Shown: piece after piece, positions 1 through 54,752 of the stretch | How the letters are laid out: every line of letters starts with the position of its first letter | How positions within the stretch are numbered: position 1 is the first letter of the stretch | From: Deltaproteobacteria bacterium | GTDB lineage: Bacteria > Desulfobacterota > Syntrophia > Syntrophales > UBA2185 | DNA length: 54,752 bases | Assembly (NCBI GenBank): GCA_026388545.1 | Contig: JAPLJS010000077.1 | Coordinates: forward strand, 1 to 54,752 | Reading direction: 5' to 3' | Notes under the pieces: generated by a model | Told to the model about the DNA's origin: nothing | Databases searched by the model: none | The model's input: the letters and a program-made list of their open reading frames with translations, nothing else | Program-made: the position numbers and the translations under genes

Positions 1-466
1 TACGGACTGCATGTTCGCCTCCGGTTGCTCTCCACCCCGCCTCACAGCGACGCAGTTACCTTCGGCTACCGGGAGTGGGCATTCTCCCAGGAGAAGACTT
101 TCACCTCCCCAATCGCGCCTGCTCCCAGGCGCACTCATTCCGGGCTTGACCCGGAATCTAGGAAATACTTGATAATACTGGATTCCGGCTTTCGCCGGAA
201 TGACATAATTGCTGGTTTTATACAGTTTTGCAGAGGTCCCCTTTTGTGATTATACGTAGGCGACTGGTACGTGTCAATGGTATATGGCTGCGAAAAATTT
301 CGTGATGGCTCAGTGGCAAGAAAAAGCTTTACACATCTTTGCCTTCATTATGAGAATCGGTTTTCATGCGGTCTCCAAACTTTTCAGTTTTTTACCTTGA
401 CACAGTGAAGTTCTTCCCAATATTGTTTCTGTACAATCATTTCCAATCCAGTAGTGAAGGGAAAAC
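1..466. other. Intergenic region with dispersed repeat, no supported gene
   Basis: I see no convincing gene here. A short open frame in the first 250 bases runs through the repeat at 137-201 and has no ribosome binding site or recognisable motif. The first 130 bases look like a fragment of some other element, but I could not identify it. The last 60 bases upstream of 467 carry an AAGGG ribosome binding site. A TTGACA hexamer at about 397 has no well-spaced -10 partner. Confidence 0.6.
137..201. repeat. Tandem hairpin repeat (ATTCCGG family)
   Basis: Two short hairpins lie in tandem. The first has arms ATTCCGGG (137-144) and CCCGGAAT (150-157). The second has arms ATTCCGGC (182-189) and GCCGGAAT (194-201). 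A related hairpin, ATTCCCGA/TCGGGAAT, occurs at 47960-47980, and a looser relative at about 42255-42270. This is a dispersed intergenic repeat of the kind that is frequent in some bacterial genomes. Its function is unknown; stem-loop or terminator activity is possible. Confidence 0.7.
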
Positions 467-1393
467 ATGGACATCACTTCTGCCATCCTGACCATAGCAG
501 GACTCGCTCTTTTCGAGTCCATTACCAGCATTGACAACGCCATCATTAATGCGGAAGTGCTGACTACCATGAACCCGCGAGCCAGGCGGTGGTTTCTGAC
601 CTGGGGAATAGGCCTCGCTGTTTTTGGCGTCCGCGGTCTTCTACCCTGGCTGATCGTCTGGGTTATAGCACCGGGATTGGGGCCATTGCAGGCCTTCACG
701 GCCACATTGACGGGCGATCAAACGGCTCTTCGCGCTATTCAGCAAAGCTCGCCTGTCCTTCTTATCGGCGGCGGGGTGTTCTTCATTTTTCTCTTCTTTC
801 ACTGGCTGTTTCTTGAACCAAAAAAATTCGGATTACCCGGAGAAAGTTTTTTTTCCCGTCAGGGGGCCTGGTTTTATGCTGTTGTCTCGATTCTCCTGAT
901 GATCATCGTCTGGTTTGCTCTGGAAAAAGACCCGATGCTTGCATTCGGAGCCGTTGTCGGATCGACCGCCTTCTTCATCACGCATGGATTCAAACGTCAT
1001 GCCGAGCACCAGGAAGAGCGACTCTTAAGCGGCGAGAATCATCTGTCTGATGTCTCAAAGATAATTTATCTGGAAGTAATTGACGCTACCTTTTCCATCG
1101 ATGGTGTCGTAGGGGCCTTTGCTTTTACCCTGTCGGTGCCATTGATTCTTCTGGGAAACGGCATCGGCGCCATTGTTGTCCGACAACTTACCGTGTATAA
1201 CGTGGACAAAATCAAGAAATACATCTATCTTAAGAACGGGGCCATGTATTCCGTTTTAGTCCTGGGCTGTGCCATGATCGCCCATGGTTTCGGTATCCAT
1301 GTCCCCGAGTGGTTTTCCCCGCTGGCGACCATTGCAATCGTCGCATACTTTATCCTGATTTCCTGGCTGCATGCCAGAAAACTCAAGCAATAG
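467..1393 (+). CDS. DUF475 / TerC-like integral membrane protein
   Basis: A 308-residue polytopic membrane protein with about eight hydrophobic segments. The N-terminal part contains ESITSIDNAI and a later helix contains EVIDATFSIDGVVGAF. This duplicated acidic motif within membrane helices is characteristic of the TerC/Alx superfamily and of DUF475. Related TerC proteins are linked to metal-ion (manganese) export or tellurite resistance, but the substrate cannot be told from sequence. The start at 467 follows an AAGGG sequence at suitable distance. The next gene begins 37 bases downstream on the same strand and may be co-transcribed, although no functional link is obvious. The length is normal for the family and nothing is broken. 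Confidence 0.8.
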   Translation: MDITSAILTIAGLALFESITSIDNAIINAEVLTTMNPRARRWFLTWGIGLAVFGVRGLLPWLIVWVIAPGLGPLQAFTATLTGDQTALRAIQQSSPVLLIGGGVFFIFLFFHWLFLEPKKFGLPGESFFSRQGAWFYAVVSILLMIIVWFALEKDPMLAFGAVVGSTAFFITHGFKRHAEHQEERLLSGENHLSDVSKIIYLEVIDATFSIDGVVGAFAFTLSVPLILLGNGIGAIVVRQLTVYNVDKIKKYIYLKNGAMYSVLVLGCAMIAHGFGIHVPEWFSPLATIAIVAYFILISWLHARKLKQ

Positions 1394-1430
1394 CAGGATC
1401 ATATGGCCGGTTACATAAGGAGAATTGATA

Positions 1431-3368
1431 ATGCATCAGTTTAACTATCTATTTACCCCCATCGATGTAGGCACAATGGAAATCAGAAACAGGATTGTAA
1501 TGTTGCCGTTGACGACAGGGTTCTGCGAAAACGATGAGACAGTCGGCAACCGCTTCATTGCCTTTTACGCGGCAAGGGCAAAAGGAGGGGTCGGGCTGAT
1601 TATTGTTCCCTTTTCCCCGGTTATCGCAGGATCGCCTATGGAACCAGGCTTATACGATGACCGCTTTATTCCGGACGTACGCAGATTAACAAACACAATT
1701 CACGCTTACGGGGCGAAGATTGCCGCACAGCTCATCACCTCTTATCATGTGATACTGAATGATGGGGTTCCTGAAGTGGTGGGTCCATCGCCGGTATTAA
1801 ACCAGATGATGCGCTGCACGCCGAGACCGCTTACTGTTGAAGAAATTCACCGTATTGTAAAGGAATACGGACAGGCGGCCCGCAGAGCCCGACAGGGCGG
1901 CTTTGACGCTGTCGAGGTGCTTGTAGGCGGAGGCTATCTGCTGAATCGCTTCCTGTCTCCCATCAGCAATAAACGTGAAGATGAATACGGCGGCAGCCTG
2001 GAAAACAGGATGAGGATTATTCTCGAAGTTATAGAAAGCATGAGGAGAGAAGTAGGGAAAGACTTTCCTATCGGTTGCCGTCTCAATGTCGAAGAGCAAA
2101 TGGAGGGAGGTCACACCATAGAGGATTCCAGGGAAGTGGTGCGAATCCTTGAAAAGGCAGATATCCAGATGATTAACATCTACACCGGCTGGCATGAGGC
2201 GCCTGTGCCCACCGTCCAGGCATCACTTCCGAAAGGCGCCTTCGCGCATCTTGCAGAGAAGGTGAAAGGCTGGGTCGGCATCCCTGTCATTGCAGCCAAT
2301 CGAATAAATGACCCTCTTGTTGCCGAAGCGATATTGGCCGAAGGGAAGGCTGATCTGGTCGGTATGGCCAGGGCGCTGTTAGCCGATCCCGAACTTCCCA
2401 ATAAGGCAAAAGAAGGAAAAAGTGATGAGATTGTTCCCTGCATAGCATGTTCCAACTGCCTCACGGAGATCCTCACCTCATACAAAGATTGGGGAAAACC
2501 GGTATCAACATCATGCACGGTCAATCCTCGTGCGGGAAAAGAGGTGGAATCTGTTATCAAGCTTGCTGAAAGGTCAAAAAAGGTATTCGTTATCGGCGGC
2601 GGTCCGGGCGGAATGGAGGCGGCGATAACAGCGGCGGTAAGAGGCCACAAAGTTACCCTTTATGACAGGGGAAATGAGTTAGGGGGAAAACTTCTCATCG
2701 CCTCTCTGCCACCTTACAAAGATGAAATTAAGTCTCTGGCAAAGAGCCTGGCGATCCGGACGGAAAAGGCCGGTGTGGAAATCAGGCTGCAGAGTGACGT
2801 GCGACCGAAGACAATAGAGGAAGGGAAGCCGGATGTCCTGATATCGGCAACCGGCGCTACATCACTTATTCCGCCTATCCCTGGTGTTGATGGTCGAAAT
2901 GTCGTCCTGGCGGAAGACGTGTTGACCGGCCGCAAGACCGTAAGCGGCAATGTTCTGGTTATCGGAGGCGGCATGGTGGGCTGCGAGACGGCGGAATTTC
3001 TCTTCGAGCACGCACAAGATGTAACCCATATAACCGTCTTAGAGATGTTGAACCGAATGGCGGATAATGTATCTCCCACGTACAGGCCTTTCTTTCTCAC
3101 ACGGTTGAAAAAAGCAGGAATCAAAATGGAAACGAACGCAACCGTACAAGAGATAACGCAACAGGGTGTAACGGTAAACCAGAAAGGAGTCGCCACCTTT
3201 ATCAAAGGAGATTTCGTCGTGCTTGCTGTGGGCTATACGGCGAACAACCCGTTCAATGAAAAGATCCAGGAAAGAATTCCGGAGGTCTATTCCATCGGAG
3301 ATTGTGTTAAGCCCCGCATGATAAAAGAGGCTATTGAAGAAGGTTTTTGGATCGGCACAAAAATTTAG
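1431..3368 (+). CDS. FadH-like FMN/FAD/Fe-S NAD(P)H oxidoreductase
   Basis: About 645 residues. An N-terminal old-yellow-enzyme FMN TIM barrel (roughly 1-340) contains GGYLLNRFLSP and DEYGGSLENRM. It is followed by the cysteine cluster CIACSNC plus a later Cys that binds a 4Fe-4S cluster. The C-terminal half is an FAD/NAD(P) unit with the dinucleotide motifs VIGGGPGGMEAA and VIGGGMVGCE. This is the layout of 2,4-dienoyl-CoA reductase (FadH), trimethylamine dehydrogenase and BaiCD-type enoate reductases. The usual OYE His in the GYL segment is absent, as in FadH. ATG 1431 has AAGGAG eight bases upstream and is preferred over an upstream TTG at 1425. The likely role is cytoplasmic reduction of an unsaturated acyl or other enoate substrate; the exact substrate is unknown. 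Confidence 0.85.
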   Translation: MHQFNYLFTPIDVGTMEIRNRIVMLPLTTGFCENDETVGNRFIAFYAARAKGGVGLIIVPFSPVIAGSPMEPGLYDDRFIPDVRRLTNTIHAYGAKIAAQLITSYHVILNDGVPEVVGPSPVLNQMMRCTPRPLTVEEIHRIVKEYGQAARRARQGGFDAVEVLVGGGYLLNRFLSPISNKREDEYGGSLENRMRIILEVIESMRREVGKDFPIGCRLNVEEQMEGGHTIEDSREVVRILEKADIQMINIYTGWHEAPVPTVQASLPKGAFAHLAEKVKGWVGIPVIAANRINDPLVAEAILAEGKADLVGMARALLADPELPNKAKEGKSDEIVPCIACSNCLTEILTSYKDWGKPVSTSCTVNPRAGKEVESVIKLAERSKKVFVIGGGPGGMEAAITAAVRGHKVTLYDRGNELGGKLLIASLPPYKDEIKSLAKSLAIRTEKAGVEIRLQSDVRPKTIEEGKPDVLISATGATSLIPPIPGVDGRNVVLAEDVLTGRKTVSGNVLVIGGGMVGCETAEFLFEHAQDVTHITVLEMLNRMADNVSPTYRPFFLTRLKKAGIKMETNATVQEITQQGVTVNQKGVATFIKGDFVVLAVGYTANNPFNEKIQERIPEVYSIGDCVKPRMIKEAIEEGFWIGTKI

Positions 3369-3416
3369 AGGTTTGCGAGCAAATTTTCAAAAACTCACGA
3401 TTGCTCATTTCCCGTT

Positions 3417-4307
3417 TCATGCCCTGCTCCGGCGAATAAGCAGTTTACAGCAGGTGATTATGTTCTCAGGCGTGTAGAGGGTGAGCTCGTCCCGGTAATA
3501 ATCTCTATAAATTTCTGCAATGATCTCTTCTTCAGACCTCAGATCGTTCCGTATTGTTTCCCACAGACTTTTTGCGTTTTGACGGGCCGTCATGAATGCT
3601 TCCCGGATCTCCTCGCCAAAAAGAGGGCCCTGATGGGGAAGACCAAGGATCTCAGGATCGAGAGCCTCCAAGCGGTCCAGGGTTGCCATGTAAGCATCGT
3701 AACCCGTAAAAAAAATGGGGAAAAAGCCAAGAGCGGGAATACGAAATCCAAGGCTGTCCGAGGGCATCAGGGTCCTGATCTCAGGGATGTAAACGGCAAG
3801 ATTCCCCAGGGCATGCCCCTCTACATCAAGAAACTTGAGGGTAAGACCGCCCAGGTCCAATTCTTCATTATCCTGCACAATGACCGCTCCTTCCAATGAA
3901 GGAGCTTCCCGGAGCGGCGGGCGAGTGCTGCCAAGACCCTTCCGGGCGAGAAACTCTGAAAAATAGCGATCATCCGAAATAAGGCCGGCCGCCGTCTTGG
4001 GATGGACGAGAAATTCCGGGGCTCCCTCACCGGCAATCACCCGGGCAGAGGGGAAGTACTCCCGCAGGATCGGAAGACCATTCAAATGATCCCCGTGGGG
4101 GTGCATCACTATGAGATAATCAGGAGTTACCCCCATTTTTCCGAGCTGGTCGGCAACTTCATCAGCCATAGCGGAGACCCCCATCTCCATAAAGGCGGAG
4201 GCCTTATCCCCCCGTGCCAGATAGAGATTAAAATAGGAATTCCCCAGAAGCCAAAGGCCGTCGGCCAATTTTTCCGGTAATGAGGCATATCTTTGATGTG
4301 TATTCAT
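3417..4307 (-). CDS. Metallo-beta-lactamase-fold hydrolase
   Basis: 296 residues. The metal-binding motif appears as HPHGDHLNG (about residues 69-77), a version of HxHxDH, with a further His in DVEGHALGNLAVYI and a C-terminal GLPHQGP. These give the dinuclear zinc or iron site of the MBL superfamily. There is no signal peptide, so it should be cytoplasmic. It lies head-on against the FadH-like gene, with only about 50 bases between the stops. The substrate is not predictable; relatives include thioester hydrolases and flavodiiron-like proteins. It resembles in fold, but not closely in sequence, the second MBL protein at 53287. Confidence 0.8.
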   Translation of the reverse strand: MNTHQRYASLPEKLADGLWLLGNSYFNLYLARGDKASAFMEMGVSAMADEVADQLGKMGVTPDYLIVMHPHGDHLNGLPILREYFPSARVIAGEGAPEFLVHPKTAAGLISDDRYFSEFLARKGLGSTRPPLREAPSLEGAVIVQDNEELDLGGLTLKFLDVEGHALGNLAVYIPEIRTLMPSDSLGFRIPALGFFPIFFTGYDAYMATLDRLEALDPEILGLPHQGPLFGEEIREAFMTARQNAKSLWETIRNDLRSEEEIIAEIYRDYYRDELTLYTPENIITCCKLLIRRSRA

Positions 4308-4384
4308 AGTGCTGCTCGCTGTCGATGTATTAAATGGGAACCGAAATGTTTGAAAAGTCCAATACCTTTATGAGCCAACTATCA

Positions 4385-4999
4385 TTACTTCTGTTTTGAT
4401 GATAGAATCGCAGGGAAATAGTGATTGATCGTCTTTTCCACTTCTTTGAGCCACTCTCTGCGCTCCACCGGTGTGCTCGTGACGATAATCCCAAACATTT
4501 TTCGATAGAAATTCTTCACTCCGCAAAGATCGAATATACAGTTTTTCCATAGAATTTCAAGGGGATCACCAAATGCCTCCATTTCCCTTTCCTTTGATGT
4601 ATTCGACGTATTGAATACAATGGCAGCATTGGCCCTCAGCAGCCCGCTGGGAACCCCTTCGCCACTGTCGCCTTCTTGAAATTCATAGGCCACTCCGGGC
4701 CGGAACACCCTGTCAATCCATCCTTTGAGGATTGCGGGTGGTTGTCCCCACCAGTTCGGATGAACGATCACAAATCCCTCCGCAGAAGCTGCTTCCGAAC
4801 AATGCCTTTCAATGGCAGGTTGCAGGAAAGCATCCTTAGGGATTTCCACATCCGGGAGGACGGGATCAAATCTTTCCTCATAGAGGTCGTGAAACCGGAC
4901 GTTATGCCCGTTTCTTTGCAACGTTAGTACAGCGGTTTCAGCAATGGCCCGATTGAAACTCTGTACATTCGGATGTGCGACGACTACTAATACATTCAT
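4385..4999 (-). CDS. Flavodoxin-fold NAD(P)H:quinone oxidoreductase
   Basis: About 204 residues. It starts with the beta-strand and FMN phosphate-loop region MNVLVVVAHPNVQSFN and has the family motif HPNWWGQPPAILKGWIDRV, typical of the Flavodoxin_2 family (NQO1, KefF, MdaB). It predicts an FMN-dependent two-electron quinone or azo reductase in the cytoplasm. A GTG at 5044 overlaps the stop of the upstream methyltransferase (GTGA) and would add 15 residues. I prefer ATG 4999 because the Rossmann strand begins there. Either way it is probably translationally coupled to the methyltransferase. Confidence 0.8.
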   Translation of the reverse strand: MNVLVVVAHPNVQSFNRAIAETAVLTLQRNGHNVRFHDLYEERFDPVLPDVEIPKDAFLQPAIERHCSEAASAEGFVIVHPNWWGQPPAILKGWIDRVFRPGVAYEFQEGDSGEGVPSGLLRANAAIVFNTSNTSKEREMEAFGDPLEILWKNCIFDLCGVKNFYRKMFGIIVTSTPVERREWLKEVEKTINHYFPAILSSKQK

Positions 5000-5040
5000 A
5001 GATTTACCTGGTTGAAATTGAAATAAACGGAATCCTTTTT

Positions 5041-5667
5041 TCACTTTTCATCAACGGGGCGTGTCGCTTTTATCTTCTTCATAATCTTCGATCTCCCCAT
5101 ATTTTCCACAGAAATGATGTTCAGTCCGGCCTTCCGGATGTTTTCCACCGTCCTGCGATTGATGTTCGGGCCGATGAGTGATCGTACCATGGGGTTGAAA
5201 ATGTCCATCATTTTGCCGAGGAACCAGTTTTCGCTTCTTACATGTTCCAGAAAAAGAGCTACGCCGTCATCTTTGAGGACTCTTTTCACTTCCCGCAGTC
5301 CTTGAATAGGATCGGGTACGGAACAAAAAACGAATGTTGAAACGATAGTGTCGAAGTATCGATCAGGAAAGGTCATCTTTTCGATGTCCATTAAGAGCAG
5401 CTCGGCTTTAATTTTTAAAGTATCGGCTCTTTGTTTCGCCCTCTCCAGCATCTTGAGGCTGATGTCCATGCCTGTAAGTTCGATCCCCTCCGGATAATAG
5501 GGCAGGTTCTTCCCCGTTCCCACGCCCACCTCCAAAACCTTTCCCCTGACGTTTGACAGCAGCTCTCTTCTCCACGCAGAAACCGAGATCATCTCCATTG
5601 GGGATTCCATGAAATCGTAAATCCAGGCGATACGGTCAAAGCGCTTACTTACTGTTCTGCTGTCCAC
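5041..5667 (-). CDS. Class I SAM-dependent methyltransferase
   Basis: 208 residues with the SAM motif I EVGVGTGKNLPYY, motif post-I GMDIS, and the FVFCSVPDP region before motif III, as in Methyltransf_11/UbiE-like enzymes. The C-terminal part (NPMVRSLIGPNINRRT) resembles phospholipid N-methyltransferase or ubiquinone/menaquinone-type methyltransferases. The substrate is therefore a lipid or quinone at best guess. It sits three bases downstream of ettA and touches the flavodoxin-fold gene, so a three-gene transcript is likely. A quinone methyltransferase next to a quinone reductase would be consistent, but this is inference. Confidence 0.75.
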   Translation of the reverse strand: MDSRTVSKRFDRIAWIYDFMESPMEMISVSAWRRELLSNVRGKVLEVGVGTGKNLPYYPEGIELTGMDISLKMLERAKQRADTLKIKAELLLMDIEKMTFPDRYFDTIVSTFVFCSVPDPIQGLREVKRVLKDDGVALFLEHVRSENWFLGKMMDIFNPMVRSLIGPNINRRTVENIRKAGLNIISVENMGRSKIMKKIKATRPVDEK

Positions 5668-5669
5668 GT

Positions 5670-7355
5670 CTACATCCTCGTCAACTGCCGGTATTTTATC
5701 CGGTGTGGCTGATCGGCCGCGGCGCCGAGGCGGGATTTTCTGTCCGCTTCATACTCGGAGTAGTTTCCATCAAACCAGACTGTTTTGCTGTCACCCTCGA
5801 AGGCAAGAATGTGGGTGGCGATACGGTCGAGGAACCAGCGGTCATGGCTGATCACCACGGCACAACCGGCAAAGTTCTCCAGCGCTTCCTCCAGGGCGCG
5901 CAGGGTATTCACGTCGAGGTCATTGGTCGGTTCGTCGAGGAGGAGCACATTGGCCCCCTCCTTCAGCATCCGCGCCAGATGGACTCGATTTCGCTCGCCT
6001 CCGGAAAGTGTGCCGACCTTTTTCTGCTGGTCGGTCCCGGAAAAATTGAACCGTGCTACATAGGCACGGGAGTTGACTTCGATATTCCCGAGCTGGATTG
6101 TGTCGTAACCTTCAGAGATTACCTCCCAGATGGACTTATCGGGATCGAGAACGTCCCTGCTCTGATCCATGTAGGCCAGCTTGACCGTTTCACCTATCCT
6201 GATCGTACCGGAGTCGGGCGTTTCCTGGCCCGTAATCATTCGGAACAGAGTGGTTTTCCCTGCACCGTTTGGGCCGATTATTCCCACAATACCGCCCGGC
6301 GGCAGAGAGAAGGACATCCCATCTACCAGGAGCCGGTCGCCGTAAGCCTTGCTCACTTTTTCGGCCTCAATGACCACCTTACCCAGTCGCGGTCCCGGGG
6401 GGATATATATTTGCAGGTCCCTGGCTGTCTTTTCGCCCTCCTGTTTCAGAAGCGCATCATAGGAATTGATACGTGCTTTTGATTTCGCATGCCTTCCCTT
6501 CGGCGACATTCTTATCCATTCCAGTTCACGCTGCAGGGTCCGCTGCCGCTCGGTCTCTCTTTTTTCCTCTACTTGAAGGCGTTTCTGCTTCTGTTCCAGC
6601 CATGACGAATAGTTGCCTTGCCAGGGAATACCCTGGGCCCGGTCCAGCTCCAGTATCCATCCCGCCACATTGTCGAGAAAATACCGGTCATGGGTCACGG
6701 CAATGATGGTGCCGGGATAACGCTGCAGGTGGTGCTCCAGCCAGGCGACCGTTTCGGCGTCAAGATGGTTGGTCGGTTCATCCAGAAGGAGTATGTCCGG
6801 CTTCTGAAGCAGAAGCCTGCAGAGTGCCACGCGCCGCCTCTCCCCGCCGGAAAGGACATTCACCGGAGTGTCTCCGGGCGGGCAGCGCAGGGCGTCCATC
6901 GCCATTTCCAGCCGCGCATCCAGATCCCAGGCGTCGAGGACGTCAAGCTTCTCCTGAACCTCCCCCTGACGTTCGATGAGCTTGTTCATCTCATCATCCG
7001 ACATCGGTTCGCTGAATCGTTCTGTGATACGGTTGAATTCATTGAGCAGTGCAACCGTTTCCTGCGCTCCCTCCTCCACAATTTCCCGCACTTTTTTCGC
7101 TTCGTCCAGTCGTGGCTCCTGTTCGAGAAACCCGACTGTATAACCCGGGGAAAGTATCGTATTGCCGTTGAAGTCCTGATCAACTGCTGCCAGAATGCGC
7201 AGGAGAGAACTCTTTCCGGAGCCGTTAAGACCCAGAACACCTATCTTCGCACCGTAGAAATAGGACAGGCAAATATCCTTCAGTACCGGTTTTTTGTCGT
7301 AATACCTGCTCACCCCGATCATGGAGTAGATGACTTTCGTTGTTTCAGTTGCCAT
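5670..7355 (-). CDS. ettA: ABC-F translation factor EttA
   Basis: 561 residues with two soluble ABC ATPase domains and no membrane segments. Domain 1 has Walker A GLNGSGKSS, signature LSGGERRRV and Walker B DILLLDEPTNHLD. Domain 2 has GPNGAGKTT, LSGGERNRVHLARML and VLLLDEPTNDLD. A charged linker (about residues 240-320) joins them. Length and near-canonical motifs fit EttA, which binds the ribosomal E site and gates translation according to the ADP/ATP ratio. ATG 7355 has GGAG upstream. The downstream methyltransferase starts three bases after its stop. Nothing is unusual. Confidence 0.92.
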   Translation of the reverse strand: MATETTKVIYSMIGVSRYYDKKPVLKDICLSYFYGAKIGVLGLNGSGKSSLLRILAAVDQDFNGNTILSPGYTVGFLEQEPRLDEAKKVREIVEEGAQETVALLNEFNRITERFSEPMSDDEMNKLIERQGEVQEKLDVLDAWDLDARLEMAMDALRCPPGDTPVNVLSGGERRRVALCRLLLQKPDILLLDEPTNHLDAETVAWLEHHLQRYPGTIIAVTHDRYFLDNVAGWILELDRAQGIPWQGNYSSWLEQKQKRLQVEEKRETERQRTLQRELEWIRMSPKGRHAKSKARINSYDALLKQEGEKTARDLQIYIPPGPRLGKVVIEAEKVSKAYGDRLLVDGMSFSLPPGGIVGIIGPNGAGKTTLFRMITGQETPDSGTIRIGETVKLAYMDQSRDVLDPDKSIWEVISEGYDTIQLGNIEVNSRAYVARFNFSGTDQQKKVGTLSGGERNRVHLARMLKEGANVLLLDEPTNDLDVNTLRALEEALENFAGCAVVISHDRWFLDRIATHILAFEGDSKTVWFDGNYSEYEADRKSRLGAAADQPHRIKYRQLTRM

Positions 7356-7386
7356 TTAGCCTGATAATCTCCTTCCTTTATTATTG

Positions 7387-8223
7387 TTATCCGTCATTTG
7401 CGTCGGCAAGATAACGGTCAATTATTACGGATGTTTGCGTTATGAGATCGCCAAAAGCCTTTTCTCTCTCATTACCTTCTATCATGAATGGTATGGTTTG
7501 AACTTCAGATGAAAACACCTCCTGTAACAACCTTGCGGTATCGCGTTTCCTCTGTTCCACTTTTTCCTTAGTACCGTAGCTGTCCCCCCTCTGCTCGTTA
7601 TATCCAAAATCATCGATAAGTAAAACATTTATGATTTCATTCATATTCAAGCCGGTTTTAAGGCTTTCCCAGAACCGGGGATCGGCTTTGTGAACTCCGA
7701 GGTCTGCAGAGCAGGCCACGACAACGGGTATACAGCGCGGATTGGCAAAGGCGTCTTTTGCAGCCATTGCCTGAATCTGGAATTCGTTAAGAAATCGTAT
7801 AATATAACCGGTTGCTTCGGCGTAATGGTCGGTAGCAATGATTACTCTGATGGAAGGATGTCTGGTCAATTTACTCAGGGTGGGCCGCCAGCGGTGATCA
7901 ATACGGGAGTGGCTGAGGTAACTGTCTACAAACAGGGAAGCCGCATCAGAAATTGTAACACATGGTATGGTGGACATCTTTTGATAACAAATGGCACTGA
8001 TCCTGTCTTCTATGACCTTTTTATAGCCTGCGGACGTCGTACTCCCTTCCAGCCAGGTGGTATTGACAATCTGTTCCCAGAATATTTCGGGGCTTACGAT
8101 CCCCAGTCCCATCAATCCGCTCTCTGATAGTTGTTTCATTAAGTAATCAGGTTCGGCGAATAGCGTGGCCTCAAGGCTAAGGGTTCCCGAGTAGTCGAAG
8201 ATGATCAGCTTTTTGGGAGGCAT
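7387..8223 (-). CDS. HAD-superfamily-like protein, altered motif I
   Basis: 278 residues. N-terminal IIFDYSGTLS matches HAD motif I (DxDxT) with the first Asp kept but the second replaced by Ser. VIIATDHYAEATG fits motif II, VHKADPRFWE supplies the motif III Lys, and LLIDDFGYNE is a good motif IV. The second Asp normally protonates the leaving group in phosphatases, so this protein may be a non-phosphatase HAD (for example a dehalogenase-type or inactive member). It lies 12 bases after thiE on the same strand and ends just before ettA. A link to thiamine phosphate metabolism is possible but not shown by sequence. Confidence 0.6.
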   Translation of the reverse strand: MPPKKLIIFDYSGTLSLEATLFAEPDYLMKQLSESGLMGLGIVSPEIFWEQIVNTTWLEGSTTSAGYKKVIEDRISAICYQKMSTIPCVTISDAASLFVDSYLSHSRIDHRWRPTLSKLTRHPSIRVIIATDHYAEATGYIIRFLNEFQIQAMAAKDAFANPRCIPVVVACSADLGVHKADPRFWESLKTGLNMNEIINVLLIDDFGYNEQRGDSYGTKEKVEQRKRDTARLLQEVFSSEVQTIPFMIEGNEREKAFGDLITQTSVIIDRYLADANDG

Positions 8224-8234
8224 GTAAAGGTCCT

Positions 8235-8876
8235 TTAGGTCACTCTCTTATTTAAAGCTGCCTGGATGATGTCGTGAAGTTCCTGTGAAGCATGTAAAGG
8301 ATCGGGAGCAGCGCAGATAGCGGATACAACAGCGATACCGTCGGCGCCCGCCATGACCGCATCAGCAGCGTTGGATGCGTTGAGGCCGCCGATAGCTACC
8401 AGCGGGTGGCGTGAATATGCCTTAATTCTGGCCAGTCCCTCCAGTCCCCAGCTCCCTTTTGTGTCGGTTTTCGTCGGCGTCTCAAAAATGGGACTGACAC
8501 CGAGATAGTCGACATCGAGTTCCTCGGCCTGCACCACATCATCCCAGGTTTCCACGGAGAGGCCGATAATTGCCTGAGGTCCCATGAGATTCCTGGCTTC
8601 CGCATAAGGCATGTCTTCCTGACCGATATGAACTCCATCGACTTTTACGGCAAGGGCCACATCAAGGCGGTCGTTTATGATGAGAGGCGCCCGGAATTGG
8701 GCTGTAAGCGCCTTTATTTTCCGTGCCTCTTCTACGAAAAAACGGGTTGATACATCTTTCTCACGCAATTGTACACACATAACCCCGCCCCGCAGGGCCT
8801 GGAGCACCACATCTTCAAGTGATTTGTTGCCGCATAATGTGCGGTCGGTAACCAGGTATACTCCTCGCACAATCAC
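8235..8876 (-). CDS. thiE: Thiamine-phosphate synthase
   Basis: 213 residues, TIM-barrel ThiE. Recognisable motifs are [50 protein letters not shown] and [11 protein letters not shown]. It joins HMP-pyrophosphate to the thiazole phosphate to make thiamine phosphate in the cytoplasm. Its GTG start overlaps the TGA of thiM (GTGA at 8873-8876), so the two are translationally coupled. A thiM-thiE pair without thiD or thiC here indicates salvage of the thiazole moiety. No TPP riboswitch was recognised upstream of the pair. Confidence 0.93.
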
Positions 8877-9676
8877 CCCTCACTCCTGAGGTAATTATTG
8901 ATATCTTCTTCTGTCAGCCGGTAAAGGGCGTCGAGAAAACGAACTTGCAGACTTCCCGGCCCCGGAACATTTTCCGCGGCAATCTCTCCGGCAATACCCA
9001 TAACCGCCATTGCCTGGGCCGCCGCCTCGGCGTATGCGTGGTTGACGGCAGCAAAGGCGCCGCAGAGAGCGGTTGCAATACACCCCATACCGGTGACTTT
9101 CGTCATCATGGGGTGTCCGTTCATGACCTTCGTTACGTCATCACCATAAATGATATAGTCCGTTTCTCCGCTGACACAGACAACGCTTCCGTAAGTCTTG
9201 TTTATCAGGCGGGCGGCGGCCACTGCCGAATGGGAGGAGGCGATACTTTCCACCCCTTTTGTTTTCGCATCGTCATCCAGGATAGCCATTATTTCCGAGG
9301 CGTTACCCCGAATGATTGCCGGCGGTACTTCCTGAATTAACTCCTGCGCCGTGTTTGTGCGGTAGGTGGTTGCTCCTGCCCCAACGGGATCCAGAATAAT
9401 CGGAATATTCTGTTTTCTGGCCTGATACACAGCCCGGAGCATCGCTCGTATCCACTGGGGGCTCAGTGTCCCGATGTTAATGACCAGAGCGCCAGAAATG
9501 TTTACCATATCTTCCACTTCCTCCTCTGCATGCGCCATAACCGGCGAGGCTCCGATAGCCAGCAGTGCGTTGGCCGAGTTGTTCATGACAACATAATTGG
9601 TGATATTGTGAACCACCGGTGAATTCTGTCGGATCTCTTTGATGGATGACCAGATACTGGATGCAGAAACTTTCAT
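8873..9676 (-). CDS. thiM: Hydroxyethylthiazole kinase
   Basis: 267 residues of the ribokinase-like ThiM family. Motifs include [55 protein letters not shown] and the ATP-site/anion-hole region [11 protein letters not shown] with the catalytic Cys. It phosphorylates 4-methyl-5-(2-hydroxyethyl)thiazole for salvage. ATG 9676 has AAGGAG about 12 bases upstream. It is the first gene of a minus-strand run thiM-thiE-HAD-like, and is divergent from the diguanylate cyclase across about 200 bases. Confidence 0.93.
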
Positions 9677-9874
9677 ATGATGATTTTTCTCCTTATATCA
9701 ATGGAATTGGTTTTGAATGTATCACATGAGACATTAGATTGTAAACGGGATGTAGCGCTTAATATGTTTTTTTATCCCGTTGTTTATTTTTATCAAATAG
9801 AGTAATTTCAACCGTGTAATGAATTCCAGGCTAAAAGTGAAGATCATCTTTTCCTTTCCATAATCGGAGTACAC

Positions 9875-10906
9875 ATGGATAAGATCAAACAAATTATTGA
9901 AACACTGAAAATAAATCAAGATATTGCTCAAAAATTCTTCGAGATCGAAACGAGCATTTTATCAATCCTCAATTTTAAGGATTTTTTAGAAAAACTGTTA
10001 ACGGAAATCCAGGATAAAAGAGAGATTCCCTATGTATGGATTTCAATGATTGATAAGAGTGATCTCACTGACATGATTCAAAAATCGGCGCCATCGGAAA
10101 TCCTGACAGAGCGCACGAATATCATCGACAGAGATGTATTTCTGAAACTTATCAAGAATAAGACAGAGCCTATCCTCGTTAATGATGATTTAACCGCCTT
10201 CTCTACATTGCTTCCCCCACAGTATAAAGATCATATCAGGTCTCTTGCCATTGCTCCACTAACACTTGACGGCGAGATTATCGGCAGCCTTAACCATGGC
10301 GACCATTCAGAGTCCAGATACCTGCCTGATATGGAAACAAGCCTCCTTAAACAACTTGCCACTATTGTCTCTATCTGTCTGTCGAATGTTATGGCCCATG
10401 AAAGACTCAATTTTTTAGCATCGAGAGACTCACTCACAGGGTTGTTAAATCGCAGGGTTATGGAACAAATCCTCAAAAGGGAGTTTGAGAGATCCGTACG
10501 ATACAGAACACCTCTGACTGTCGTCTTCCTCGACGTGGATGACTTCAAGATGGTAAATGATCGATACGGTCATAAAGCCGGTGATGATGTGCTTAAGTAC
10601 GTGGCAACCAATTCGTTGCACATGACTCGCGGGACCGACATCGTCGCGAGATTTGCGGGCGATGAGTTTGTCATAATTCTTCCAAATACGCCCTTTGACG
10701 AAGCACATGAATTTGCAAATCGACTGAAGACTTTTTTTGTCAATTACCCCATGGATTTCGAAGGCACTGCGATCCACGTTTCAATAAGCTATGGGCTATC
10801 TTACGCAGGAGATGGAACTGATAATGCGATGTCTCTCCTGAAAAGGGCGGATAAGATGCTTTACAAGGCAAAGAAGAAAAAAAGTACAAGGCACTCCCAC
10901 CTGTAA
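9875..10906 (+). CDS. Diguanylate cyclase with GAF-like sensor domain
   Basis: 343 residues, no membrane segment. Residues about 20-165 form a GAF-like domain (LAIAPLTLDGEIIGSLNHGD). Residues about 175-340 form a GGDEF domain starting RDSLTGLLNRR, with FLDVDDFKMVNDRYGH metal and nucleotide contacts. The active-site loop reads AGDEF instead of GGDEF. An RxxD inhibitory site (RGTD) lies five residues before it, so c-di-GMP feedback is plausible. AGDEF variants of known active enzymes exist, so activity is likely but not certain. It is a cytoplasmic sensor of an unknown ligand. The tautomerase gene follows within 50 bases. Confidence 0.88.
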   Translation: MDKIKQIIETLKINQDIAQKFFEIETSILSILNFKDFLEKLLTEIQDKREIPYVWISMIDKSDLTDMIQKSAPSEILTERTNIIDRDVFLKLIKNKTEPILVNDDLTAFSTLLPPQYKDHIRSLAIAPLTLDGEIIGSLNHGDHSESRYLPDMETSLLKQLATIVSICLSNVMAHERLNFLASRDSLTGLLNRRVMEQILKREFERSVRYRTPLTVVFLDVDDFKMVNDRYGHKAGDDVLKYVATNSLHMTRGTDIVARFAGDEFVIILPNTPFDEAHEFANRLKTFFVNYPMDFEGTAIHVSISYGLSYAGDGTDNAMSLLKRADKMLYKAKKKKSTRHSHL

Positions 10907-10952
10907 ATCCATTTATGTGATAGGCAAATTTGTCTTTGGGAAAGGAGGATCT

Positions 10953-11156
10953 ATGCCCTACGTAAATATCAAGATAACCAAGGAAGGTGTTACGTCAGAA
11001 AAAAAAGCCCAGCTTATTCATGGAGTAACAAAACTTCTTGCGGATGTGTTAGGTAAAAATCCTCAAACAACGGTTGTTGTCATAGAAGAAATCGATACAG
11101 ACAACTGGGGTATCGGTGGGGAAACTGTCACCGTACGTCGACAGCGCAAACAATGA
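10953..11156 (+). CDS. 4-oxalocrotonate tautomerase-family protein
   Basis: 67 residues. The start ATG at 10953 is fixed by AAAGGAGG just upstream and by the need for Pro at position 2, the catalytic base Pro-1 after Met removal (MPYVNIKITKEG). The NWGIGGE segment near residue 50 is typical of the DmpI/XylH branch of this family. Members form hexamers and tautomerise 2-hydroxymuconate-type substrates, or act promiscuously. There is no aromatic degradation cluster around it, so the physiological substrate is unknown. Confidence 0.85.
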   Translation: MPYVNIKITKEGVTSEKKAQLIHGVTKLLADVLGKNPQTTVVVIEEIDTDNWGIGGETVTVRRQRKQ

Positions 11157-11249
11157 ACTATCTTATCAAAACTCCTCGCTCCCAGGCCGGCATTTTCCTT
11201 ATAAGTGAGGATCTTTTCACAAGGCGAGGGCTGAGGGATGTGTCCCCGG

Positions 11250-12431
11250 TTACGGTTTAGGTAGGGGCACATAAGGAGTTTTTAGATATTTCCTTGCTTC
11301 CACCTGAGCGGTACCTTCCCCGCCTTCTACATTCAGGGCTCTTGAGTAGTAATCCTCAGCCTGCTCCATCTCGTTGCGGGCATCATGAATCATCCCCAGA
11401 CGCACAAAGGCCCAGACCCGAACCCGGGCGTTATAAGGAGAAGTATCCTTCAGAGCCATTTGGAAATATTCAGTGGCTTTTGCGAAGTCCCCCTGGCTGA
11501 AAAAAATTCTCCCCACTAACTGATCATAACGGGGTTGGAGCTGGGGAACAAAGGGCGGAAGGCCTGACCGAACACCTTTTTCAATCTCCCGGGCTATGGC
11601 AAAAGCCTCTTTGAATCGATGGAGGTCGGAAAGAGTACCGGCCAGCGCAAAAGAAAAATTATAATTGCGGGGATATTTTTCCCTTAATCCTCGGATAATA
11701 GGCAAAGCCCGGGCAGGTTGTTTTTCAAAATTCATATAAATCTGGGACAGTTCAGCCTGTGCAAGTTCTTTGAGAAGATCCCCTTTTTGAGCCGCCAATT
11801 CCAGTTCCTGAAGGCCTTTTTGGCGGTCCCCGGAAGTGATCAACAGGGAAGAAAAGAACTGGACGAGGTCCGGGAGATGGTCGAGATGGTAATGGAGCAT
11901 GCCCATGAGAAAATAAATATCATAATTATACGGGTCTGCCTCCTTCGCTTTTTCCAAATAATTCCAGATATTCGAAGTCTCCTGTGCTACAGTAAGATAT
12001 TGTTTTTGTGTAATCGCCCAACGAATTTTCGCGATTTTCGCCAGGGCCATGGCAAAATAAGCCTGGCCGTCTTGAGAATTCTTCTTAATCCTCTTCTCTC
12101 CCCTGGCTCGGGTTTCGTTTACGTAATGCAGCATTGATTCTTGGTTTTGCTCTCGCTCTTTCGGTTCGAAGCTCGTCTCGTAGGAGACCAAATAAGTCAA
12201 AGCAAGGAAGGCATATCCGGTCGGGTCTTCCCGGTCCAGTTCCACAGCTTTTTGCAGATTGGCGTTTGCGATCGGGGTTTCCATGTTAAAAACTTTTTCA
12301 ATTCCCTGCCTGAGACAGGAGCGGAGCTGGTTCGGTCGCAATTGTGCGGCTCGCAACCCCGTTGCACTAACGGAGATGAGAAGGGATACGCAAAGGGCAA
12401 AGAAAAATATTGTGGTCCCCTTCTTTTTCAT
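11250..12431 (-). CDS. Secreted TPR-repeat protein
   Basis: 393 residues. The N-terminus is a signal peptide (MKKKGTTIFFFALCVSLL, cleavage probably after GLRA). The rest is helical with tetratricopeptide-like repeats: NANLQKAVELDREDPTGYAFLA, AKATEYFQMALKDTSPYN and AEDYYSRALNVEGGEG are TPR units. It probably acts in the periplasm as a scaffold. Homologues of this form occur as uncharacterised proteins. It stands alone on the minus strand, with convergent neighbours on its downstream side. Confidence 0.7.
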   Translation of the reverse strand: MKKKGTTIFFFALCVSLLISVSATGLRAAQLRPNQLRSCLRQGIEKVFNMETPIANANLQKAVELDREDPTGYAFLALTYLVSYETSFEPKEREQNQESMLHYVNETRARGEKRIKKNSQDGQAYFAMALAKIAKIRWAITQKQYLTVAQETSNIWNYLEKAKEADPYNYDIYFLMGMLHYHLDHLPDLVQFFSSLLITSGDRQKGLQELELAAQKGDLLKELAQAELSQIYMNFEKQPARALPIIRGLREKYPRNYNFSFALAGTLSDLHRFKEAFAIAREIEKGVRSGLPPFVPQLQPRYDQLVGRIFFSQGDFAKATEYFQMALKDTSPYNARVRVWAFVRLGMIHDARNEMEQAEDYYSRALNVEGGEGTAQVEARKYLKTPYVPLPKP

Positions 12432-12545
12432 GCATTGAACCTTATACGGCTGATAAATCGAGAATGAGCTTTTTGTCAGCTCAGAAACGTATCGGTGAAT
12501 CTCCGATAGTTGTTTTTCATCCTCTATAACATTTATAACATTAAT

Positions 12546-12818
12546 TAAATAACAGAAATTGACGCTCCCCGCAACCTGTTGCGTAGAGCGTCAATGTTGA
12601 GACCTGACTCCGATGGTGTGCAGATTATTAACCTTTGATAATTCAAGATACATGGGAGTATAGGGAATATTACTTGCCATCATTTCAGGTTTTTCAGGAT
12701 GGAAACCCAGTCTCTCATATATATGAACGGAACTGGGTAACGAATTGACAGTGACTTCAGAAGGGATTTCCTGGCAGCTAAGAGCGCTGACAGGAAGGTT
12801 GTATGATGAATTTGATAA
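12546..12818 (-). pseudogene. Remnant of a GNAT-family acetyltransferase (C-terminal part)
   Basis: Reading the minus strand, an open frame without a usable start codon encodes a stretch that matches the C-terminal end of GNAT acetyltransferases. It contains VTVNSLPSSVHIYERLGF followed by NIPYTPMYLELSK. The VNS-x5-IYxxLGF-x(n)-M-L pattern is the classical motif B and final strand of this family. The acetyl-CoA binding core (motif A, QxxGxG/A) is absent because a stop codon precedes the remnant at about 12820. The frame continues through the hairpin at 12560-12595 to a TAA at 12546. I read this as a 5'-truncated gene; the missing part is not elsewhere in the window. Confidence 0.6.
12560..12595. 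other. Stable hairpin, nested inverted repeat
   Basis: The outer arms TTGACGCTC (12560-12568) and GAGCGTCAA (12587-12595) are exact. The inner arms CGCAAC (12571-12576) and GTTGCG (12579-12584) are also exact. No T-run typical of a terminator follows directly on either side. It lies inside the 3' end of the GNAT remnant, so it may be a transcript end or a leftover recombination site. Confidence 0.65.
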
Positions 12819-13072
12819 TCACTTGCCCTCCTAAATTCTTAAAGAAAAAGAGAGTGGCCAAATGAAAAATGAATGAATCAATAGTGTTACTATAATTAAA
12901 GGGTAACGGATAAATTGTCAAGGAATTTATTATGGTTCATCCGGTTGATGAATACTTCCTCCACAAATCGGCAAGCGCAAAGAAAATGCAGAACTTCAAC
13001 ACGGAATAAACACAATTCACGTCCGACGACAAACATCGACAGCACACCTAACAATTTGTGGCCAAAATCCTC

Positions 13073-13101
13073 TTGACACACAAAATCCTTCTTCATATAC
13101 T
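13073..13101 (+). promoter_or_regulatory. Sigma-70 promoter of the LEA14-like lipoprotein gene
   Basis: A perfect -35 TTGACA (13073-13078), a 17-base spacer and a -10 TATACT (13096-13101). The expected transcription start is about seven bases later, at the GTG codon of the gene at 13108, which suggests a leaderless mRNA. Confidence 0.75.
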
Positions 13102-13107
13102 CCCACC

Positions 13108-13560
13108 GTGAAAAAGCAATGCCTTATCAGCGTCTTTGCCCTTTCTATTCTGCTTGTGTCTTGCCTGAGTTGGATCCTGGAAAAGCCCTCCTTTGTCCTT
13201 CGCGAGATCATCCTCAGACCCCGCTCCTTTACAGAGATGAATCTTCTCCTCGGTCTCGAGGTACAAAATCCGAATCGTTTTGACCTTACGCTCAAGTCTT
13301 TTGAATACACTATTTACCTTAACAGTGAAGAAATCGGGAACGGGCGTTTGGAAAAGGAACTCCTGATTCCCTCGTCATCAATAACACGGGTACAGGTACC
13401 TGTCGTTGCAAAGTTCAAAGACTTGGGTGGAAGCCTGAAGACCATTATTACCGGTGATGACTTGCCTTATAAGATAGAAGGAAAGACCGACATCAAAACG
13501 GCCTTCGGATGCCTCAATTTCCCTTTTTCAAAAGAAGGGCATATTAATTTGAAAAATTAA
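13108..13560 (+). CDS. LEA14-like (late embryogenesis abundant type 2) lipoprotein
   Basis: 150 residues. The N-terminus is a lipoprotein signal: hydrophobic ALSILLVS followed by the lipobox Cys (LLVSC). The remainder resembles the LEA type 2 / WHy domain: FTEMNLLLGLEVQNPNRFDL and FEYTIYLNSEEIGNGRL, a beta-sandwich with the NPN signature. Such bacterial proteins are envelope-anchored and tied to desiccation or stress tolerance. GTG 13108 is the only start that keeps the signal peptide. It has no ribosome binding site, and the promoter places +1 on or next to it. Confidence 0.75.
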   Translation: MKKQCLISVFALSILLVSCLSWILEKPSFVLREIILRPRSFTEMNLLLGLEVQNPNRFDLTLKSFEYTIYLNSEEIGNGRLEKELLIPSSSITRVQVPVVAKFKDLGGSLKTIITGDDLPYKIEGKTDIKTAFGCLNFPFSKEGHINLKN

Positions 13561-13615
13561 CGCAATGGGTGACCCCAAATCTGCAACCCGTAATCCTCAC
13601 TTTTCATGACATCGC

Positions 13616-13719
13616 GATGTTAAGGATAAGTAGTTGTTTTCAGCAAGCACTTCTTCCATAATATAGTATGCCAACTTTTTTCTATCTATACAACTGTTCA
13701 ATCGGAAAACCTTAACATC
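13616..13719. repeat. Foldback sequence, 104 bases, MITE-like
   Basis: An exact 10-base inverted repeat GATGTTAAGG (13616-13625) and CCTTAACATC (13710-13719) brackets 84 bases. A second inner pair is AGTTGT (13632-13637) and ACAACT (13690-13695). It lies in the intergenic space between the LEA14-like and caspase-like genes. It could be a small non-autonomous element or a regulatory foldback; no flanking duplication was identified. Confidence 0.4.
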
Positions 13720-13783
13720 TAATTGCCATTTGTTGATGGTTGAATTATAAGAAATATCGATTTGTTAAATAGGGGGTATTTCT

Positions 13784-15205
13784 ATGCAAGCCATGTCTAT
13801 AAGAATCTTCCTTATTCTGTTTATCCTTTTTCTTATCCGTCCGTATGCATTGCAGGCAGCGACGGAGCAGCGCAGCGCACTCGTCATCGGCAACAGCGCC
13901 TACAGTTCCGGTCCTCTGAAGAATCCGGTCAATGACGCCGCGGATATGGCCGCCATGCTGAAGAAACTTGGGTTTTCCGTTACGCTCAAGAAAAATGCCA
14001 GCCTGCAGGAAATGGAAGAGGCCATTGAGTCGTTTGGCAACCGCCTGAAGAGGGGCGGTGTGGGTTTATTTTACTATGCCGGCCACGGCGTGCAGGTTAA
14101 TGGCGTGAATTACCTGCTGCCGATTGGCGCGAAGATAAACAAGGAGGCCGACGTCAAATATCAGGCTGTCGATGCCAATAAAATCCTCGATGAAATGGCC
14201 ACCGCCAACAATGGTTTGAATATTGTCATGCTCGATGCCTGTCGGGACAATCCTTTCGCCCGCAGCTTCCGAAACGCCACTAGGGGTCTGGCTATCGTCA
14301 GCAGCGCGCCATCGGGCACTTTCATTTCCTATTCCACCAGCCCCGGAAACGTAGCCCGGGATGGAGACGGGCGTAACAGCCCATACACGGCGGCATTGCT
14401 CAAGTATATGCAGGCCCCCGGACTGACCATAAGCGATGTATTCATTAATGTGCGCGCAAAGGTGAAGAAGGAAACGGGTCAGGTGCCCTGGGAATTATCC
14501 TCTCTGGAGGGACAGTTCTATTTCATGCCCGGATCGGAGAAAAGGATAACAGACGTCTCTCCATCGGGAAAATCGCTAACAGACAAATATGAATCCAATA
14601 TATCAGTCACAGATGAGCTGGATGACGAAAGCAGGAAATTGGAAGATGAAGAGCGCAAGCTGGAAAAGGAGAAGGTGCTGCTGGAGAAAAAGAAAGCACT
14701 GAAGGAGAAACGGCAGAAAATAGACGAGGAGAAGGCTTCTCTGGAGGCGAAAAAGAGCACGACCCTCGCCATGGCGAAACGCCCCTCTCAACCCACAGCC
14801 GGGGAAACCGCCAGGGACGGTCGTTTTATTGCCTATGACAACGGGACAGTCCTGGACACGCGGACGAACCAGATGTGGGCGGCGAGGGACAATGGGTCTG
14901 GAATTAACTGGCAAGATGCCAAGAACTATTGTGAGAATTATCGGGGAGGTGGGTACACGGACTGGCGGATGCCGGCGCTGGATGAGTTGGCGGGGTTATA
15001 TGATGCGGGTAAAACTTATAAATCTGGCTGCGGTTATGATGTCCATTTAACGGAATTGATTCGTCTTACTTGTGTTGCTCCCTGGGCATCTGAGACGCGC
15101 GGTTCCGTTGCTGCCCAATTCGATTTCAACGGTGGCGGGCGGTACTGGTTTCCCCCGGGGACCGGCCCCATCTACCGGGCACTCCCGGTGCGTTCTGGCA
15201 AATAG
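13784..15205 (+). CDS. Secreted caspase-like (C14 p20) protein with C-terminal DUF1566
   Basis: 473 residues. A signal peptide covers residues 1 to about 25. Residues about 28-250 form a caspase-family p20-like domain: SALVIGNSAY, the catalytic His in YYAGHGVQVNG, and the catalytic Cys in MLDACRDNPF. Residues about 285-335 are an acidic/basic coiled coil rich in Lys and Glu. The C-terminal 120 residues (YDNGTVLDTRTNQMWA, YTDWRMPALDELAGLYD) are a DUF1566/Lcl domain. This architecture is common among secreted proteins of Desulfobacterota. Whether it is a protease of host or self proteins is not known. A GGGGG sequence upstream serves as ribosome binding site. Confidence 0.85.
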   Translation: MQAMSIRIFLILFILFLIRPYALQAATEQRSALVIGNSAYSSGPLKNPVNDAADMAAMLKKLGFSVTLKKNASLQEMEEAIESFGNRLKRGGVGLFYYAGHGVQVNGVNYLLPIGAKINKEADVKYQAVDANKILDEMATANNGLNIVMLDACRDNPFARSFRNATRGLAIVSSAPSGTFISYSTSPGNVARDGDGRNSPYTAALLKYMQAPGLTISDVFINVRAKVKKETGQVPWELSSLEGQFYFMPGSEKRITDVSPSGKSLTDKYESNISVTDELDDESRKLEDEERKLEKEKVLLEKKKALKEKRQKIDEEKASLEAKKSTTLAMAKRPSQPTAGETARDGRFIAYDNGTVLDTRTNQMWAARDNGSGINWQDAKNYCENYRGGGYTDWRMPALDELAGLYDAGKTYKSGCGYDVHLTELIRLTCVAPWASETRGSVAAQFDFNGGGRYWFPPGTGPIYRALPVRSGK

Positions 15206-15517
15206 GTTATTTGGTTCTTTGATTATTTTCTTTTTTCGGTTACAGGGCGGCACGTTAGTGAGGTGCCCGGTCCCGTGGCCTGATAAGTCATTTGCTTCTT
15301 CCTGAACTCAATGATTGACTGTTTTCGAGAACCATGCGAGAGTACAAATTGTAATCCTTAGAAGTGTTGCAGCACCACCATGCAGGCTGTAAGCAGGGAG
15401 AAAAAACTTCGACATACAGTGTTGGGAAAGCCGGTTTACTCGGCCCCAATGCACTGAAACCCTTTATTTCAAAGCAACCTTGACACATTTTGTCCTCAGG
15501 ATAATAGTGAGAATATT
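15206..15517. other. Intergenic region
   Basis: 312 bases between the caspase-like and ligase-like genes. I see no gene. A TTGACA hexamer (15480-15485) lies 14 to 16 bases before -10-like matches (GATAAT or TAATAG) at about 15500-15507, a possible but weak promoter for the ligase gene. Confidence 0.4.
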
Positions 15518-16813
15518 GTGAGAGGTGGAAAGAATCTGCCGAGGGAATTCGAGACCGGAAGGGCTGTACGATGGCTCCGCGGGGCCATAATTTCCATGAC
15601 GGCTCTTTTCCCTTTTGTTATATTACCGGGGATTGAGCGGCCCTTTTCCACGCCCAAGATTATTCTTCTTGGGGGATTCGTTGTTCTTGCAGGAATCTTG
15701 GCCCTGAGCACGGGCAATTTCCGATGGCCCACCCTGCCTCGGGGATTTCTTCTTTCCCTGATCGCTTGGCCTTCTACGTTAATCATTTCAGCCCTGTTCG
15801 GGAAATTTGTTTCATTAGAGACCCTTTGGCTGGCCCTGTTCTCTTTGGGGTGGTTCGTACTGGTCATGGCCCTCCGGCCAAAGTCCATGCACTTGGCCAT
15901 GGCGGTTACCGCATCCTGCACCGTTATCGCTGCCATCGCCTTATTGCAATACCTGGGGTTTGATCCCTTCCGCCTCTTCGGATGGGCAACGCCCGCTTAT
16001 GGAAGCCCCCGGATGCGCGTGTTAGGAACGCTCGGGAATCCCAATTTTGTGGCCGCCTTTCTTGTGGCCGGGATACCGCTAACCATTCATTTGGGAAAGC
16101 TGCTCAAATCTCGGGCCTTATATTACCTGGCCATCACGCTTCAAGTAGCGGCGGTTTTTGCCACAGGCTCACGCGCGGCCATCGTCGCCCTCATTGGCGC
16201 CTTGGTTTGGATAGGCGCCCTTGGACAATTTGCGCGCTGGCGGTTGATGACGGCGGTTGCCCTGACCGTGCTCCTTCTGCTTCCATGGATGCCGTCCCGC
16301 TCGCTTATGAACACGCTCGAAGGACGCTTCTACATCTGGCGGGTCACAGCTTCCCATCTATTGGAACGCCCGGTGTTTGGATACGGACCGGGGGCGTTTG
16401 AGCCAAAATTCATTGAATGGGAAACCGCTCACTGGCTTGACGGCCTGGGCACCTCCGACGAGCGGAAGTTTTCCGGTCTGCAGGCCCATGCCCACAACGA
16501 CTACCTGGAGACCATCGTGGACAGCGGCTTTGCCGCAATTCTCAGCTTAGGATTCCTGTTGGGATCATTCTTTACTTCCGCTTTTCAAATAGAGAGGGAT
16601 GCGTCTGGCGATCTTCCGACCGGGGCCTCTGCCGGGGTGGTTGCCCTGGCCGCAGTCGCCATGGTCGACTTCCCGTTCCACCGGCCGGCAGAGCTTTTCC
16701 TTCTCTGGACCCTGATGGCGATTGTCTTCTTACCAACCGGGCCTGAACTGGCCGGGAGCCCTTCGACAAGCGCGGGGCGGAAGGCCGGTCGAACGGCACA
16801 GGGCATACATTGA
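15518..16813 (+). CDS. O-antigen ligase / polymerase-like membrane protein
   Basis: 431 residues, about ten to twelve transmembrane segments. The segment at about residues 275-345 (FYIWRVTASHLLERPVFGYGPGAFEP, then QAHAHNDYLETIVDSGFAA) is the signature of the O-antigen ligase / Wzy_C family: the periplasmic loop with HNDYLE before the last helices. Members join or polymerise undecaprenyl-linked sugars, or glycosylate pilins. A GTG at 15518 is the furthest start. There is no strong ribosome binding site, so the true start is uncertain. It is followed within about 75 bases by the YD-repeat protein. A link is not established. Confidence 0.75.
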   Translation: MRGGKNLPREFETGRAVRWLRGAIISMTALFPFVILPGIERPFSTPKIILLGGFVVLAGILALSTGNFRWPTLPRGFLLSLIAWPSTLIISALFGKFVSLETLWLALFSLGWFVLVMALRPKSMHLAMAVTASCTVIAAIALLQYLGFDPFRLFGWATPAYGSPRMRVLGTLGNPNFVAAFLVAGIPLTIHLGKLLKSRALYYLAITLQVAAVFATGSRAAIVALIGALVWIGALGQFARWRLMTAVALTVLLLLPWMPSRSLMNTLEGRFYIWRVTASHLLERPVFGYGPGAFEPKFIEWETAHWLDGLGTSDERKFSGLQAHAHNDYLETIVDSGFAAILSLGFLLGSFFTSAFQIERDASGDLPTGASAGVVALAAVAMVDFPFHRPAELFLLWTLMAIVFLPTGPELAGSPSTSAGRKAGRTAQGIH

Positions 16814-16887
16814 ATTGAGGGGGCCTTATGAAGGTATTCTTCACGCATTTTCGTCACTCAGAAACAGTTATCGTAAAAGGAGTGCAC

Positions 16888-19800
16888 ATGAGAGAAAAAC
16901 GCATCATCGGATGGGCCTTATTGGCCGCCACTCTGCTCTTCTTTGGACCCCTGAGAGTCAGCGTCCAGGCACAATCCTCCCCCGAAAACACAAGTACGAT
17001 TCAGACCAAGAGCAGTTACGAAGCCAAAGTGGCGGCCGTTCGGACTGCGTTTGCTACAGTGAGGAAAGCCCTTGATCTCTCCAACACGTCAGGACAATCA
17101 TCCACCCCGGAGTCGGATCTGGGCGAACCCTCATGCCAGAATGTCGGCGGCAGCAGTGGCGGAGGGGGAGGATCGGCGTCTGCGTTGAGCGCCAGCCGAT
17201 CTGCCCAGGCGTCATGCGTGCCATCCTCCAAAGGGGCGCCTGTCTGGCAGGTGAACATGGTCAATCTGAACTTCTACATGGCGGATACGCCGTTGTGGTA
17301 CAATAGCCCGATTGGGCCTTCGGTGGAGCTGAAGCTGAGCTACAATTCGCAAACGTCTCTCGGCGGACCTTTCGGAAGCAAGTGGCAGTTGAATTACAGA
17401 AGCTATCTCTACCGGGCGGTGGATAATAACGGAGCATTTGCCGGCATCATGGTCGTCATGCCCGACGGGAATCAGGATCTTTATGTTCCCATCGGTGCGG
17501 GCGTCTTCAAGCCCCCCTATCATGTTTTCAACACTCTCACGGAACTTACGGAAAACCATTTTGAGCTCAAATTCCCCGACGGCGAGGTATACGTCTACAA
17601 CATTCCCACGGGAACAGCCGTCGACATCTCGCTTCTCACGGAGATGAAGGACGCCTATGGGCAGAAGCTGAGCATGGGCTATGATGCGAATGGTAAATTG
17701 ATGACGATTACCGATGCGCTGGGCAAAGTGACAACCCTTTCCTATAACAACGATGGGCTTGTAATCCAGGCTGCCGACCCCTTCGGCCGCACTGCTGCGT
17801 TTGAGTATGACGCCAACAAAAATCTGGCGAAAATAACCGACATGGGCGGTTACTGGACAAGTTTCACCTACCGTCACTATGTGTTGACGGATTACTATCT
17901 GGAAAGTCTGACAAATGCCGGGGGCAGTTGGGGATTTTATTTCGAGCCGGCCGATGGCCTTGAGGGTACAGATTCCTACCCCGCCCCGGAAACCTCGATG
18001 TCTTACAACTCCCGCATCACTGTGACCAATCCCTTTGGCGGCAAGGAAGAGTACTATCGCTCGGGCTCATTATCCTGGTATATCAGTCCTAAGAATTATA
18101 TTCCTTACATAGATGCAAGCAACAATAATTACGCAAGCAATGCTCCCAAAACCTTATATGATATTATAGGAATGGAACTTGCTTCCATCGAATCCCCTGA
18201 AGGAGACGTCACGGATTTCACGTTCGACGACACCGGTAATCTTACCGGCATATCCAATGGCTATTTGAACATTCATTATACTTATAATACGATGGGGAAA
18301 GTCACATCTATCGCTGATTCTAATAATGCGGTTACGACCCTCAGCTATGCGGCAAACGACGTTGATATGACCGGAATCACTAATGGACTGGGGACCATCG
18401 TTCTTGCCTATAATACCGCACACGATATCACATCCCACACGGACCGTTCGGGGAATACGGCATCAATAACCTACAATGCTTTCGGAAATATCATCTCGAA
18501 GATCGATCCGCTTAACATAACGACGAATTTTATCTATGATGCGAATTATCGTCTCACCCAGATCACCCGGAGTGGGCAGGTCCTGAATAGCTATACCTAC
18601 GACGCCCTCGGAAGAGTCCAGACATACACCGATGCCACCGGAATGACTATCACCTATGAATACAACATCCTGAACGATGTTACGAAGATCACCTATCCCG
18701 ACGGCAGATACGTAAGCATAACCTATTCGATCGTATTTCCCCATCTTATCACAGCCATCACAGACCGGGGCGGAAGAACGGCCCAATACGTTTATAACTC
18801 TTCACAAAATATTACCCGGATAGTGCATCCGGACGGAGGGATAACCGGGTTCGTTTATGACGCCAACGGGAACCAAATTCAATTGATCGATCCCAAAGGT
18901 CAGGTCACCTCATTTGATTATGACAATAGCAACAGGCTCATCACGAAAACCTTTGCCGATGGAACAGCCTCTTCATACACTTATGATTCCTTAAGCCGGA
19001 TAGCTTCCTACACCGGTCCCAGAAACCTGTCCACCTCTTATACGTTTAATTCAAATAATAACCTGGCATATATATCGCACTCAACAAGTGATGTGAAATA
19101 CTACACAATGCCTTCCATGTATCAACACGATGCATACAGGCGTCTTACCGGTATGACCGACGCCTTGGGCACAACCGCGTACAGCTACAACGCCGATTCT
19201 CTTGTTACAAGCATCGACGGACCCCTGGACAATGATATCATTACTTATCAGTATGATGCGAAAGGCCAGGTGAAGAGCTACTCATTGGAGCTGGGCCAGA
19301 CCGTATCCTATACTAACGATGCCCTTGACCGGTTGACGGCAATCAACGGAGGCGCCGGGAATTTTACTTACTCCTACACTGGTGCAAGCCCGCTGGTCAC
19401 GCGACTGACCCGGCCGAACGGAAGTTATACCGATTACCAGTACGACTCTCTGAATCGTCTTGTTTCGGTAGCGAACAAGAAATCCTCGGGCGAAATAATC
19501 AGCCAGTACGGTTATACCTATAACGATAAGGACCTTATCGCCGGCGAAACCGCAACCAGCGGAGCGCCCGTAACGTCTTTTGTCAACGGGCAGACAACTT
19601 ACAGCTACAACAACATAAACGAGCTGCTCAGCGCTACAAATCCTGCTCAGACCTTCACTTACGATGCCGAAGGTAACATGACCCAATGGAACAGTCCTGA
19701 AGGTAAAACATTTACCGGAATCTATGATATCAGAAATCGCCTGGGATCGACTGGATGGGAATATTTTACCACCATCCCGACCCTGGAATCCGAATCCTAT

Positions 19801-20697
19801 AAAGTGTCCTATGAGTATGGGGATGACGGCCATATAGGAGAGAAGGAAGTGGAGTATTCCAAATATTCCACAAGCACATATTGGACCAAAAAGGTCATGT
19901 ATGTGGCAGACGATTATTTGCCCTTGCAGGAACGCGATGATAGCAACAACATTCTCAGTGAATATACCTGGGGGCTCCATCAAGGCGGGGGCATAGGGGG
20001 GCTTTTGAGCCTGAAACAGGGAGGGCAGAATTATTACTACCTCTACGATGGAAAGGGCAATGTAACGGCGGTAATTGACAGCTCTCAGACGGTGGTGGCC
20101 GCATATACCTACGATCCCTTCGGCAATTTATTGACCAGGACAGGAGCCCTGGATCAGCCCTACCAATTTTCCACAAAACCCTATGATCTGGCAACCGGCC
20201 TCTCGTATTTCGGGAAGCGTTTCTATTCACCATCCGCCGGGAGATGGACGACAAGGGACCCGATAGGAGAAAGGGGCGGGTTAAATTTATACGGCTTTGT
20301 CGGCAATAATCCGATCAATTATATCGATCCAATCGGGTTAATATGGCCTTTTAGTGACGATAAACCAATACCAAACAAAAAAGAGAGAACGAATTTTGGC
20401 CCTGTACCTTTAGATGAGGATGATGGCCCAAGTGCCAGAGAAATTACGAAAGTGACGACGGAAGTAAATAAAGCTCTGAAAAAAGGCAAATGTAGCGATA
20501 AAACCGAATACTCAGACATGACCAAGAAACAAAAAAAGGAAGCTGAAAAAAATACGAAAAAACTTCAAACTCCTCAGGAAGAAGCAGCCGACACGATTTC
20601 GACTGAAATGCAAGGAAAAGGAAAGACAACTCAAGAAAAGCCTGTAGAAAAAAAAGGGAAGCAAACAGTACAGGATTGGACTGGAGGCAAAAAATAG
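16888..20697 (+). CDS. Secreted YD-repeat / RHS-core protein
   Basis: 1269 residues. ATG 16888 has AAAGGAG just upstream and begins a signal peptide (cleavage after about VSVQA). After a Ser/Gly-rich linker come dozens of YD repeats (GxxxxYxYDxxGrl type) between roughly residues 240 and 1080. The RHS-associated core follows: YLYDGKGNVTAVID, YTYDPFGNLL, LSYFGKRFYSP, RWTTRDPIGERGGLNLYGF and NNPINYIDPIG. The last 118 residues are a charged Lys/Glu-rich variable tail. RHS proteins encapsulate a C-terminal toxin in a beta-barrel. The tail matches no toxin I recognise and may be truncated by a frameshift at the A6 tract 20689-20694. No immunity gene is evident. Confidence 0.88.
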   Translation: MREKRIIGWALLAATLLFFGPLRVSVQAQSSPENTSTIQTKSSYEAKVAAVRTAFATVRKALDLSNTSGQSSTPESDLGEPSCQNVGGSSGGGGGSASALSASRSAQASCVPSSKGAPVWQVNMVNLNFYMADTPLWYNSPIGPSVELKLSYNSQTSLGGPFGSKWQLNYRSYLYRAVDNNGAFAGIMVVMPDGNQDLYVPIGAGVFKPPYHVFNTLTELTENHFELKFPDGEVYVYNIPTGTAVDISLLTEMKDAYGQKLSMGYDANGKLMTITDALGKVTTLSYNNDGLVIQAADPFGRTAAFEYDANKNLAKITDMGGYWTSFTYRHYVLTDYYLESLTNAGGSWGFYFEPADGLEGTDSYPAPETSMSYNSRITVTNPFGGKEEYYRSGSLSWYISPKNYIPYIDASNNNYASNAPKTLYDIIGMELASIESPEGDVTDFTFDDTGNLTGISNGYLNIHYTYNTMGKVTSIADSNNAVTTLSYAANDVDMTGITNGLGTIVLAYNTAHDITSHTDRSGNTASITYNAFGNIISKIDPLNITTNFIYDANYRLTQITRSGQVLNSYTYDALGRVQTYTDATGMTITYEYNILNDVTKITYPDGRYVSITYSIVFPHLITAITDRGGRTAQYVYNSSQNITRIVHPDGGITGFVYDANGNQIQLIDPKGQVTSFDYDNSNRLITKTFADGTASSYTYDSLSRIASYTGPRNLSTSYTFNSNNNLAYISHSTSDVKYYTMPSMYQHDAYRRLTGMTDALGTTAYSYNADSLVTSIDGPLDNDIITYQYDAKGQVKSYSLELGQTVSYTNDALDRLTAINGGAGNFTYSYTGASPLVTRLTRPNGSYTDYQYDSLNRLVSVANKKSSGEIISQYGYTYNDKDLIAGETATSGAPVTSFVNGQTTYSYNNINELLSATNPAQTFTYDAEGNMTQWNSPEGKTFTGIYDIRNRLGSTGWEYFTTIPTLESESYKVSYEYGDDGHIGEKEVEYSKYSTSTYWTKKVMYVADDYLPLQERDDSNNILSEYTWGLHQGGGIGGLLSLKQGGQNYYYLYDGKGNVTAVIDSSQTVVAAYTYDPFGNLLTRTGALDQPYQFSTKPYDLATGLSYFGKRFYSPSAGRWTTRDPIGERGGLNLYGFVGNNPINYIDPIGLIWPFSDDKPIPNKKERTNFGPVPLDEDDGPSAREITKVTTEVNKALKKGKCSDKTEYSDMTKKQKKEAEKNTKKLQTPQEEAADTISTEMQGKGKTTQEKPVEKKGKQTVQDWTGGKK

Positions 20698-20845
20698 CTC
20701 TAGCCATAGATCATGGCATCAGCGTTCTTCCTTTAAGCATGAAGAACGTTACGGAGCAAAGGGGGAAGAGCATGGAAGATATGACAAGGATGCGATTCAT
20801 GTAAATCAACAAGGTCATTTTGTTGCCTATATTTTTTGTCGGTAA
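20698..20845 (+). other. Possible frameshifted continuation of the RHS C-terminus
   Basis: After the stop at 20695-20697, the frame one base downstream stays open from before the stop to TAA 20843-20845. It encodes about 50 residues ending in EEHGRYDKDAIHVNQQGHF and VAYIFCR. One A fewer in the A6 tract at 20689-20694 would fuse it to the RHS protein. It has no start codon or ribosome binding site of its own. It could be a lost toxin end or chance. Confidence 0.35.
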
Positions 20846-20887
20846 TCTAAGATGACAATAAAGCAATCCATTGAGAGGGGAAATGTT

Positions 20888-21280
20888 ATGAAAAATAAGA
20901 TCTTGATTTCTTTGGTTTTTGTCTTATTTTTTATCGGGCTGTCTGCGGTTACACTTTTTGCATACGAAACGACCTATACCTACGACAAGCTCAACCGCCT
21001 GACGTCAGCCACCTATAATGCGGGGACGAGCCGTAATACGATTATCTACCAGTACGATGCAGCGGGAAACAGGCTTTCAAAAATAACAAAAATTATCGTG
21101 ACAGGCGATCTCAACGGGGATACCTTCATCACTCTGGCTGACGCCATTATGACCATGCAGGTCCTCTCAGGGATTACCCCCAATCAATCGATCGTTCAGA
21201 GTGCCGAAGTCAACAGCGACGGCAAGATTGGAATGCCCGAGGCGATCTACATTCTTCAAAAAGCGGCAGACCTAAGGTAG
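20888..21280 (+). CDS. Small secreted YD-repeat and dockerin-like protein
   Basis: 130 residues. ATG 20888 (upstream GAGGGG) begins a signal peptide of about 25 residues ending near TLFA. One and a half YD repeats follow (YTYDKLNRLTSATYN, YQYDAAGNRLSKI). The C-terminal half (GDLNGDTFITLADAIM and AEVNSDGKIGMPEAIYIL) carries two calcium-binding DxNxDxxI loops as in type I dockerin. It reads as an orphan mini-RHS module with a dockerin tail. It follows the big RHS gene by about 190 bases and may have been derived from it. Confidence 0.75.
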   Translation: MKNKILISLVFVLFFIGLSAVTLFAYETTYTYDKLNRLTSATYNAGTSRNTIIYQYDAAGNRLSKITKIIVTGDLNGDTFITLADAIMTMQVLSGITPNQSIVQSAEVNSDGKIGMPEAIYILQKAADLR

Positions 21281-21558
21281 GCTTGAGTAAAGATTTCTTT
21301 TGATAATCATTGATGTCTTCAATGTACCATGAGTGTGGAGTAGGTAGGTGTAAGCCAGTCAAGGCTCAATTCAACAGATTATCAACTCAAATGTACGGAT
21401 GAACCTTTATTAAAACGGTGCTCATCTGCTATAATATTTTTATAAATCCACGATCAATGTCGCTGACTTAAGAATATTATCTCTTTCAAGTCCCCCTTTG
21501 TAAAGGGGGATTCAGGGGGATTTTAATTGCATTCCGTAAAATCTCCCCCAACCCCTCT
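21281..21558. other. Intergenic region with dispersed repeat
   Basis: Apart from the repeat at 21492-21574, I see no gene here. The short AT-rich part at 21400-21460 contains no clear promoter. Confidence 0.5.
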
Positions 21559-21574
21559 TTAGAAAAGAGGGGGG
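21492..21574. repeat. Dispersed foldback repeat, CCCCCTTT family, copy 1
   Basis: Two hairpins in one imperfect palindrome. The left hairpin has arms CCCCCTTT (21492-21499) and AAAGGGGG (21502-21509). The right hairpin has arms CCCCTCTTT (21552-21560) and AAAGAGGGG (21564-21572). The middle parts (GGGGGATTTT and AAAATCTCCCCC) also pair with each other. A second copy with the same layout lies at 42330-42408. Its right edge overlaps the 3' end of purF and supplies the stop codon. Confidence 0.85.
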
Positions 21575-22878
21575 TCAAAGTGCTTAAGTCTGCCTTTCAA
21601 AGACAGGTAGTTCAGGCTATCCAGCCCGATGAACCGGGTAATAGCTTCAACATTATCCTGCTGCGCGGCGATAAGCTCACCTTTCGACGAAAAATCAATC
21701 CCGTACGGACAGGGATGGCGTGTGGGCGGACAACTTACGACCATGTGGATTTCCTTCACACCGTTTTCACGAAGATTACGGACACGGTTGCGGCTGGTTG
21801 TTCCCCTGATGATGGAATCTTCCACAATCAGAACCCGTTTCCCGAAAAGCAAAGGCTTCACGGGGTTTAATTTGACCCGCACACCAAAATCCCTCATGGG
21901 CTGGGTCGGCTGAATGAACGTGCGCCCCACATAATGATTGCGGATCATGCCCATCTCAAAGGGAATGCCGCTTTCTTCAGCATAGCCTAAAGCGGCGTAG
22001 TTGCCTGAATCGGGAAACGGCATGACAAGGTCTACATCCGGCCTGTATTCCTTCGCCAAGCGGTGTCCCAGACGTTTCCGGCACATGTACACATTCTCAC
22101 CGAAGACCTGGCTGTCGGGCCGCGCAAAATAGATCAGTTCAAAGATACAATGGGCATGTCTTATCTGAGGGAAGGGAGTAATGCTGTGTAATCCTGCCTG
22201 GTCAATAATAATAATCTCGCCGGGCTTTACATCGCGCAGGTACTTGGCGCCCACCAAATCGAATGCGCAGGTCTCGGAAGCGATAACCCACCCGCCATTG
22301 AGTTCTCCGAGGGAGAGAGGACGGAAGCCACGGGGATCGCGCGCTGCAATCACTTTGTCTTTCGTCAGCATCACGATACTGTATGCTCCCTGAACCTGGG
22401 TGAGTGCCTTTGTCAGGGCTTCATCGATTCCATTTTTTAGATGCTTGGCCATCAGGTGAACGATCACTTCACTATCCATCGTGGACTGGAAAATGGAGCC
22501 CTTGTCTTCGAGTTCGGAACGCAATGCCTGGGCATTAATGAGGTTTCCGTTGTGGCCCAGGGCGTAGTAGTCGTCGGCGTGATGCACCAAAAACGGCTGG
22601 GCATTGGAAAGAACAGAAGACCCTGTTGTCGAATAACGAACATGTCCAATGGCTAAGTGACCGGGCAACTTAGAGAAGGTATCTTCCCGGAACACTTCAG
22701 ATGCCAGGCCCATACCCTTATGTCCCCATACCTGACAACCATCCGCCGTGTTGATGCCCGCACTCTCCTGTCCACGATGCTGGAGGGCAAAGAGACCGAA
22801 AAATGTGATACGCGCCGCTTCCGGTGCTCCGTAAACAGCGAATACACCGCATTCTTCCCTTGGTCTTCTCTCTTCCAT
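21559..22878 (-). CDS. purF: Amidophosphoribosyltransferase, shortened C-terminus
   Basis: 439 residues from ATG 22878. An upstream start would add 26 residues, but GGGG before 22878 and the nearby CGVF favour 22878. The propeptide MEERRPREE precedes catalytic Cys-10 (ECGVFAVYG), as in class II (Ntn) glutamine amidotransferases. Motifs HRGQESAGI, GHVRYSTTGSS and the PRPP loop VLIVEDSIIRGTTSRN are intact. It makes phosphoribosylamine, the first purine step. Two Fe-S ligand Cys positions of the B. subtilis type are present (IRHAHC, SCPPTRHPC), but the terminal CxxCF-G-YP segment is missing: the protein ends SLKGRLKHFDPPLF. The last few codons lie in the dispersed repeat. Confidence 0.9.
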   Translation of the reverse strand: MEERRPREECGVFAVYGAPEAARITFFGLFALQHRGQESAGINTADGCQVWGHKGMGLASEVFREDTFSKLPGHLAIGHVRYSTTGSSVLSNAQPFLVHHADDYYALGHNGNLINAQALRSELEDKGSIFQSTMDSEVIVHLMAKHLKNGIDEALTKALTQVQGAYSIVMLTKDKVIAARDPRGFRPLSLGELNGGWVIASETCAFDLVGAKYLRDVKPGEIIIIDQAGLHSITPFPQIRHAHCIFELIYFARPDSQVFGENVYMCRKRLGHRLAKEYRPDVDLVMPFPDSGNYAALGYAEESGIPFEMGMIRNHYVGRTFIQPTQPMRDFGVRVKLNPVKPLLFGKRVLIVEDSIIRGTTSRNRVRNLRENGVKEIHMVVSCPPTRHPCPYGIDFSSKGELIAAQQDNVEAITRFIGLDSLNYLSLKGRLKHFDPPLF

Positions 22879-22892
22879 AATATTTACCCCCC

Positions 22893-25800
22893 TTATCCCT
22901 GACCCATGTCCCTTTTTATTCCGGAATGATAATCCTGGAGTGGAAATACCTCCCACGGTTCCTTTTTCAATGCCATAACAGCCTCGGTCAGGGCTCTTGC
23001 CCCGGCAATGGTCGTTGTGTAGAGTACATTGTAGATGAGCGCGCCTCGTCGAATGTGATAGGCGTCAAAAGTTGACCTGCGTCCAACGCTCGTATTGATA
23101 ACCACTTGAATATCACCATTTTTAATGCGATCTACAATGTGGGGACGGCCTTCGCTCACCTTGAGAATGGTCTCCGTCGTGATGCCGTGTCTCTGCAGGT
23201 GGGCCGCCGTACCACGGGTGGCCATTATAGAGAAACCCATATTGTAAAACGAACGGGCGACGGGCACAATTTTATCCTTATGTACATCATTTACACTGAT
23301 AAATACACCCCCTTCAAGGGGCAGGCGGAAACCGGCGGCCATCTGTGCTTTGGCAAAGGCCATTCCAAAAGAACGGTCAATTCCCATCACTTCACCCGTG
23401 GACTTCATTTCAGGACCCAGGAGTACATCCACGTTTGGAAACCGGTTGAAGGGGAAGACTGCCTCTTTTACAGAGATATGTTCCGGCCATATGGTCTTCG
23501 TGAATCCCAATTCCTTTAAGGATTTCCCCAGCATTACCTTGGTTGCCAGTTTGGCAAGGGGTACGCCGATAGCCTTGCTGACAAAGGGAACAGTCCGGGA
23601 TGCACGCGGATTAACCTCCAGTACATAAAGAATGCCGTCTTTTACAGCATACTGAATGTTCATCAGACCGATCACTCCCAGTTCCCGGGCGATCAGTTTT
23701 GTCTGCTTCTCAATTGTCTCAAGGAGTTCCTTTGAAAACGTGATAGGCGGCAGCACACAGGCGCTGTCTCCGGAATGGATACCCGCTTCTTCAATATGTT
23801 CCATGATGCCTCCGATGACGGTATCCGTACCGTCGCAGATGGCGTCCACATCGACTTCTATGGCGTCCTCGAGAAATTTATCGATCAGTATAGGATGATC
23901 CGGAGAAGCAGCAATTGCCTTCTCCATAAATTGTTTCAAAGATTCCTGATCATACACAATCTCCATGGATCGCCCTCCCAGGACGTAGGAAGGCCTGACC
24001 AGGACGGGGTAACCGATCCTCCGGGCTGCCTTGAGCGCTCCATTGATATCCGTTACGGTGTCGTTGTCCGGTTGCTTAAGGTCCAAACGTTTAACAATTT
24101 CCTGAAAACGCTCTCTGTTTTCGGCGCGGTCTATCGCATCGGGAGATGTCCCCAGTATCCTTGCCCCCGAGGCCTCCAGAGCCTTGGCAAGATTGAGGGG
24201 AGTCTGTCCTCCGAACTGTACGATTACCCCCAGAGGATTTTCCGTCTTCAGGATATGAAGGACATCTTCCAGGGTTACCGGCTCAAAAAACAGCTTATCC
24301 GATGTATCGTAGTCGGTGCTCACCGTTTCCGGGTTTGAATTCACCATAATGCTTTCATACCCCTCTTCACGAAGGGCAAACGATGCATGCACACAGCAGT
24401 AATCGAATTCGATCCCCTGACCGATGCGGTTGGGGCCCCCACCCAGGATCACCACCTTTGGTTTCGAAGAGGGCCGCGCTTCATCTTCAACCTCATATGT
24501 AGAGTAATAGTAAGGTGTATAGGCCTCGAATTCAGCGGCACAGGTATCGACAAGCTTGAAAACGGGCAGGATATTTTCACGAAAGCGCATCTCGCGGATA
24601 TCGGCTTCAGATATTTTCCAGAGCTCGCCAAGATATCGATCAGAAAAACCCATCTGCTTGGCTTCCCGCAATACCTCAACCGAAGGCGGTGTCGTCTCGA
24701 GAAGCTTTTCCGCCTCAACAATAGTCTGTATCTGGTTCAGAAACCAGGGGTCGATCAAGGTCAAACGGGATATTTCTTCAGTGCTCATGCCGTGGTAAAA
24801 GGCGGCGGCGATATAAAACAGTCTCAGGGAGTTCGGCGTCTTTAATTGAGAAGACAAGAATTCCCCGGCATTGCCGATTTCCGCCGGTAAAGCTGCTTTC
24901 AAACCGAATCGGCCGATTTCCAGTGAGCGAACCGCCTTCTGGAGCGCCTCTTTAAAAGTACGGCCGATGGACATGGTCTCTCCTACCGATTTCATGGACG
25001 TCGTCAGCACGTCTTCGGTTTCCGGAAATTTTTCAAACGTCCAGCGGGGAATTTTAACAACGCAGTAGTCAATGGTCGGTTCAAAGGATGCCATCGTTTC
25101 CCTGGTAATATCATTGGGAATCTCGTCAAGTGTGTAGCCGACGGCAAGTTTTGCGGCAATTTTTGCTATGGGAAAACCTGTTGCCTTGGAGGCAAGGGCG
25201 GAAGACCGCGACACACGGGGATTCATTTCGACAACAACCATGTCTCCGTTTTGGGGATCTACAGCGAACTGCACGTTCGATCCGCCGGTTTCCACACCGA
25301 TTTCCCGCATGATGGCGATGGCTGCATCCCTCATCCGCTGATACTCCACATCGGTCAGGGTCTGGGCAGGGGCAACCGTAATCGACTCGCCGGTGTGAAT
25401 GCCCATGGGATCAAAATTTTCTATGGAACAGATAATGACGACGTTGTCCGCCCTGTCTCGCATCACCTCGAGTTCATATTCTTTCCACCCCAGAACTGAT
25501 TCTTCCAGCATGATTTCATGGATCATGCTGGCGGCCAGTCCAACCTTGGCGAGTTCCGCAAGCTCCTCCCTGTTATAGACGACACCGCTTCCCGTACCGC
25601 CAAGGGTAAAAGAGGGACGAATAATGAGAGGGAATCCAATATGTGTAGCGACTGCAAATACTTCATCCATATTTTTCGCAAATCCGCTTCTGGGTACCCT
25701 GAGTCCTATCCGTTCCATGGCGTCGCGGAATTTCTCGCGGTCCTCCGCTTTTTGGATTACCTCGAGAGATGCGCCGATCATCTCCACGCCGTATTGCTCC

Positions 25801-26123
25801 AGCACACCGTTTTCCGCAACAGTGACAGCAGTGTTCAGACCTGTCTGTCCACCCAGCGTTGGAAGAAGGGCATCGGGACGTTCCTTGGCAATGATCTTTG
25901 CCACGGCCTCCGGCGTGATCGGTTCCACATACGTCCTGTCCGCCGTTTCGGGATCAGTCATTATTGTCGCCGGATTGCTGTTGATCAGGACGACCTGGTA
26001 ACCCTCTTCTTTCAGCGCCTTACATGCCTGCGTGCCGGAATAGTCAAATTCGCAGGCCTGGCTGATAATAATCGGCCCGGAACCAATGATAAGGATTTTT
26101 TTCAGGTCGTTTCTTTTCGGCAT
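22893..26123 (-). CDS. carB: Carbamoyl-phosphate synthase large subunit
   Basis: 1076 residues, full length. It carries the duplicated ATP-grasp halves: [20 protein letters not shown] with [12 protein letters not shown] in the first, [20 protein letters not shown] with [12 protein letters not shown] in the second. The C-terminal allosteric MGS-like domain contains [14 protein letters not shown]. It combines CarA-derived ammonia, bicarbonate and two ATP into carbamoyl phosphate for pyrimidines and arginine. It lies between guaA (6-base gap) and purF (14-base gap). carA is separated from it by guaA, which is unusual. Confidence 0.97.
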
Positions 26124-26129
26124 CTTTTG

Positions 26130-27659
26130 TTATTCCCACTCAATCGTGCTGGGCGGCTTGGAGCTGATATCATAGACTACCCGGTTCACGCCTCTGACCT
26201 CATTGATGATGCGGTTGGAAATCTTACCTAAAAGGTCATGGGGTAGTTTCGCCCAGTCTGCCGTCATGGCATCGTCACTGGTGACCGCCCGTATCGACAG
26301 AATATTTTCGTAGGTCCGTTGATCCCCCATAATCCCAACGCTCTTGATCGGCAGGAGGACGGCAAAGGACTGCCACAGCTTGCGGTAGAAATTCGCCGCC
26401 CGGATCTCATCCATGAGGATCACGTCGGCCTTGCGCAGGATAGCCAGCCGTTTTTCCGTAACCTCCCCGATGATGCGGATAGCCAGACCCGGACCGGGAA
26501 ATGGTTGCCGCCAGACCTGTTCATCGGACATCCCCAACTCCTTGCCCAGCATACGGACTTCGTCCTTGAAGAGGTGTTTGAGGGGCTCCACCAGGGACAG
26601 ACGCATCTTTTTCGGGAGGCCGCCCACGTTATGGTGGGATTTGATCACCGCGCTTGGCCCGCCGAAGGCCGAGCGGGATTCAATGAGATCGGGATAGAGG
26701 GTCCCCTGGGCAAGGAATTTGACATCCTTGATCCGCCGGGCCTCCTTTTCAAAAACTTCTATGAAGGTACGGCCGATAATCTTTCTTTTCTTTTCCGGGT
26801 CTTCAACGCCCTTCAGCCTGTCCAAAAAAAGCTTCTTTGCACGGGCAAATCGCAGGTTGATCTGGAAATGTTTTCGGAAAACATCCTGAACCTTCTGCGC
26901 CTCGCCTTCCCGAAGAACACCGTTATCCACAAAAACACAGTGCAGCTGACGGCCGATGGCCTGATGGAGGAGGACGGCCGCAACCGATGAATCCACGCCG
27001 CCGCTCAAACCCAGTATCACCTTGTTCCCTCCAACCTGGGCGCGAATCTCTGCGATGGTGTCCCGGGCAAAAGATTTCATTGTCCAGCTTTTCTTGCAGT
27101 TGCAAATGTGAAAAAGAAAGTTCTCCAGCATTTTTTTCCCTTCAGGCGTATGGACAACCTCCGGGTGAAACTGCAATCCGTATAATCGCTTCGATGCGTT
27201 TTCTGCAGCAGCGATCTTCGTATTTGGGGTGGATGCCGTGGTTTTAAAACCCTTCGGCAGGGCGCCGATGGAGTCTCCGTGGCTCATCCAGCACCGGGTT
27301 TCCTTATCCACACAAGAGAAAATGCCTGACAGGTCTTTGATGCTGAGTTCGGCAAATCCGTATTCCCGCTTTTCAGCTCCGATAACTTTTCCGCCAAGGG
27401 CATCAACCATAAATTGCATGCCGTAACAGATACCCAATACGGGAATACCCAGGCCAAAGATACCCCTGTCTGCCCGCGGGCTCCCTTTCTCATAGATGCT
27501 TGCGGGGCCTCCGGACAGAATAATACCCTCCGGGTGGAGAGATTTAATTTTTTTGATGTCAATTTCCGGAGGCTCTATCTGGCAGTATACATGGTGCTCG
27601 CGAACACGCCGGGCAATGAGCTGGTTGTACTGAGAGCCAAAATCAATGATCAGAATCAT
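26130..27659 (-). CDS. guaA: GMP synthase (glutamine-hydrolysing)
   Basis: 509 residues. The N-terminal class I GATase domain has ILIIDFGSQYNQLIARR, the nucleophile Cys in LGICYGMQFM, and His/Glu in GLQFHPEVVHT. The PP-loop ATPase domain has LGLSGGVDSSVAA, and the C-terminal dimer domain ends VYDISSKPPSTIEWE. It aminates XMP to GMP. Its ATG overlaps the end of carA by four bases, so translation is coupled. All four genes of the operon use glutamine amide nitrogen. Confidence 0.97.
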   Translation of the reverse strand: MILIIDFGSQYNQLIARRVREHHVYCQIEPPEIDIKKIKSLHPEGIILSGGPASIYEKGSPRADRGIFGLGIPVLGICYGMQFMVDALGGKVIGAEKREYGFAELSIKDLSGIFSCVDKETRCWMSHGDSIGALPKGFKTTASTPNTKIAAAENASKRLYGLQFHPEVVHTPEGKKMLENFLFHICNCKKSWTMKSFARDTIAEIRAQVGGNKVILGLSGGVDSSVAAVLLHQAIGRQLHCVFVDNGVLREGEAQKVQDVFRKHFQINLRFARAKKLFLDRLKGVEDPEKKRKIIGRTFIEVFEKEARRIKDVKFLAQGTLYPDLIESRSAFGGPSAVIKSHHNVGGLPKKMRLSLVEPLKHLFKDEVRMLGKELGMSDEQVWRQPFPGPGLAIRIIGEVTEKRLAILRKADVILMDEIRAANFYRKLWQSFAVLLPIKSVGIMGDQRTYENILSIRAVTSDDAMTADWAKLPHDLLGKISNRIINEVRGVNRVVYDISSKPPSTIEWE

Positions 27660-28834
27660 AGGGATGGTTCCTTATTTATTTTCATGAGAGATACAAACTG
27701 TTCAAACAGATAGTTTACGTCGTGGGGCCCCGGCGCCGCTTCCGGATGATATTGCACGCTGAATGCATTTAACTCCGGGGAGCACATTCCTTCCGATGTG
27801 TTATCATTCAGGTTATCATAGGTCATGTCCAGGTTGCCGGGGAGAGATTCCGGGACTACTACGAAACCGTGATTCTGCGATGTGATTTCAATCCGTCCTG
27901 ACCGGATGTTTTTTACGGGCTGGTTTACCCCGTGATGCCCGAACTTCAGCTTCTCTGTCCTTCCACCTAAAGCTTGTCCTAAAATCTGGTGTCCAAGGCA
28001 GATACCGAAGATGGGAACCTTTCCCAGGATATGCTCTGTTGCTTCAACAATATAGGGTAATGCCGCCGGATCTCCCGGTCCATTGGAAAGCAAAACACCA
28101 TCCGGGCTGCATGATAAAATCTCCTTTCCAGACGTTGTTGCCGGAACAACCAGGACTTCACAACCCAATCTCTCAAGGTTTCGCAGGATATTATATTTGA
28201 CACCGCAATCGATGACAACAACGAGCAACCGATGTTCACCTTTACCTGACTTTGCTGCTATGGAAGATTTTGACAAACCTTGTAATGGGAGTAATTGAGG
28301 CGCACCATCCTGCCATCGATACGGTTGCTTGCAGGTAACCTCTTTTATAAGGTCCCGACCGACAAGGCCGGGATATGCGCGGACACGCTGCAGTAAGAGG
28401 TCAATATCCTTCATTTCGGTGGAAAGAATCCCGCGCATGGCTCCCTCCAGGCGAATGCGGCGGGTGAGTGCCCTCGTGTCGATACCTTCGACACCCAGCT
28501 TACCATGAGACTCAAGAAACTCTTTCAAACTCGTCCGGCTGCGCCAGTTACTCGGATACGGCTGATACTCCTTGACGATAAATCCTTCCAGGTGGATACC
28601 GTCGGATTCCATATCTTCCGGGTTTATCCCGTAATTACCGATCAAAGGATAGGTCATGGTTACAATCTGTCCTTTGTAGGACGGGTCTGTAATAACTTCC
28701 TGGTAACCGGTCATTCCCGTATTGAAGACAACCTCTCCCAGTGTCTCGCCGGACCCTGCAAAGGCATAACCATGGTACGTGCTCCCATCTTCCAAAACCA
28801 ACAGAGCTGGGCGTTGCCGCCTTAACATGGACAT
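27656..28834 (-). CDS. carA: Carbamoyl-phosphate synthase small subunit
   Basis: 392 residues. The N-terminal CPSase_sm domain has LEDGSTYHGYAFA, GEVVFNTGMTGYQEV and DPSYKGQIV. The class I GATase domain has LSNGPGDPAAL, the nucleophile Cys in FGICLGHQILGQALGG, and His/Glu in VQYHPEAAPGPHD. It supplies ammonia from glutamine to CarB through the tunnel. GGAG lies eight bases before ATG 28834. It is the first gene of the carA-guaA-carB-purF run. Confidence 0.97.
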   Translation of the reverse strand: MSMLRRQRPALLVLEDGSTYHGYAFAGSGETLGEVVFNTGMTGYQEVITDPSYKGQIVTMTYPLIGNYGINPEDMESDGIHLEGFIVKEYQPYPSNWRSRTSLKEFLESHGKLGVEGIDTRALTRRIRLEGAMRGILSTEMKDIDLLLQRVRAYPGLVGRDLIKEVTCKQPYRWQDGAPQLLPLQGLSKSSIAAKSGKGEHRLLVVVIDCGVKYNILRNLERLGCEVLVVPATTSGKEILSCSPDGVLLSNGPGDPAALPYIVEATEHILGKVPIFGICLGHQILGQALGGRTEKLKFGHHGVNQPVKNIRSGRIEITSQNHGFVVVPESLPGNLDMTYDNLNDNTSEGMCSPELNAFSVQYHPEAAPGPHDVNYLFEQFVSLMKINKEPSL

Positions 28835-29122
28835 ATAAAGTCTCCAATCAACGTGAAACCACCGATCGATGAGCGGTGGCTTCCCCCACAGGAATATATT
28901 CTGAACGAGAAAGAGTTTTCAATTAATGCTGTTTCCTACTCTCGTTATGATTATTGAGAAGTGTACAACATGGAAAAATATCTTTCAATCTTATATTGAC
29001 TCATAAGGTACTAAAATAATCTCATTAAGCCAATTTGGCCTCAGGAACGCACATTTATCTACAAAATTGTTCATTTCTGGCCCCGTTCATACCTTTTACC
29101 AGGAAATGATCACCTTCAAGAA
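28835..29122. other. Leader region of the carA operon
   Basis: 288 bases upstream of carA. A hairpin with exact arms CCACCG (28860-28865) and CGGTGG (28875-28880) lies 26-46 bases before the start codon, in the likely 5' leader. No attenuator T-run and no clear PyrR box was recognised, and I could not assign a promoter. The far half faces the 3' end of the class I amidotransferase gene and holds nothing I recognise. Confidence 0.4.
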
Positions 29123-29821
29123 TCAAATAGCATCAAGGAACGAGGAAAAGATTTGTTCCGCCAAAGGCCGAAGGGTTGAACACGAGGTCGGTGTTTTTTC
29201 GACGATCGCCTGGGGGGCCTCCCCGGCGCCACGTATATAGGAAACAGATTCTTCGCCTTGAACCCAAGTCTCGATCATCTCAGGGGTGACTTCCAGATGG
29301 AATTGCAGTCCCCAGGTTAAAGGGCCCCAGCGAAAGGCCTGGTGAACACAATTATGTGATTTGGCCAAGTGTACGGCGCCTGGGGGAAGATCAAAGGTGT
29401 CGCCATGCCAGTGAAGAACATCGAATGTCTGTGGGGCTTCCGAAAGGAGCCTGTCTGTGCGTGCTTCCGGAAGGAGTTCAATTGGGCGCCATCCAACCTC
29501 CCGAACACTGTTTGGGTAGACGCGGGAACCGAGGGCTTTTGCTATTAACTGGGCGCCCAGACAAATACCCAATACAGGCCGTCCAGCCAGCGTTGCTTGT
29601 TTGATAAGTTTCACTTCAGTATCCAGAAATGAATAGAGGTGCGTTTCATTAACATTCATCGGCCCGCCCATAACAATGAGGGCTTCGATCTCATGTGTGA
29701 AAGGGGGAATCTGGCATCCTGCGTATAAGTGATGTTCTGCTACGTCCATGCCTCTTTTATCGAGGCAGGTTTTGATAAGTCCCAGGGTTTCTGTCGGAGC
29801 ATGATAAAGAGCGTGAATCAT
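29123..29821 (-). CDS. Class I glutamine amidotransferase-like protein
   Basis: 232 residues from ATG 29821, with AGGAG upstream. An earlier start would add 10. The GATase core has VMGGPMNVNE, the nucleophile Cys in GICLGAQLIAKALG, and LQFHLEVTPEMIETW with the His and Glu of the triad. Proteins of this type are annotated as GMP synthase-like; they lack a synthetase domain, and their acceptor is unknown. It lies after glnK, but a terminator separates them. Its presence beside carA-guaA and PII suggests a glutamine-related function, which is inference. Confidence 0.8.
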   Translation of the reverse strand: MIHALYHAPTETLGLIKTCLDKRGMDVAEHHLYAGCQIPPFTHEIEALIVMGGPMNVNETHLYSFLDTEVKLIKQATLAGRPVLGICLGAQLIAKALGSRVYPNSVREVGWRPIELLPEARTDRLLSEAPQTFDVLHWHGDTFDLPPGAVHLAKSHNCVHQAFRWGPLTWGLQFHLEVTPEMIETWVQGEESVSYIRGAGEAPQAIVEKTPTSCSTLRPLAEQIFSSFLDAI

Positions 29822-29872
29822 GCTGGTTTTGTCTCCTGATACGTTCAACAAGATATTATTAGGATAGAGAAA

Positions 29873-29894
29873 GACGGCTTTTATTAAAGCCGTC
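29873..29894 (-). terminator. Intrinsic terminator of amtB-glnK
   Basis: Exact arms GACGGCTTT (29873-29881) and AAAGCCGTC (29886-29894) with a four-base loop. The minus-strand transcript continues with TTTCTCTAT after the stem. It follows the glnK stop by a few bases. Confidence 0.75.
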
Positions 29895-29901
29895 CTCGTC
29901 T

Positions 29902-30297
29902 TTAAACGCCCATAGCCTTGCCCCGGCCTTTTTTTTCATCAATATCGCCGGGATACATCACTGCATCCTGTCCCCGTTCACGGGTGCGGATGCGAATTAC
30001 CTCATCCACGGGATAGACAAAAATAAGTCCATCACCGGGTTCGCCCGTATAGGCGGCTTTGAGAATGGCTTGAATCGTTTCTTCCAGGTTGTGTTCGCTT
30101 AAAATAATGTTAACCTGTATCTTGGGCAGCATGTCTACCATGTAGGTGCCGGCACGGCCTGACAGCTTAATGCCGCCCTGGCGGCCATGTCCCCGGATTT
30201 CAAATATATTTAACCCCACAATGCCAATTTCAATCAGGGCATCCTTTACATCGTTGACCTTATCTTCACGAATTATGGCTTCAATCTTTTTCAGCAT
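29902..30297 (-). CDS. PII nitrogen-regulatory protein (GlnB/GlnK family), unusual T-loop
   Basis: 131 residues from ATG 30297 (GGAG upstream). It is a recognisable PII protein: MLKKIEAIIREDKVNDVKDAL, the GEPGDGLIFVYPVDEVIRIRT C-terminal signature, and a MYPGDIDEKKGRGKAMGV tail. The family's usual length is 112. The T-loop reads GHGRQGGIKLSGRAGTYMVD; where enteric PII has the uridylylation Tyr-51 (LYRG), this protein has Ser-Gly. Control by uridylylation is therefore unlikely, while 2-oxoglutarate/ATP sensing and AmtB binding may persist. It follows amtB by 37 bases. Confidence 0.88.
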   Translation of the reverse strand: MLKKIEAIIREDKVNDVKDALIEIGIVGLNIFEIRGHGRQGGIKLSGRAGTYMVDMLPKIQVNIILSEHNLEETIQAILKAAYTGEPGDGLIFVYPVDEVIRIRTRERGQDAVMYPGDIDEKKGRGKAMGV

Positions 30298-30334
30298 GGT
30301 AAAATCTCCAAAGTATAAAATAAGCTTTTCATAT

Positions 30335-31561
30335 TTATGAGTAGGACCTCTCCCCATGAGAGCTGATATCCAGGCCGACCTCCTCTTCTATGGGCGTTAC
30401 ACGCAGTCCTATACTCCAGTCAAGCAGCTTGGCTACCACAAAGGTGACCCCAAAACTAAAGACTATGGTTACCGCCACGGCCAGGAGCTGGATGCCGAGC
30501 TGCTTGGGATTACCAAAAAACAGGCCATTGGCGCCGTCACTGTTGACCGCTACTGTGGCGAAAAGACCGGTGGCTATCGTGCCCCAGGAACTCGCGATAC
30601 CGTGACATGCCCACACATCCAGGGACTCATCCAGTTTGCGTCTGTCCCGAAAACGCATGGTATAATAAGACAGCGGCGCGGCTACTGCCCCGATAACCAT
30701 AGCCGCCAAAGGTGTTACAAAACCCGAAGCCGGGGTTACTGCCGCCAGACCTACTACCATCCCTGTGGCGATTCCCAAAGGGCTGGGCCGGCCATCCAGC
30801 CAGGAGAGCATCATCCAGACAAGACCGGCTGTTGCTGCAGAGGTGTTGGTGGTCAGGAGGGCATTCACCGCCACACCGTTCGCGGCCAGGGCGCTACCGG
30901 CGTTAAAGCCGAACCAGCCTACCCACAACAAACCTGCCCCCAGGACCGTAAGCGTGATATTGTGTGGTTCCATAGGGGCCTTGCCGAACCCCTTACGCGG
31001 CCCGATAACCAGCGCAAAGGCCAGTGCCGAAAAACCGGCCGCAATATGCACTACCGTTCCCCCGGCAAAATCCAGGACACCCATTTGTTTCAGCCAGCCG
31101 CCCTGTCCCCAGACCCAGTGGCACAAGGGATCATATACCAGAGTAGCCCAGATCAAACTGAACAGTAGAAAACTCTTGAAATTTACCCTTTCCACAAAGG
31201 CTCCGGTGATCAACGCCGGTGTGATGACCGCGAACATCATCTGAAAGGCGGCAAAAAGGCTATGGGGAATGGTCTTGCTGTAGTCGTCGTTGGGCAGAGC
31301 GCCTACGCCGTTAAATCCCGCGAAGTTCAGGCCGCCGATGAATCCACCAATGTCAGTACCGAAGGCAAGGGAATAACCGTACAGCAGCCACTGCACCCCT
31401 ATGAGAGCCATGAAGATATAACTCAAGGTTAACGTGGAAAGAACGTTTTTCCGGCGTACCATACCGCCATAAAAAAGCGCCAGGGCTGGTGTCATTAAAA
31501 GTACCAGAGCACAACTCACCAGTATCCAGGCTGTGTCGCCTGAGTTGATTTGACTAACCAT
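30335..31561 (-). CDS. amtB: Ammonium transporter
   Basis: 408 residues, eleven transmembrane segments. Family motifs: LMTPALALFYGGMVRRKNVL, DFAGGTVVHIAAGFSALA and WVGWFGFNAGSA, including the twin-His pore residues in VHIAAG and the later VWACHG. It imports ammonium/ammonia and is usually paired with a PII protein that plugs it. Here the order is amtB then PII. A strong sigma-54-like promoter lies upstream at 31619-31633, matching nitrogen control of this pair in other Proteobacteria. Confidence 0.95.
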   Translation of the reverse strand: MVSQINSGDTAWILVSCALVLLMTPALALFYGGMVRRKNVLSTLTLSYIFMALIGVQWLLYGYSLAFGTDIGGFIGGLNFAGFNGVGALPNDDYSKTIPHSLFAAFQMMFAVITPALITGAFVERVNFKSFLLFSLIWATLVYDPLCHWVWGQGGWLKQMGVLDFAGGTVVHIAAGFSALAFALVIGPRKGFGKAPMEPHNITLTVLGAGLLWVGWFGFNAGSALAANGVAVNALLTTNTSAATAGLVWMMLSWLDGRPSPLGIATGMVVGLAAVTPASGFVTPLAAMVIGAVAAPLSYYTMRFRDRRKLDESLDVWACHGIASSWGTIATGLFATVAVNSDGANGLFFGNPKQLGIQLLAVAVTIVFSFGVTFVVAKLLDWSIGLRVTPIEEEVGLDISSHGERSYS

Positions 31562-31618
31562 GATCGCACCATCCTTATTAAATTAAAGATTAGAGAGAAG
31601 TATCTGTAGTAATCTTTA

Positions 31619-31633
31619 GCAATTATCTTGCCA
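31619..31633 (-). promoter_or_regulatory. Sigma-54 promoter of amtB-glnK
   Basis: On the minus strand the sequence TGGCAAGATAATTGC (31633 to 31619) matches the sigma-54 consensus TGGCAC-N5-TTGC with the -24 GG and -12 GC in register; one consensus base (C to A) is changed. It lies about 58 bases before the amtB start. No NtrC-type binding sites were identified with confidence. Confidence 0.75.
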
Positions 31634-31949
31634 AGACATATTTGTGTATATATACGAATACTTATGAAATGTTCGTTTTCACGTAAAATACATAATTGTT
31701 TTTTCTCAAAGGAATATTACATAATTGTTACGATTAAAAAAAATGAACAACCCCGCCTTTAAGAAACCAGGCAATCCTCAACGAATCCCTCCTTTAATAC
31801 TGGTTTTATACTCGTATTTTCCCTATAATAATCTGGCACTAAATTGCCTAAAGAATCAATAGCTTAGTACCGATAATGAATGCAATATAGATGAAAGGCT
31901 TGCTTAACCAGCCGTAAGATGAACGAAGAGAGAGGGAGGTAAATAAGCA
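31634..31949. other. Intergenic region
   Basis: 316 AT-rich bases between the amtB sigma-54 promoter and the chemoreceptor gene. No gene is visible. An AGGGAGG sequence before 31950 is the ribosome binding site of the chemoreceptor. Activator sites for the amtB promoter would be expected here, but none is clear. Confidence 0.4.
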
Positions 31950-33524
31950 ATGTTAGGCACAATGAAACTGTCAACAAAAATATTTCTCCTCGGCACTGTG
32001 ATTATTCTCTGCTTCGCGTTATCATTCATTGCAGTGAGCTTCAGGTTCAAAAGAAACATGCTGGATTATGGGTGTCTTAATGTGAAAAATGTGGTGGAGG
32101 TAGCCTATACGGTAATGTCTGAATACGATGCAATGGCGAAAAGAGGAGATATTCCACTGGACAAAGCACAGCAGGAGGCGATGCTCAGGATCAAGAGTCT
32201 GCGCTATGGTAATGGCGAGTATTTCTGGATTAACGATCTTGGACCAAAAATGATCATGCATCCTTTTAAACCTGAACTTGATGGAAAGGATATATCGGGC
32301 ATGAAAGATCCAAACGGAAAAAATCTTTTTGTCGAGATGGTCAATGTGTGTAAAAACAAGCAGGAAGGTTTCGTAGAGTATGTTTGGCCGAAACCAGGAA
32401 TGACCGAGCCGGTTCCCAAGGTATCGTATGTAAAACTTTTTGAACCATGGGGGTGGATTATCGGCTCCGGTCTCTATTTCGACGACATACAAAAAGACCT
32501 TATACCGATATACTATACTATTTTTGGCGTCATCTGTGTCATTTCCCTGGGTGGATTGTGTTTTTCGTACTTTATTGCCCGATCCGTATCAAAGCCGATC
32601 AACCGCATCATCGCAGGCATCTCTGACGGCGCCGAACAGGTAACCTCAACCTCAGCTCAGCTATCCTCTTCAAGTCAGCAATTAGCACAAGGGTCCTCTG
32701 AACAGGCGGCATCCCTGGAGGAGACCTCGTCATCCATAGAGGAACTCGCTTCCATGACAAAGCAGAATGCCGACCACGCCCGGCAGGCGAAAGCTATGAT
32801 GGGAGAAGTACAGCGCATCGTTGAGAATGTAAATGTAAACATGCTTACTATGGCTGAGGCGATTGCTGATGTAACAAAATCCAGTAAAGAAACCGGCAAG
32901 ATCATCAAGACGATTGATGAGATCGCCTTTCAAACGAATCTCCTGGCACTCAATGCGGCCGTAGAAGCGGCACGTGCCGGGGAAGCCGGCGCCGGGTTTG
33001 CCGTCGTGGCCAACGAGGTCAGAAACCTTGCCATGAGGGCGGCGGAGGCGGCAAAGAACACGAGCGATCTGATTGAGAACACCATAAAGGGCATAATCCA
33101 CGGAAATGAACTGACTCAATTGACCCGGGATGCCTTCAAAGAGAATGTTGAGATTGCCGCGAAGATTGGAATACTCATCGATGAAATTGCCGCTGCTTCA
33201 CAGGAGCAGTCTCAGGGCATTGAACTGATCAACAAGTCTGTCGCTGAAATGGATCAAATCACCCAGCAGACGGCTGCCCATTCCGAGGAATCCGCCAGTG
33301 CATCGGAAGAGATGAATGCCCAGGCAGAGCAGTTGAAACATTTTGTCCGTGATCTATCAGCGCTGGTTGTAGGCCCCGGAAATGGTGTTGTAGCTGAAAG
33401 GCGGTCTGAATCCTTGAGCAAAAAACTCACCGGTGTGCTTCATATAAACAAGAAGGCTCTCCCTCTTCCGGCAAAAGGGACCATTGCAAAAGTGTCGTTA
33501 GACCGCAAAACGAAATTTTTATAA
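31950..33524 (+). CDS. Methyl-accepting chemotaxis protein with single Cache domain
   Basis: 524 residues. One N-terminal transmembrane helix (residues 8-30) precedes a periplasmic sCache_2 domain (YGNGEYFWINDLG, MIMHPFKPELDGKD, EPWGWIIGSGLYFDDI). A second helix (about 190-213) is followed by a short HAMP-like segment, then a long cytoplasmic signalling coiled coil. The hairpin tip is DEIAFQTNLLALNAAVEAARAGEAG with GFAVVANEVRNLA, the CheA/CheW contact. The ligand is probably a small organic acid, as for other sCache_2 proteins. It is a lone chemoreceptor; no che genes are nearby. Confidence 0.92.
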   Translation: MLGTMKLSTKIFLLGTVIILCFALSFIAVSFRFKRNMLDYGCLNVKNVVEVAYTVMSEYDAMAKRGDIPLDKAQQEAMLRIKSLRYGNGEYFWINDLGPKMIMHPFKPELDGKDISGMKDPNGKNLFVEMVNVCKNKQEGFVEYVWPKPGMTEPVPKVSYVKLFEPWGWIIGSGLYFDDIQKDLIPIYYTIFGVICVISLGGLCFSYFIARSVSKPINRIIAGISDGAEQVTSTSAQLSSSSQQLAQGSSEQAASLEETSSSIEELASMTKQNADHARQAKAMMGEVQRIVENVNVNMLTMAEAIADVTKSSKETGKIIKTIDEIAFQTNLLALNAAVEAARAGEAGAGFAVVANEVRNLAMRAAEAAKNTSDLIENTIKGIIHGNELTQLTRDAFKENVEIAAKIGILIDEIAAASQEQSQGIELINKSVAEMDQITQQTAAHSEESASASEEMNAQAEQLKHFVRDLSALVVGPGNGVVAERRSESLSKKLTGVLHINKKALPLPAKGTIAKVSLDRKTKFL

Positions 33525-33570
33525 CGTCTTTTTAACCCCGAAGTGTACTATCCAACACTTCTTTTCCTCG

Positions 33571-33600
33571 AAGCAGGACCTGTTTGGTCCTGCTTTTTTT
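33571..33600 (+). terminator. Intrinsic terminator after the chemoreceptor
   Basis: Stem AAGCAGGACC / GGTCCTGCTT with loop TGTTT followed by a run of T to position 33600: a classical Rho-independent terminator, 47 bases after the chemoreceptor stop. It also separates the housekeeping region from the cassette array. Confidence 0.9.
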
Positions 33601-33625
33601 AATCAAGGGTAAGGTAATTGGTAAT

Positions 33626-33701
33626 TGCCAACGCGAGGAACGAGTGTCCGGTGGATTGATTCTTTCGGTCTTTTTTAGCGGATTCTCAATAGAAGTTAAA
33701 G
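33626..33701 (-). repeat. Degenerate attC candidate
   Basis: A possible last site of the array: GCCAAC at 33627-33632 and GTTAAAG at 33695-33701, the latter overlapping the MazF stop. An inner GTCCGGTGGATTG resembles one arm of the other attC sites. The second arm is unclear, so this is weak. Confidence 0.3.
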
Positions 33702-34007
33702 GTTTAAGGCGAAACTTATTGCGTTACGAATTTCGCCCAGCTTTTCTTTAGATAAGGTAGTGATTAATGATCCCATTCTTGATTTTGAAACCGTCTGTAT
33801 GTGGTCACAATTAATAGCACAATCATTATGCATACCATCCTCTTGGGATAAAAGCACTTCGCTTGGTATGTCTCTTATTGTTGAAGTTACCGGTGCGACT
33901 GTAACTTCATCCAAATATTCCAGAATAGAATTTCTTGTTAGAATAACCACAGGACGTTTCTTATCAGGACTTTTGAACTTGTACCATCTTACATCACCTC
34001 GCTTCAT
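33696..34007 (-). CDS. MazF/PemK-type toxin
   Basis: 103 residues. MKRGDVRWYKFKSPDKKRPVVILTR is the typical PemK/MazF start, followed by VAPVTSTIRDIPSEVLL and CDHIQTVSKSRMG. MazF toxins are mRNA interferases. Its ATG overlaps the antitoxin stop (TAATG at 34005-34009). As an integron cassette cargo, toxin-antitoxin pairs are common and stabilise arrays. Confidence 0.88.
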   Translation of the reverse strand: MKRGDVRWYKFKSPDKKRPVVILTRNSILEYLDEVTVAPVTSTIRDIPSEVLLSQEDGMHNDCAINCDHIQTVSKSRMGSLITTLSKEKLGEIRNAISFALNL

Positions 34008-34237
34008 TAATCACCCCACTCCTGTTCCGATTCCCAAATGCTAAATTCCGTTTTGTCAACAGGGTAAAGCTCGTATCCCCTTTTATGCTTTTTTTCGAGC
34101 ATGGTGATATTTTCCTGCCTGATAGCATCCTTCAATGCTTTTCGGGTAAAAGCAGAGCGAGTTGTCTTTAGTTTTTTAACAACACTATCAACGGCTGCCA
34201 CCAAGTCGTCATCTAAGGTCATTTGAATAGTTCTCAT
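34007..34237 (-). CDS. Ribbon-helix-helix antitoxin (MazE-like)
   Basis: 76 residues. MRTIQMTLDDDLVAAVDSVV followed by TTRSAFTRKALKDAI fits a ribbon-helix-helix DNA-binding fold (CopG/MazE type). The C-terminal acidic tail should wrap the toxin. GGGAG precedes the ATG. Toxin and antitoxin overlap by one base and form one cassette. Confidence 0.82.
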   Translation of the reverse strand: MRTIQMTLDDDLVAAVDSVVKKLKTTRSAFTRKALKDAIRQENITMLEKKHKRGYELYPVDKTEFSIWESEQEWGD

Positions 34238-34313
34238 AAAATGCTCCCAATCATGTTGGTATTTATAGCTATAATAACCAACATTACCGTGTAAGTCAAA
34301 ATAATTATTATTG

Positions 34314-34379
34314 CGCTAACGCCTGCATAACCGGGAGTGGCCCGATAGGGACACGATCCGGTTCATGCGGTTGTTAGAT
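34314..34379 (-). repeat. attC site A
   Basis: Ends CGCTAAC (34314-34320) and GTTAGAT (34373-34379). Inner arms GCATAACCGG and CCGGTTCATGC pair except for one extra C. The stop codon of the 34374 gene lies inside the right end, as expected for a cassette. Confidence 0.75.
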
Positions 34380-35078
34380 TTGCAGTATGCTATTCCCCGA
34401 TAGGCTATCCAGAACGACCACCTTATCCCAGAAAGTAATCGGTCCAATCATTGATTTCACTTCATCCTTGTCGGTTTGTTTAAACCCGTGAGCAATATGA
34501 TCTACCAAAACAAGCCACCATGAAGGATACCTGTCTCGGTACTCTTTGACCTTCTGGATCTTCTCTTCCACACAGTGTTTGAAATTCTTTGTAAACTCCG
34601 ACAAAACAAATCCGCCACTTTCCCTGTCTGTTCCACCAGCAAATCGGAAAACCTTGCCTTCTACTGCTTGGCTCGAAAAGACATGAAAGTAAATATTCTC
34701 TGTCACCTTTAGATCGCATGGAAGTTGAAGAGGTCTCTTTAGAAAGGCGGACAGCGATTTGGCGATTGCCTTCTTATTGACAGCACTCTTTCCGATCGGT
34801 CGACGAAATCTTACGGAAACCCAGTAGCTATGTCCGTCATACAACGAGTCGAATTCGCTTAGCGCTGACGGCAAGAGGCCGAACAAAGGCACTCTGGCTT
34901 CTTCCAGCCCACGCACTTCACCGTTTCTGAAAGAATGCTGATTCAGTCGTCTGACTTCAATCGCAATTGTTCCGTTCAACGAGAAGTCGGGAGGGATATT
35001 GCCATTTGGCTCAAAAACCACGTCTCCAAGGCCTAATGATTTCAGATATGCTTCTGCGATGCGTTCTTCTCTTTTCAT
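34374..35078 (-). CDS. Cassette protein with PD-(D/E)xK-like motif, function unknown
   Basis: 234 residues, no signal peptide. I do not recognise the family. Residues about 27-45 read NIPPDFSLNGTIAIEVRRL: PD followed after about ten residues by E-x-R, which fits the core of the restriction-endonuclease-like nuclease fold. Further basic and aromatic patches could bind nucleic acid. The gene occupies its own cassette. A nuclease or an accessory defence protein is plausible, but this is inference from one motif. Confidence 0.5.
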   Translation of the reverse strand: MKREERIAEAYLKSLGLGDVVFEPNGNIPPDFSLNGTIAIEVRRLNQHSFRNGEVRGLEEARVPLFGLLPSALSEFDSLYDGHSYWVSVRFRRPIGKSAVNKKAIAKSLSAFLKRPLQLPCDLKVTENIYFHVFSSQAVEGKVFRFAGGTDRESGGFVLSEFTKNFKHCVEEKIQKVKEYRDRYPSWWLVLVDHIAHGFKQTDKDEVKSMIGPITFWDKVVVLDSLSGNSILQI

Positions 35079-35095
35079 CGTTCTTCTTTCGAGAA

Positions 35096-35153
35096 ATCTA
35101 ACGACGCAAATCAGTCGCGAGTTTACGAGTCGGCTGGATTTGCCTGGTTATGC
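35096..35153 (-). repeat. attC site B
   Basis: Ends ATCTAAC (35096-35102) and GTTATGC (35147-35153). The lower end reads GTTAGAT on the minus strand, a full GTTRRRY. Inner arms CAAATCAGTCG and CGGCTGGATTTG pair with one mismatch and one extra G. The lspA stop lies within it at 35123-35125. Confidence 0.8.
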
Positions 35154-35623
35154 GGTTTCTTTACATAGAATGCTGCAAACATTAAAACACCTGCCATAAT
35201 AGCCAAATCTGCTACATTGAAAATACCAGTCCGGATCGTGCCTATACCGATATTCATGAAATCAATAACCGATCCTTTATTTATAATTCGATCAATCAAA
35301 TTGCCCAAGCCACCACCAATTATTAGCGCGCTAGATAATACCGCTAAGGAATTGAGTTTTTTGCTGAGAATTACAAAAAGCAAAAATCCAAATAAAAATA
35401 TGGATACCATAACGACCAACATTGCATAACGCAGTTTTTCCGGCATGCCTGCCCCCAAACTTAGAAAAGCTCCTGTATTTTCAGTGTAACTCAGCCTAAA
35501 AATATCTCCCATATAGCTCAGCGTTTGCTGACCTTCCAAGAAATGTTTGGCTGTGTATTTTGTGCTCTGATCACAACCAACACAAACGAATAAAAGCAAA
35601 AATATCATTGTTAATCTTTTCAT
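35123..35623 (-). CDS. lspA: Lipoprotein signal peptidase, cassette-borne
   Basis: 166 residues from ATG 35623 (AAGGA six bases before). Four transmembrane helices. LspA signatures are present: CDQSTKY near the N-terminus, YTENTGAFLS, GGGLGNLIDRIINKGSVIDFMNI with the first catalytic Asp, and FNVADLAIM with the second. It cleaves prolipoproteins after lipidation and is the target of globomycin. It shares its cassette with the exported protein at 35651-36181 (27-base gap). A second chromosomal lspA is expected elsewhere, since this copy sits in mobile context. Confidence 0.9.
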   Translation of the reverse strand: MKRLTMIFLLLFVCVGCDQSTKYTAKHFLEGQQTLSYMGDIFRLSYTENTGAFLSLGAGMPEKLRYAMLVVMVSIFLFGFLLFVILSKKLNSLAVLSSALIIGGGLGNLIDRIINKGSVIDFMNIGIGTIRTGIFNVADLAIMAGVLMFAAFYVKKPHNQANPADS

Positions 35624-35650
35624 ATTCAATCCTTTCTCCGCAGGGCAGGG

Positions 35651-36181
35651 CTATAATTTATCCACATCATCCTTCATTAAGGATCGGTCTTCATATTTAA
35701 TTATCAAAGCACACCCCATCCCCCGTGTGCATGTGTAGTTTAACCCTACCTTAGTAGATGGCAACACCCATGCTGTTGTTTTATCGTACCCTGTCCAAGA
35801 TGGTTTTGACTCGTCTTTTTGTGCCGCTTGCCCATATTTTGTTGTTAGTAATTGCTCAAACTGTCCAAAATGAGAGGCTATTGAACCTTCATGGACTAAG
35901 ACCACGCGCCTCAACCTATCATCGCTGCCCATTTCAAACCTAACCAAAAAATCAATTCCACCAACTGAATATTTTGGTATTCTTAAACTTGCGTACTGGT
36001 CGAGGGGGTTTTCTTTATCTTTTAATACTAACCCGTCAAATACCGAAACAATTTCCGTTTCTGTCATTCCCCACTTAGCCTTATTCCAGCCCTTAATATC
36101 TTTTGCCGTTTGAGCATACACCGGAACAGAAAACATGATCGAAATAACAAAAATAAAGATTATTGCCGCTACTTTTTTCAT
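35651..36181 (-). CDS. Cassette-borne exported protein of unknown function
   Basis: 176 residues with a signal peptide (hydrophobic VAAIIFIFVISIMFSVPVYA, cleavage AQ). The mature part contains KGWNKAKWGMTETEI, a pattern seen in many small periplasmic proteins, and the CTRGMGC pair. No enzyme motif is visible. ATG 36181 follows AAGGAG. It is the first gene of a two-gene cassette with lspA. I do not recognise it. Confidence 0.6.
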   Translation of the reverse strand: MKKVAAIIFIFVISIMFSVPVYAQTAKDIKGWNKAKWGMTETEIVSVFDGLVLKDKENPLDQYASLRIPKYSVGGIDFLVRFEMGSDDRLRRVVLVHEGSIASHFGQFEQLLTTKYGQAAQKDESKPSWTGYDKTTAWVLPSTKVGLNYTCTRGMGCALIIKYEDRSLMKDDVDKL

Positions 36182-36286
36182 TTAAGTCTCCTTATTTTGA
36201 TTGCCGTAATGATGTCATAATCCCATTGTCGAAATAGACATAATCACTACCGTATTCACGCATTACCCATTGCTCATGCTCTCTAT

Positions 36287-36342
36287 CGCCAACGACGTAA
36301 TCAGCCGGAGCGTTAGCGATCGGCTGGATTATTTGGTTGGGC
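36287..36342 (-). repeat. attC site C
   Basis: Ends CGCCAAC (36287-36293) and GTTGGGC (36336-36342), the latter a perfect GTTRRRY. Arms TAATCAGCCG and CGGCTGGATTA pair with one extra G around GAGCGTTAGCGAT. The gene stop at 36355 lies 12 bases away. Confidence 0.82.
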
Positions 36343-36354
36343 AATAATTATCAC

Positions 36355-37686
36355 TCAACCCCACGGAACTTTCTCAACTTGCCCCACTATTCTTTTTTTC
36401 ATTAACCTGTTTCCATAGGTTTCAGCGTAATCACAGACTGCCAATAGTCCCATCGAGAGATACCACAAACCAAGATTCCAGGCCTCATAATAAACAGAAT
36501 CAAGTTGGCCACGTCTTTTGTGTTCGGGATGAACAAGAGAATTACGGATTTCTGTTAACGCATGTGGTGTATCCAGCCAATTGAAATCTCGGGCAAGTTT
36601 AGCTATCTCAGGTGTCTCCGATGGTATTTCGAGCGGTATTTTCAGCGAAGAAAATAGAAGGCGAAATTTATCTGACGCCCATAGATCTTTAAACCCATTT
36701 AACAGGAGGAGCCTTTTGTCCTTGACCGCATATTCGTATGAAAGCCTTTCGATTGCCGCTTGCGTTAAAATGATGCCAGCATCTATCCCGCGAGATGAGA
36801 AATTCGCATTCAAATACCAATAAATAACTTCTTCCAAGGCATCTCGCCAGCTGCCATCTTCCCATTTCCTCATGAATATAGGAAACAAGGCAGTTAGTTG
36901 AGAGCCAGTATGGTGGTCAAACCAAGACAAGGGGACATGCCAAGGCTCCATGGGTGATGACCAGGACTCCCAAACACGATTGCCAGATTCGTCGAAACCA
37001 ACAACACATATTGGTTCACACCAGCCACCCTTGGCAAAGGACAGAAAGAAACGTAGTGCCTTTAAGCATTCTTGCGCATCTTTTCCAGAAAACAATGCAT
37101 TATCAACTCGCTTAATGCCGCCAACGTGAGTTAAGCGGTATCCACCTTCTTCCTTAAGTTTTTTGATTTCCTCTCGTGTTGAGAGTAGCGACTTCAACTC
37201 AACATGCCATTGAACGCACATTAAGTCTACGTGCTCAATCCTATGCATTCCATTTTCGTCTTTCTGTACTGAACTATGCGTTCCCAACAAATCAACAAAA
37301 TTGAATATGTGAAAAACAAGTAATGACATTTTAGTTGATTCATCACCAACACCATAAACAGGTTCCGACTTTGGACACCATTTGAGATGAAATTCTTGAG
37401 AATTTGCATCACCCCCACTGCTCAGGCGAAATCCTTCAAACTGACGACTATTAATTGAAAAGGTGGTAATATCGGTCTGCCCTGAGAAAACATCCATAGC
37501 ATCCTTGAGAGATACACCTTGGAAATATCCATAGAAATATATATTGGCGCGAGGTACTAGTTCTAATCGAACCTCACCATTCCCCGTATAGGTATGTTGA
37601 TTAATCGATATTTCTGCTGAAGATTGATGAATCAATGTATTTGATTTATTGGTGGTAAAATCAAATAATGGCTTTATTTCCTGCAT
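36355..37686 (-). CDS. Cassette-borne HEPN-motif protein
   Basis: 443 residues, no signal peptide. I do not recognise the N-terminal half, though it recalls the N-terminal domain of ApeA-type defence proteins. The C-terminal third contains EIRNSLVHPEH, an R-N-x3-H motif of HEPN ribonucleases, in a helical region. HEPN domains act in abortive infection and as RNA-cleaving toxins. An AAAGGA ribosome binding site lies between the upstream attC and ATG 37686. It fills a cassette by itself. The nuclease assignment depends on the HEPN motif alone. Confidence 0.55.
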   Translation of the reverse strand: MQEIKPLFDFTTNKSNTLIHQSSAEISINQHTYTGNGEVRLELVPRANIYFYGYFQGVSLKDAMDVFSGQTDITTFSINSRQFEGFRLSSGGDANSQEFHLKWCPKSEPVYGVGDESTKMSLLVFHIFNFVDLLGTHSSVQKDENGMHRIEHVDLMCVQWHVELKSLLSTREEIKKLKEEGGYRLTHVGGIKRVDNALFSGKDAQECLKALRFFLSFAKGGWCEPICVVGFDESGNRVWESWSSPMEPWHVPLSWFDHHTGSQLTALFPIFMRKWEDGSWRDALEEVIYWYLNANFSSRGIDAGIILTQAAIERLSYEYAVKDKRLLLLNGFKDLWASDKFRLLFSSLKIPLEIPSETPEIAKLARDFNWLDTPHALTEIRNSLVHPEHKRRGQLDSVYYEAWNLGLWYLSMGLLAVCDYAETYGNRLMKKRIVGQVEKVPWG

Positions 37687-37702
37687 CCCTGTGTTCCTTT
37701 AC

Positions 37703-37768
37703 GCCCAACGAAAATCTCACCCGGAGCAGCCCAGCGGGCTGCGATCGGGTGCAGCGGCTGGTTGGGGT
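37703..37768 (-). repeat. attC site D
   Basis: Ends GCCCAAC (37703-37709) and GTTGGGGT (37761-37768). The lower end reads GTTGGGC on the minus strand, a full consensus. Inner arms CACCCGG and CGGGTG enclose a second hairpin GCAGCCC/GGGCTGC, larger than in the other sites. Confidence 0.75.
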
Positions 37769-37780
37769 GTCCTTTATTCA

Positions 37781-38464
37781 CTATTGTTTAGAAAAACTAT
37801 GAAACAGTTTATTATAACCTTCCACATATACAGGATCATTTATTTTCGTATGTTTATATGATTCTAAAATTAAATTATTTTTAAATATTTTGTAACATGT
37901 TTTAGTTGAGTAAATTTCTTCTTTATTTATTTCACTTCGATAAATTACTTGAAATTCCAGACTCACAGACTGACTTCCATCTTTATAGTTCCTCAGATAA
38001 GCTTCGGATGTAACAGTATGAGGCTTAATTATTTCTTTAACTTTCAGAAAAACATGTTCCCCGGGTGCTAAACTGATAGTAGGTTGTGATTTGAAGCCTT
38101 CTAATTTAGAACCATTTTTAATCATGTCTTCTGAAAGCTTTGCAAGTTGTGGCACTAAAATATCAGTTGCAGGAACTTTTCCAACATTATTAATTTTGTA
38201 TTTCAAACCAATCTCACACTGCTTAGTATCAATTTCCGCAAACTCCATATATGATCCATCATCAAATTTAACAGGGATAACTTCTAGATAGGGTCTGTTC
38301 TCTTGAATAAATTGCAGTTGTGAAACTGAAGCGGTATTTTTAGCAATCTGATTAGCTTCGTTAGCTATTCTTATGCTACAAAAAGATAATATTATTGAAA
38401 CTATAGCACCTACGCCAATGATGATTTCAATAATAGACTTTATCTTTGATATCCTAGATGCCAT
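37781..38464 (-). CDS. Cassette-borne membrane-anchored protein, unknown function
   Basis: 227 residues. One N-terminal transmembrane helix (about residues 10-32, IIEIIIGVGAIVSIILSF) followed by a short coil (ANEANQIAKNTASVSQLQF) and a beta-rich, mostly hydrophilic domain with NVGKVPATDI. The arrangement suggests a cell-envelope protein facing either side. No catalytic motif is visible. It is a single-gene cassette; I do not recognise the family. Confidence 0.55.
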   Translation of the reverse strand: MASRISKIKSIIEIIIGVGAIVSIILSFCSIRIANEANQIAKNTASVSQLQFIQENRPYLEVIPVKFDDGSYMEFAEIDTKQCEIGLKYKINNVGKVPATDILVPQLAKLSEDMIKNGSKLEGFKSQPTISLAPGEHVFLKVKEIIKPHTVTSEAYLRNYKDGSQSVSLEFQVIYRSEINKEEIYSTKTCYKIFKNNLILESYKHTKINDPVYVEGYNKLFHSFSKQ

Positions 38465-38473
38465 TAATATTTA

Positions 38474-38534
38474 CCCCAACGAAAAGCTCAGCGGCCCGCT
38501 GTTCTGCGGCTCCGATGAAGTTCGTGGTTAGCGC
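38474..38534 (-). repeat. attC site E
   Basis: Ends CCCCAAC (38474-38480) and GTTAGCGC (38527-38534). CAACGAA and TTCGTGGTT pair with an extra G. The inner region is less symmetric than in the other sites, so the call is weaker. Confidence 0.6.
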
Positions 38535-38560
38535 TCTTGTAGAAAACCGGAGCATGCCTG

Positions 38561-39046
38561 CTACCAATCCTTGCTATTTTTCTCCTCTGAAAGATACGAA
38601 TAAAGGCTGGCGTCTAATTTTCTCAATTTCACCTTCACTTGTTCGATGTGCCCTGAGTGCCAGAGTGGCCTTGGTAGGTTGCGGGCCGCACCCCACATAC
38701 CGGTGAAATTGCTATAAGTGACCCGGTATTTATTGTCTTTTGCTTCAATCATCATCGTGAAACGACATGGAGTGGACATTTCTCCATTATAGAACTCTGT
38801 CATACCTTTCCCTATAATCTTGCCATCCTCTTTATCTCGCAATTCAATTACCTGTGCAGAATCAACGAAGGTTCGCACCATCCATTCGAGCGATCTCGTA
38901 AATATTGCGTTTTTACTTAAAGTAATTTCGTGAACCTCTTGGAGAGTCAGCTCCTCAGGAGGCACAACCGGCGCTTGTTTGGTGACCGCGCAGCCTGATA
39001 TTAGGAAAAAAGTAATGGCCAACAACACATTCAGTTTTTTCCGCAT
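38561..39046 (-). CDS. Cassette-borne DUF4468-like lipoprotein
   Basis: 161 residues. The lipobox is FFLISGC at residues 14-20. The mature part has LTLSKNAIFTRSLEWMVRTF-like helices, the DKEDGKIIGKG strand, and FTMMIEAKDNKYRVTYSNF, matching the TBP-like DUF4468 fold found in envelope lipoproteins. GGAGAG precedes the ATG. It occupies one cassette between attC sites E and F. Function unknown. Confidence 0.65.
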   Translation of the reverse strand: MRKKLNVLLAITFFLISGCAVTKQAPVVPPEELTLQEVHEITLSKNAIFTRSLEWMVRTFVDSAQVIELRDKEDGKIIGKGMTEFYNGEMSTPCRFTMMIEAKDNKYRVTYSNFTGMWGAARNLPRPLWHSGHIEQVKVKLRKLDASLYSYLSEEKNSKDW

Positions 39047-39071
39047 TTCTCTCTCCTTTTAGACAATTAGA

Positions 39072-39101
39072 TTCATGCCGCCGCGCAAGCGGCGGCATGA
39101 A
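39072..39101. other. Perfect 13-base hairpin with GCAA loop
   Basis: Arms TTCATGCCGCCGC (39072-39084) and GCGGCGGCATGAA (39089-39101) with loop GCAA. It directly abuts attC site F and shares its GCATGAAC end. No T-run follows. It may be part of a larger recombination site or an independent hairpin. Confidence 0.7.
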
Positions 39102-39158
39102 CGGGCTGCTCAGGGGCGGCGCGCTTTTTCGCCGTCCCCTGACGCAGCGGGGTTATGC
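39095..39158 (-). repeat. attC site F
   Basis: GCATGAAC (39095-39102) and GTTATGC (39152-39158) form the ends. Inner arms GCTGCTCAGGGGCGGCG and CGCCGTCCCCTGACGCAGC pair with small bulges, the strongest stem of the series. The TIR-protein stop codon lies in it at 39110-39112. Confidence 0.78.
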
Positions 39159-40204
39159 GTTTTTTTGAGTGACGCCACACGCATAAGTATAAAGTCAGCA
39201 ATTTGCTTTGTAGTATGTGTGGCGCCGTCAATATAGCCGTCAATAGACAACAGCCCGTTAATAGGCGCGTCGTCGAACCTGACGAACATAACACGATCGT
39301 CTTGCTTTGCTTTGATTATCTCCCGGACCGCACGCCACTCCAAACCGCACCATTGTTTCTTTGCATATTCGGCACAAAGGAAGACAACGATGAGATCAGC
39401 CTGATCGCGGTAAATCTGCTGCAGCAATGTATCAACGTTGGGGCGGGCGAGTTGTGCTTGGTAGTCGAAATCATAGAAGACGGAATCTTTGCCCAGCGGT
39501 GAACGAAGAGCATCGACGACTCTTGAGACGTACCGCCGTTTCTCGCCAGGAAAGGACACAGCAACTTTGAAGCGCAGGTCTGACAGTGCGATTGTCGAAC
39601 GATCAATCTTGCCCACCACCATACCCTCTGCGAGACGCTCAAGTGCCAATAGAGACAGTGCGAATGGTTCCGGCTCAATTCGGTGGGCCTGATCTCTGCC
39701 GGGGTTCGAGAGAGACAGGTGGTACAGCAAAAAATTCAGCCAAATCGCAAGTGGGTTGTCATTGACTGCTGCTGTAGACTTTCCCGACGTTGATTTCGCC
39801 TTCTCTTTCTCTTGGATCTCCGAAACTACACGCGATTTGATGTAGCGTGACTCATCTTCGCTGAAAAGGCTCCCCGCTCGAATTGCCATGCGAACAAACA
39901 AAGGAGTGGCATCACCTTCAATGACGCCCATAAGTGTAAGCGCGGAGCCGCGAAGCCCCCACTGCAAGTTGCTATCATTTACGTTCGCAACGAACTGCTC
40001 AATATCTTCGTCGGTGTCGAGGCTCCCGTAGTACTGCCAGAGCATTATCGCGTGGTTCGGGCGCACGAACTTACGCGTCAAGATTGGGCTGCCATCCTGT
40101 GTAATGTGGTAGGTGTGGAATTGGATTTCGTGGAACTTTCCAGCCTCGGCCTCAAACGCGTCGATCAAGCGTTGGATTTCGGTGCATTTGTCCTTCAACG
40201 ACAT
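39110..40204 (-). CDS. Cassette-borne TIR-domain protein
   Basis: 364 residues from ATG 40204, which has AGGAG upstream. A longer frame from 40285 would translate attC sequence and is rejected. The first 210 residues are an unrecognised, partly helical domain. Residues about 215-340 form a TIR domain: KVAVSFPGEKRRYV, LIVVFLCAEYAKKQWC and the catalytic Glu in CGLEWRAVREI, with FVRFDDAPINGLLSIDGYID. Bacterial TIR domains hydrolyse NAD+ or make cyclic ADP-ribose signals in anti-phage systems. It is alone in its cassette; no sensor or effector partner is obvious. Confidence 0.78.
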   Translation of the reverse strand: MSLKDKCTEIQRLIDAFEAEAGKFHEIQFHTYHITQDGSPILTRKFVRPNHAIMLWQYYGSLDTDEDIEQFVANVNDSNLQWGLRGSALTLMGVIEGDATPLFVRMAIRAGSLFSEDESRYIKSRVVSEIQEKEKAKSTSGKSTAAVNDNPLAIWLNFLLYHLSLSNPGRDQAHRIEPEPFALSLLALERLAEGMVVGKIDRSTIALSDLRFKVAVSFPGEKRRYVSRVVDALRSPLGKDSVFYDFDYQAQLARPNVDTLLQQIYRDQADLIVVFLCAEYAKKQWCGLEWRAVREIIKAKQDDRVMFVRFDDAPINGLLSIDGYIDGATHTTKQIADFILMRVASLKKTHNPAASGDGEKARRP

Positions 40205-40227
40205 GGTCTGTAATGACTCCTTTGACG

Positions 40228-40278
40228 CATGAACGTAGAAATCAGCCGGAACGCGACGATCGGCTGGATTGGCTGCAT
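40228..40278 (-). repeat. attC site G
   Basis: CATGAAC (40228-40234) at one end and GCTGCAT, degenerate from GTTGCAT, at the other (40272-40278). Inner arms AATCAGCCG and CGGCTGGATT pair with one extra G, nearly identical to attC site C. It overlaps only the spurious upstream extension of the TIR gene. Confidence 0.7.
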
Positions 40279-40287
40279 TTTTCATGC

Positions 40288-40854
40288 TTATAGTTTACTC
40301 AATAAATTGACGTAGGCTACGATTACTCTAATGTATACATCAAATATTTGCTTACCGATTTTATAGATTTCGGCAGCATCAATTTCCAGCATAGCTGCGG
40401 CCATTTCAGAACCATTAGCAGTTCTATGACCAAACAGATTGTTTCTAATGTAATTTAGCTTTTTGCAATATTCCTTTTTGACATCCTTGAGTTCTTTAGC
40501 GCTACCTTTAAATTCAGAAAATGCCGCATCGCCTATCCGATTTTTGATTGTCTTGGCCACTTCTGTGCCAACTATCTTTTCCTGATGATTAATAAGCTCA
40601 TAAGACATGTGTGCAACATTTCGAGAAAAATAGCTCGTTTCATAGCCATTTTTCAATGCATTTGAGACATCAAGATACTTTAAACCAATGATCAGATCGG
40701 ATAAGCAAATTGCAATATACATGGATTTTTCATAAACTGGATGCAGATATTTATGCTCTTCTTTATCAAGAATTTTTGGATGTGCTTTTAGGCCCCTGAT
40801 ATTTTCATTAAGACCTTTGATTATAATATCATATGCTTTGATGGTTTCTATCAT
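40288..40854 (-). CDS. Cassette-borne HEPN-motif protein, second copy type
   Basis: 188 residues, entirely helical. The C-terminal half contains YIRNNLFGHR, fitting the R-N-x4-H HEPN motif. The N-terminal helices (IRGLKAHPKIL, YIAICLSDLIIGLKYL) recall AbiU2/HEPN-type toxins or small abortive-infection proteins. No signal peptide. AAGG precedes ATG 40854. The attC after it lies 10 bases from the stop. It could be an RNase or a defence component. I do not recognise the exact family. Confidence 0.55.
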   Translation of the reverse strand: MIETIKAYDIIIKGLNENIRGLKAHPKILDKEEHKYLHPVYEKSMYIAICLSDLIIGLKYLDVSNALKNGYETSYFSRNVAHMSYELINHQEKIVGTEVAKTIKNRIGDAAFSEFKGSAKELKDVKKEYCKKLNYIRNNLFGHRTANGSEMAAAMLEIDAAEIYKIGKQIFDVYIRVIVAYVNLLSKL

Positions 40855-40889
40855 AAGTGCCTTCGTTCTGATCTATACATCTTTTGCAC

Positions 40890-40944
40890 TGCTAACGAAA
40901 AAATCACCCGGAGCGTAGCGATCGGGTGGATTGTCTGGTTGAAC
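40890..40944 (-). repeat. attC site H
   Basis: TGCTAAC (40890-40896) and GTTGAAC (40938-40944, a perfect GTTRRRY). Arms AATCACCCG and CGGGTGGATT with one extra G around GAGCGTAGCGAT. Confidence 0.85.
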
Positions 40945-41080
40945 GATTTTATTTTCTTTTTTTTGCTTTTCTCAATATATTTTGTTTTGCCAGCTTAACC
41001 GAAAATAATTAAAAGAGCCATGATATTATAGGTTTATATGGTGTTTACTTTTACTAGTCTGCCGAGATTTGGGATGAATA

Positions 41081-41629
41081 TCACTTCTCTTCGACTGCTG
41101 CAATGAAGCGAATTAGTGCGTTATATGCTTTACTATCTGTTGCGCCGTCAATTACTGCATCCTCGATATACCCTGTAGGTGTGTGTATACGCAACCATGT
41201 GCGTTTTGACGCTATTATTTTTTTAACGATAGCAATGTCTGTTGCGAATGCCCGCGTTGACTGTCGATAAACCCAATAATTTTTAATTGTATCAAAATCT
41301 GTTGTTGAACCTGAAGGTGGAGTTAATAAAATTTTCTCGCCATCAATGTTCAACTCAGCTTCAGTTATTCCCGTGTACGATTGCAGTTGCCACACAGCGA
41401 CAATTATTAATACAGTATCGGGACGTGATGCGTTCCATTGCGCACCAAGTCCTGTGTAGATCGACGGCCCAGTACTCACATTTGCATGCGGATATATATT
41501 GACTGTTCGGGCGTTATCAAAACCACTGTGTCCAGCAATAGCAGATAGTCCTGTTTTTGTGCTGCCACATCCAGACATTAAAGTGAATAACAGTAACATC
41601 AGTAACAATACGCGAGATGAATTTAACAT
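41081..41629 (-). CDS. Cassette-borne lipoprotein, unknown function
   Basis: 182 residues. Lipoprotein signal LLLFTLMSGC with lipobox Cys at about residue 21. The mature domain has VLIIVAVWQLQSYTGITEAE and later WVYRQSTRAFATDIAIVKKI, a pattern shared by some small exported proteins, without catalytic motifs. AGGAGG lies before the ATG. It occupies the cassette between attC sites H and I. Not recognised. Confidence 0.6.
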   Translation of the reverse strand: MLNSSRVLLLMLLLFTLMSGCGSTKTGLSAIAGHSGFDNARTVNIYPHANVSTGPSIYTGLGAQWNASRPDTVLIIVAVWQLQSYTGITEAELNIDGEKILLTPPSGSTTDFDTIKNYWVYRQSTRAFATDIAIVKKIIASKRTWLRIHTPTGYIEDAVIDGATDSKAYNALIRFIAAVEEK

Positions 41630-41691
41630 AAGATAATTCCTCCTGACATAATTGAAAATTATGATGAACGATATTTATTTTCATTTCTACT

Positions 41692-41782
41692 GTTTAACGG
41701 GAAGCTGACCGGCGGTGGCGCGTGCTTGCTGCTGCATAGCATGCAGGCACGTGACAACGCAGGTCGAGCGTTTTTGTTAGGC
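41692..41782 (-). repeat. attC site I, long form
   Basis: GTTTAAC (41692-41698, GTTAAAC on the minus strand, full consensus) and GTTAGGC (41776-41782). The inner region has partly paired arms around TGCATAGCATGCA. It is longer than the others and lies in a 280-base structured region described separately. Confidence 0.65.
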
Positions 41783-42559
41783 GGGCCGCTGTCAGCGGTC
41801 CGCCGGTAAACGCGAGACAGAATGTAGCCGGTCAGCTTCCCGTAAGGCGGGCAAGCGACCGAGCGAATCAGTCCGGCACAGCCGGACAGCGAGGAAGCGA
41901 GAGCGTGGAGATGCGCCATTAATGTTTGTTTTATTATAATGTATCATGGCGCAGCTCAAGCGGCCCGCCTTACAATTAATATACGTAGTACGCTTTTCCT
42001 GGTCCCCTGAAAAAAGCTGAACGAAATTTGAGTAATTTGTATAGGTATTTGAAATATTTGTCAAATAATTGTTAGGTTGTTCCGTAATATCTGTTTATTA
42101 TCACAAAATAGATAGTACGTATAATATGGGATTTTGTACCAGTGACACCATTTCAGAAGTGATTTCCCATGCAGTATATCCGGCAGTGAGCTCCAGAAAG
42201 TAATCCTGTTGAAATTGATGAACTCTTAACAAGTCAAAAACCATGTCACTCAGGTCCCCGCCTTCGCGGGAAACCATCATGTTCTGTGGTGACACCGCGA
42301 AGGCATGCAAATTTTCGATTCTATTAAGTCTCCCTTTTATAAAGGGAGATTTAGAGGGATTTTGCAGAGGGAATAAAAAATCCCCCCGGCCCCCTTTAGA
42401 AAAGGGGGTGAGTAAAGCTACTTTCGTATTAATGACAATTTGAGACGAAACTCAACTTTTTCGAAACCGTCAACTTTTTAAAGTCAGGATTTCGAAAATC
42501 TTGTCTGTTATAAAATATTTAGGTTGCTGAAGATATGCCTCAGTTTCGAAGCGCCGTTC
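41783..42559. other. Non-coding region with nested inverted repeats and a dispersed repeat
   Basis: No gene larger than about 70 codons is convincing. Between 41697 and 41970 several exact inverted repeats interleave: 41697-41713 with 41827-41843 (17 bases), 41779-41790 with 41959-41970 (12 bases), 41912-41919 with 41946-41953 and 41871-41877 with 41881-41887. Next comes an AT-rich segment, then the dispersed repeat at 42330-42408. No integron integrase was found, nor any attI. Confidence 0.6.
42330..42408. repeat. Dispersed foldback repeat, CCCCCTTT family, copy 2
   Basis: Arms CTCCCTTT (42330-42337) and AAAGGGAG (42341-42348), then CCCCCTTT (42390-42397) and AAAGGGGG (42401-42408). Same layout and near-identical length to the copy at 21492-21574, so this is a repeat family. 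Confidence 0.85.
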
Positions 42560-43387
42560 CTATGCCGCTGTGGCATGCCTCGTTTTCAACAAACCGATAA
42601 TCCCTTCTTTTGAAACAGGATTCCTGAATAACCACTTTTCCGTTTCCCTCGCTCTGATGCTCTCATTCTTATAAATGACGCCGATCGGGATCTTTTCTCC
42701 CCAGATTTCTGCCGTCTTCAACGCCTCGTATTTGTCGGTAACGGGAGTATCGAGTTTATAGACCCGTTCCCGGTAAAACTGATAGGTGTTGATCTTATTA
42801 AACGTGACGCAGGGCTGTAAGATATCCACAATGGCCGTCCCCCTGAACAGGATCGCTTCTTTAATGACAGCCTTCAGGTGCTCCTGTTCTCCGGCAAAGC
42901 CCCGCGCAACGAATGGAGCACCCATGGTAATCGCCAGCGACAGGGGATTGAGCGGTATGTTTGCATTTCCCTGCGGATCCAGGGTGTTCTTGGAACCCGT
43001 ATCCGTCGTGGGAGAACTCTGGCCTTTGGTTAAACCATACACTTTATTATCGCTGATGAGGATAGTAATATCGATATTCTTCCTGATCGTATGAATGAAA
43101 TGGTTTCCACCCTCCCCATAGATACAACCATCGCCGGAGTAGGCAATAACGGTTAATTCCGGCCTCGCGAGTTTAATGCCGACTGCAACCGGAATTGATC
43201 TGCCGTGGAGGCCGTTGAAATAATTGACATCTAAGTAATGGGGCATCTTTGCGGCCTGTCCGATCCCGGAAGTAAAGACAGTATCCTGCGGAGAAACGGG
43301 GATATCCCTCAAGACCTCTTCAATGGCAGAGCGAATCCCGAAATTTCCGCACCCGGGACACCATGCTGTTTCATTTTTCAGACTCAT
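42560..43387 (-). CDS. korB: 2-oxoacid:ferredoxin oxidoreductase beta subunit
   Basis: 275 residues. ETAWCPGCGNFGIR with Fe-S or structural Cys near the start, then TPP-binding GDGCIYGEGGNHF and ISDNKVYGLTKGQSSPTT. Typical for KorB/VorB/IorB-like beta subunits. It pairs with the alpha-gamma subunit gene 12 bases upstream. Without the delta ferredoxin subunit nearby, this is the two-subunit class. AAAGGAG precedes the ATG. It decarboxylates a 2-oxoacid with coenzyme A and reduces ferredoxin; the acid (2-oxoglutarate or a branched one) is not fixed by sequence. Confidence 0.85.
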   Translation of the reverse strand: MSLKNETAWCPGCGNFGIRSAIEEVLRDIPVSPQDTVFTSGIGQAAKMPHYLDVNYFNGLHGRSIPVAVGIKLARPELTVIAYSGDGCIYGEGGNHFIHTIRKNIDITILISDNKVYGLTKGQSSPTTDTGSKNTLDPQGNANIPLNPLSLAITMGAPFVARGFAGEQEHLKAVIKEAILFRGTAIVDILQPCVTFNKINTYQFYRERVYKLDTPVTDKYEALKTAEIWGEKIPIGVIYKNESIRARETEKWLFRNPVSKEGIIGLLKTRHATAA

Positions 43388-43399
43388 TTTTCAGCTCCT

Positions 43400-45028
43400 T
43401 TAGGCAATTTTTTTCCGGATTGACTGGTAAATCTCCTCAACCGTAAAGCACGCTCCGTTGTACTTCAGAATGCAGTCGGATATGCTGAGGTCCAGTTCAC
43501 GCTTCAACAGCTTCGCAAATTGGCCCGTCGCATTATTTTCGATGTTTAGTAATCTCTTTTTAGAAAGATCGAAGGCCGCAACCATCTCCCCGGTAAGTGG
43601 AAATACCTGACTGAAATGGAGGGCTCCCATTTTTTTGCCGTCAGCACGAAATCTTTCCACGGCCTCTTTTACGATAAGCTTGTTGGAACCCCAGCACAGA
43701 AGAAACACATCCGCATCCCCATCACCAAAGAGTGTGGGCATTACGGCCTCTTTTTTGAGAAGCTCCATTTTCTTCAGCCTTTTGTCCACCATCCTGACCC
43801 GCAGATCGAGATCTTCCGTAATTTTACCTTCTTCCGTGTGCTCGTCGGAATCGACTTTTACCAGGGCATCACTTAACCCCGGATATGTCAACGGAGATAT
43901 GCCGTCGGGAACCAATTGATAGCGCTTATAACGAGCATCGTAGGTTTGATACTCCCGTTGACTTACATCTGTTGGGATTTCTTCTTCGATAACATGCATT
44001 GAATCGGCAAAATACTGATCCGTAAGAATAAAAACCGGCACCTGATACCTGTCTGCCAGTTCGAAACTCCTCTTGGCGAGGGCGACTGCCTCACCTATCG
44101 AACCGGGGGCGAATACTACACGTGGGAATTCTCCATGACCGGAATGCAAGACAAAATTAAGATCTCCCTGCTCGGTTCGTGTGGGCAGCCCGGTAGACGG
44201 TCCCGGTCTCTGTGCCTCTATAATCACGATAGGCGTTTCCGTCATACCGGCCAATGAAACCGCCTCCTGCATGAGGGCAAAACCGCCGCCGGAAGTGGCC
44301 ACCATTGAGCGCAGTCCGGCATAGGAGGCGCCGAGGGCCATATTAATTGCGGAAATTTCATCTTCCGCCTGCTCAAAATGAACGGGTAACTCCAGGGAAG
44401 CTCTCGATATATACATCATGATTGACGTTGCCGGCGTCATCGGATAACCCGCCATGAACTGGCAACCACCGAGGAGGGCCCCCAGGGCCAGGGCCTGATT
44501 GCCGTCAAATTTCAACCGCGCCCCTGCTTTCGGAATCACCGGCGCCGTGTTGGTTAAATTCCAGCGTTCGGAAAAGGCAAACCCTGTCTGCAGTTTATCA
44601 ATAAGCTGAGGATCATTTACTGCTTTTGCCATAGATTCCTGTGTACAGCCGATAACACCGAAAATGATTCCCACCATGATCGAATTACCCGCAATAGCTG
44701 ATTTATACGTATCAACAGCCGCTTTTTCGATCTCCTGCACGTGCTTGCTTGACAGGAAAATCCCGCCTTTTTTCAGGTCGGGCTTATGCCTGGCTTCCGT
44801 TTCTTCGTCCAGGGCTATGATCATATCCCAATCCTTTCCGCTCAAAGCGCTTACAGGCTCATCGGCAACACGGAACATGTGAAAATTGTGGCCACCTCGG
44901 ATTCGGGACATGTAGTTCTTCGTCGCGAAATAACAGTAATTAAGCCGGGCAAGGAGCTCTATCAATTCATTTTCGATTGAAGCAAGCCCCTGTCCCGCCT
45001 CTCCCCCTACCAATAGATTAAATTCCAT
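43400..45028 (-). CDS. korA: 2-oxoacid:ferredoxin oxidoreductase alpha subunit with fused gamma domain
   Basis: 542 residues. Residues 1 to about 190 are a gamma domain (FNLLVGGEAGQGLASIENEL, YMSRIRGGHNFHMFR). The rest is the alpha subunit: QALALGALLGGCQFMAGYPM, HFEQAEDEISAINMALGASY, MVATSGGGFALMQEAV, GPSTGLPTRTEQGDL. It is the canonical gamma-alpha fusion of two-subunit enzymes. GGAGG precedes ATG 45028. Its co-transcribed partner is korB downstream. The shared promoter should lie between 45028 and 45265, where a TATTGCAA inverted repeat was found. Confidence 0.9.
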   Translation of the reverse strand: MEFNLLVGGEAGQGLASIENELIELLARLNYCYFATKNYMSRIRGGHNFHMFRVADEPVSALSGKDWDMIIALDEETEARHKPDLKKGGIFLSSKHVQEIEKAAVDTYKSAIAGNSIMVGIIFGVIGCTQESMAKAVNDPQLIDKLQTGFAFSERWNLTNTAPVIPKAGARLKFDGNQALALGALLGGCQFMAGYPMTPATSIMMYISRASLELPVHFEQAEDEISAINMALGASYAGLRSMVATSGGGFALMQEAVSLAGMTETPIVIIEAQRPGPSTGLPTRTEQGDLNFVLHSGHGEFPRVVFAPGSIGEAVALAKRSFELADRYQVPVFILTDQYFADSMHVIEEEIPTDVSQREYQTYDARYKRYQLVPDGISPLTYPGLSDALVKVDSDEHTEEGKITEDLDLRVRMVDKRLKKMELLKKEAVMPTLFGDGDADVFLLCWGSNKLIVKEAVERFRADGKKMGALHFSQVFPLTGEMVAAFDLSKKRLLNIENNATGQFAKLLKRELDLSISDCILKYNGACFTVEEIYQSIRKKIA

Positions 45029-45126
45029 AGAGACCTCCCCTTTTACATATGAATCCGCAGTGAGCGGATACGATGAATAATTTCCATAAGGCTCGAATTT
45101 TCACTCAGCATCCTGATAGTGCATGA

Positions 45127-45153
45127 TATTGCAAGACGAAACTCTTTGCAATA
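45127..45153. promoter_or_regulatory. Inverted repeat in the korAB/panE divergent region
   Basis: TATTGCAA (45127-45134) and TTGCAATA (45146-45153), exact arms of eight with an 11-base spacer. It lies between the divergent korA and panE genes, so it may be an operator acting on one or both. No regulator gene is adjacent; a Crp/Fnr-family gene at 46205 is a candidate, but its site would be unlike this. Confidence 0.45.
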
Positions 45154-45264
45154 CGATTTACCGTCTCACCCCTTTCCGTCTCTTCAACCAATCTCAGCAA
45201 TCATTGTATTTATTCCCTTTTTGATGTAATGTACCTAGTGTTCGTCATTGAAGAGGAGGATTCT

Positions 45265-46191
45265 ATGAAAGTCGCGATCATGGCAACAGGCGGAGTCGGA
45301 GGATATTACGGAGGGCTGCTTGCACAAACCGGGCAGGACGTAACCTTCATCGCGCGCGGGGCACATCTTCAGGCCATCCGTGAGAAAGGTCTTCACATAA
45401 AAAGCGTCCATGGAGATTTCCAAATCGTGCCCGCCAAAGCAACCGATAACCCTTCCGAGGTCGGGCCGGTGGACGTGATACTCTTTGCGACCAAGACGCA
45501 TCAGACCGACGAAGCGGCAAAACTGATCAAACCGATGGTCGGCCGGGATACAGTGATCATTTCGCTCCAGAACGGTATAGACGCAGCGGATCGCATCGGC
45601 GACGTGGCAGGAAGGGAACACATGTTGGGCGGAGCGACGTGGCTTTCCGCAGCGATTGAAGCGCCGGGCGTAATCGGCCAGTACAGCCAGTTCCGCCGTA
45701 TCGTGCTGGGCGAGTTCAACGGCCGGACGACGCCGCGGCTGGATGAGGTTTACTCCATGCTGCAAGCAGCCGGCGCAACCGTTGAAGTTAGCGACAATAT
45801 CCTGAAAGTCCTGTGGACAAAATTTGTGTTTATCGCACCCGTCATGGCGATGGGAAGCCTGACGCGAGTTACATTCGGCGAGTACCGCAGTGTGCCGGAA
45901 GCGCGCGCCGTGCTGACCGAGGCCATCGGCGAAGTGGCTGCGGTTGCACAGGCAAGAGGCGTGACGCTCGATACAGATGTGGTAGAAAAGACACTCGCGT
46001 TTATTGACAGCAGCGCACCGGGCATAAAGCCTTCGATGCAGCGCGATGTGGAATCAGGAAAGCCATCCGAACTGGAATCGATGATCGGCGTAGTCGTACG
46101 CATGGGCGCTCAACACAACGTGTCCACGCCGGTGATGCAGTTCGCTTACGCAATGCTCAAGCCGGGAAATTTGAAAGCGCAGCAGGTCTGA
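45265..46191 (+). CDS. 2-dehydropantoate 2-reductase (PanE-like)
   Basis: 308 residues from ATG 45265 with AGGAGG upstream. NADP-binding MKVAIMATGGVGGYYGGLLA and the ARGAHLQAI segment that selects NADPH. The catalytic Lys motif is LWTKFVFIAPVMA, with conserved GIKPSMQRDVESGKPSELE at the end. It reduces ketopantoate to pantoate for coenzyme A. Many related reductases act on other substrates, so panE identity is likely but not certain. It is convergent with the Crp/Fnr gene. Confidence 0.8.
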   Translation: MKVAIMATGGVGGYYGGLLAQTGQDVTFIARGAHLQAIREKGLHIKSVHGDFQIVPAKATDNPSEVGPVDVILFATKTHQTDEAAKLIKPMVGRDTVIISLQNGIDAADRIGDVAGREHMLGGATWLSAAIEAPGVIGQYSQFRRIVLGEFNGRTTPRLDEVYSMLQAAGATVEVSDNILKVLWTKFVFIAPVMAMGSLTRVTFGEYRSVPEARAVLTEAIGEVAAVAQARGVTLDTDVVEKTLAFIDSSAPGIKPSMQRDVESGKPSELESMIGVVVRMGAQHNVSTPVMQFAYAMLKPGNLKAQQV

Positions 46192-46204
46192 GAAACCCTT
46201 CGGA

Positions 46205-46921
46205 TCACAAAAGATCAGTATTTTTGATAAAGTCAGGTTTAAGAATAATATACTTTTTTTCCAGTATTTCAATCTCCCCCGCTTGAACGAAACGGCTTAT
46301 GGCACGGGTCACCGTTTCTCTCGCGGTAGTTGCGAGATTGGCAATGTCCTGGTGCGTAAGTCTTAAATTGATTATTGTTCCTCTCGGATCGTTAACCCCG
46401 AACTGGTCGCCGATATTTATCAGCACCATCCGTATCCGCTGATCGGCGTCCGCAAAGCTCAAGACCTTGAGCATTAACCATGCCTCTCTTAATCGCGAGC
46501 AGAGCATGGAAATAATTTCCATAAGGGCCTTTCTATTCTGCAGCAGATGGTTCTCAAAATCTTGTTTTGAGATAAAGCCGACCCTCGTGTCCTCAATAGC
46601 CACAACGGTAGCCGGCGCCGTCATCCCATCGAGTATTGCCATTTCACCAAAGAAATCACCTCTTTTACGAATAGCGAGAATCATCTCCTGGCCATCGGCG
46701 CTGATTTGTATGGCCTTTACCTTACCGGAATAAACAAAATAGAGGTAATTGAGCGTATCCGCTTCGTGCAGGATAACCTGGTTTTTTAAGAAGTCTTTTT
46801 CAATAATGTGGTTTTTGAATACGGCTAACTCAGTTTCCGAAAGGCAGGCCAAAAATGGGATTTTTTGAACAAGAAAATCAAACTGTGTTTTCTGCGGCTT
46901 ATTATCTTTTTTATTACTCAT
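46205..46921 (-). CDS. Crp/Fnr-family transcription regulator
   Basis: 238 residues from ATG 46921; a start 13 codons earlier is possible. Cyclic-nucleotide-binding fold: YLYFVYSGKVKAIQI, GDFFGEMAILDGMTAPATVVA. HTH_Crp: LTHQDIANLATTARETVTRAI with recognition helix. No N-terminal or internal Cys cluster of Fnr type, so it is not obviously oxygen-sensing. The ligand is unknown. It stands alone. Confidence 0.85.
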   Translation of the reverse strand: MSNKKDNKPQKTQFDFLVQKIPFLACLSETELAVFKNHIIEKDFLKNQVILHEADTLNYLYFVYSGKVKAIQISADGQEMILAIRKRGDFFGEMAILDGMTAPATVVAIEDTRVGFISKQDFENHLLQNRKALMEIISMLCSRLREAWLMLKVLSFADADQRIRMVLINIGDQFGVNDPRGTIINLRLTHQDIANLATTARETVTRAISRFVQAGEIEILEKKYIILKPDFIKNTDLL

Positions 46922-47011
46922 GGCAGTAGAATACAATAAGTGCTGTCTTTTCCGCAACACCTGAAAAGTGATATAACCACCTTGTAATAGATAATTTCAG
47001 CATTTGCCGTT

Positions 47012-47191
47012 TTACTTCTTCTTATAGACATTCAATCCTATTTTCGCTTCCTCATACCCGGGAATGGAAACATTCCCTTCTGTTGATGCAATGATTATGG
47101 TCTTTCCCGAAGATGATGGACCAAATTCTTTTGTAAGATCAACCTGAATTGTCAGAACATTGCCTTCTACTTTCATTTCAACGTTTTTCAT
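47012..47191 (-). CDS. Small conserved protein of unknown function
   Basis: 59 residues from ATG 47191, with AGGAGG upstream. The sequence MKNVEMKVEGNVLTIQVDL continues to FGPSSSGKTIIIAS and GYEEAKIGLNVYKK. I have the impression this is a conserved small protein in many bacteria, but I do not recognise a function. No catalytic motif, no membrane segment. It diverges from the gene at 47419. Confidence 0.6.
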   Translation of the reverse strand: MKNVEMKVEGNVLTIQVDLTKEFGPSSSGKTIIIASTEGNVSIPGYEEAKIGLNVYKKK

Positions 47192-47264
47192 TTTTATCCT
47201 CCTGGTAAATATGAATCTTACATAGCTTACCACGCACAGATAATGGGTCAACAGAAAAAATATC

Positions 47265-47294
47265 TTGACAATAGAACGATTGTTCTATTACACT
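47265..47294 (+). promoter_or_regulatory. Promoter with palindromic operator between -35 and -10
   Basis: TTGACA (47265-47270), then an exact palindrome AATAGAAC-GATT-GTTCTATT (47270-47289), then TACACT (47289-47294). The operator core GAAC-N4-GTTC resembles Gram-positive LexA boxes and some TetR operators. The expected start is about 47301. Confidence 0.6.
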
Positions 47295-47418
47295 GCACCC
47301 ATGAGAGAAATTGAGGATAGCAGGTGTCGTGGCCGCCGTTATCAGGAAATATCATCTATAGCGTTTGGGTTACATAAAATAACAATACATTTTTCCGATA
47401 AGAAGAGAAGGACCGCTT

Positions 47419-47661
47419 ATGAGAGTCAAACATTTGAGAGTCTATGAATTAGACATTCCAACCAATACTGCCGACCGGATTCCCCGTATCATTTCAAGGA
47501 AGAGCGATATGACCAGGAAAATCAAGTATCTTATTGAAGAAACCGATTGGGACCAGGAAATCATGAAAGGGGGAAAATGGATTGATTTCTTCTGCTGGTC
47601 TGTACTTGGAATTGCGGCGCTGTATTTTGGTGTGGTCTGTTTGAGAATGTTAATCAGGTAG
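47419..47661 (+). CDS. Small membrane protein, unknown function
   Basis: 80 residues from ATG 47419 with AAGGA seven bases upstream. A basic N-terminus (RVKHLRVYEL) leads to one transmembrane helix near the C-terminus (WIDFFCWSVLGIAALYFGVV). No similarity recognised. The upstream region at 47265-47294 holds the promoter and operator described above. Confidence 0.5.
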   Translation: MRVKHLRVYELDIPTNTADRIPRIISRKSDMTRKIKYLIEETDWDQEIMKGGKWIDFFCWSVLGIAALYFGVVCLRMLIR

Positions 47662-47687
47662 ATTTTAAGGAAAAACAAGAAAGGAAA

Positions 47688-47804
47688 ATGGCGGTTTTGG
47701 CAGAGTGTCCAATATGCCGCAAGAAGTAAAACGCAAGTCACCGCTTTTGTGCTTGTGGTGAGAATTTGGTTAAGGTGGAAAAGTCAAAGAGGGCTAACCC
47801 TTGA
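47688..47804 (+). pseudogene. Remnant of a site-specific integrase N-terminus, adjacent to tRNA-Leu
   Basis: An ATG with GAAAGGA upstream starts MAVLAECPICRKK, then an in-frame TAA (47727-47729), then FCACGENLVKVEKSKRA before a final stop (47802-47804). CxxC and CxCG are the zinc-ribbon found at the N-terminus of many tyrosine-recombinase integrases in Desulfobacterota. The body of the integrase is missing. It ends 26 bases from the 3' end of tRNA-Leu, the usual insertion site of integrative elements. Confidence 0.5.
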
Positions 47805-47830
47805 CTGAGCTAACCACCCGATTTTATTAG

Positions 47831-47917
47831 TGGTGCCGAGGCCGGGACTTGAACCCGGACGGATTTTGTCCACTACCCCCTCAAGATAGCGTGTCTACCA
47901 TATTCCACCACCTCGGC
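47831..47917 (-). tRNA. tRNA-Leu (GAG anticodon)
   Basis: 87 nucleotides with encoded CCA. Acceptor stem GCCGAGG/CCTCGGC, anticodon stem-loop CTATC-TTGAGGG-GGTAG with anticodon GAG, long variable arm of leucine type, and TCCGGGTTCAAGTCCCGG T-arm region. It closely resembles E. coli leuU. It reads CTC and CTT codons. Confidence 0.95.
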
Positions 47918-47959
47918 ATTTGTTTTTGTTTCGCTAACAGTAGCGTTATAAAGAGCTGG

Positions 47960-47980
47960 ATTCCCGATCGGGTCGGGAAT
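47960..47980. repeat. ATTCCCGA hairpin, ATTCCGG repeat family
   Basis: Exact arms ATTCCCGA (47960-47967) and TCGGGAAT (47973-47980). Related to the tandem hairpins at 137-201. It lies between secG and tRNA-Leu. Confidence 0.6.
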
Positions 47981-47993
47981 GACTTTGAAAAAA

Positions 47994-48338
47994 CTATTTC
48001 TGTTGTACTGGCGGCGCCTGCTGTTCAGCGGCAGCCGGAGCTTTTTCTGCCGGCGCCGGCACTGTTTGCTGCTGTGTCTGCGGTACCGCTTTTTCCGTCA
48101 ATGACGACCCCCTGTGAAGTGCCGTGTATGACAGGGTAAGGGACGTCAACATAAAGACAGTGGCAATAATTGTTGTCATCTTTCCTAAAAAGGTTCCCGG
48201 ACCACTGCTCCCGAAAACTGTCTGACTTGATCCGCCAAAGGCCGCCCCCATGCTTGCCCCCTTGCCTGCCTGCAAGAGAACAACGAGGATCAAGACGACA
48301 CATGCCACAATATGCACGATCGTAAATACTATTTGCAC
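47994..48338 (-). CDS. secG: Preprotein translocase subunit SecG
   Basis: 114 residues, two membrane helices (VFTIVHIVACVVLILVVLLQ and TTIIATVFMLTSLTLSY) with the conserved LLQAGKGASMGAAFGGSSQTVFG between them. The tail is Ala/Pro/Gln-rich, longer than the core family. It supports the SecYE channel. GTG start at 48338 with AAAGGG upstream. Its place next to tpiA and tRNA-Leu is a common order. Confidence 0.9.
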   Translation of the reverse strand: MQIVFTIVHIVACVVLILVVLLQAGKGASMGAAFGGSSQTVFGSSGPGTFLGKMTTIIATVFMLTSLTLSYTALHRGSSLTEKAVPQTQQQTVPAPAEKAPAAAEQQAPPVQQK

Positions 48339-48366
48339 GTTATTATATCCCTTTAAAAAAATCCAT

Positions 48367-49116
48367 TTAAAATCGAATTATCCTGACAAACGAGTCAATA
48401 TCCAAACTCGCTCCCCCCACCAAAGCACCATCGATGTCCGCTTGGACCATAAGACCGCCGATATTACCCGGATTAACGCTTCCCCCGTAGATCACGGCGA
48501 TATCTTCTGAGACATCCCTTCCATATGCCTTGCCCATTACGTCACGAATGAATGCATGCACCTCCTGTGCCTGTTCAGGCGTCGCCGTCTTGCCGGTACC
48601 TATTGCCCAGACCGGTTCATAGGCAATGAAGAGGTGCCTTATATCATCAGTGGTCAAATTATTCAACCCCTCTTTTATCTGTTTTTCGACAACGGTAAAA
48701 GTCCTGCCTTCTTCCCGCTCTTCCAGAATTTCTCCGATACAGAATATCGGCCTCAAACCGAATGATAACGCGGTTTTGAGCTTCCTGTTGATGACATCAT
48801 TTTTTTCACCAAAGAGCGTCCGGCGTTCCGAATGGCCTACGATGACATACTCACACCCTGCGTCTATCAGCATGCCGGCAGACACTTCTCCTGTATATGC
48901 ACCTTCCGGCTTCTCATGGAGATTCTGGGCGGAAATACGAATCCCCGATTCCTTCAGCACCTCCGCAACAGCGTACAGTGCAGGAAAGGGGGGGGCAATA
49001 ACTACCTCCCTGTCATCATACCCTCTTTGCGCATTCTTCAATTGATTTGCAAAATCAACGGCTTCCCGGATCGTTTTGTGCATCTTCCAGTTGCCGGCAA
49101 TAAAGGGTCTTCTCAT
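48367..49116 (-). CDS. tpiA: Triosephosphate isomerase
   Basis: 249 residues from ATG 49116 (GGAG six bases before). AGNWKMHKT near the start, catalytic His in VIVGHSERR, catalytic Glu in FIAYEPVWAIGTGKTAT, phosphate loop YGGSVNPGNIGGL. It interconverts dihydroxyacetone phosphate and glyceraldehyde-3-phosphate in a TIM barrel. Its start lies just one base after the displaced stop of the broken gap gene. pgk, which often lies between gap and tpiA, is absent. Confidence 0.96.
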   Translation of the reverse strand: MRRPFIAGNWKMHKTIREAVDFANQLKNAQRGYDDREVVIAPPFPALYAVAEVLKESGIRISAQNLHEKPEGAYTGEVSAGMLIDAGCEYVIVGHSERRTLFGEKNDVINRKLKTALSFGLRPIFCIGEILEEREEGRTFTVVEKQIKEGLNNLTTDDIRHLFIAYEPVWAIGTGKTATPEQAQEVHAFIRDVMGKAYGRDVSEDIAVIYGGSVNPGNIGGLMVQADIDGALVGGASLDIDSFVRIIRF

Positions 49117-49117
49117 T

Positions 49118-49977
49118 TCATGCTCCAAACGATTTTTTTGCCATATAAAGGGCGAGATCCCTCATTCTGCATGCATACCCGCTTTCGTTATCATACCAGG
49201 AAAAAACCTTGACACGGTAACAGGCCGTGCCACTTCCACCACAAGATCAACCAGCGAAACGTTGGGGGTTGGAACTCTCAGCGCCACTCCGTCAAGCTTC
49301 CCTTTCAGTTCCGGAATTACCTGACCCACAGCAGTGGCTGCTCCCGTCGATGTCGGAACGATCGACATTGCAGCGGCCCGTCCCCTTCTCAAATCGCTGT
49401 GGGAGCCGTCCAGAAGCCTCTGATCCATTGTATAAGCGTGCGCGGTAGTCATAAAACCTCTGACAACCGTAAATTGATCGTGCAGGACCTTAACCACAGG
49501 CGCAAGACAGTTGGTGGTGCACGACGCATTGGATACGATATGATGTTTATCCGGATTGTAGGTCCCTTCATTAACACCCATAACGAATGTACCATCAACC
49601 CCCTTTCCGGGAACTGCCAGTATCACCTTCTTCGCCCCGGCGGACAAATGACCCGAAAGTTCATCTCTTTTTCTGAATTTACCCGTCGATTCAAAAATTA
49701 TCTGGGCGCCCAGTTCCCCCCAGGGGAGGCCTGCCAAGCCTGAAGTAATATTTGTTATTCTTATTCTTTTGCCATCTACCAGAAGATTGTCTCCGTCTAC
49801 CGCAACATCTGCTTTGATTTTACCATGAACAGAATCATATTTAAGAAGATGGGCAAGTGTCCCCGGCTTTGCTCTCGAATTAATAGCTACTATTTCGATT
49901 TCATCATGCCCCAGACACGCCCGGACGAGATATCTGCCGACCCTGCCAAAACCATTAATAGCAACTTTAACGCCCAT
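49118..49977 (-). pseudogene. gap: Glyceraldehyde-3-phosphate dehydrogenase, internal deletion and frameshift
   Basis: From ATG 49977 (AGGAGG upstream) the frame is a normal GAPDH for 254 residues: VAINGFGRVGRYLVRACLG, SNASCTTNCLAPVVKVLHD with the catalytic Cys, and HAYTMDQ with the catalytic His. At about 49213-49216 the frame breaks after VEVARPVT. Only the out-of-frame stretch VKVFSWYDNESGYACRM... down to 49118 restores the C-terminus. About 50 residues of the catalytic domain between these are missing. In the original frame the protein ends in 17 nonsense residues at 49162. This copy cannot be a normal GAPDH; another gap gene is expected, unless the assembly is wrong here. Confidence 0.82.
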
Positions 49978-50061
49978 GAAACACCTCCTCTTCAATTTTC
50001 AGATGATTCCACGTTTAAGAAAAACATATATATTCCGGCAACCATCCCAACCCTTTCCGCC

Positions 50062-50718
50062 TTACCTGCTTCTGGCAACACTGACCCTGTCACAGTATAT
50101 TTTAACGGGGCACCTGCTGCACAACGGTGAGACGGGAAGGCAGATGTGCCGACCAAATGCAACCATCAGGGTATTATATCTCATCCAGTATTCTGACGGC
50201 AGCTTGTTTCTCAGCGCATATTCCGTTTTCTCAGGGGTTTTTGTTCTGACATAGCCCAAACGATTTGATATCCTGTGGACATGCGTATCGACACATAACC
50301 CCTCTTTATTATATCCAAGAGTTACAACAAGATTGGCTGATTTCCTGCCAACACCCTTCAGGGTGAGTAACTGCTCGATGGTATCGGGCACACGTGAATC
50401 AAAGCGGTCAATCAATTCTCTGCAGATATACAGAATCGTTTTCGCCTTGTTTCGGTAAAAGCCAACAGGATATATAGCTTTGATGATCTCCTCTTCGGAG
50501 AGCTTTACCATATCCTCCGGGGTCACCGCCAGGGCTAAGAGTCGCTCCGTCGCTTTTGCAGTCACTTCATCCTTTGTCCTCAGACTCAGGATTGTTGATA
50601 CCAGGATCGTGAAGGGACCGCTATGCTTTTCGGCCAGCGAGGATACGATTGGCAGTTCCCATCTACTAAAATCTTTTTCAAGGTCGCGAATGACTTCCCT
50701 GATGTTTTTGTCATTCAT
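50062..50718 (-). CDS. nth: Endonuclease III
   Basis: 218 residues. Helix-hairpin-helix LLTLKGVGRKSANLV with the catalytic Lys (in GVGRKSA), catalytic Asp in CVDTHVHRISNRLG, and 4Fe-4S motif CLPVSPLCSRCPVKIYC (C-x6-C-x2-C-x5-C). A base excision DNA glycosylase/AP lyase for oxidised pyrimidines. Full-length and unremarkable. Confidence 0.95.
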   Translation of the reverse strand: MNDKNIREVIRDLEKDFSRWELPIVSSLAEKHSGPFTILVSTILSLRTKDEVTAKATERLLALAVTPEDMVKLSEEEIIKAIYPVGFYRNKAKTILYICRELIDRFDSRVPDTIEQLLTLKGVGRKSANLVVTLGYNKEGLCVDTHVHRISNRLGYVRTKTPEKTEYALRNKLPSEYWMRYNTLMVAFGRHICLPVSPLCSRCPVKIYCDRVSVARSR

Positions 50719-50778
50719 ATATGCTGCGCTTCAGCGTTGATGATCTCGAAATAGTGACTTTGTGCAAAGCAGTCGTTG

Positions 50779-51618
50779 TTAATCATACCCTTCTTCGTTG
50801 GCAAGCATATCAAGATGTAACGTAGCAATATCCTCGACATCGAGGTTGGCCTCTTCTTTTGATTCTCTGAAATCCACTATTTTTATATATCGCTTGCACT
50901 CATGACAAACATCAACCCGGTATTTTTCCTCTCCATCAATGCTGAAGAAGGCCAGTGTCTGCTGTTCCTCATTGCCGCAGAACGGACATTTGATGCGTCT
51001 GAAACGCCACTCAAATCCGCACTGTGTGCAAAAAAGATACCGCCTTCCCTCTTCCTCTCTTATTTCTCCGATCTTCGGTTCCTTGCTGCAGATCGGGCAG
51101 TATCCCTCATTCCATCCGGTCTCCGTAATGATTTTCCCGTACTTTTCTGCAACCTTTTCCAGGGCTGGTCTTAGACTTTCTTCAAGAAACAGATCAATGA
51201 GATCTATCACATCTTCGTCCAGATCGTCCGGAATATCATCATCATCATCATGGAGTGAACTGAAAGAGTCACAAATCATTTTTTCAAAATCGAAGCTGCC
51301 ATCTTGAATCTTTTGAACAATCTCTTTCGTTTCCCCGGGAACACGCTTTTCGGCAATTTCCAGGAGTGACAAAAAGTACTGTTTCGGTGCTGTCAGGTCA
51401 AAAGTTCCGTTAGCAAAATCAATAAGTGGTAATCCACCGGCTATTTTCTTCTTCATGAGTCCCTCATCTATCGGAAAGATAATCTCTTTCATCTTGCGCC
51501 GGTATTCTTCCCTGATAATTAATATTTCCCCAAGGATATCCAGTAGCTCGCTATAGTGGGGGGTTGTACTTTTGTATTTCTCGATGGTTTTTAACGCATC
51601 CTTCAACATTTTAGCCAT
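50779..51618 (-). CDS. fdhE: Formate dehydrogenase accessory protein FdhE
   Basis: 279 residues. The C-terminal zinc part has four CxxC pairs: CPICSKEP, FCTQCGFEW, KCPFCGNEE and VCHECKRY, the FdhE pattern. The N-terminal part is helical and acidic. FdhE helps assemble periplasmic formate dehydrogenase, probably by inserting or protecting its cofactor. No formate dehydrogenase structural genes are in the window. AAGGAG precedes the ATG. Confidence 0.85.
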   Translation of the reverse strand: MAKMLKDALKTIEKYKSTTPHYSELLDILGEILIIREEYRRKMKEIIFPIDEGLMKKKIAGGLPLIDFANGTFDLTAPKQYFLSLLEIAEKRVPGETKEIVQKIQDGSFDFEKMICDSFSSLHDDDDDIPDDLDEDVIDLIDLFLEESLRPALEKVAEKYGKIITETGWNEGYCPICSKEPKIGEIREEEGRRYLFCTQCGFEWRFRRIKCPFCGNEEQQTLAFFSIDGEEKYRVDVCHECKRYIKIVDFRESKEEANLDVEDIATLHLDMLANEEGYD

Positions 51619-51898
51619 TCAAACAAAATCTCCTTGTTTTTTATATTTAATATAATTGTATATATCCTTTCTGTGTCCGGTGCAAGCGATAAGTGTCGTC
51701 CATGATATCCCAAAGCCTCCATCACGGAAAGCTTGTCTCGTAATGAAGGTTAAAAGGGCACATCCTGAACACCCTTCTTAAAGCAGGCAACATCTGTATA
51801 AAGTTGATAAGTGGAAGATGTTATGCTATTCAAGAATCCTCTATTAGTTTAATTGATACGAGTGTCTATTTCAAGGCTTATTACCGATTGAAACGTAA
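51619..51898. other. Intergenic region
   Basis: 280 bases, AT-rich at its left end. No gene, no clear terminator. A promoter for the CcdA gene should be here but none is evident. Confidence 0.4.
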
Positions 51899-52606
51899 AT
51901 GGAAAATTTCATTGACGGCCTGTCTGTTTATCTGCACGGGTCTTTCATCTTAGCTTACTTAGCCGCCTACCTGGGAGGCGTTTTCGTCAGTTTTACTCCC
52001 TGTATTTACCCGGTTATACCCATCACGCTTGCCTTTATCGGCGCCCACGGCAGCGGTTCTAAGGTGAAAGGGTTTGTCCTCTCAATTGTCTACGTTCTTG
52101 GCATGTCCTTAACCTATACAGCTTTAGGCGCCGTTGCCGCCTTAACTGGCAAATTATTCGGACAGATCCAGACAAACCCCTGGACATATTTTATTGTTGC
52201 CAATATATGTATCCTCATGGGATTATCCATGCTTGAAGTTTTTACGCTGCCCGTGCGCGTACCGGGCTTTGTAACGAAGGTACAATCACGGAGAAAGGGT
52301 TTGTTGGGCAGTTTTTTTATCGGCGCTGTTTCAGGACTGGTTATAGGTCCCTGTACGGCTCCTGTATTTGCGGTGCTGTTGAGCTATGTTGCAACCAGCC
52401 AGGACATAATCTTCGGAATGAGTCTGTTTTTTATTTTCGCTCTTGGAATGGGAACATTTCTTATTATACTTGGAACTTTTGCCGGCCTTTTAGCCAGTAT
52501 ACCAAAATCAGGCATGTGGATGACAAGGATTAGCCACATGTCCGGATGGATACTCCTGGCAATCGGAGAATACTTTCTCATAATGGCGGGAAGCGTATGG
52601 GTTTAG
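51899..52606 (+). CDS. CcdA/DsbD-type thiol-disulfide membrane transporter
   Basis: 235 residues, six transmembrane segments. FVSFTPCIYPVIPITLAF and GLVIGPCTAPVFAVLLSY carry the two catalytic Cys in Pro-containing contexts (PCIYP and PCTAP), as in the DsbD transmembrane domain and CcdA. It moves reducing equivalents from cytoplasmic thioredoxin outward. It pairs with the TlpA-like lipoprotein 13 bases downstream, which would be the periplasmic acceptor. Confidence 0.88.
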   Translation: MENFIDGLSVYLHGSFILAYLAAYLGGVFVSFTPCIYPVIPITLAFIGAHGSGSKVKGFVLSIVYVLGMSLTYTALGAVAALTGKLFGQIQTNPWTYFIVANICILMGLSMLEVFTLPVRVPGFVTKVQSRRKGLLGSFFIGAVSGLVIGPCTAPVFAVLLSYVATSQDIIFGMSLFFIFALGMGTFLIILGTFAGLLASIPKSGMWMTRISHMSGWILLAIGEYFLIMAGSVWV

Positions 52607-52619
52607 AGGAACTCACTTT

Positions 52620-53138
52620 ATGAATACCAGGGTCAGGTTTTTCTTGTTTGTGGTTTTGGGATTGATTATGGCTGTGCTACCTCCATTGATCTCATGCACC
52701 GAAAGCAAATCACCGGATAGGGGCAAAAGTTTCCCCGAAGCAATGGCGCCGGATTTTAATCTGAAAGATTTGTCTGATCAGAGATTCAAACTCAGTACCC
52801 ATAGGGGCAAACCGGTACTGTTGATCTTTATCACAACGTGGTGTCCCACCTGCCGTTCTGAGATGCCGCACTACAAAAGCATTTATGAAACCTACGGCCA
52901 ACGTGGCCTTGAAGTGGTGAACATCGACATTCAGGAGCCGAAAAACAGAGTGTCGCAGTTTGCGGCAAAATACCAGATTTCCTACAAAACGCTTCTCGAT
53001 GAAAATGGAGATATAGCCGGTACTTACGGCATTGTAGGCATACCGGCCATGGTCCTGATCGACAAAGACGGCAAGATAGTAAGCAGACAGTATCTCGCCA
53101 TTGACATTCTTTTGGAAACACTCTTCGGGAAAAAGTAA
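52620..53138 (+). CDS. TlpA/ResA-like thioredoxin lipoprotein
   Basis: 172 residues. Lipobox PPLISC at residues 22-27. The redoxin domain has APDFNLKDL, FITTWCPTCRSEMP with the redox-active CPTC, and GIPAMVLIDKDGKIV with the cis-Pro. This periplasmic reductase should receive electrons from the CcdA-like protein upstream. The pair fits cytochrome c maturation or envelope thiol repair. Confidence 0.88.
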   Translation: MNTRVRFFLFVVLGLIMAVLPPLISCTESKSPDRGKSFPEAMAPDFNLKDLSDQRFKLSTHRGKPVLLIFITTWCPTCRSEMPHYKSIYETYGQRGLEVVNIDIQEPKNRVSQFAAKYQISYKTLLDENGDIAGTYGIVGIPAMVLIDKDGKIVSRQYLAIDILLETLFGKK

Positions 53139-53286
53139 TTTTCTTTGGCGGCCGTTCAGATGAATATTATTTACTATCAATAGGTTGTAATATTTCTCCT
53201 TTCAGTCGAAATGACAGATTGGAAGTTTTTTAAAGCTCTCAAATGTAGGATGTACACTGATAATTACATTAAGTAAGGAGGCGTAA

Positions 53287-54204
53287 ATGGCAATACATCA
53301 ACCCATGGAAAATCTCACCATTGTAGATCTGGATCAACCGCTGGAGGGATTCTATAATTTCCTCAACAGCTGGATATATAGGAAGGATGGCCTGACTATG
53401 GCAGTGGACCCTGGTCCACGCTCCACCATCCCGGTTCTTGTGGAGGCCCTGAAGCAGCTCAACGTGGAGAAGTTGGATTATATCCTGCTGACGCATATCC
53501 ATATTGACCACGCCGGGGGCACAGGGGTTCTGGTACAGCATTTTCCGGAAGCGAAGGTCATCTGCCATCCCAAGGGCGTTCGTCACATGGTTGATCCTTC
53601 CAAGTTGTGGGAGGGCTCCCGCAAGTTCCTTGGAAAGGTTGCCGACGTGTACGGGGAAATCGCTGCCGTTCCCGAGAAGAATTTCAGCTATGCGAATCCG
53701 CTTGACACCGGGAAGGCAGTGATCAACGTGTTTGAGACGCCCGGTCACGCACTCAATCATCTATGCTATCAGATCGGGGATATATTGTTTCTCGGAGAGG
53801 TCGCAGGGATAAACTATCCGCTGGATAAGGGACTCTACCTCCGTATCGCGACTCCCCCGCCCTTTGTCTATGAGATTTACCGGAGCTCTCTGGAAAAGGT
53901 TGCGGCCTTAGATGTATCCCATGTTTGTTTCGGCCATTACGGTTACCGGGAAGACGTGAAGAACGTATTTGACACGGGTTTCGACCAGTTGGAAAACTGG
54001 ATGGCCACGGTGGAAAAGCATTATCGAGGGGGAGGCGAGTTATTGGAAGACAAAATCTATGAGGACCTGTTGAAAAACGACCGGGGGCTATCTTTGTACA
54101 GCACCTTGCCTAAAGATGTACAGTCCCGGGAAAAGATTTTTTCTCTCAATAGTATCCGGGGGATGTGGGATTACTTCAAGGAAAAGGATAAGAAACCGGC
54201 TTAA
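53287..54204 (+). CDS. Metallo-beta-lactamase-fold hydrolase
   Basis: 305 residues. Metal motif LLTHIHIDHAGGTG (HxHxDH), a further ligand in FETPGHALNHLC, and CFGHYGYREDV near the C-terminus. AAGGAGG upstream of ATG 53287 supports the start. Substrate unknown; possible hydroxyacylglutathione hydrolase-like or quinolone-signal-like enzyme. It overlaps the convergent radical-SAM gene by four bases at the stop. Confidence 0.85.
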   Translation: MAIHQPMENLTIVDLDQPLEGFYNFLNSWIYRKDGLTMAVDPGPRSTIPVLVEALKQLNVEKLDYILLTHIHIDHAGGTGVLVQHFPEAKVICHPKGVRHMVDPSKLWEGSRKFLGKVADVYGEIAAVPEKNFSYANPLDTGKAVINVFETPGHALNHLCYQIGDILFLGEVAGINYPLDKGLYLRIATPPPFVYEIYRSSLEKVAALDVSHVCFGHYGYREDVKNVFDTGFDQLENWMATVEKHYRGGGELLEDKIYEDLLKNDRGLSLYSTLPKDVQSREKIFSLNSIRGMWDYFKEKDKKPA

Positions 54205-54752
54205 ATCCACGAATCCAGCCTGTGAAGACCGGCTTCCTTTGCCGAGCGGAGAGCCGATATATACTCATTTCTCGTGATCCGGCGATTGATTGTCGTGTCC
54301 CCGAAGACCTTTCCGCAGGGATGGTACTGATCCATCACATTTACATAAGTGTCTTCCGAAATTTTATCGGCGAGAAATGTCATGACCTCCCCCGTATTTG
54401 AAACGTCGTTAGGCATGACCAAGTGGCGCACGAGCAAACCTTTTTCTGCAATACCCGATTCATCGATGAGCAGGTCGCCCACCTGGCGGTGCATCTCTTT
54501 TATGGCCGCCGTGGCAATTTTCCTGTAGTCAGGGGCCTTGCAGAATTTTTCAGACCACCTTGCTTCCCAGAACTTGAAGTCAGGCATATAGATGTCAAAG
54601 ACGTTTTCTAGAATCTTTAATGTCTCAACCTTATCGTATCCGCCTGTATTATAGACGAGGGGCACCTTGAGGCCGCGTTCGATGGCGATGAAAAGCCCCT
54701 GAAGGATTTGCGGTACCACGTGGGATGGTGTTACAAAGTTGATATTGTGACA
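54201..54752 (-). CDS. Radical-SAM protein (PflA/COG1313-like), 3' part only
   Basis: 184 codons, open to the window edge, so the 5' part with the CxxxCxxC radical-SAM cluster is outside. What is seen, CHNINFVTPSHVV, LVYNTGGYDK, DIYMPDFKFWE and VRHLVMPNDVSNTGE, is typical of the COG1313 branch of pyruvate-formate-lyase activating enzymes. These bind a 4Fe-4S cluster and SAM. Its target is unknown. Convergent with the MBL gene. Confidence 0.82.
   Translation of the reverse strand, partial: CHNINFVTPSHVVPQILQGLFIAIERGLKVPLVYNTGGYDKVETLKILENVFDIYMPDFKFWEARWSEKFCKAPDYRKIATAAIKEMHRQVGDLLIDESGIAEKGLLVRHLVMPNDVSNTGEVMTFLADKISEDTYVNVMDQYHPCGKVFGDTTINRRITRNEYISALRSAKEAGLHRLDSWI

What the first reader, a model, noticed from the sequence alone, without database searches (positions are those of the whole stretch)
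21492..21600. Dispersed repeat replaces the 3' end of purF
The purF frame ends in SLKGRLKHFDPPLF, of which about the last five residues and the stop lie in the CCCCCTTT repeat. The CxxCF segment that holds two Fe-S ligands in related PurF proteins is missing. Insertion of the repeat into the gene end explains both. Enzyme stability may be altered.
Basis: partly seen in the sequence, partly recalled or inferred. Interest (0 to 1): 0.6.

Follow-up and report, generated by a model that had tools for sequence, protein, structure and literature searches.

The report
Mobile repeat truncates purF gene
In an uncultured syntrophic bacterium, a short mobile DNA repeat and a neighbouring small deletion have cut off about the last 39 amino acids of PurF, the first enzyme of purine synthesis, removing two of the four cysteines that should hold its iron-sulfur cluster.

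Summary
The purF frame (22878-21559, minus strand) matches relatives up to LSLKG, then reads ten residues (RLKHFDPPLF) and its stop from a dispersed repeat. All 108 relatives' PurF records with a readable tail keep 36-57 more residues with a CxxC; the window's has none. The repeat is a MITE: 146-147 bp, 18-bp inverted ends CAATGTCATTGACTTAAG, 12 other near full-length copies at 95-99% identity, target duplications up to 10 bp. At purF the far end of the element is intact, but the purF-facing end lacks its terminal 10 bp, there is no target duplication, and the lost purF tail is found nowhere in the genome. Best reading: the MITE landed at or just past the purF 3' end, and a deletion of at least about 130 bp fused the cut MITE to purF. 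A copy at the end of a ligA-like gene shows what a clean insertion looks like. This is the only above-cutoff PurF in the genome. Loss of two Fe-S ligands probably impairs it, but that is inference. An assembly error or strain mixture at this one locus cannot be excluded without reads.

The parts
21559..22878 (-). Truncated purF (amidophosphoribosyltransferase), likely start ATG at 22878, just after the carB stop; propeptide MEERRPREE then Cys; conserved to Gly at 21592-21594
21455..21590 (.). MITE copy (136 bp of a 146-147 bp element); 2 differences from the family consensus apart from the lost end
21455..21472 (+). Complete terminal inverted repeat (CAATGTCGCTGACTTAAG), distal to purF
21583..21590 (-). 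Cut terminal inverted repeat facing purF (GACTTAAG remains; CAATGTCATT missing)
21590..21591 (.). Junction of cut MITE end with purF; no microhomology between consensus MITE and relatives' purF
21559..21591 (-). Ten-codon read-through into the MITE (RLKHFDPPLF) and TAA stop, which lies at the tip of a predicted hairpin
21445..21454 (+). Outer flank AATCCACGAT where one copy of a 10-bp target duplication should be; occurs once in the window, no partner at purF

Best explanation
The repeat is a recently amplified, non-autonomous transposable element (MITE). One copy inserted at or just downstream of the purF 3' end. A later or accompanying deletion removed the outer 10 bp of the MITE's purF-facing inverted repeat, the target duplication, any spacer and about 39 codons of purF with its stop. 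Translation now runs ten codons into the MITE and stops there. Shown: MITE anatomy, cut end, missing tail, no remnant, no target duplication. Inferred: the order of events, and the consequence that PurF cannot bind a normal [4Fe-4S] cluster because two of four Cys ligands are gone, so it is probably less stable or inactive. The only other PurF-like gene (G000:C46) lacks the N-terminal catalytic Cys.
For: Inverted ends and a length of 146-147 bp in 16 copies, plus four longer composites; 12 of these 20 have exact direct repeats of 7-10 bp against 0 of 380 mispaired flanks. Window copy: distal end complete, purF-side end cut. Copy at a ligA-like gene (L049) as internal control: insertion in the last codons, target duplication, old end GGCAAGAAGTAA still beyond the element. 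Tail absent from the genome, only a weak paralogue hit; no remnant in 21001-21600. Relatives uniformly intact. Cys ligands aligned to 1ao0 and 6lbp. Other copies of the same MITE are truncated too (L048, L051, L056). Recent: 2 differences from consensus in 136 bp.
Against: Single metagenome-assembled genome with no reads and no second genome of the genus, so the junction is not independently confirmed. purF shows no decay: dN/dS about 0.05-0.08 against relatives and 8 lineage-specific changes against 16 in G001, which fits a working enzyme as well as a very recent loss.
Confidence: 0.7

Rival explanations
1. Assembly chimera or strain mixture: the contig joins a purF fragment to a MITE copy from elsewhere, and the real or majority gene is intact.
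For: Draft metagenome assembly of 128 contigs with 3.25% contamination; repeats are where assemblers err; the first enzyme of an otherwise present pathway is hit.
Against: The junction is not between two repeat copies: a cut MITE end meets unique purF sequence without microhomology, so repeat collapse would not create it. Twelve other copies carry matching target duplications, so the assembler read through this element correctly there; no near full-length copy lies at a contig end. No separate intact tail is in the assembly.
Confidence: 0.17
2. Simple insertion of the MITE into the purF coding sequence, with the distal purF remnant lost later on the far side.
For: The element sits at the truncation point; this MITE does insert at gene ends (ligA-like gene).
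Against: The far-side terminal repeat is complete while the purF-side one is cut, the opposite of what loss on the far side alone would give; no remnant of the tail on the far side.
Confidence: 0.1
3. Recombination between two MITE copies moved the purF tail elsewhere in the chromosome.
For: Many near-identical copies available; the gene next to purF differs among relatives.
Against: Tail not found anywhere in a genome rated 100% complete; would not explain the cut inverted repeat.
Confidence: 0.03

Closest known systems
QMITE1 and QMITE2 of Coxiella burnetii (PMC5896051)
   Same: Short elements with terminal inverted repeats and direct repeats (7-9 bp for QMITE2), strong stem structure, some copies truncated; they overlap the 3' ends of functional genes (pntAA, mutT, nagZ, enhC) and alter protein ends and stops.
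   Different: Those are reported not to shorten proteins to a significant degree; here about 39 conserved residues with two metal ligands are lost. Sequences were not compared directly.
Enterobacterial RU-type small mobile sequences (PMC2759123, PMC2229807)
   Same: Short non-autonomous repeats found between and inside genes, adding residues.
   Different: Other hosts and other sequence; known to me here from the abstracts only.
B. subtilis-class PurF with propeptide and Fe-S centre (1gph, 1ao0; Arabidopsis GPRAT2 6lbp, PMC7056826)
   Same: Catalytic Cys after a propeptide, PRPP loop, first two cluster cysteines.
   Different: The window protein lacks the C-terminal CxxC.

Membership tests
MITE | Terminal inverted repeats | tested here: met
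   18-bp ends CAATGTCATTGACTTAAG in full copies; one end cut in the window copy
MITE | Target site duplications | tested here: met
   For the family: 12 of 20 copies, 7-10 bp exact, null 0 of 380; not for the window copy, whose purF-side end is deleted
MITE | Short, no transposase gene, many copies | tested here: met
   146-147 bp, 12 other near full-length copies at 95% or more
MITE | Ends shared with an autonomous insertion sequence | tested here: inconclusive
   No matching ends around seven DDE_Tnp_1 genes; end matches in eight other genomes of the order are solo ends or short paired elements without an evident transposase, judged by eye from ORF starts
PurF, B. subtilis (Fe-S) class | TIGR01134 above cut-off | tested here: met
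   478 bits against 350
PurF, B. subtilis (Fe-S) class | N-terminal Cys after short propeptide | tested here: met
   MEERRPREE-CGVF in the sequence; cleavage itself not tested
PurF, B. subtilis (Fe-S) class | Four cysteine ligands of the [4Fe-4S] cluster | tested here: not met
   Two of four present; the C-terminal CxxC is deleted. By descent it is a truncated allele of this class.
PurF, B. subtilis (Fe-S) class | Glutamine-PRPP amidotransferase activity | not testable with these tools
   Needs an enzyme or complementation assay

The most novel reading that the evidence does not exclude
The truncated PurF still works: a MITE-plus-deletion event has turned an Fe-S-class PurF into a cluster-free enzyme with a transposon-derived tail, under continued selection. 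Strong sequence constraint on the rest of the protein, and its being the only above-cutoff PurF in the genome, do not exclude it.
Probability: 0.2. Interest if true: 0.5.

Novelty: new member of a known kind. Interest (0 to 1): 0.27.

Why it matters
It is a clear natural case of a MITE with an adjacent deletion shortening a core biosynthetic enzyme. If real, it asks whether the Fe-S cluster of B. subtilis-type PurF, which E. coli PurF does without, can be dispensed with in an anaerobe, or whether this lineage is becoming a purine auxotroph.

Tried and rejected
A rigid CCCCCTTT hairpin pattern found nothing, because the spacing I wrote does not fit the element. Looking for the autonomous partner through DDE_Tnp_1 genes and paired ends gave none; the end sequence is not in viral contigs. 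Terminator scan: none called at the MITE, though its RNA folds strongly, z -4.3. Literature on mutagenesis of the B. subtilis PurF cluster ligands was not found in the open library; my recollection that ligand changes give inactive or unprocessed enzyme is from memory. Structure prediction was not run: a model of the truncated chain would not tell activity. A first polarisation of amino-acid changes used an impossible threshold and was redone.

Full report
Setting. The window is contig C77 of a 3.28 Mb draft genome in 128 contigs, rated 100% complete and 3.25% contaminated. Its closest PurF relatives come from uncultured Syntrophaceae and related deltaproteobacterial genomes, nearly all metagenome-assembled. 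purF lies on the minus strand directly behind carB; the likely start is 22878 and the frame stops at 21559.

The observation. The window PurF is 89% identical to that of G001 and matches the relatives up to LSLKG. There all relatives continue with about 39 residues including CLACY or CKACF; the window reads RLKHFDPPLF and stops. In 108 records with readable tails (two collections that overlap in part) every one has the C-x-x-C and 36-57 residues after the YLS motif. The other two cluster cysteines are present.

The repeat. A search of the genome with 21450-21605 gives 57 pieces, of which 12 besides the window are near full length at 95-99% identity and share the same end towards purF. Reading the flanks shows that full copies go on for 10 more bases at the purF-side end, giving inverted ends CAATGTCATTGACTTAAG. 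Of 20 copies with both ends (16 of standard length and four longer composites), 12 have exact direct repeats of 7-10 bp outside the ends, against none of 380 mispaired flanks. This is a MITE, recently amplified: the window copy differs from consensus at 2 of 136 positions. The same ends occur sparsely in eight other genomes of the order, but no transposase was seen with them.

What happened at purF. The far end is complete. The purF-facing end stops at GACTTAAG; CAATGTCATT is gone and it follows purF directly after GGCA. No microhomology is seen. The purF tail is not on the far side, not in the window and not elsewhere in the genome. The far-side decamer AATCCACGAT has no second copy in the window. 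Insertion alone therefore fails; a deletion that removed both the MITE end and the gene end is needed. Judged from G001 it took about 120 bp of gene and 10 bp of MITE, plus any duplication and spacer. The copy at the end of a ligA-like gene (L049) is the contrast: its last codons GGC AAG AAT TCA ATG TCA TTG ACT TAA run into the MITE, and beyond the element the duplicated GGCAAGAA and the old stop are still there.

Is it an artefact? The assembler passed through the copies with paired target duplications correctly, and no near full-length copy sits at a contig end. At purF a cut end meets unique sequence, which repeat collapse would not make. An error confined to this locus, or a minority strain, remains possible; I give it 0.17.

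Consequence. TIGR01134 finds one PurF above cut-off in the genome, this one. The second, at C46, scores about 206-215 bits against a cut-off of 350, begins MGGLFG without the catalytic cysteine, and has counterparts in other genomes. purM is above cut-off; a purL homologue scores just below its cut-off (518 against 526) over nearly the whole model. The rest of PurF is under strong constraint. Because the event is young, this cannot tell a living enzyme from a fresh loss. Two of four Fe-S ligands are gone, so a normal [4Fe-4S] cluster cannot form by the coordination known for B. subtilis PurF (ligand assignment from general knowledge). I think reduced or lost function is more likely than full function, about 2 to 1 or more.

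Known context. MITEs rewriting gene 3' ends are known, for example in Coxiella (PMC5896051). E. coli-type PurF works without a propeptide or Fe-S centre (PMC7056826). So the kind of event is known; the target gene and the loss of metal ligands make this instance mildly unusual.

Noticed in passing
G000:C46:64358-65746 (L031); L199-L202: A conserved PurF-like paralogue begins MGG[LF]FGV, with Gly in place of the catalytic Cys, but keeps a C-terminal CxxC; seen in five genomes. Function unclear, perhaps ammonia-dependent or not a PurF.
   Followed up: partly
window 42320-42415: A second pair of CCCCCTTT hairpins, similar in core to the MITE but without its terminal repeats; part of a wider family of such hairpins.
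   Followed up: no
L046, L047, L054, L057, L190: Copies carrying an extra module with ATGTCCAAACTCCAG between duplicated CCCCCTTT hairpins, a composite form of the element.
   Followed up: no
L049 (G000:C46:30932-31078): MITE inserted in the last codons of a ligA-like gene, changing the end to NSMSLT and providing the stop.
   Followed up: yes
window 16828-20697 and 20852-21280: Large YD-repeat (RHS-like) gene followed by a small, probably secreted protein with a YD-repeat and a dockerin-like motif, next to purF.
   Followed up: no
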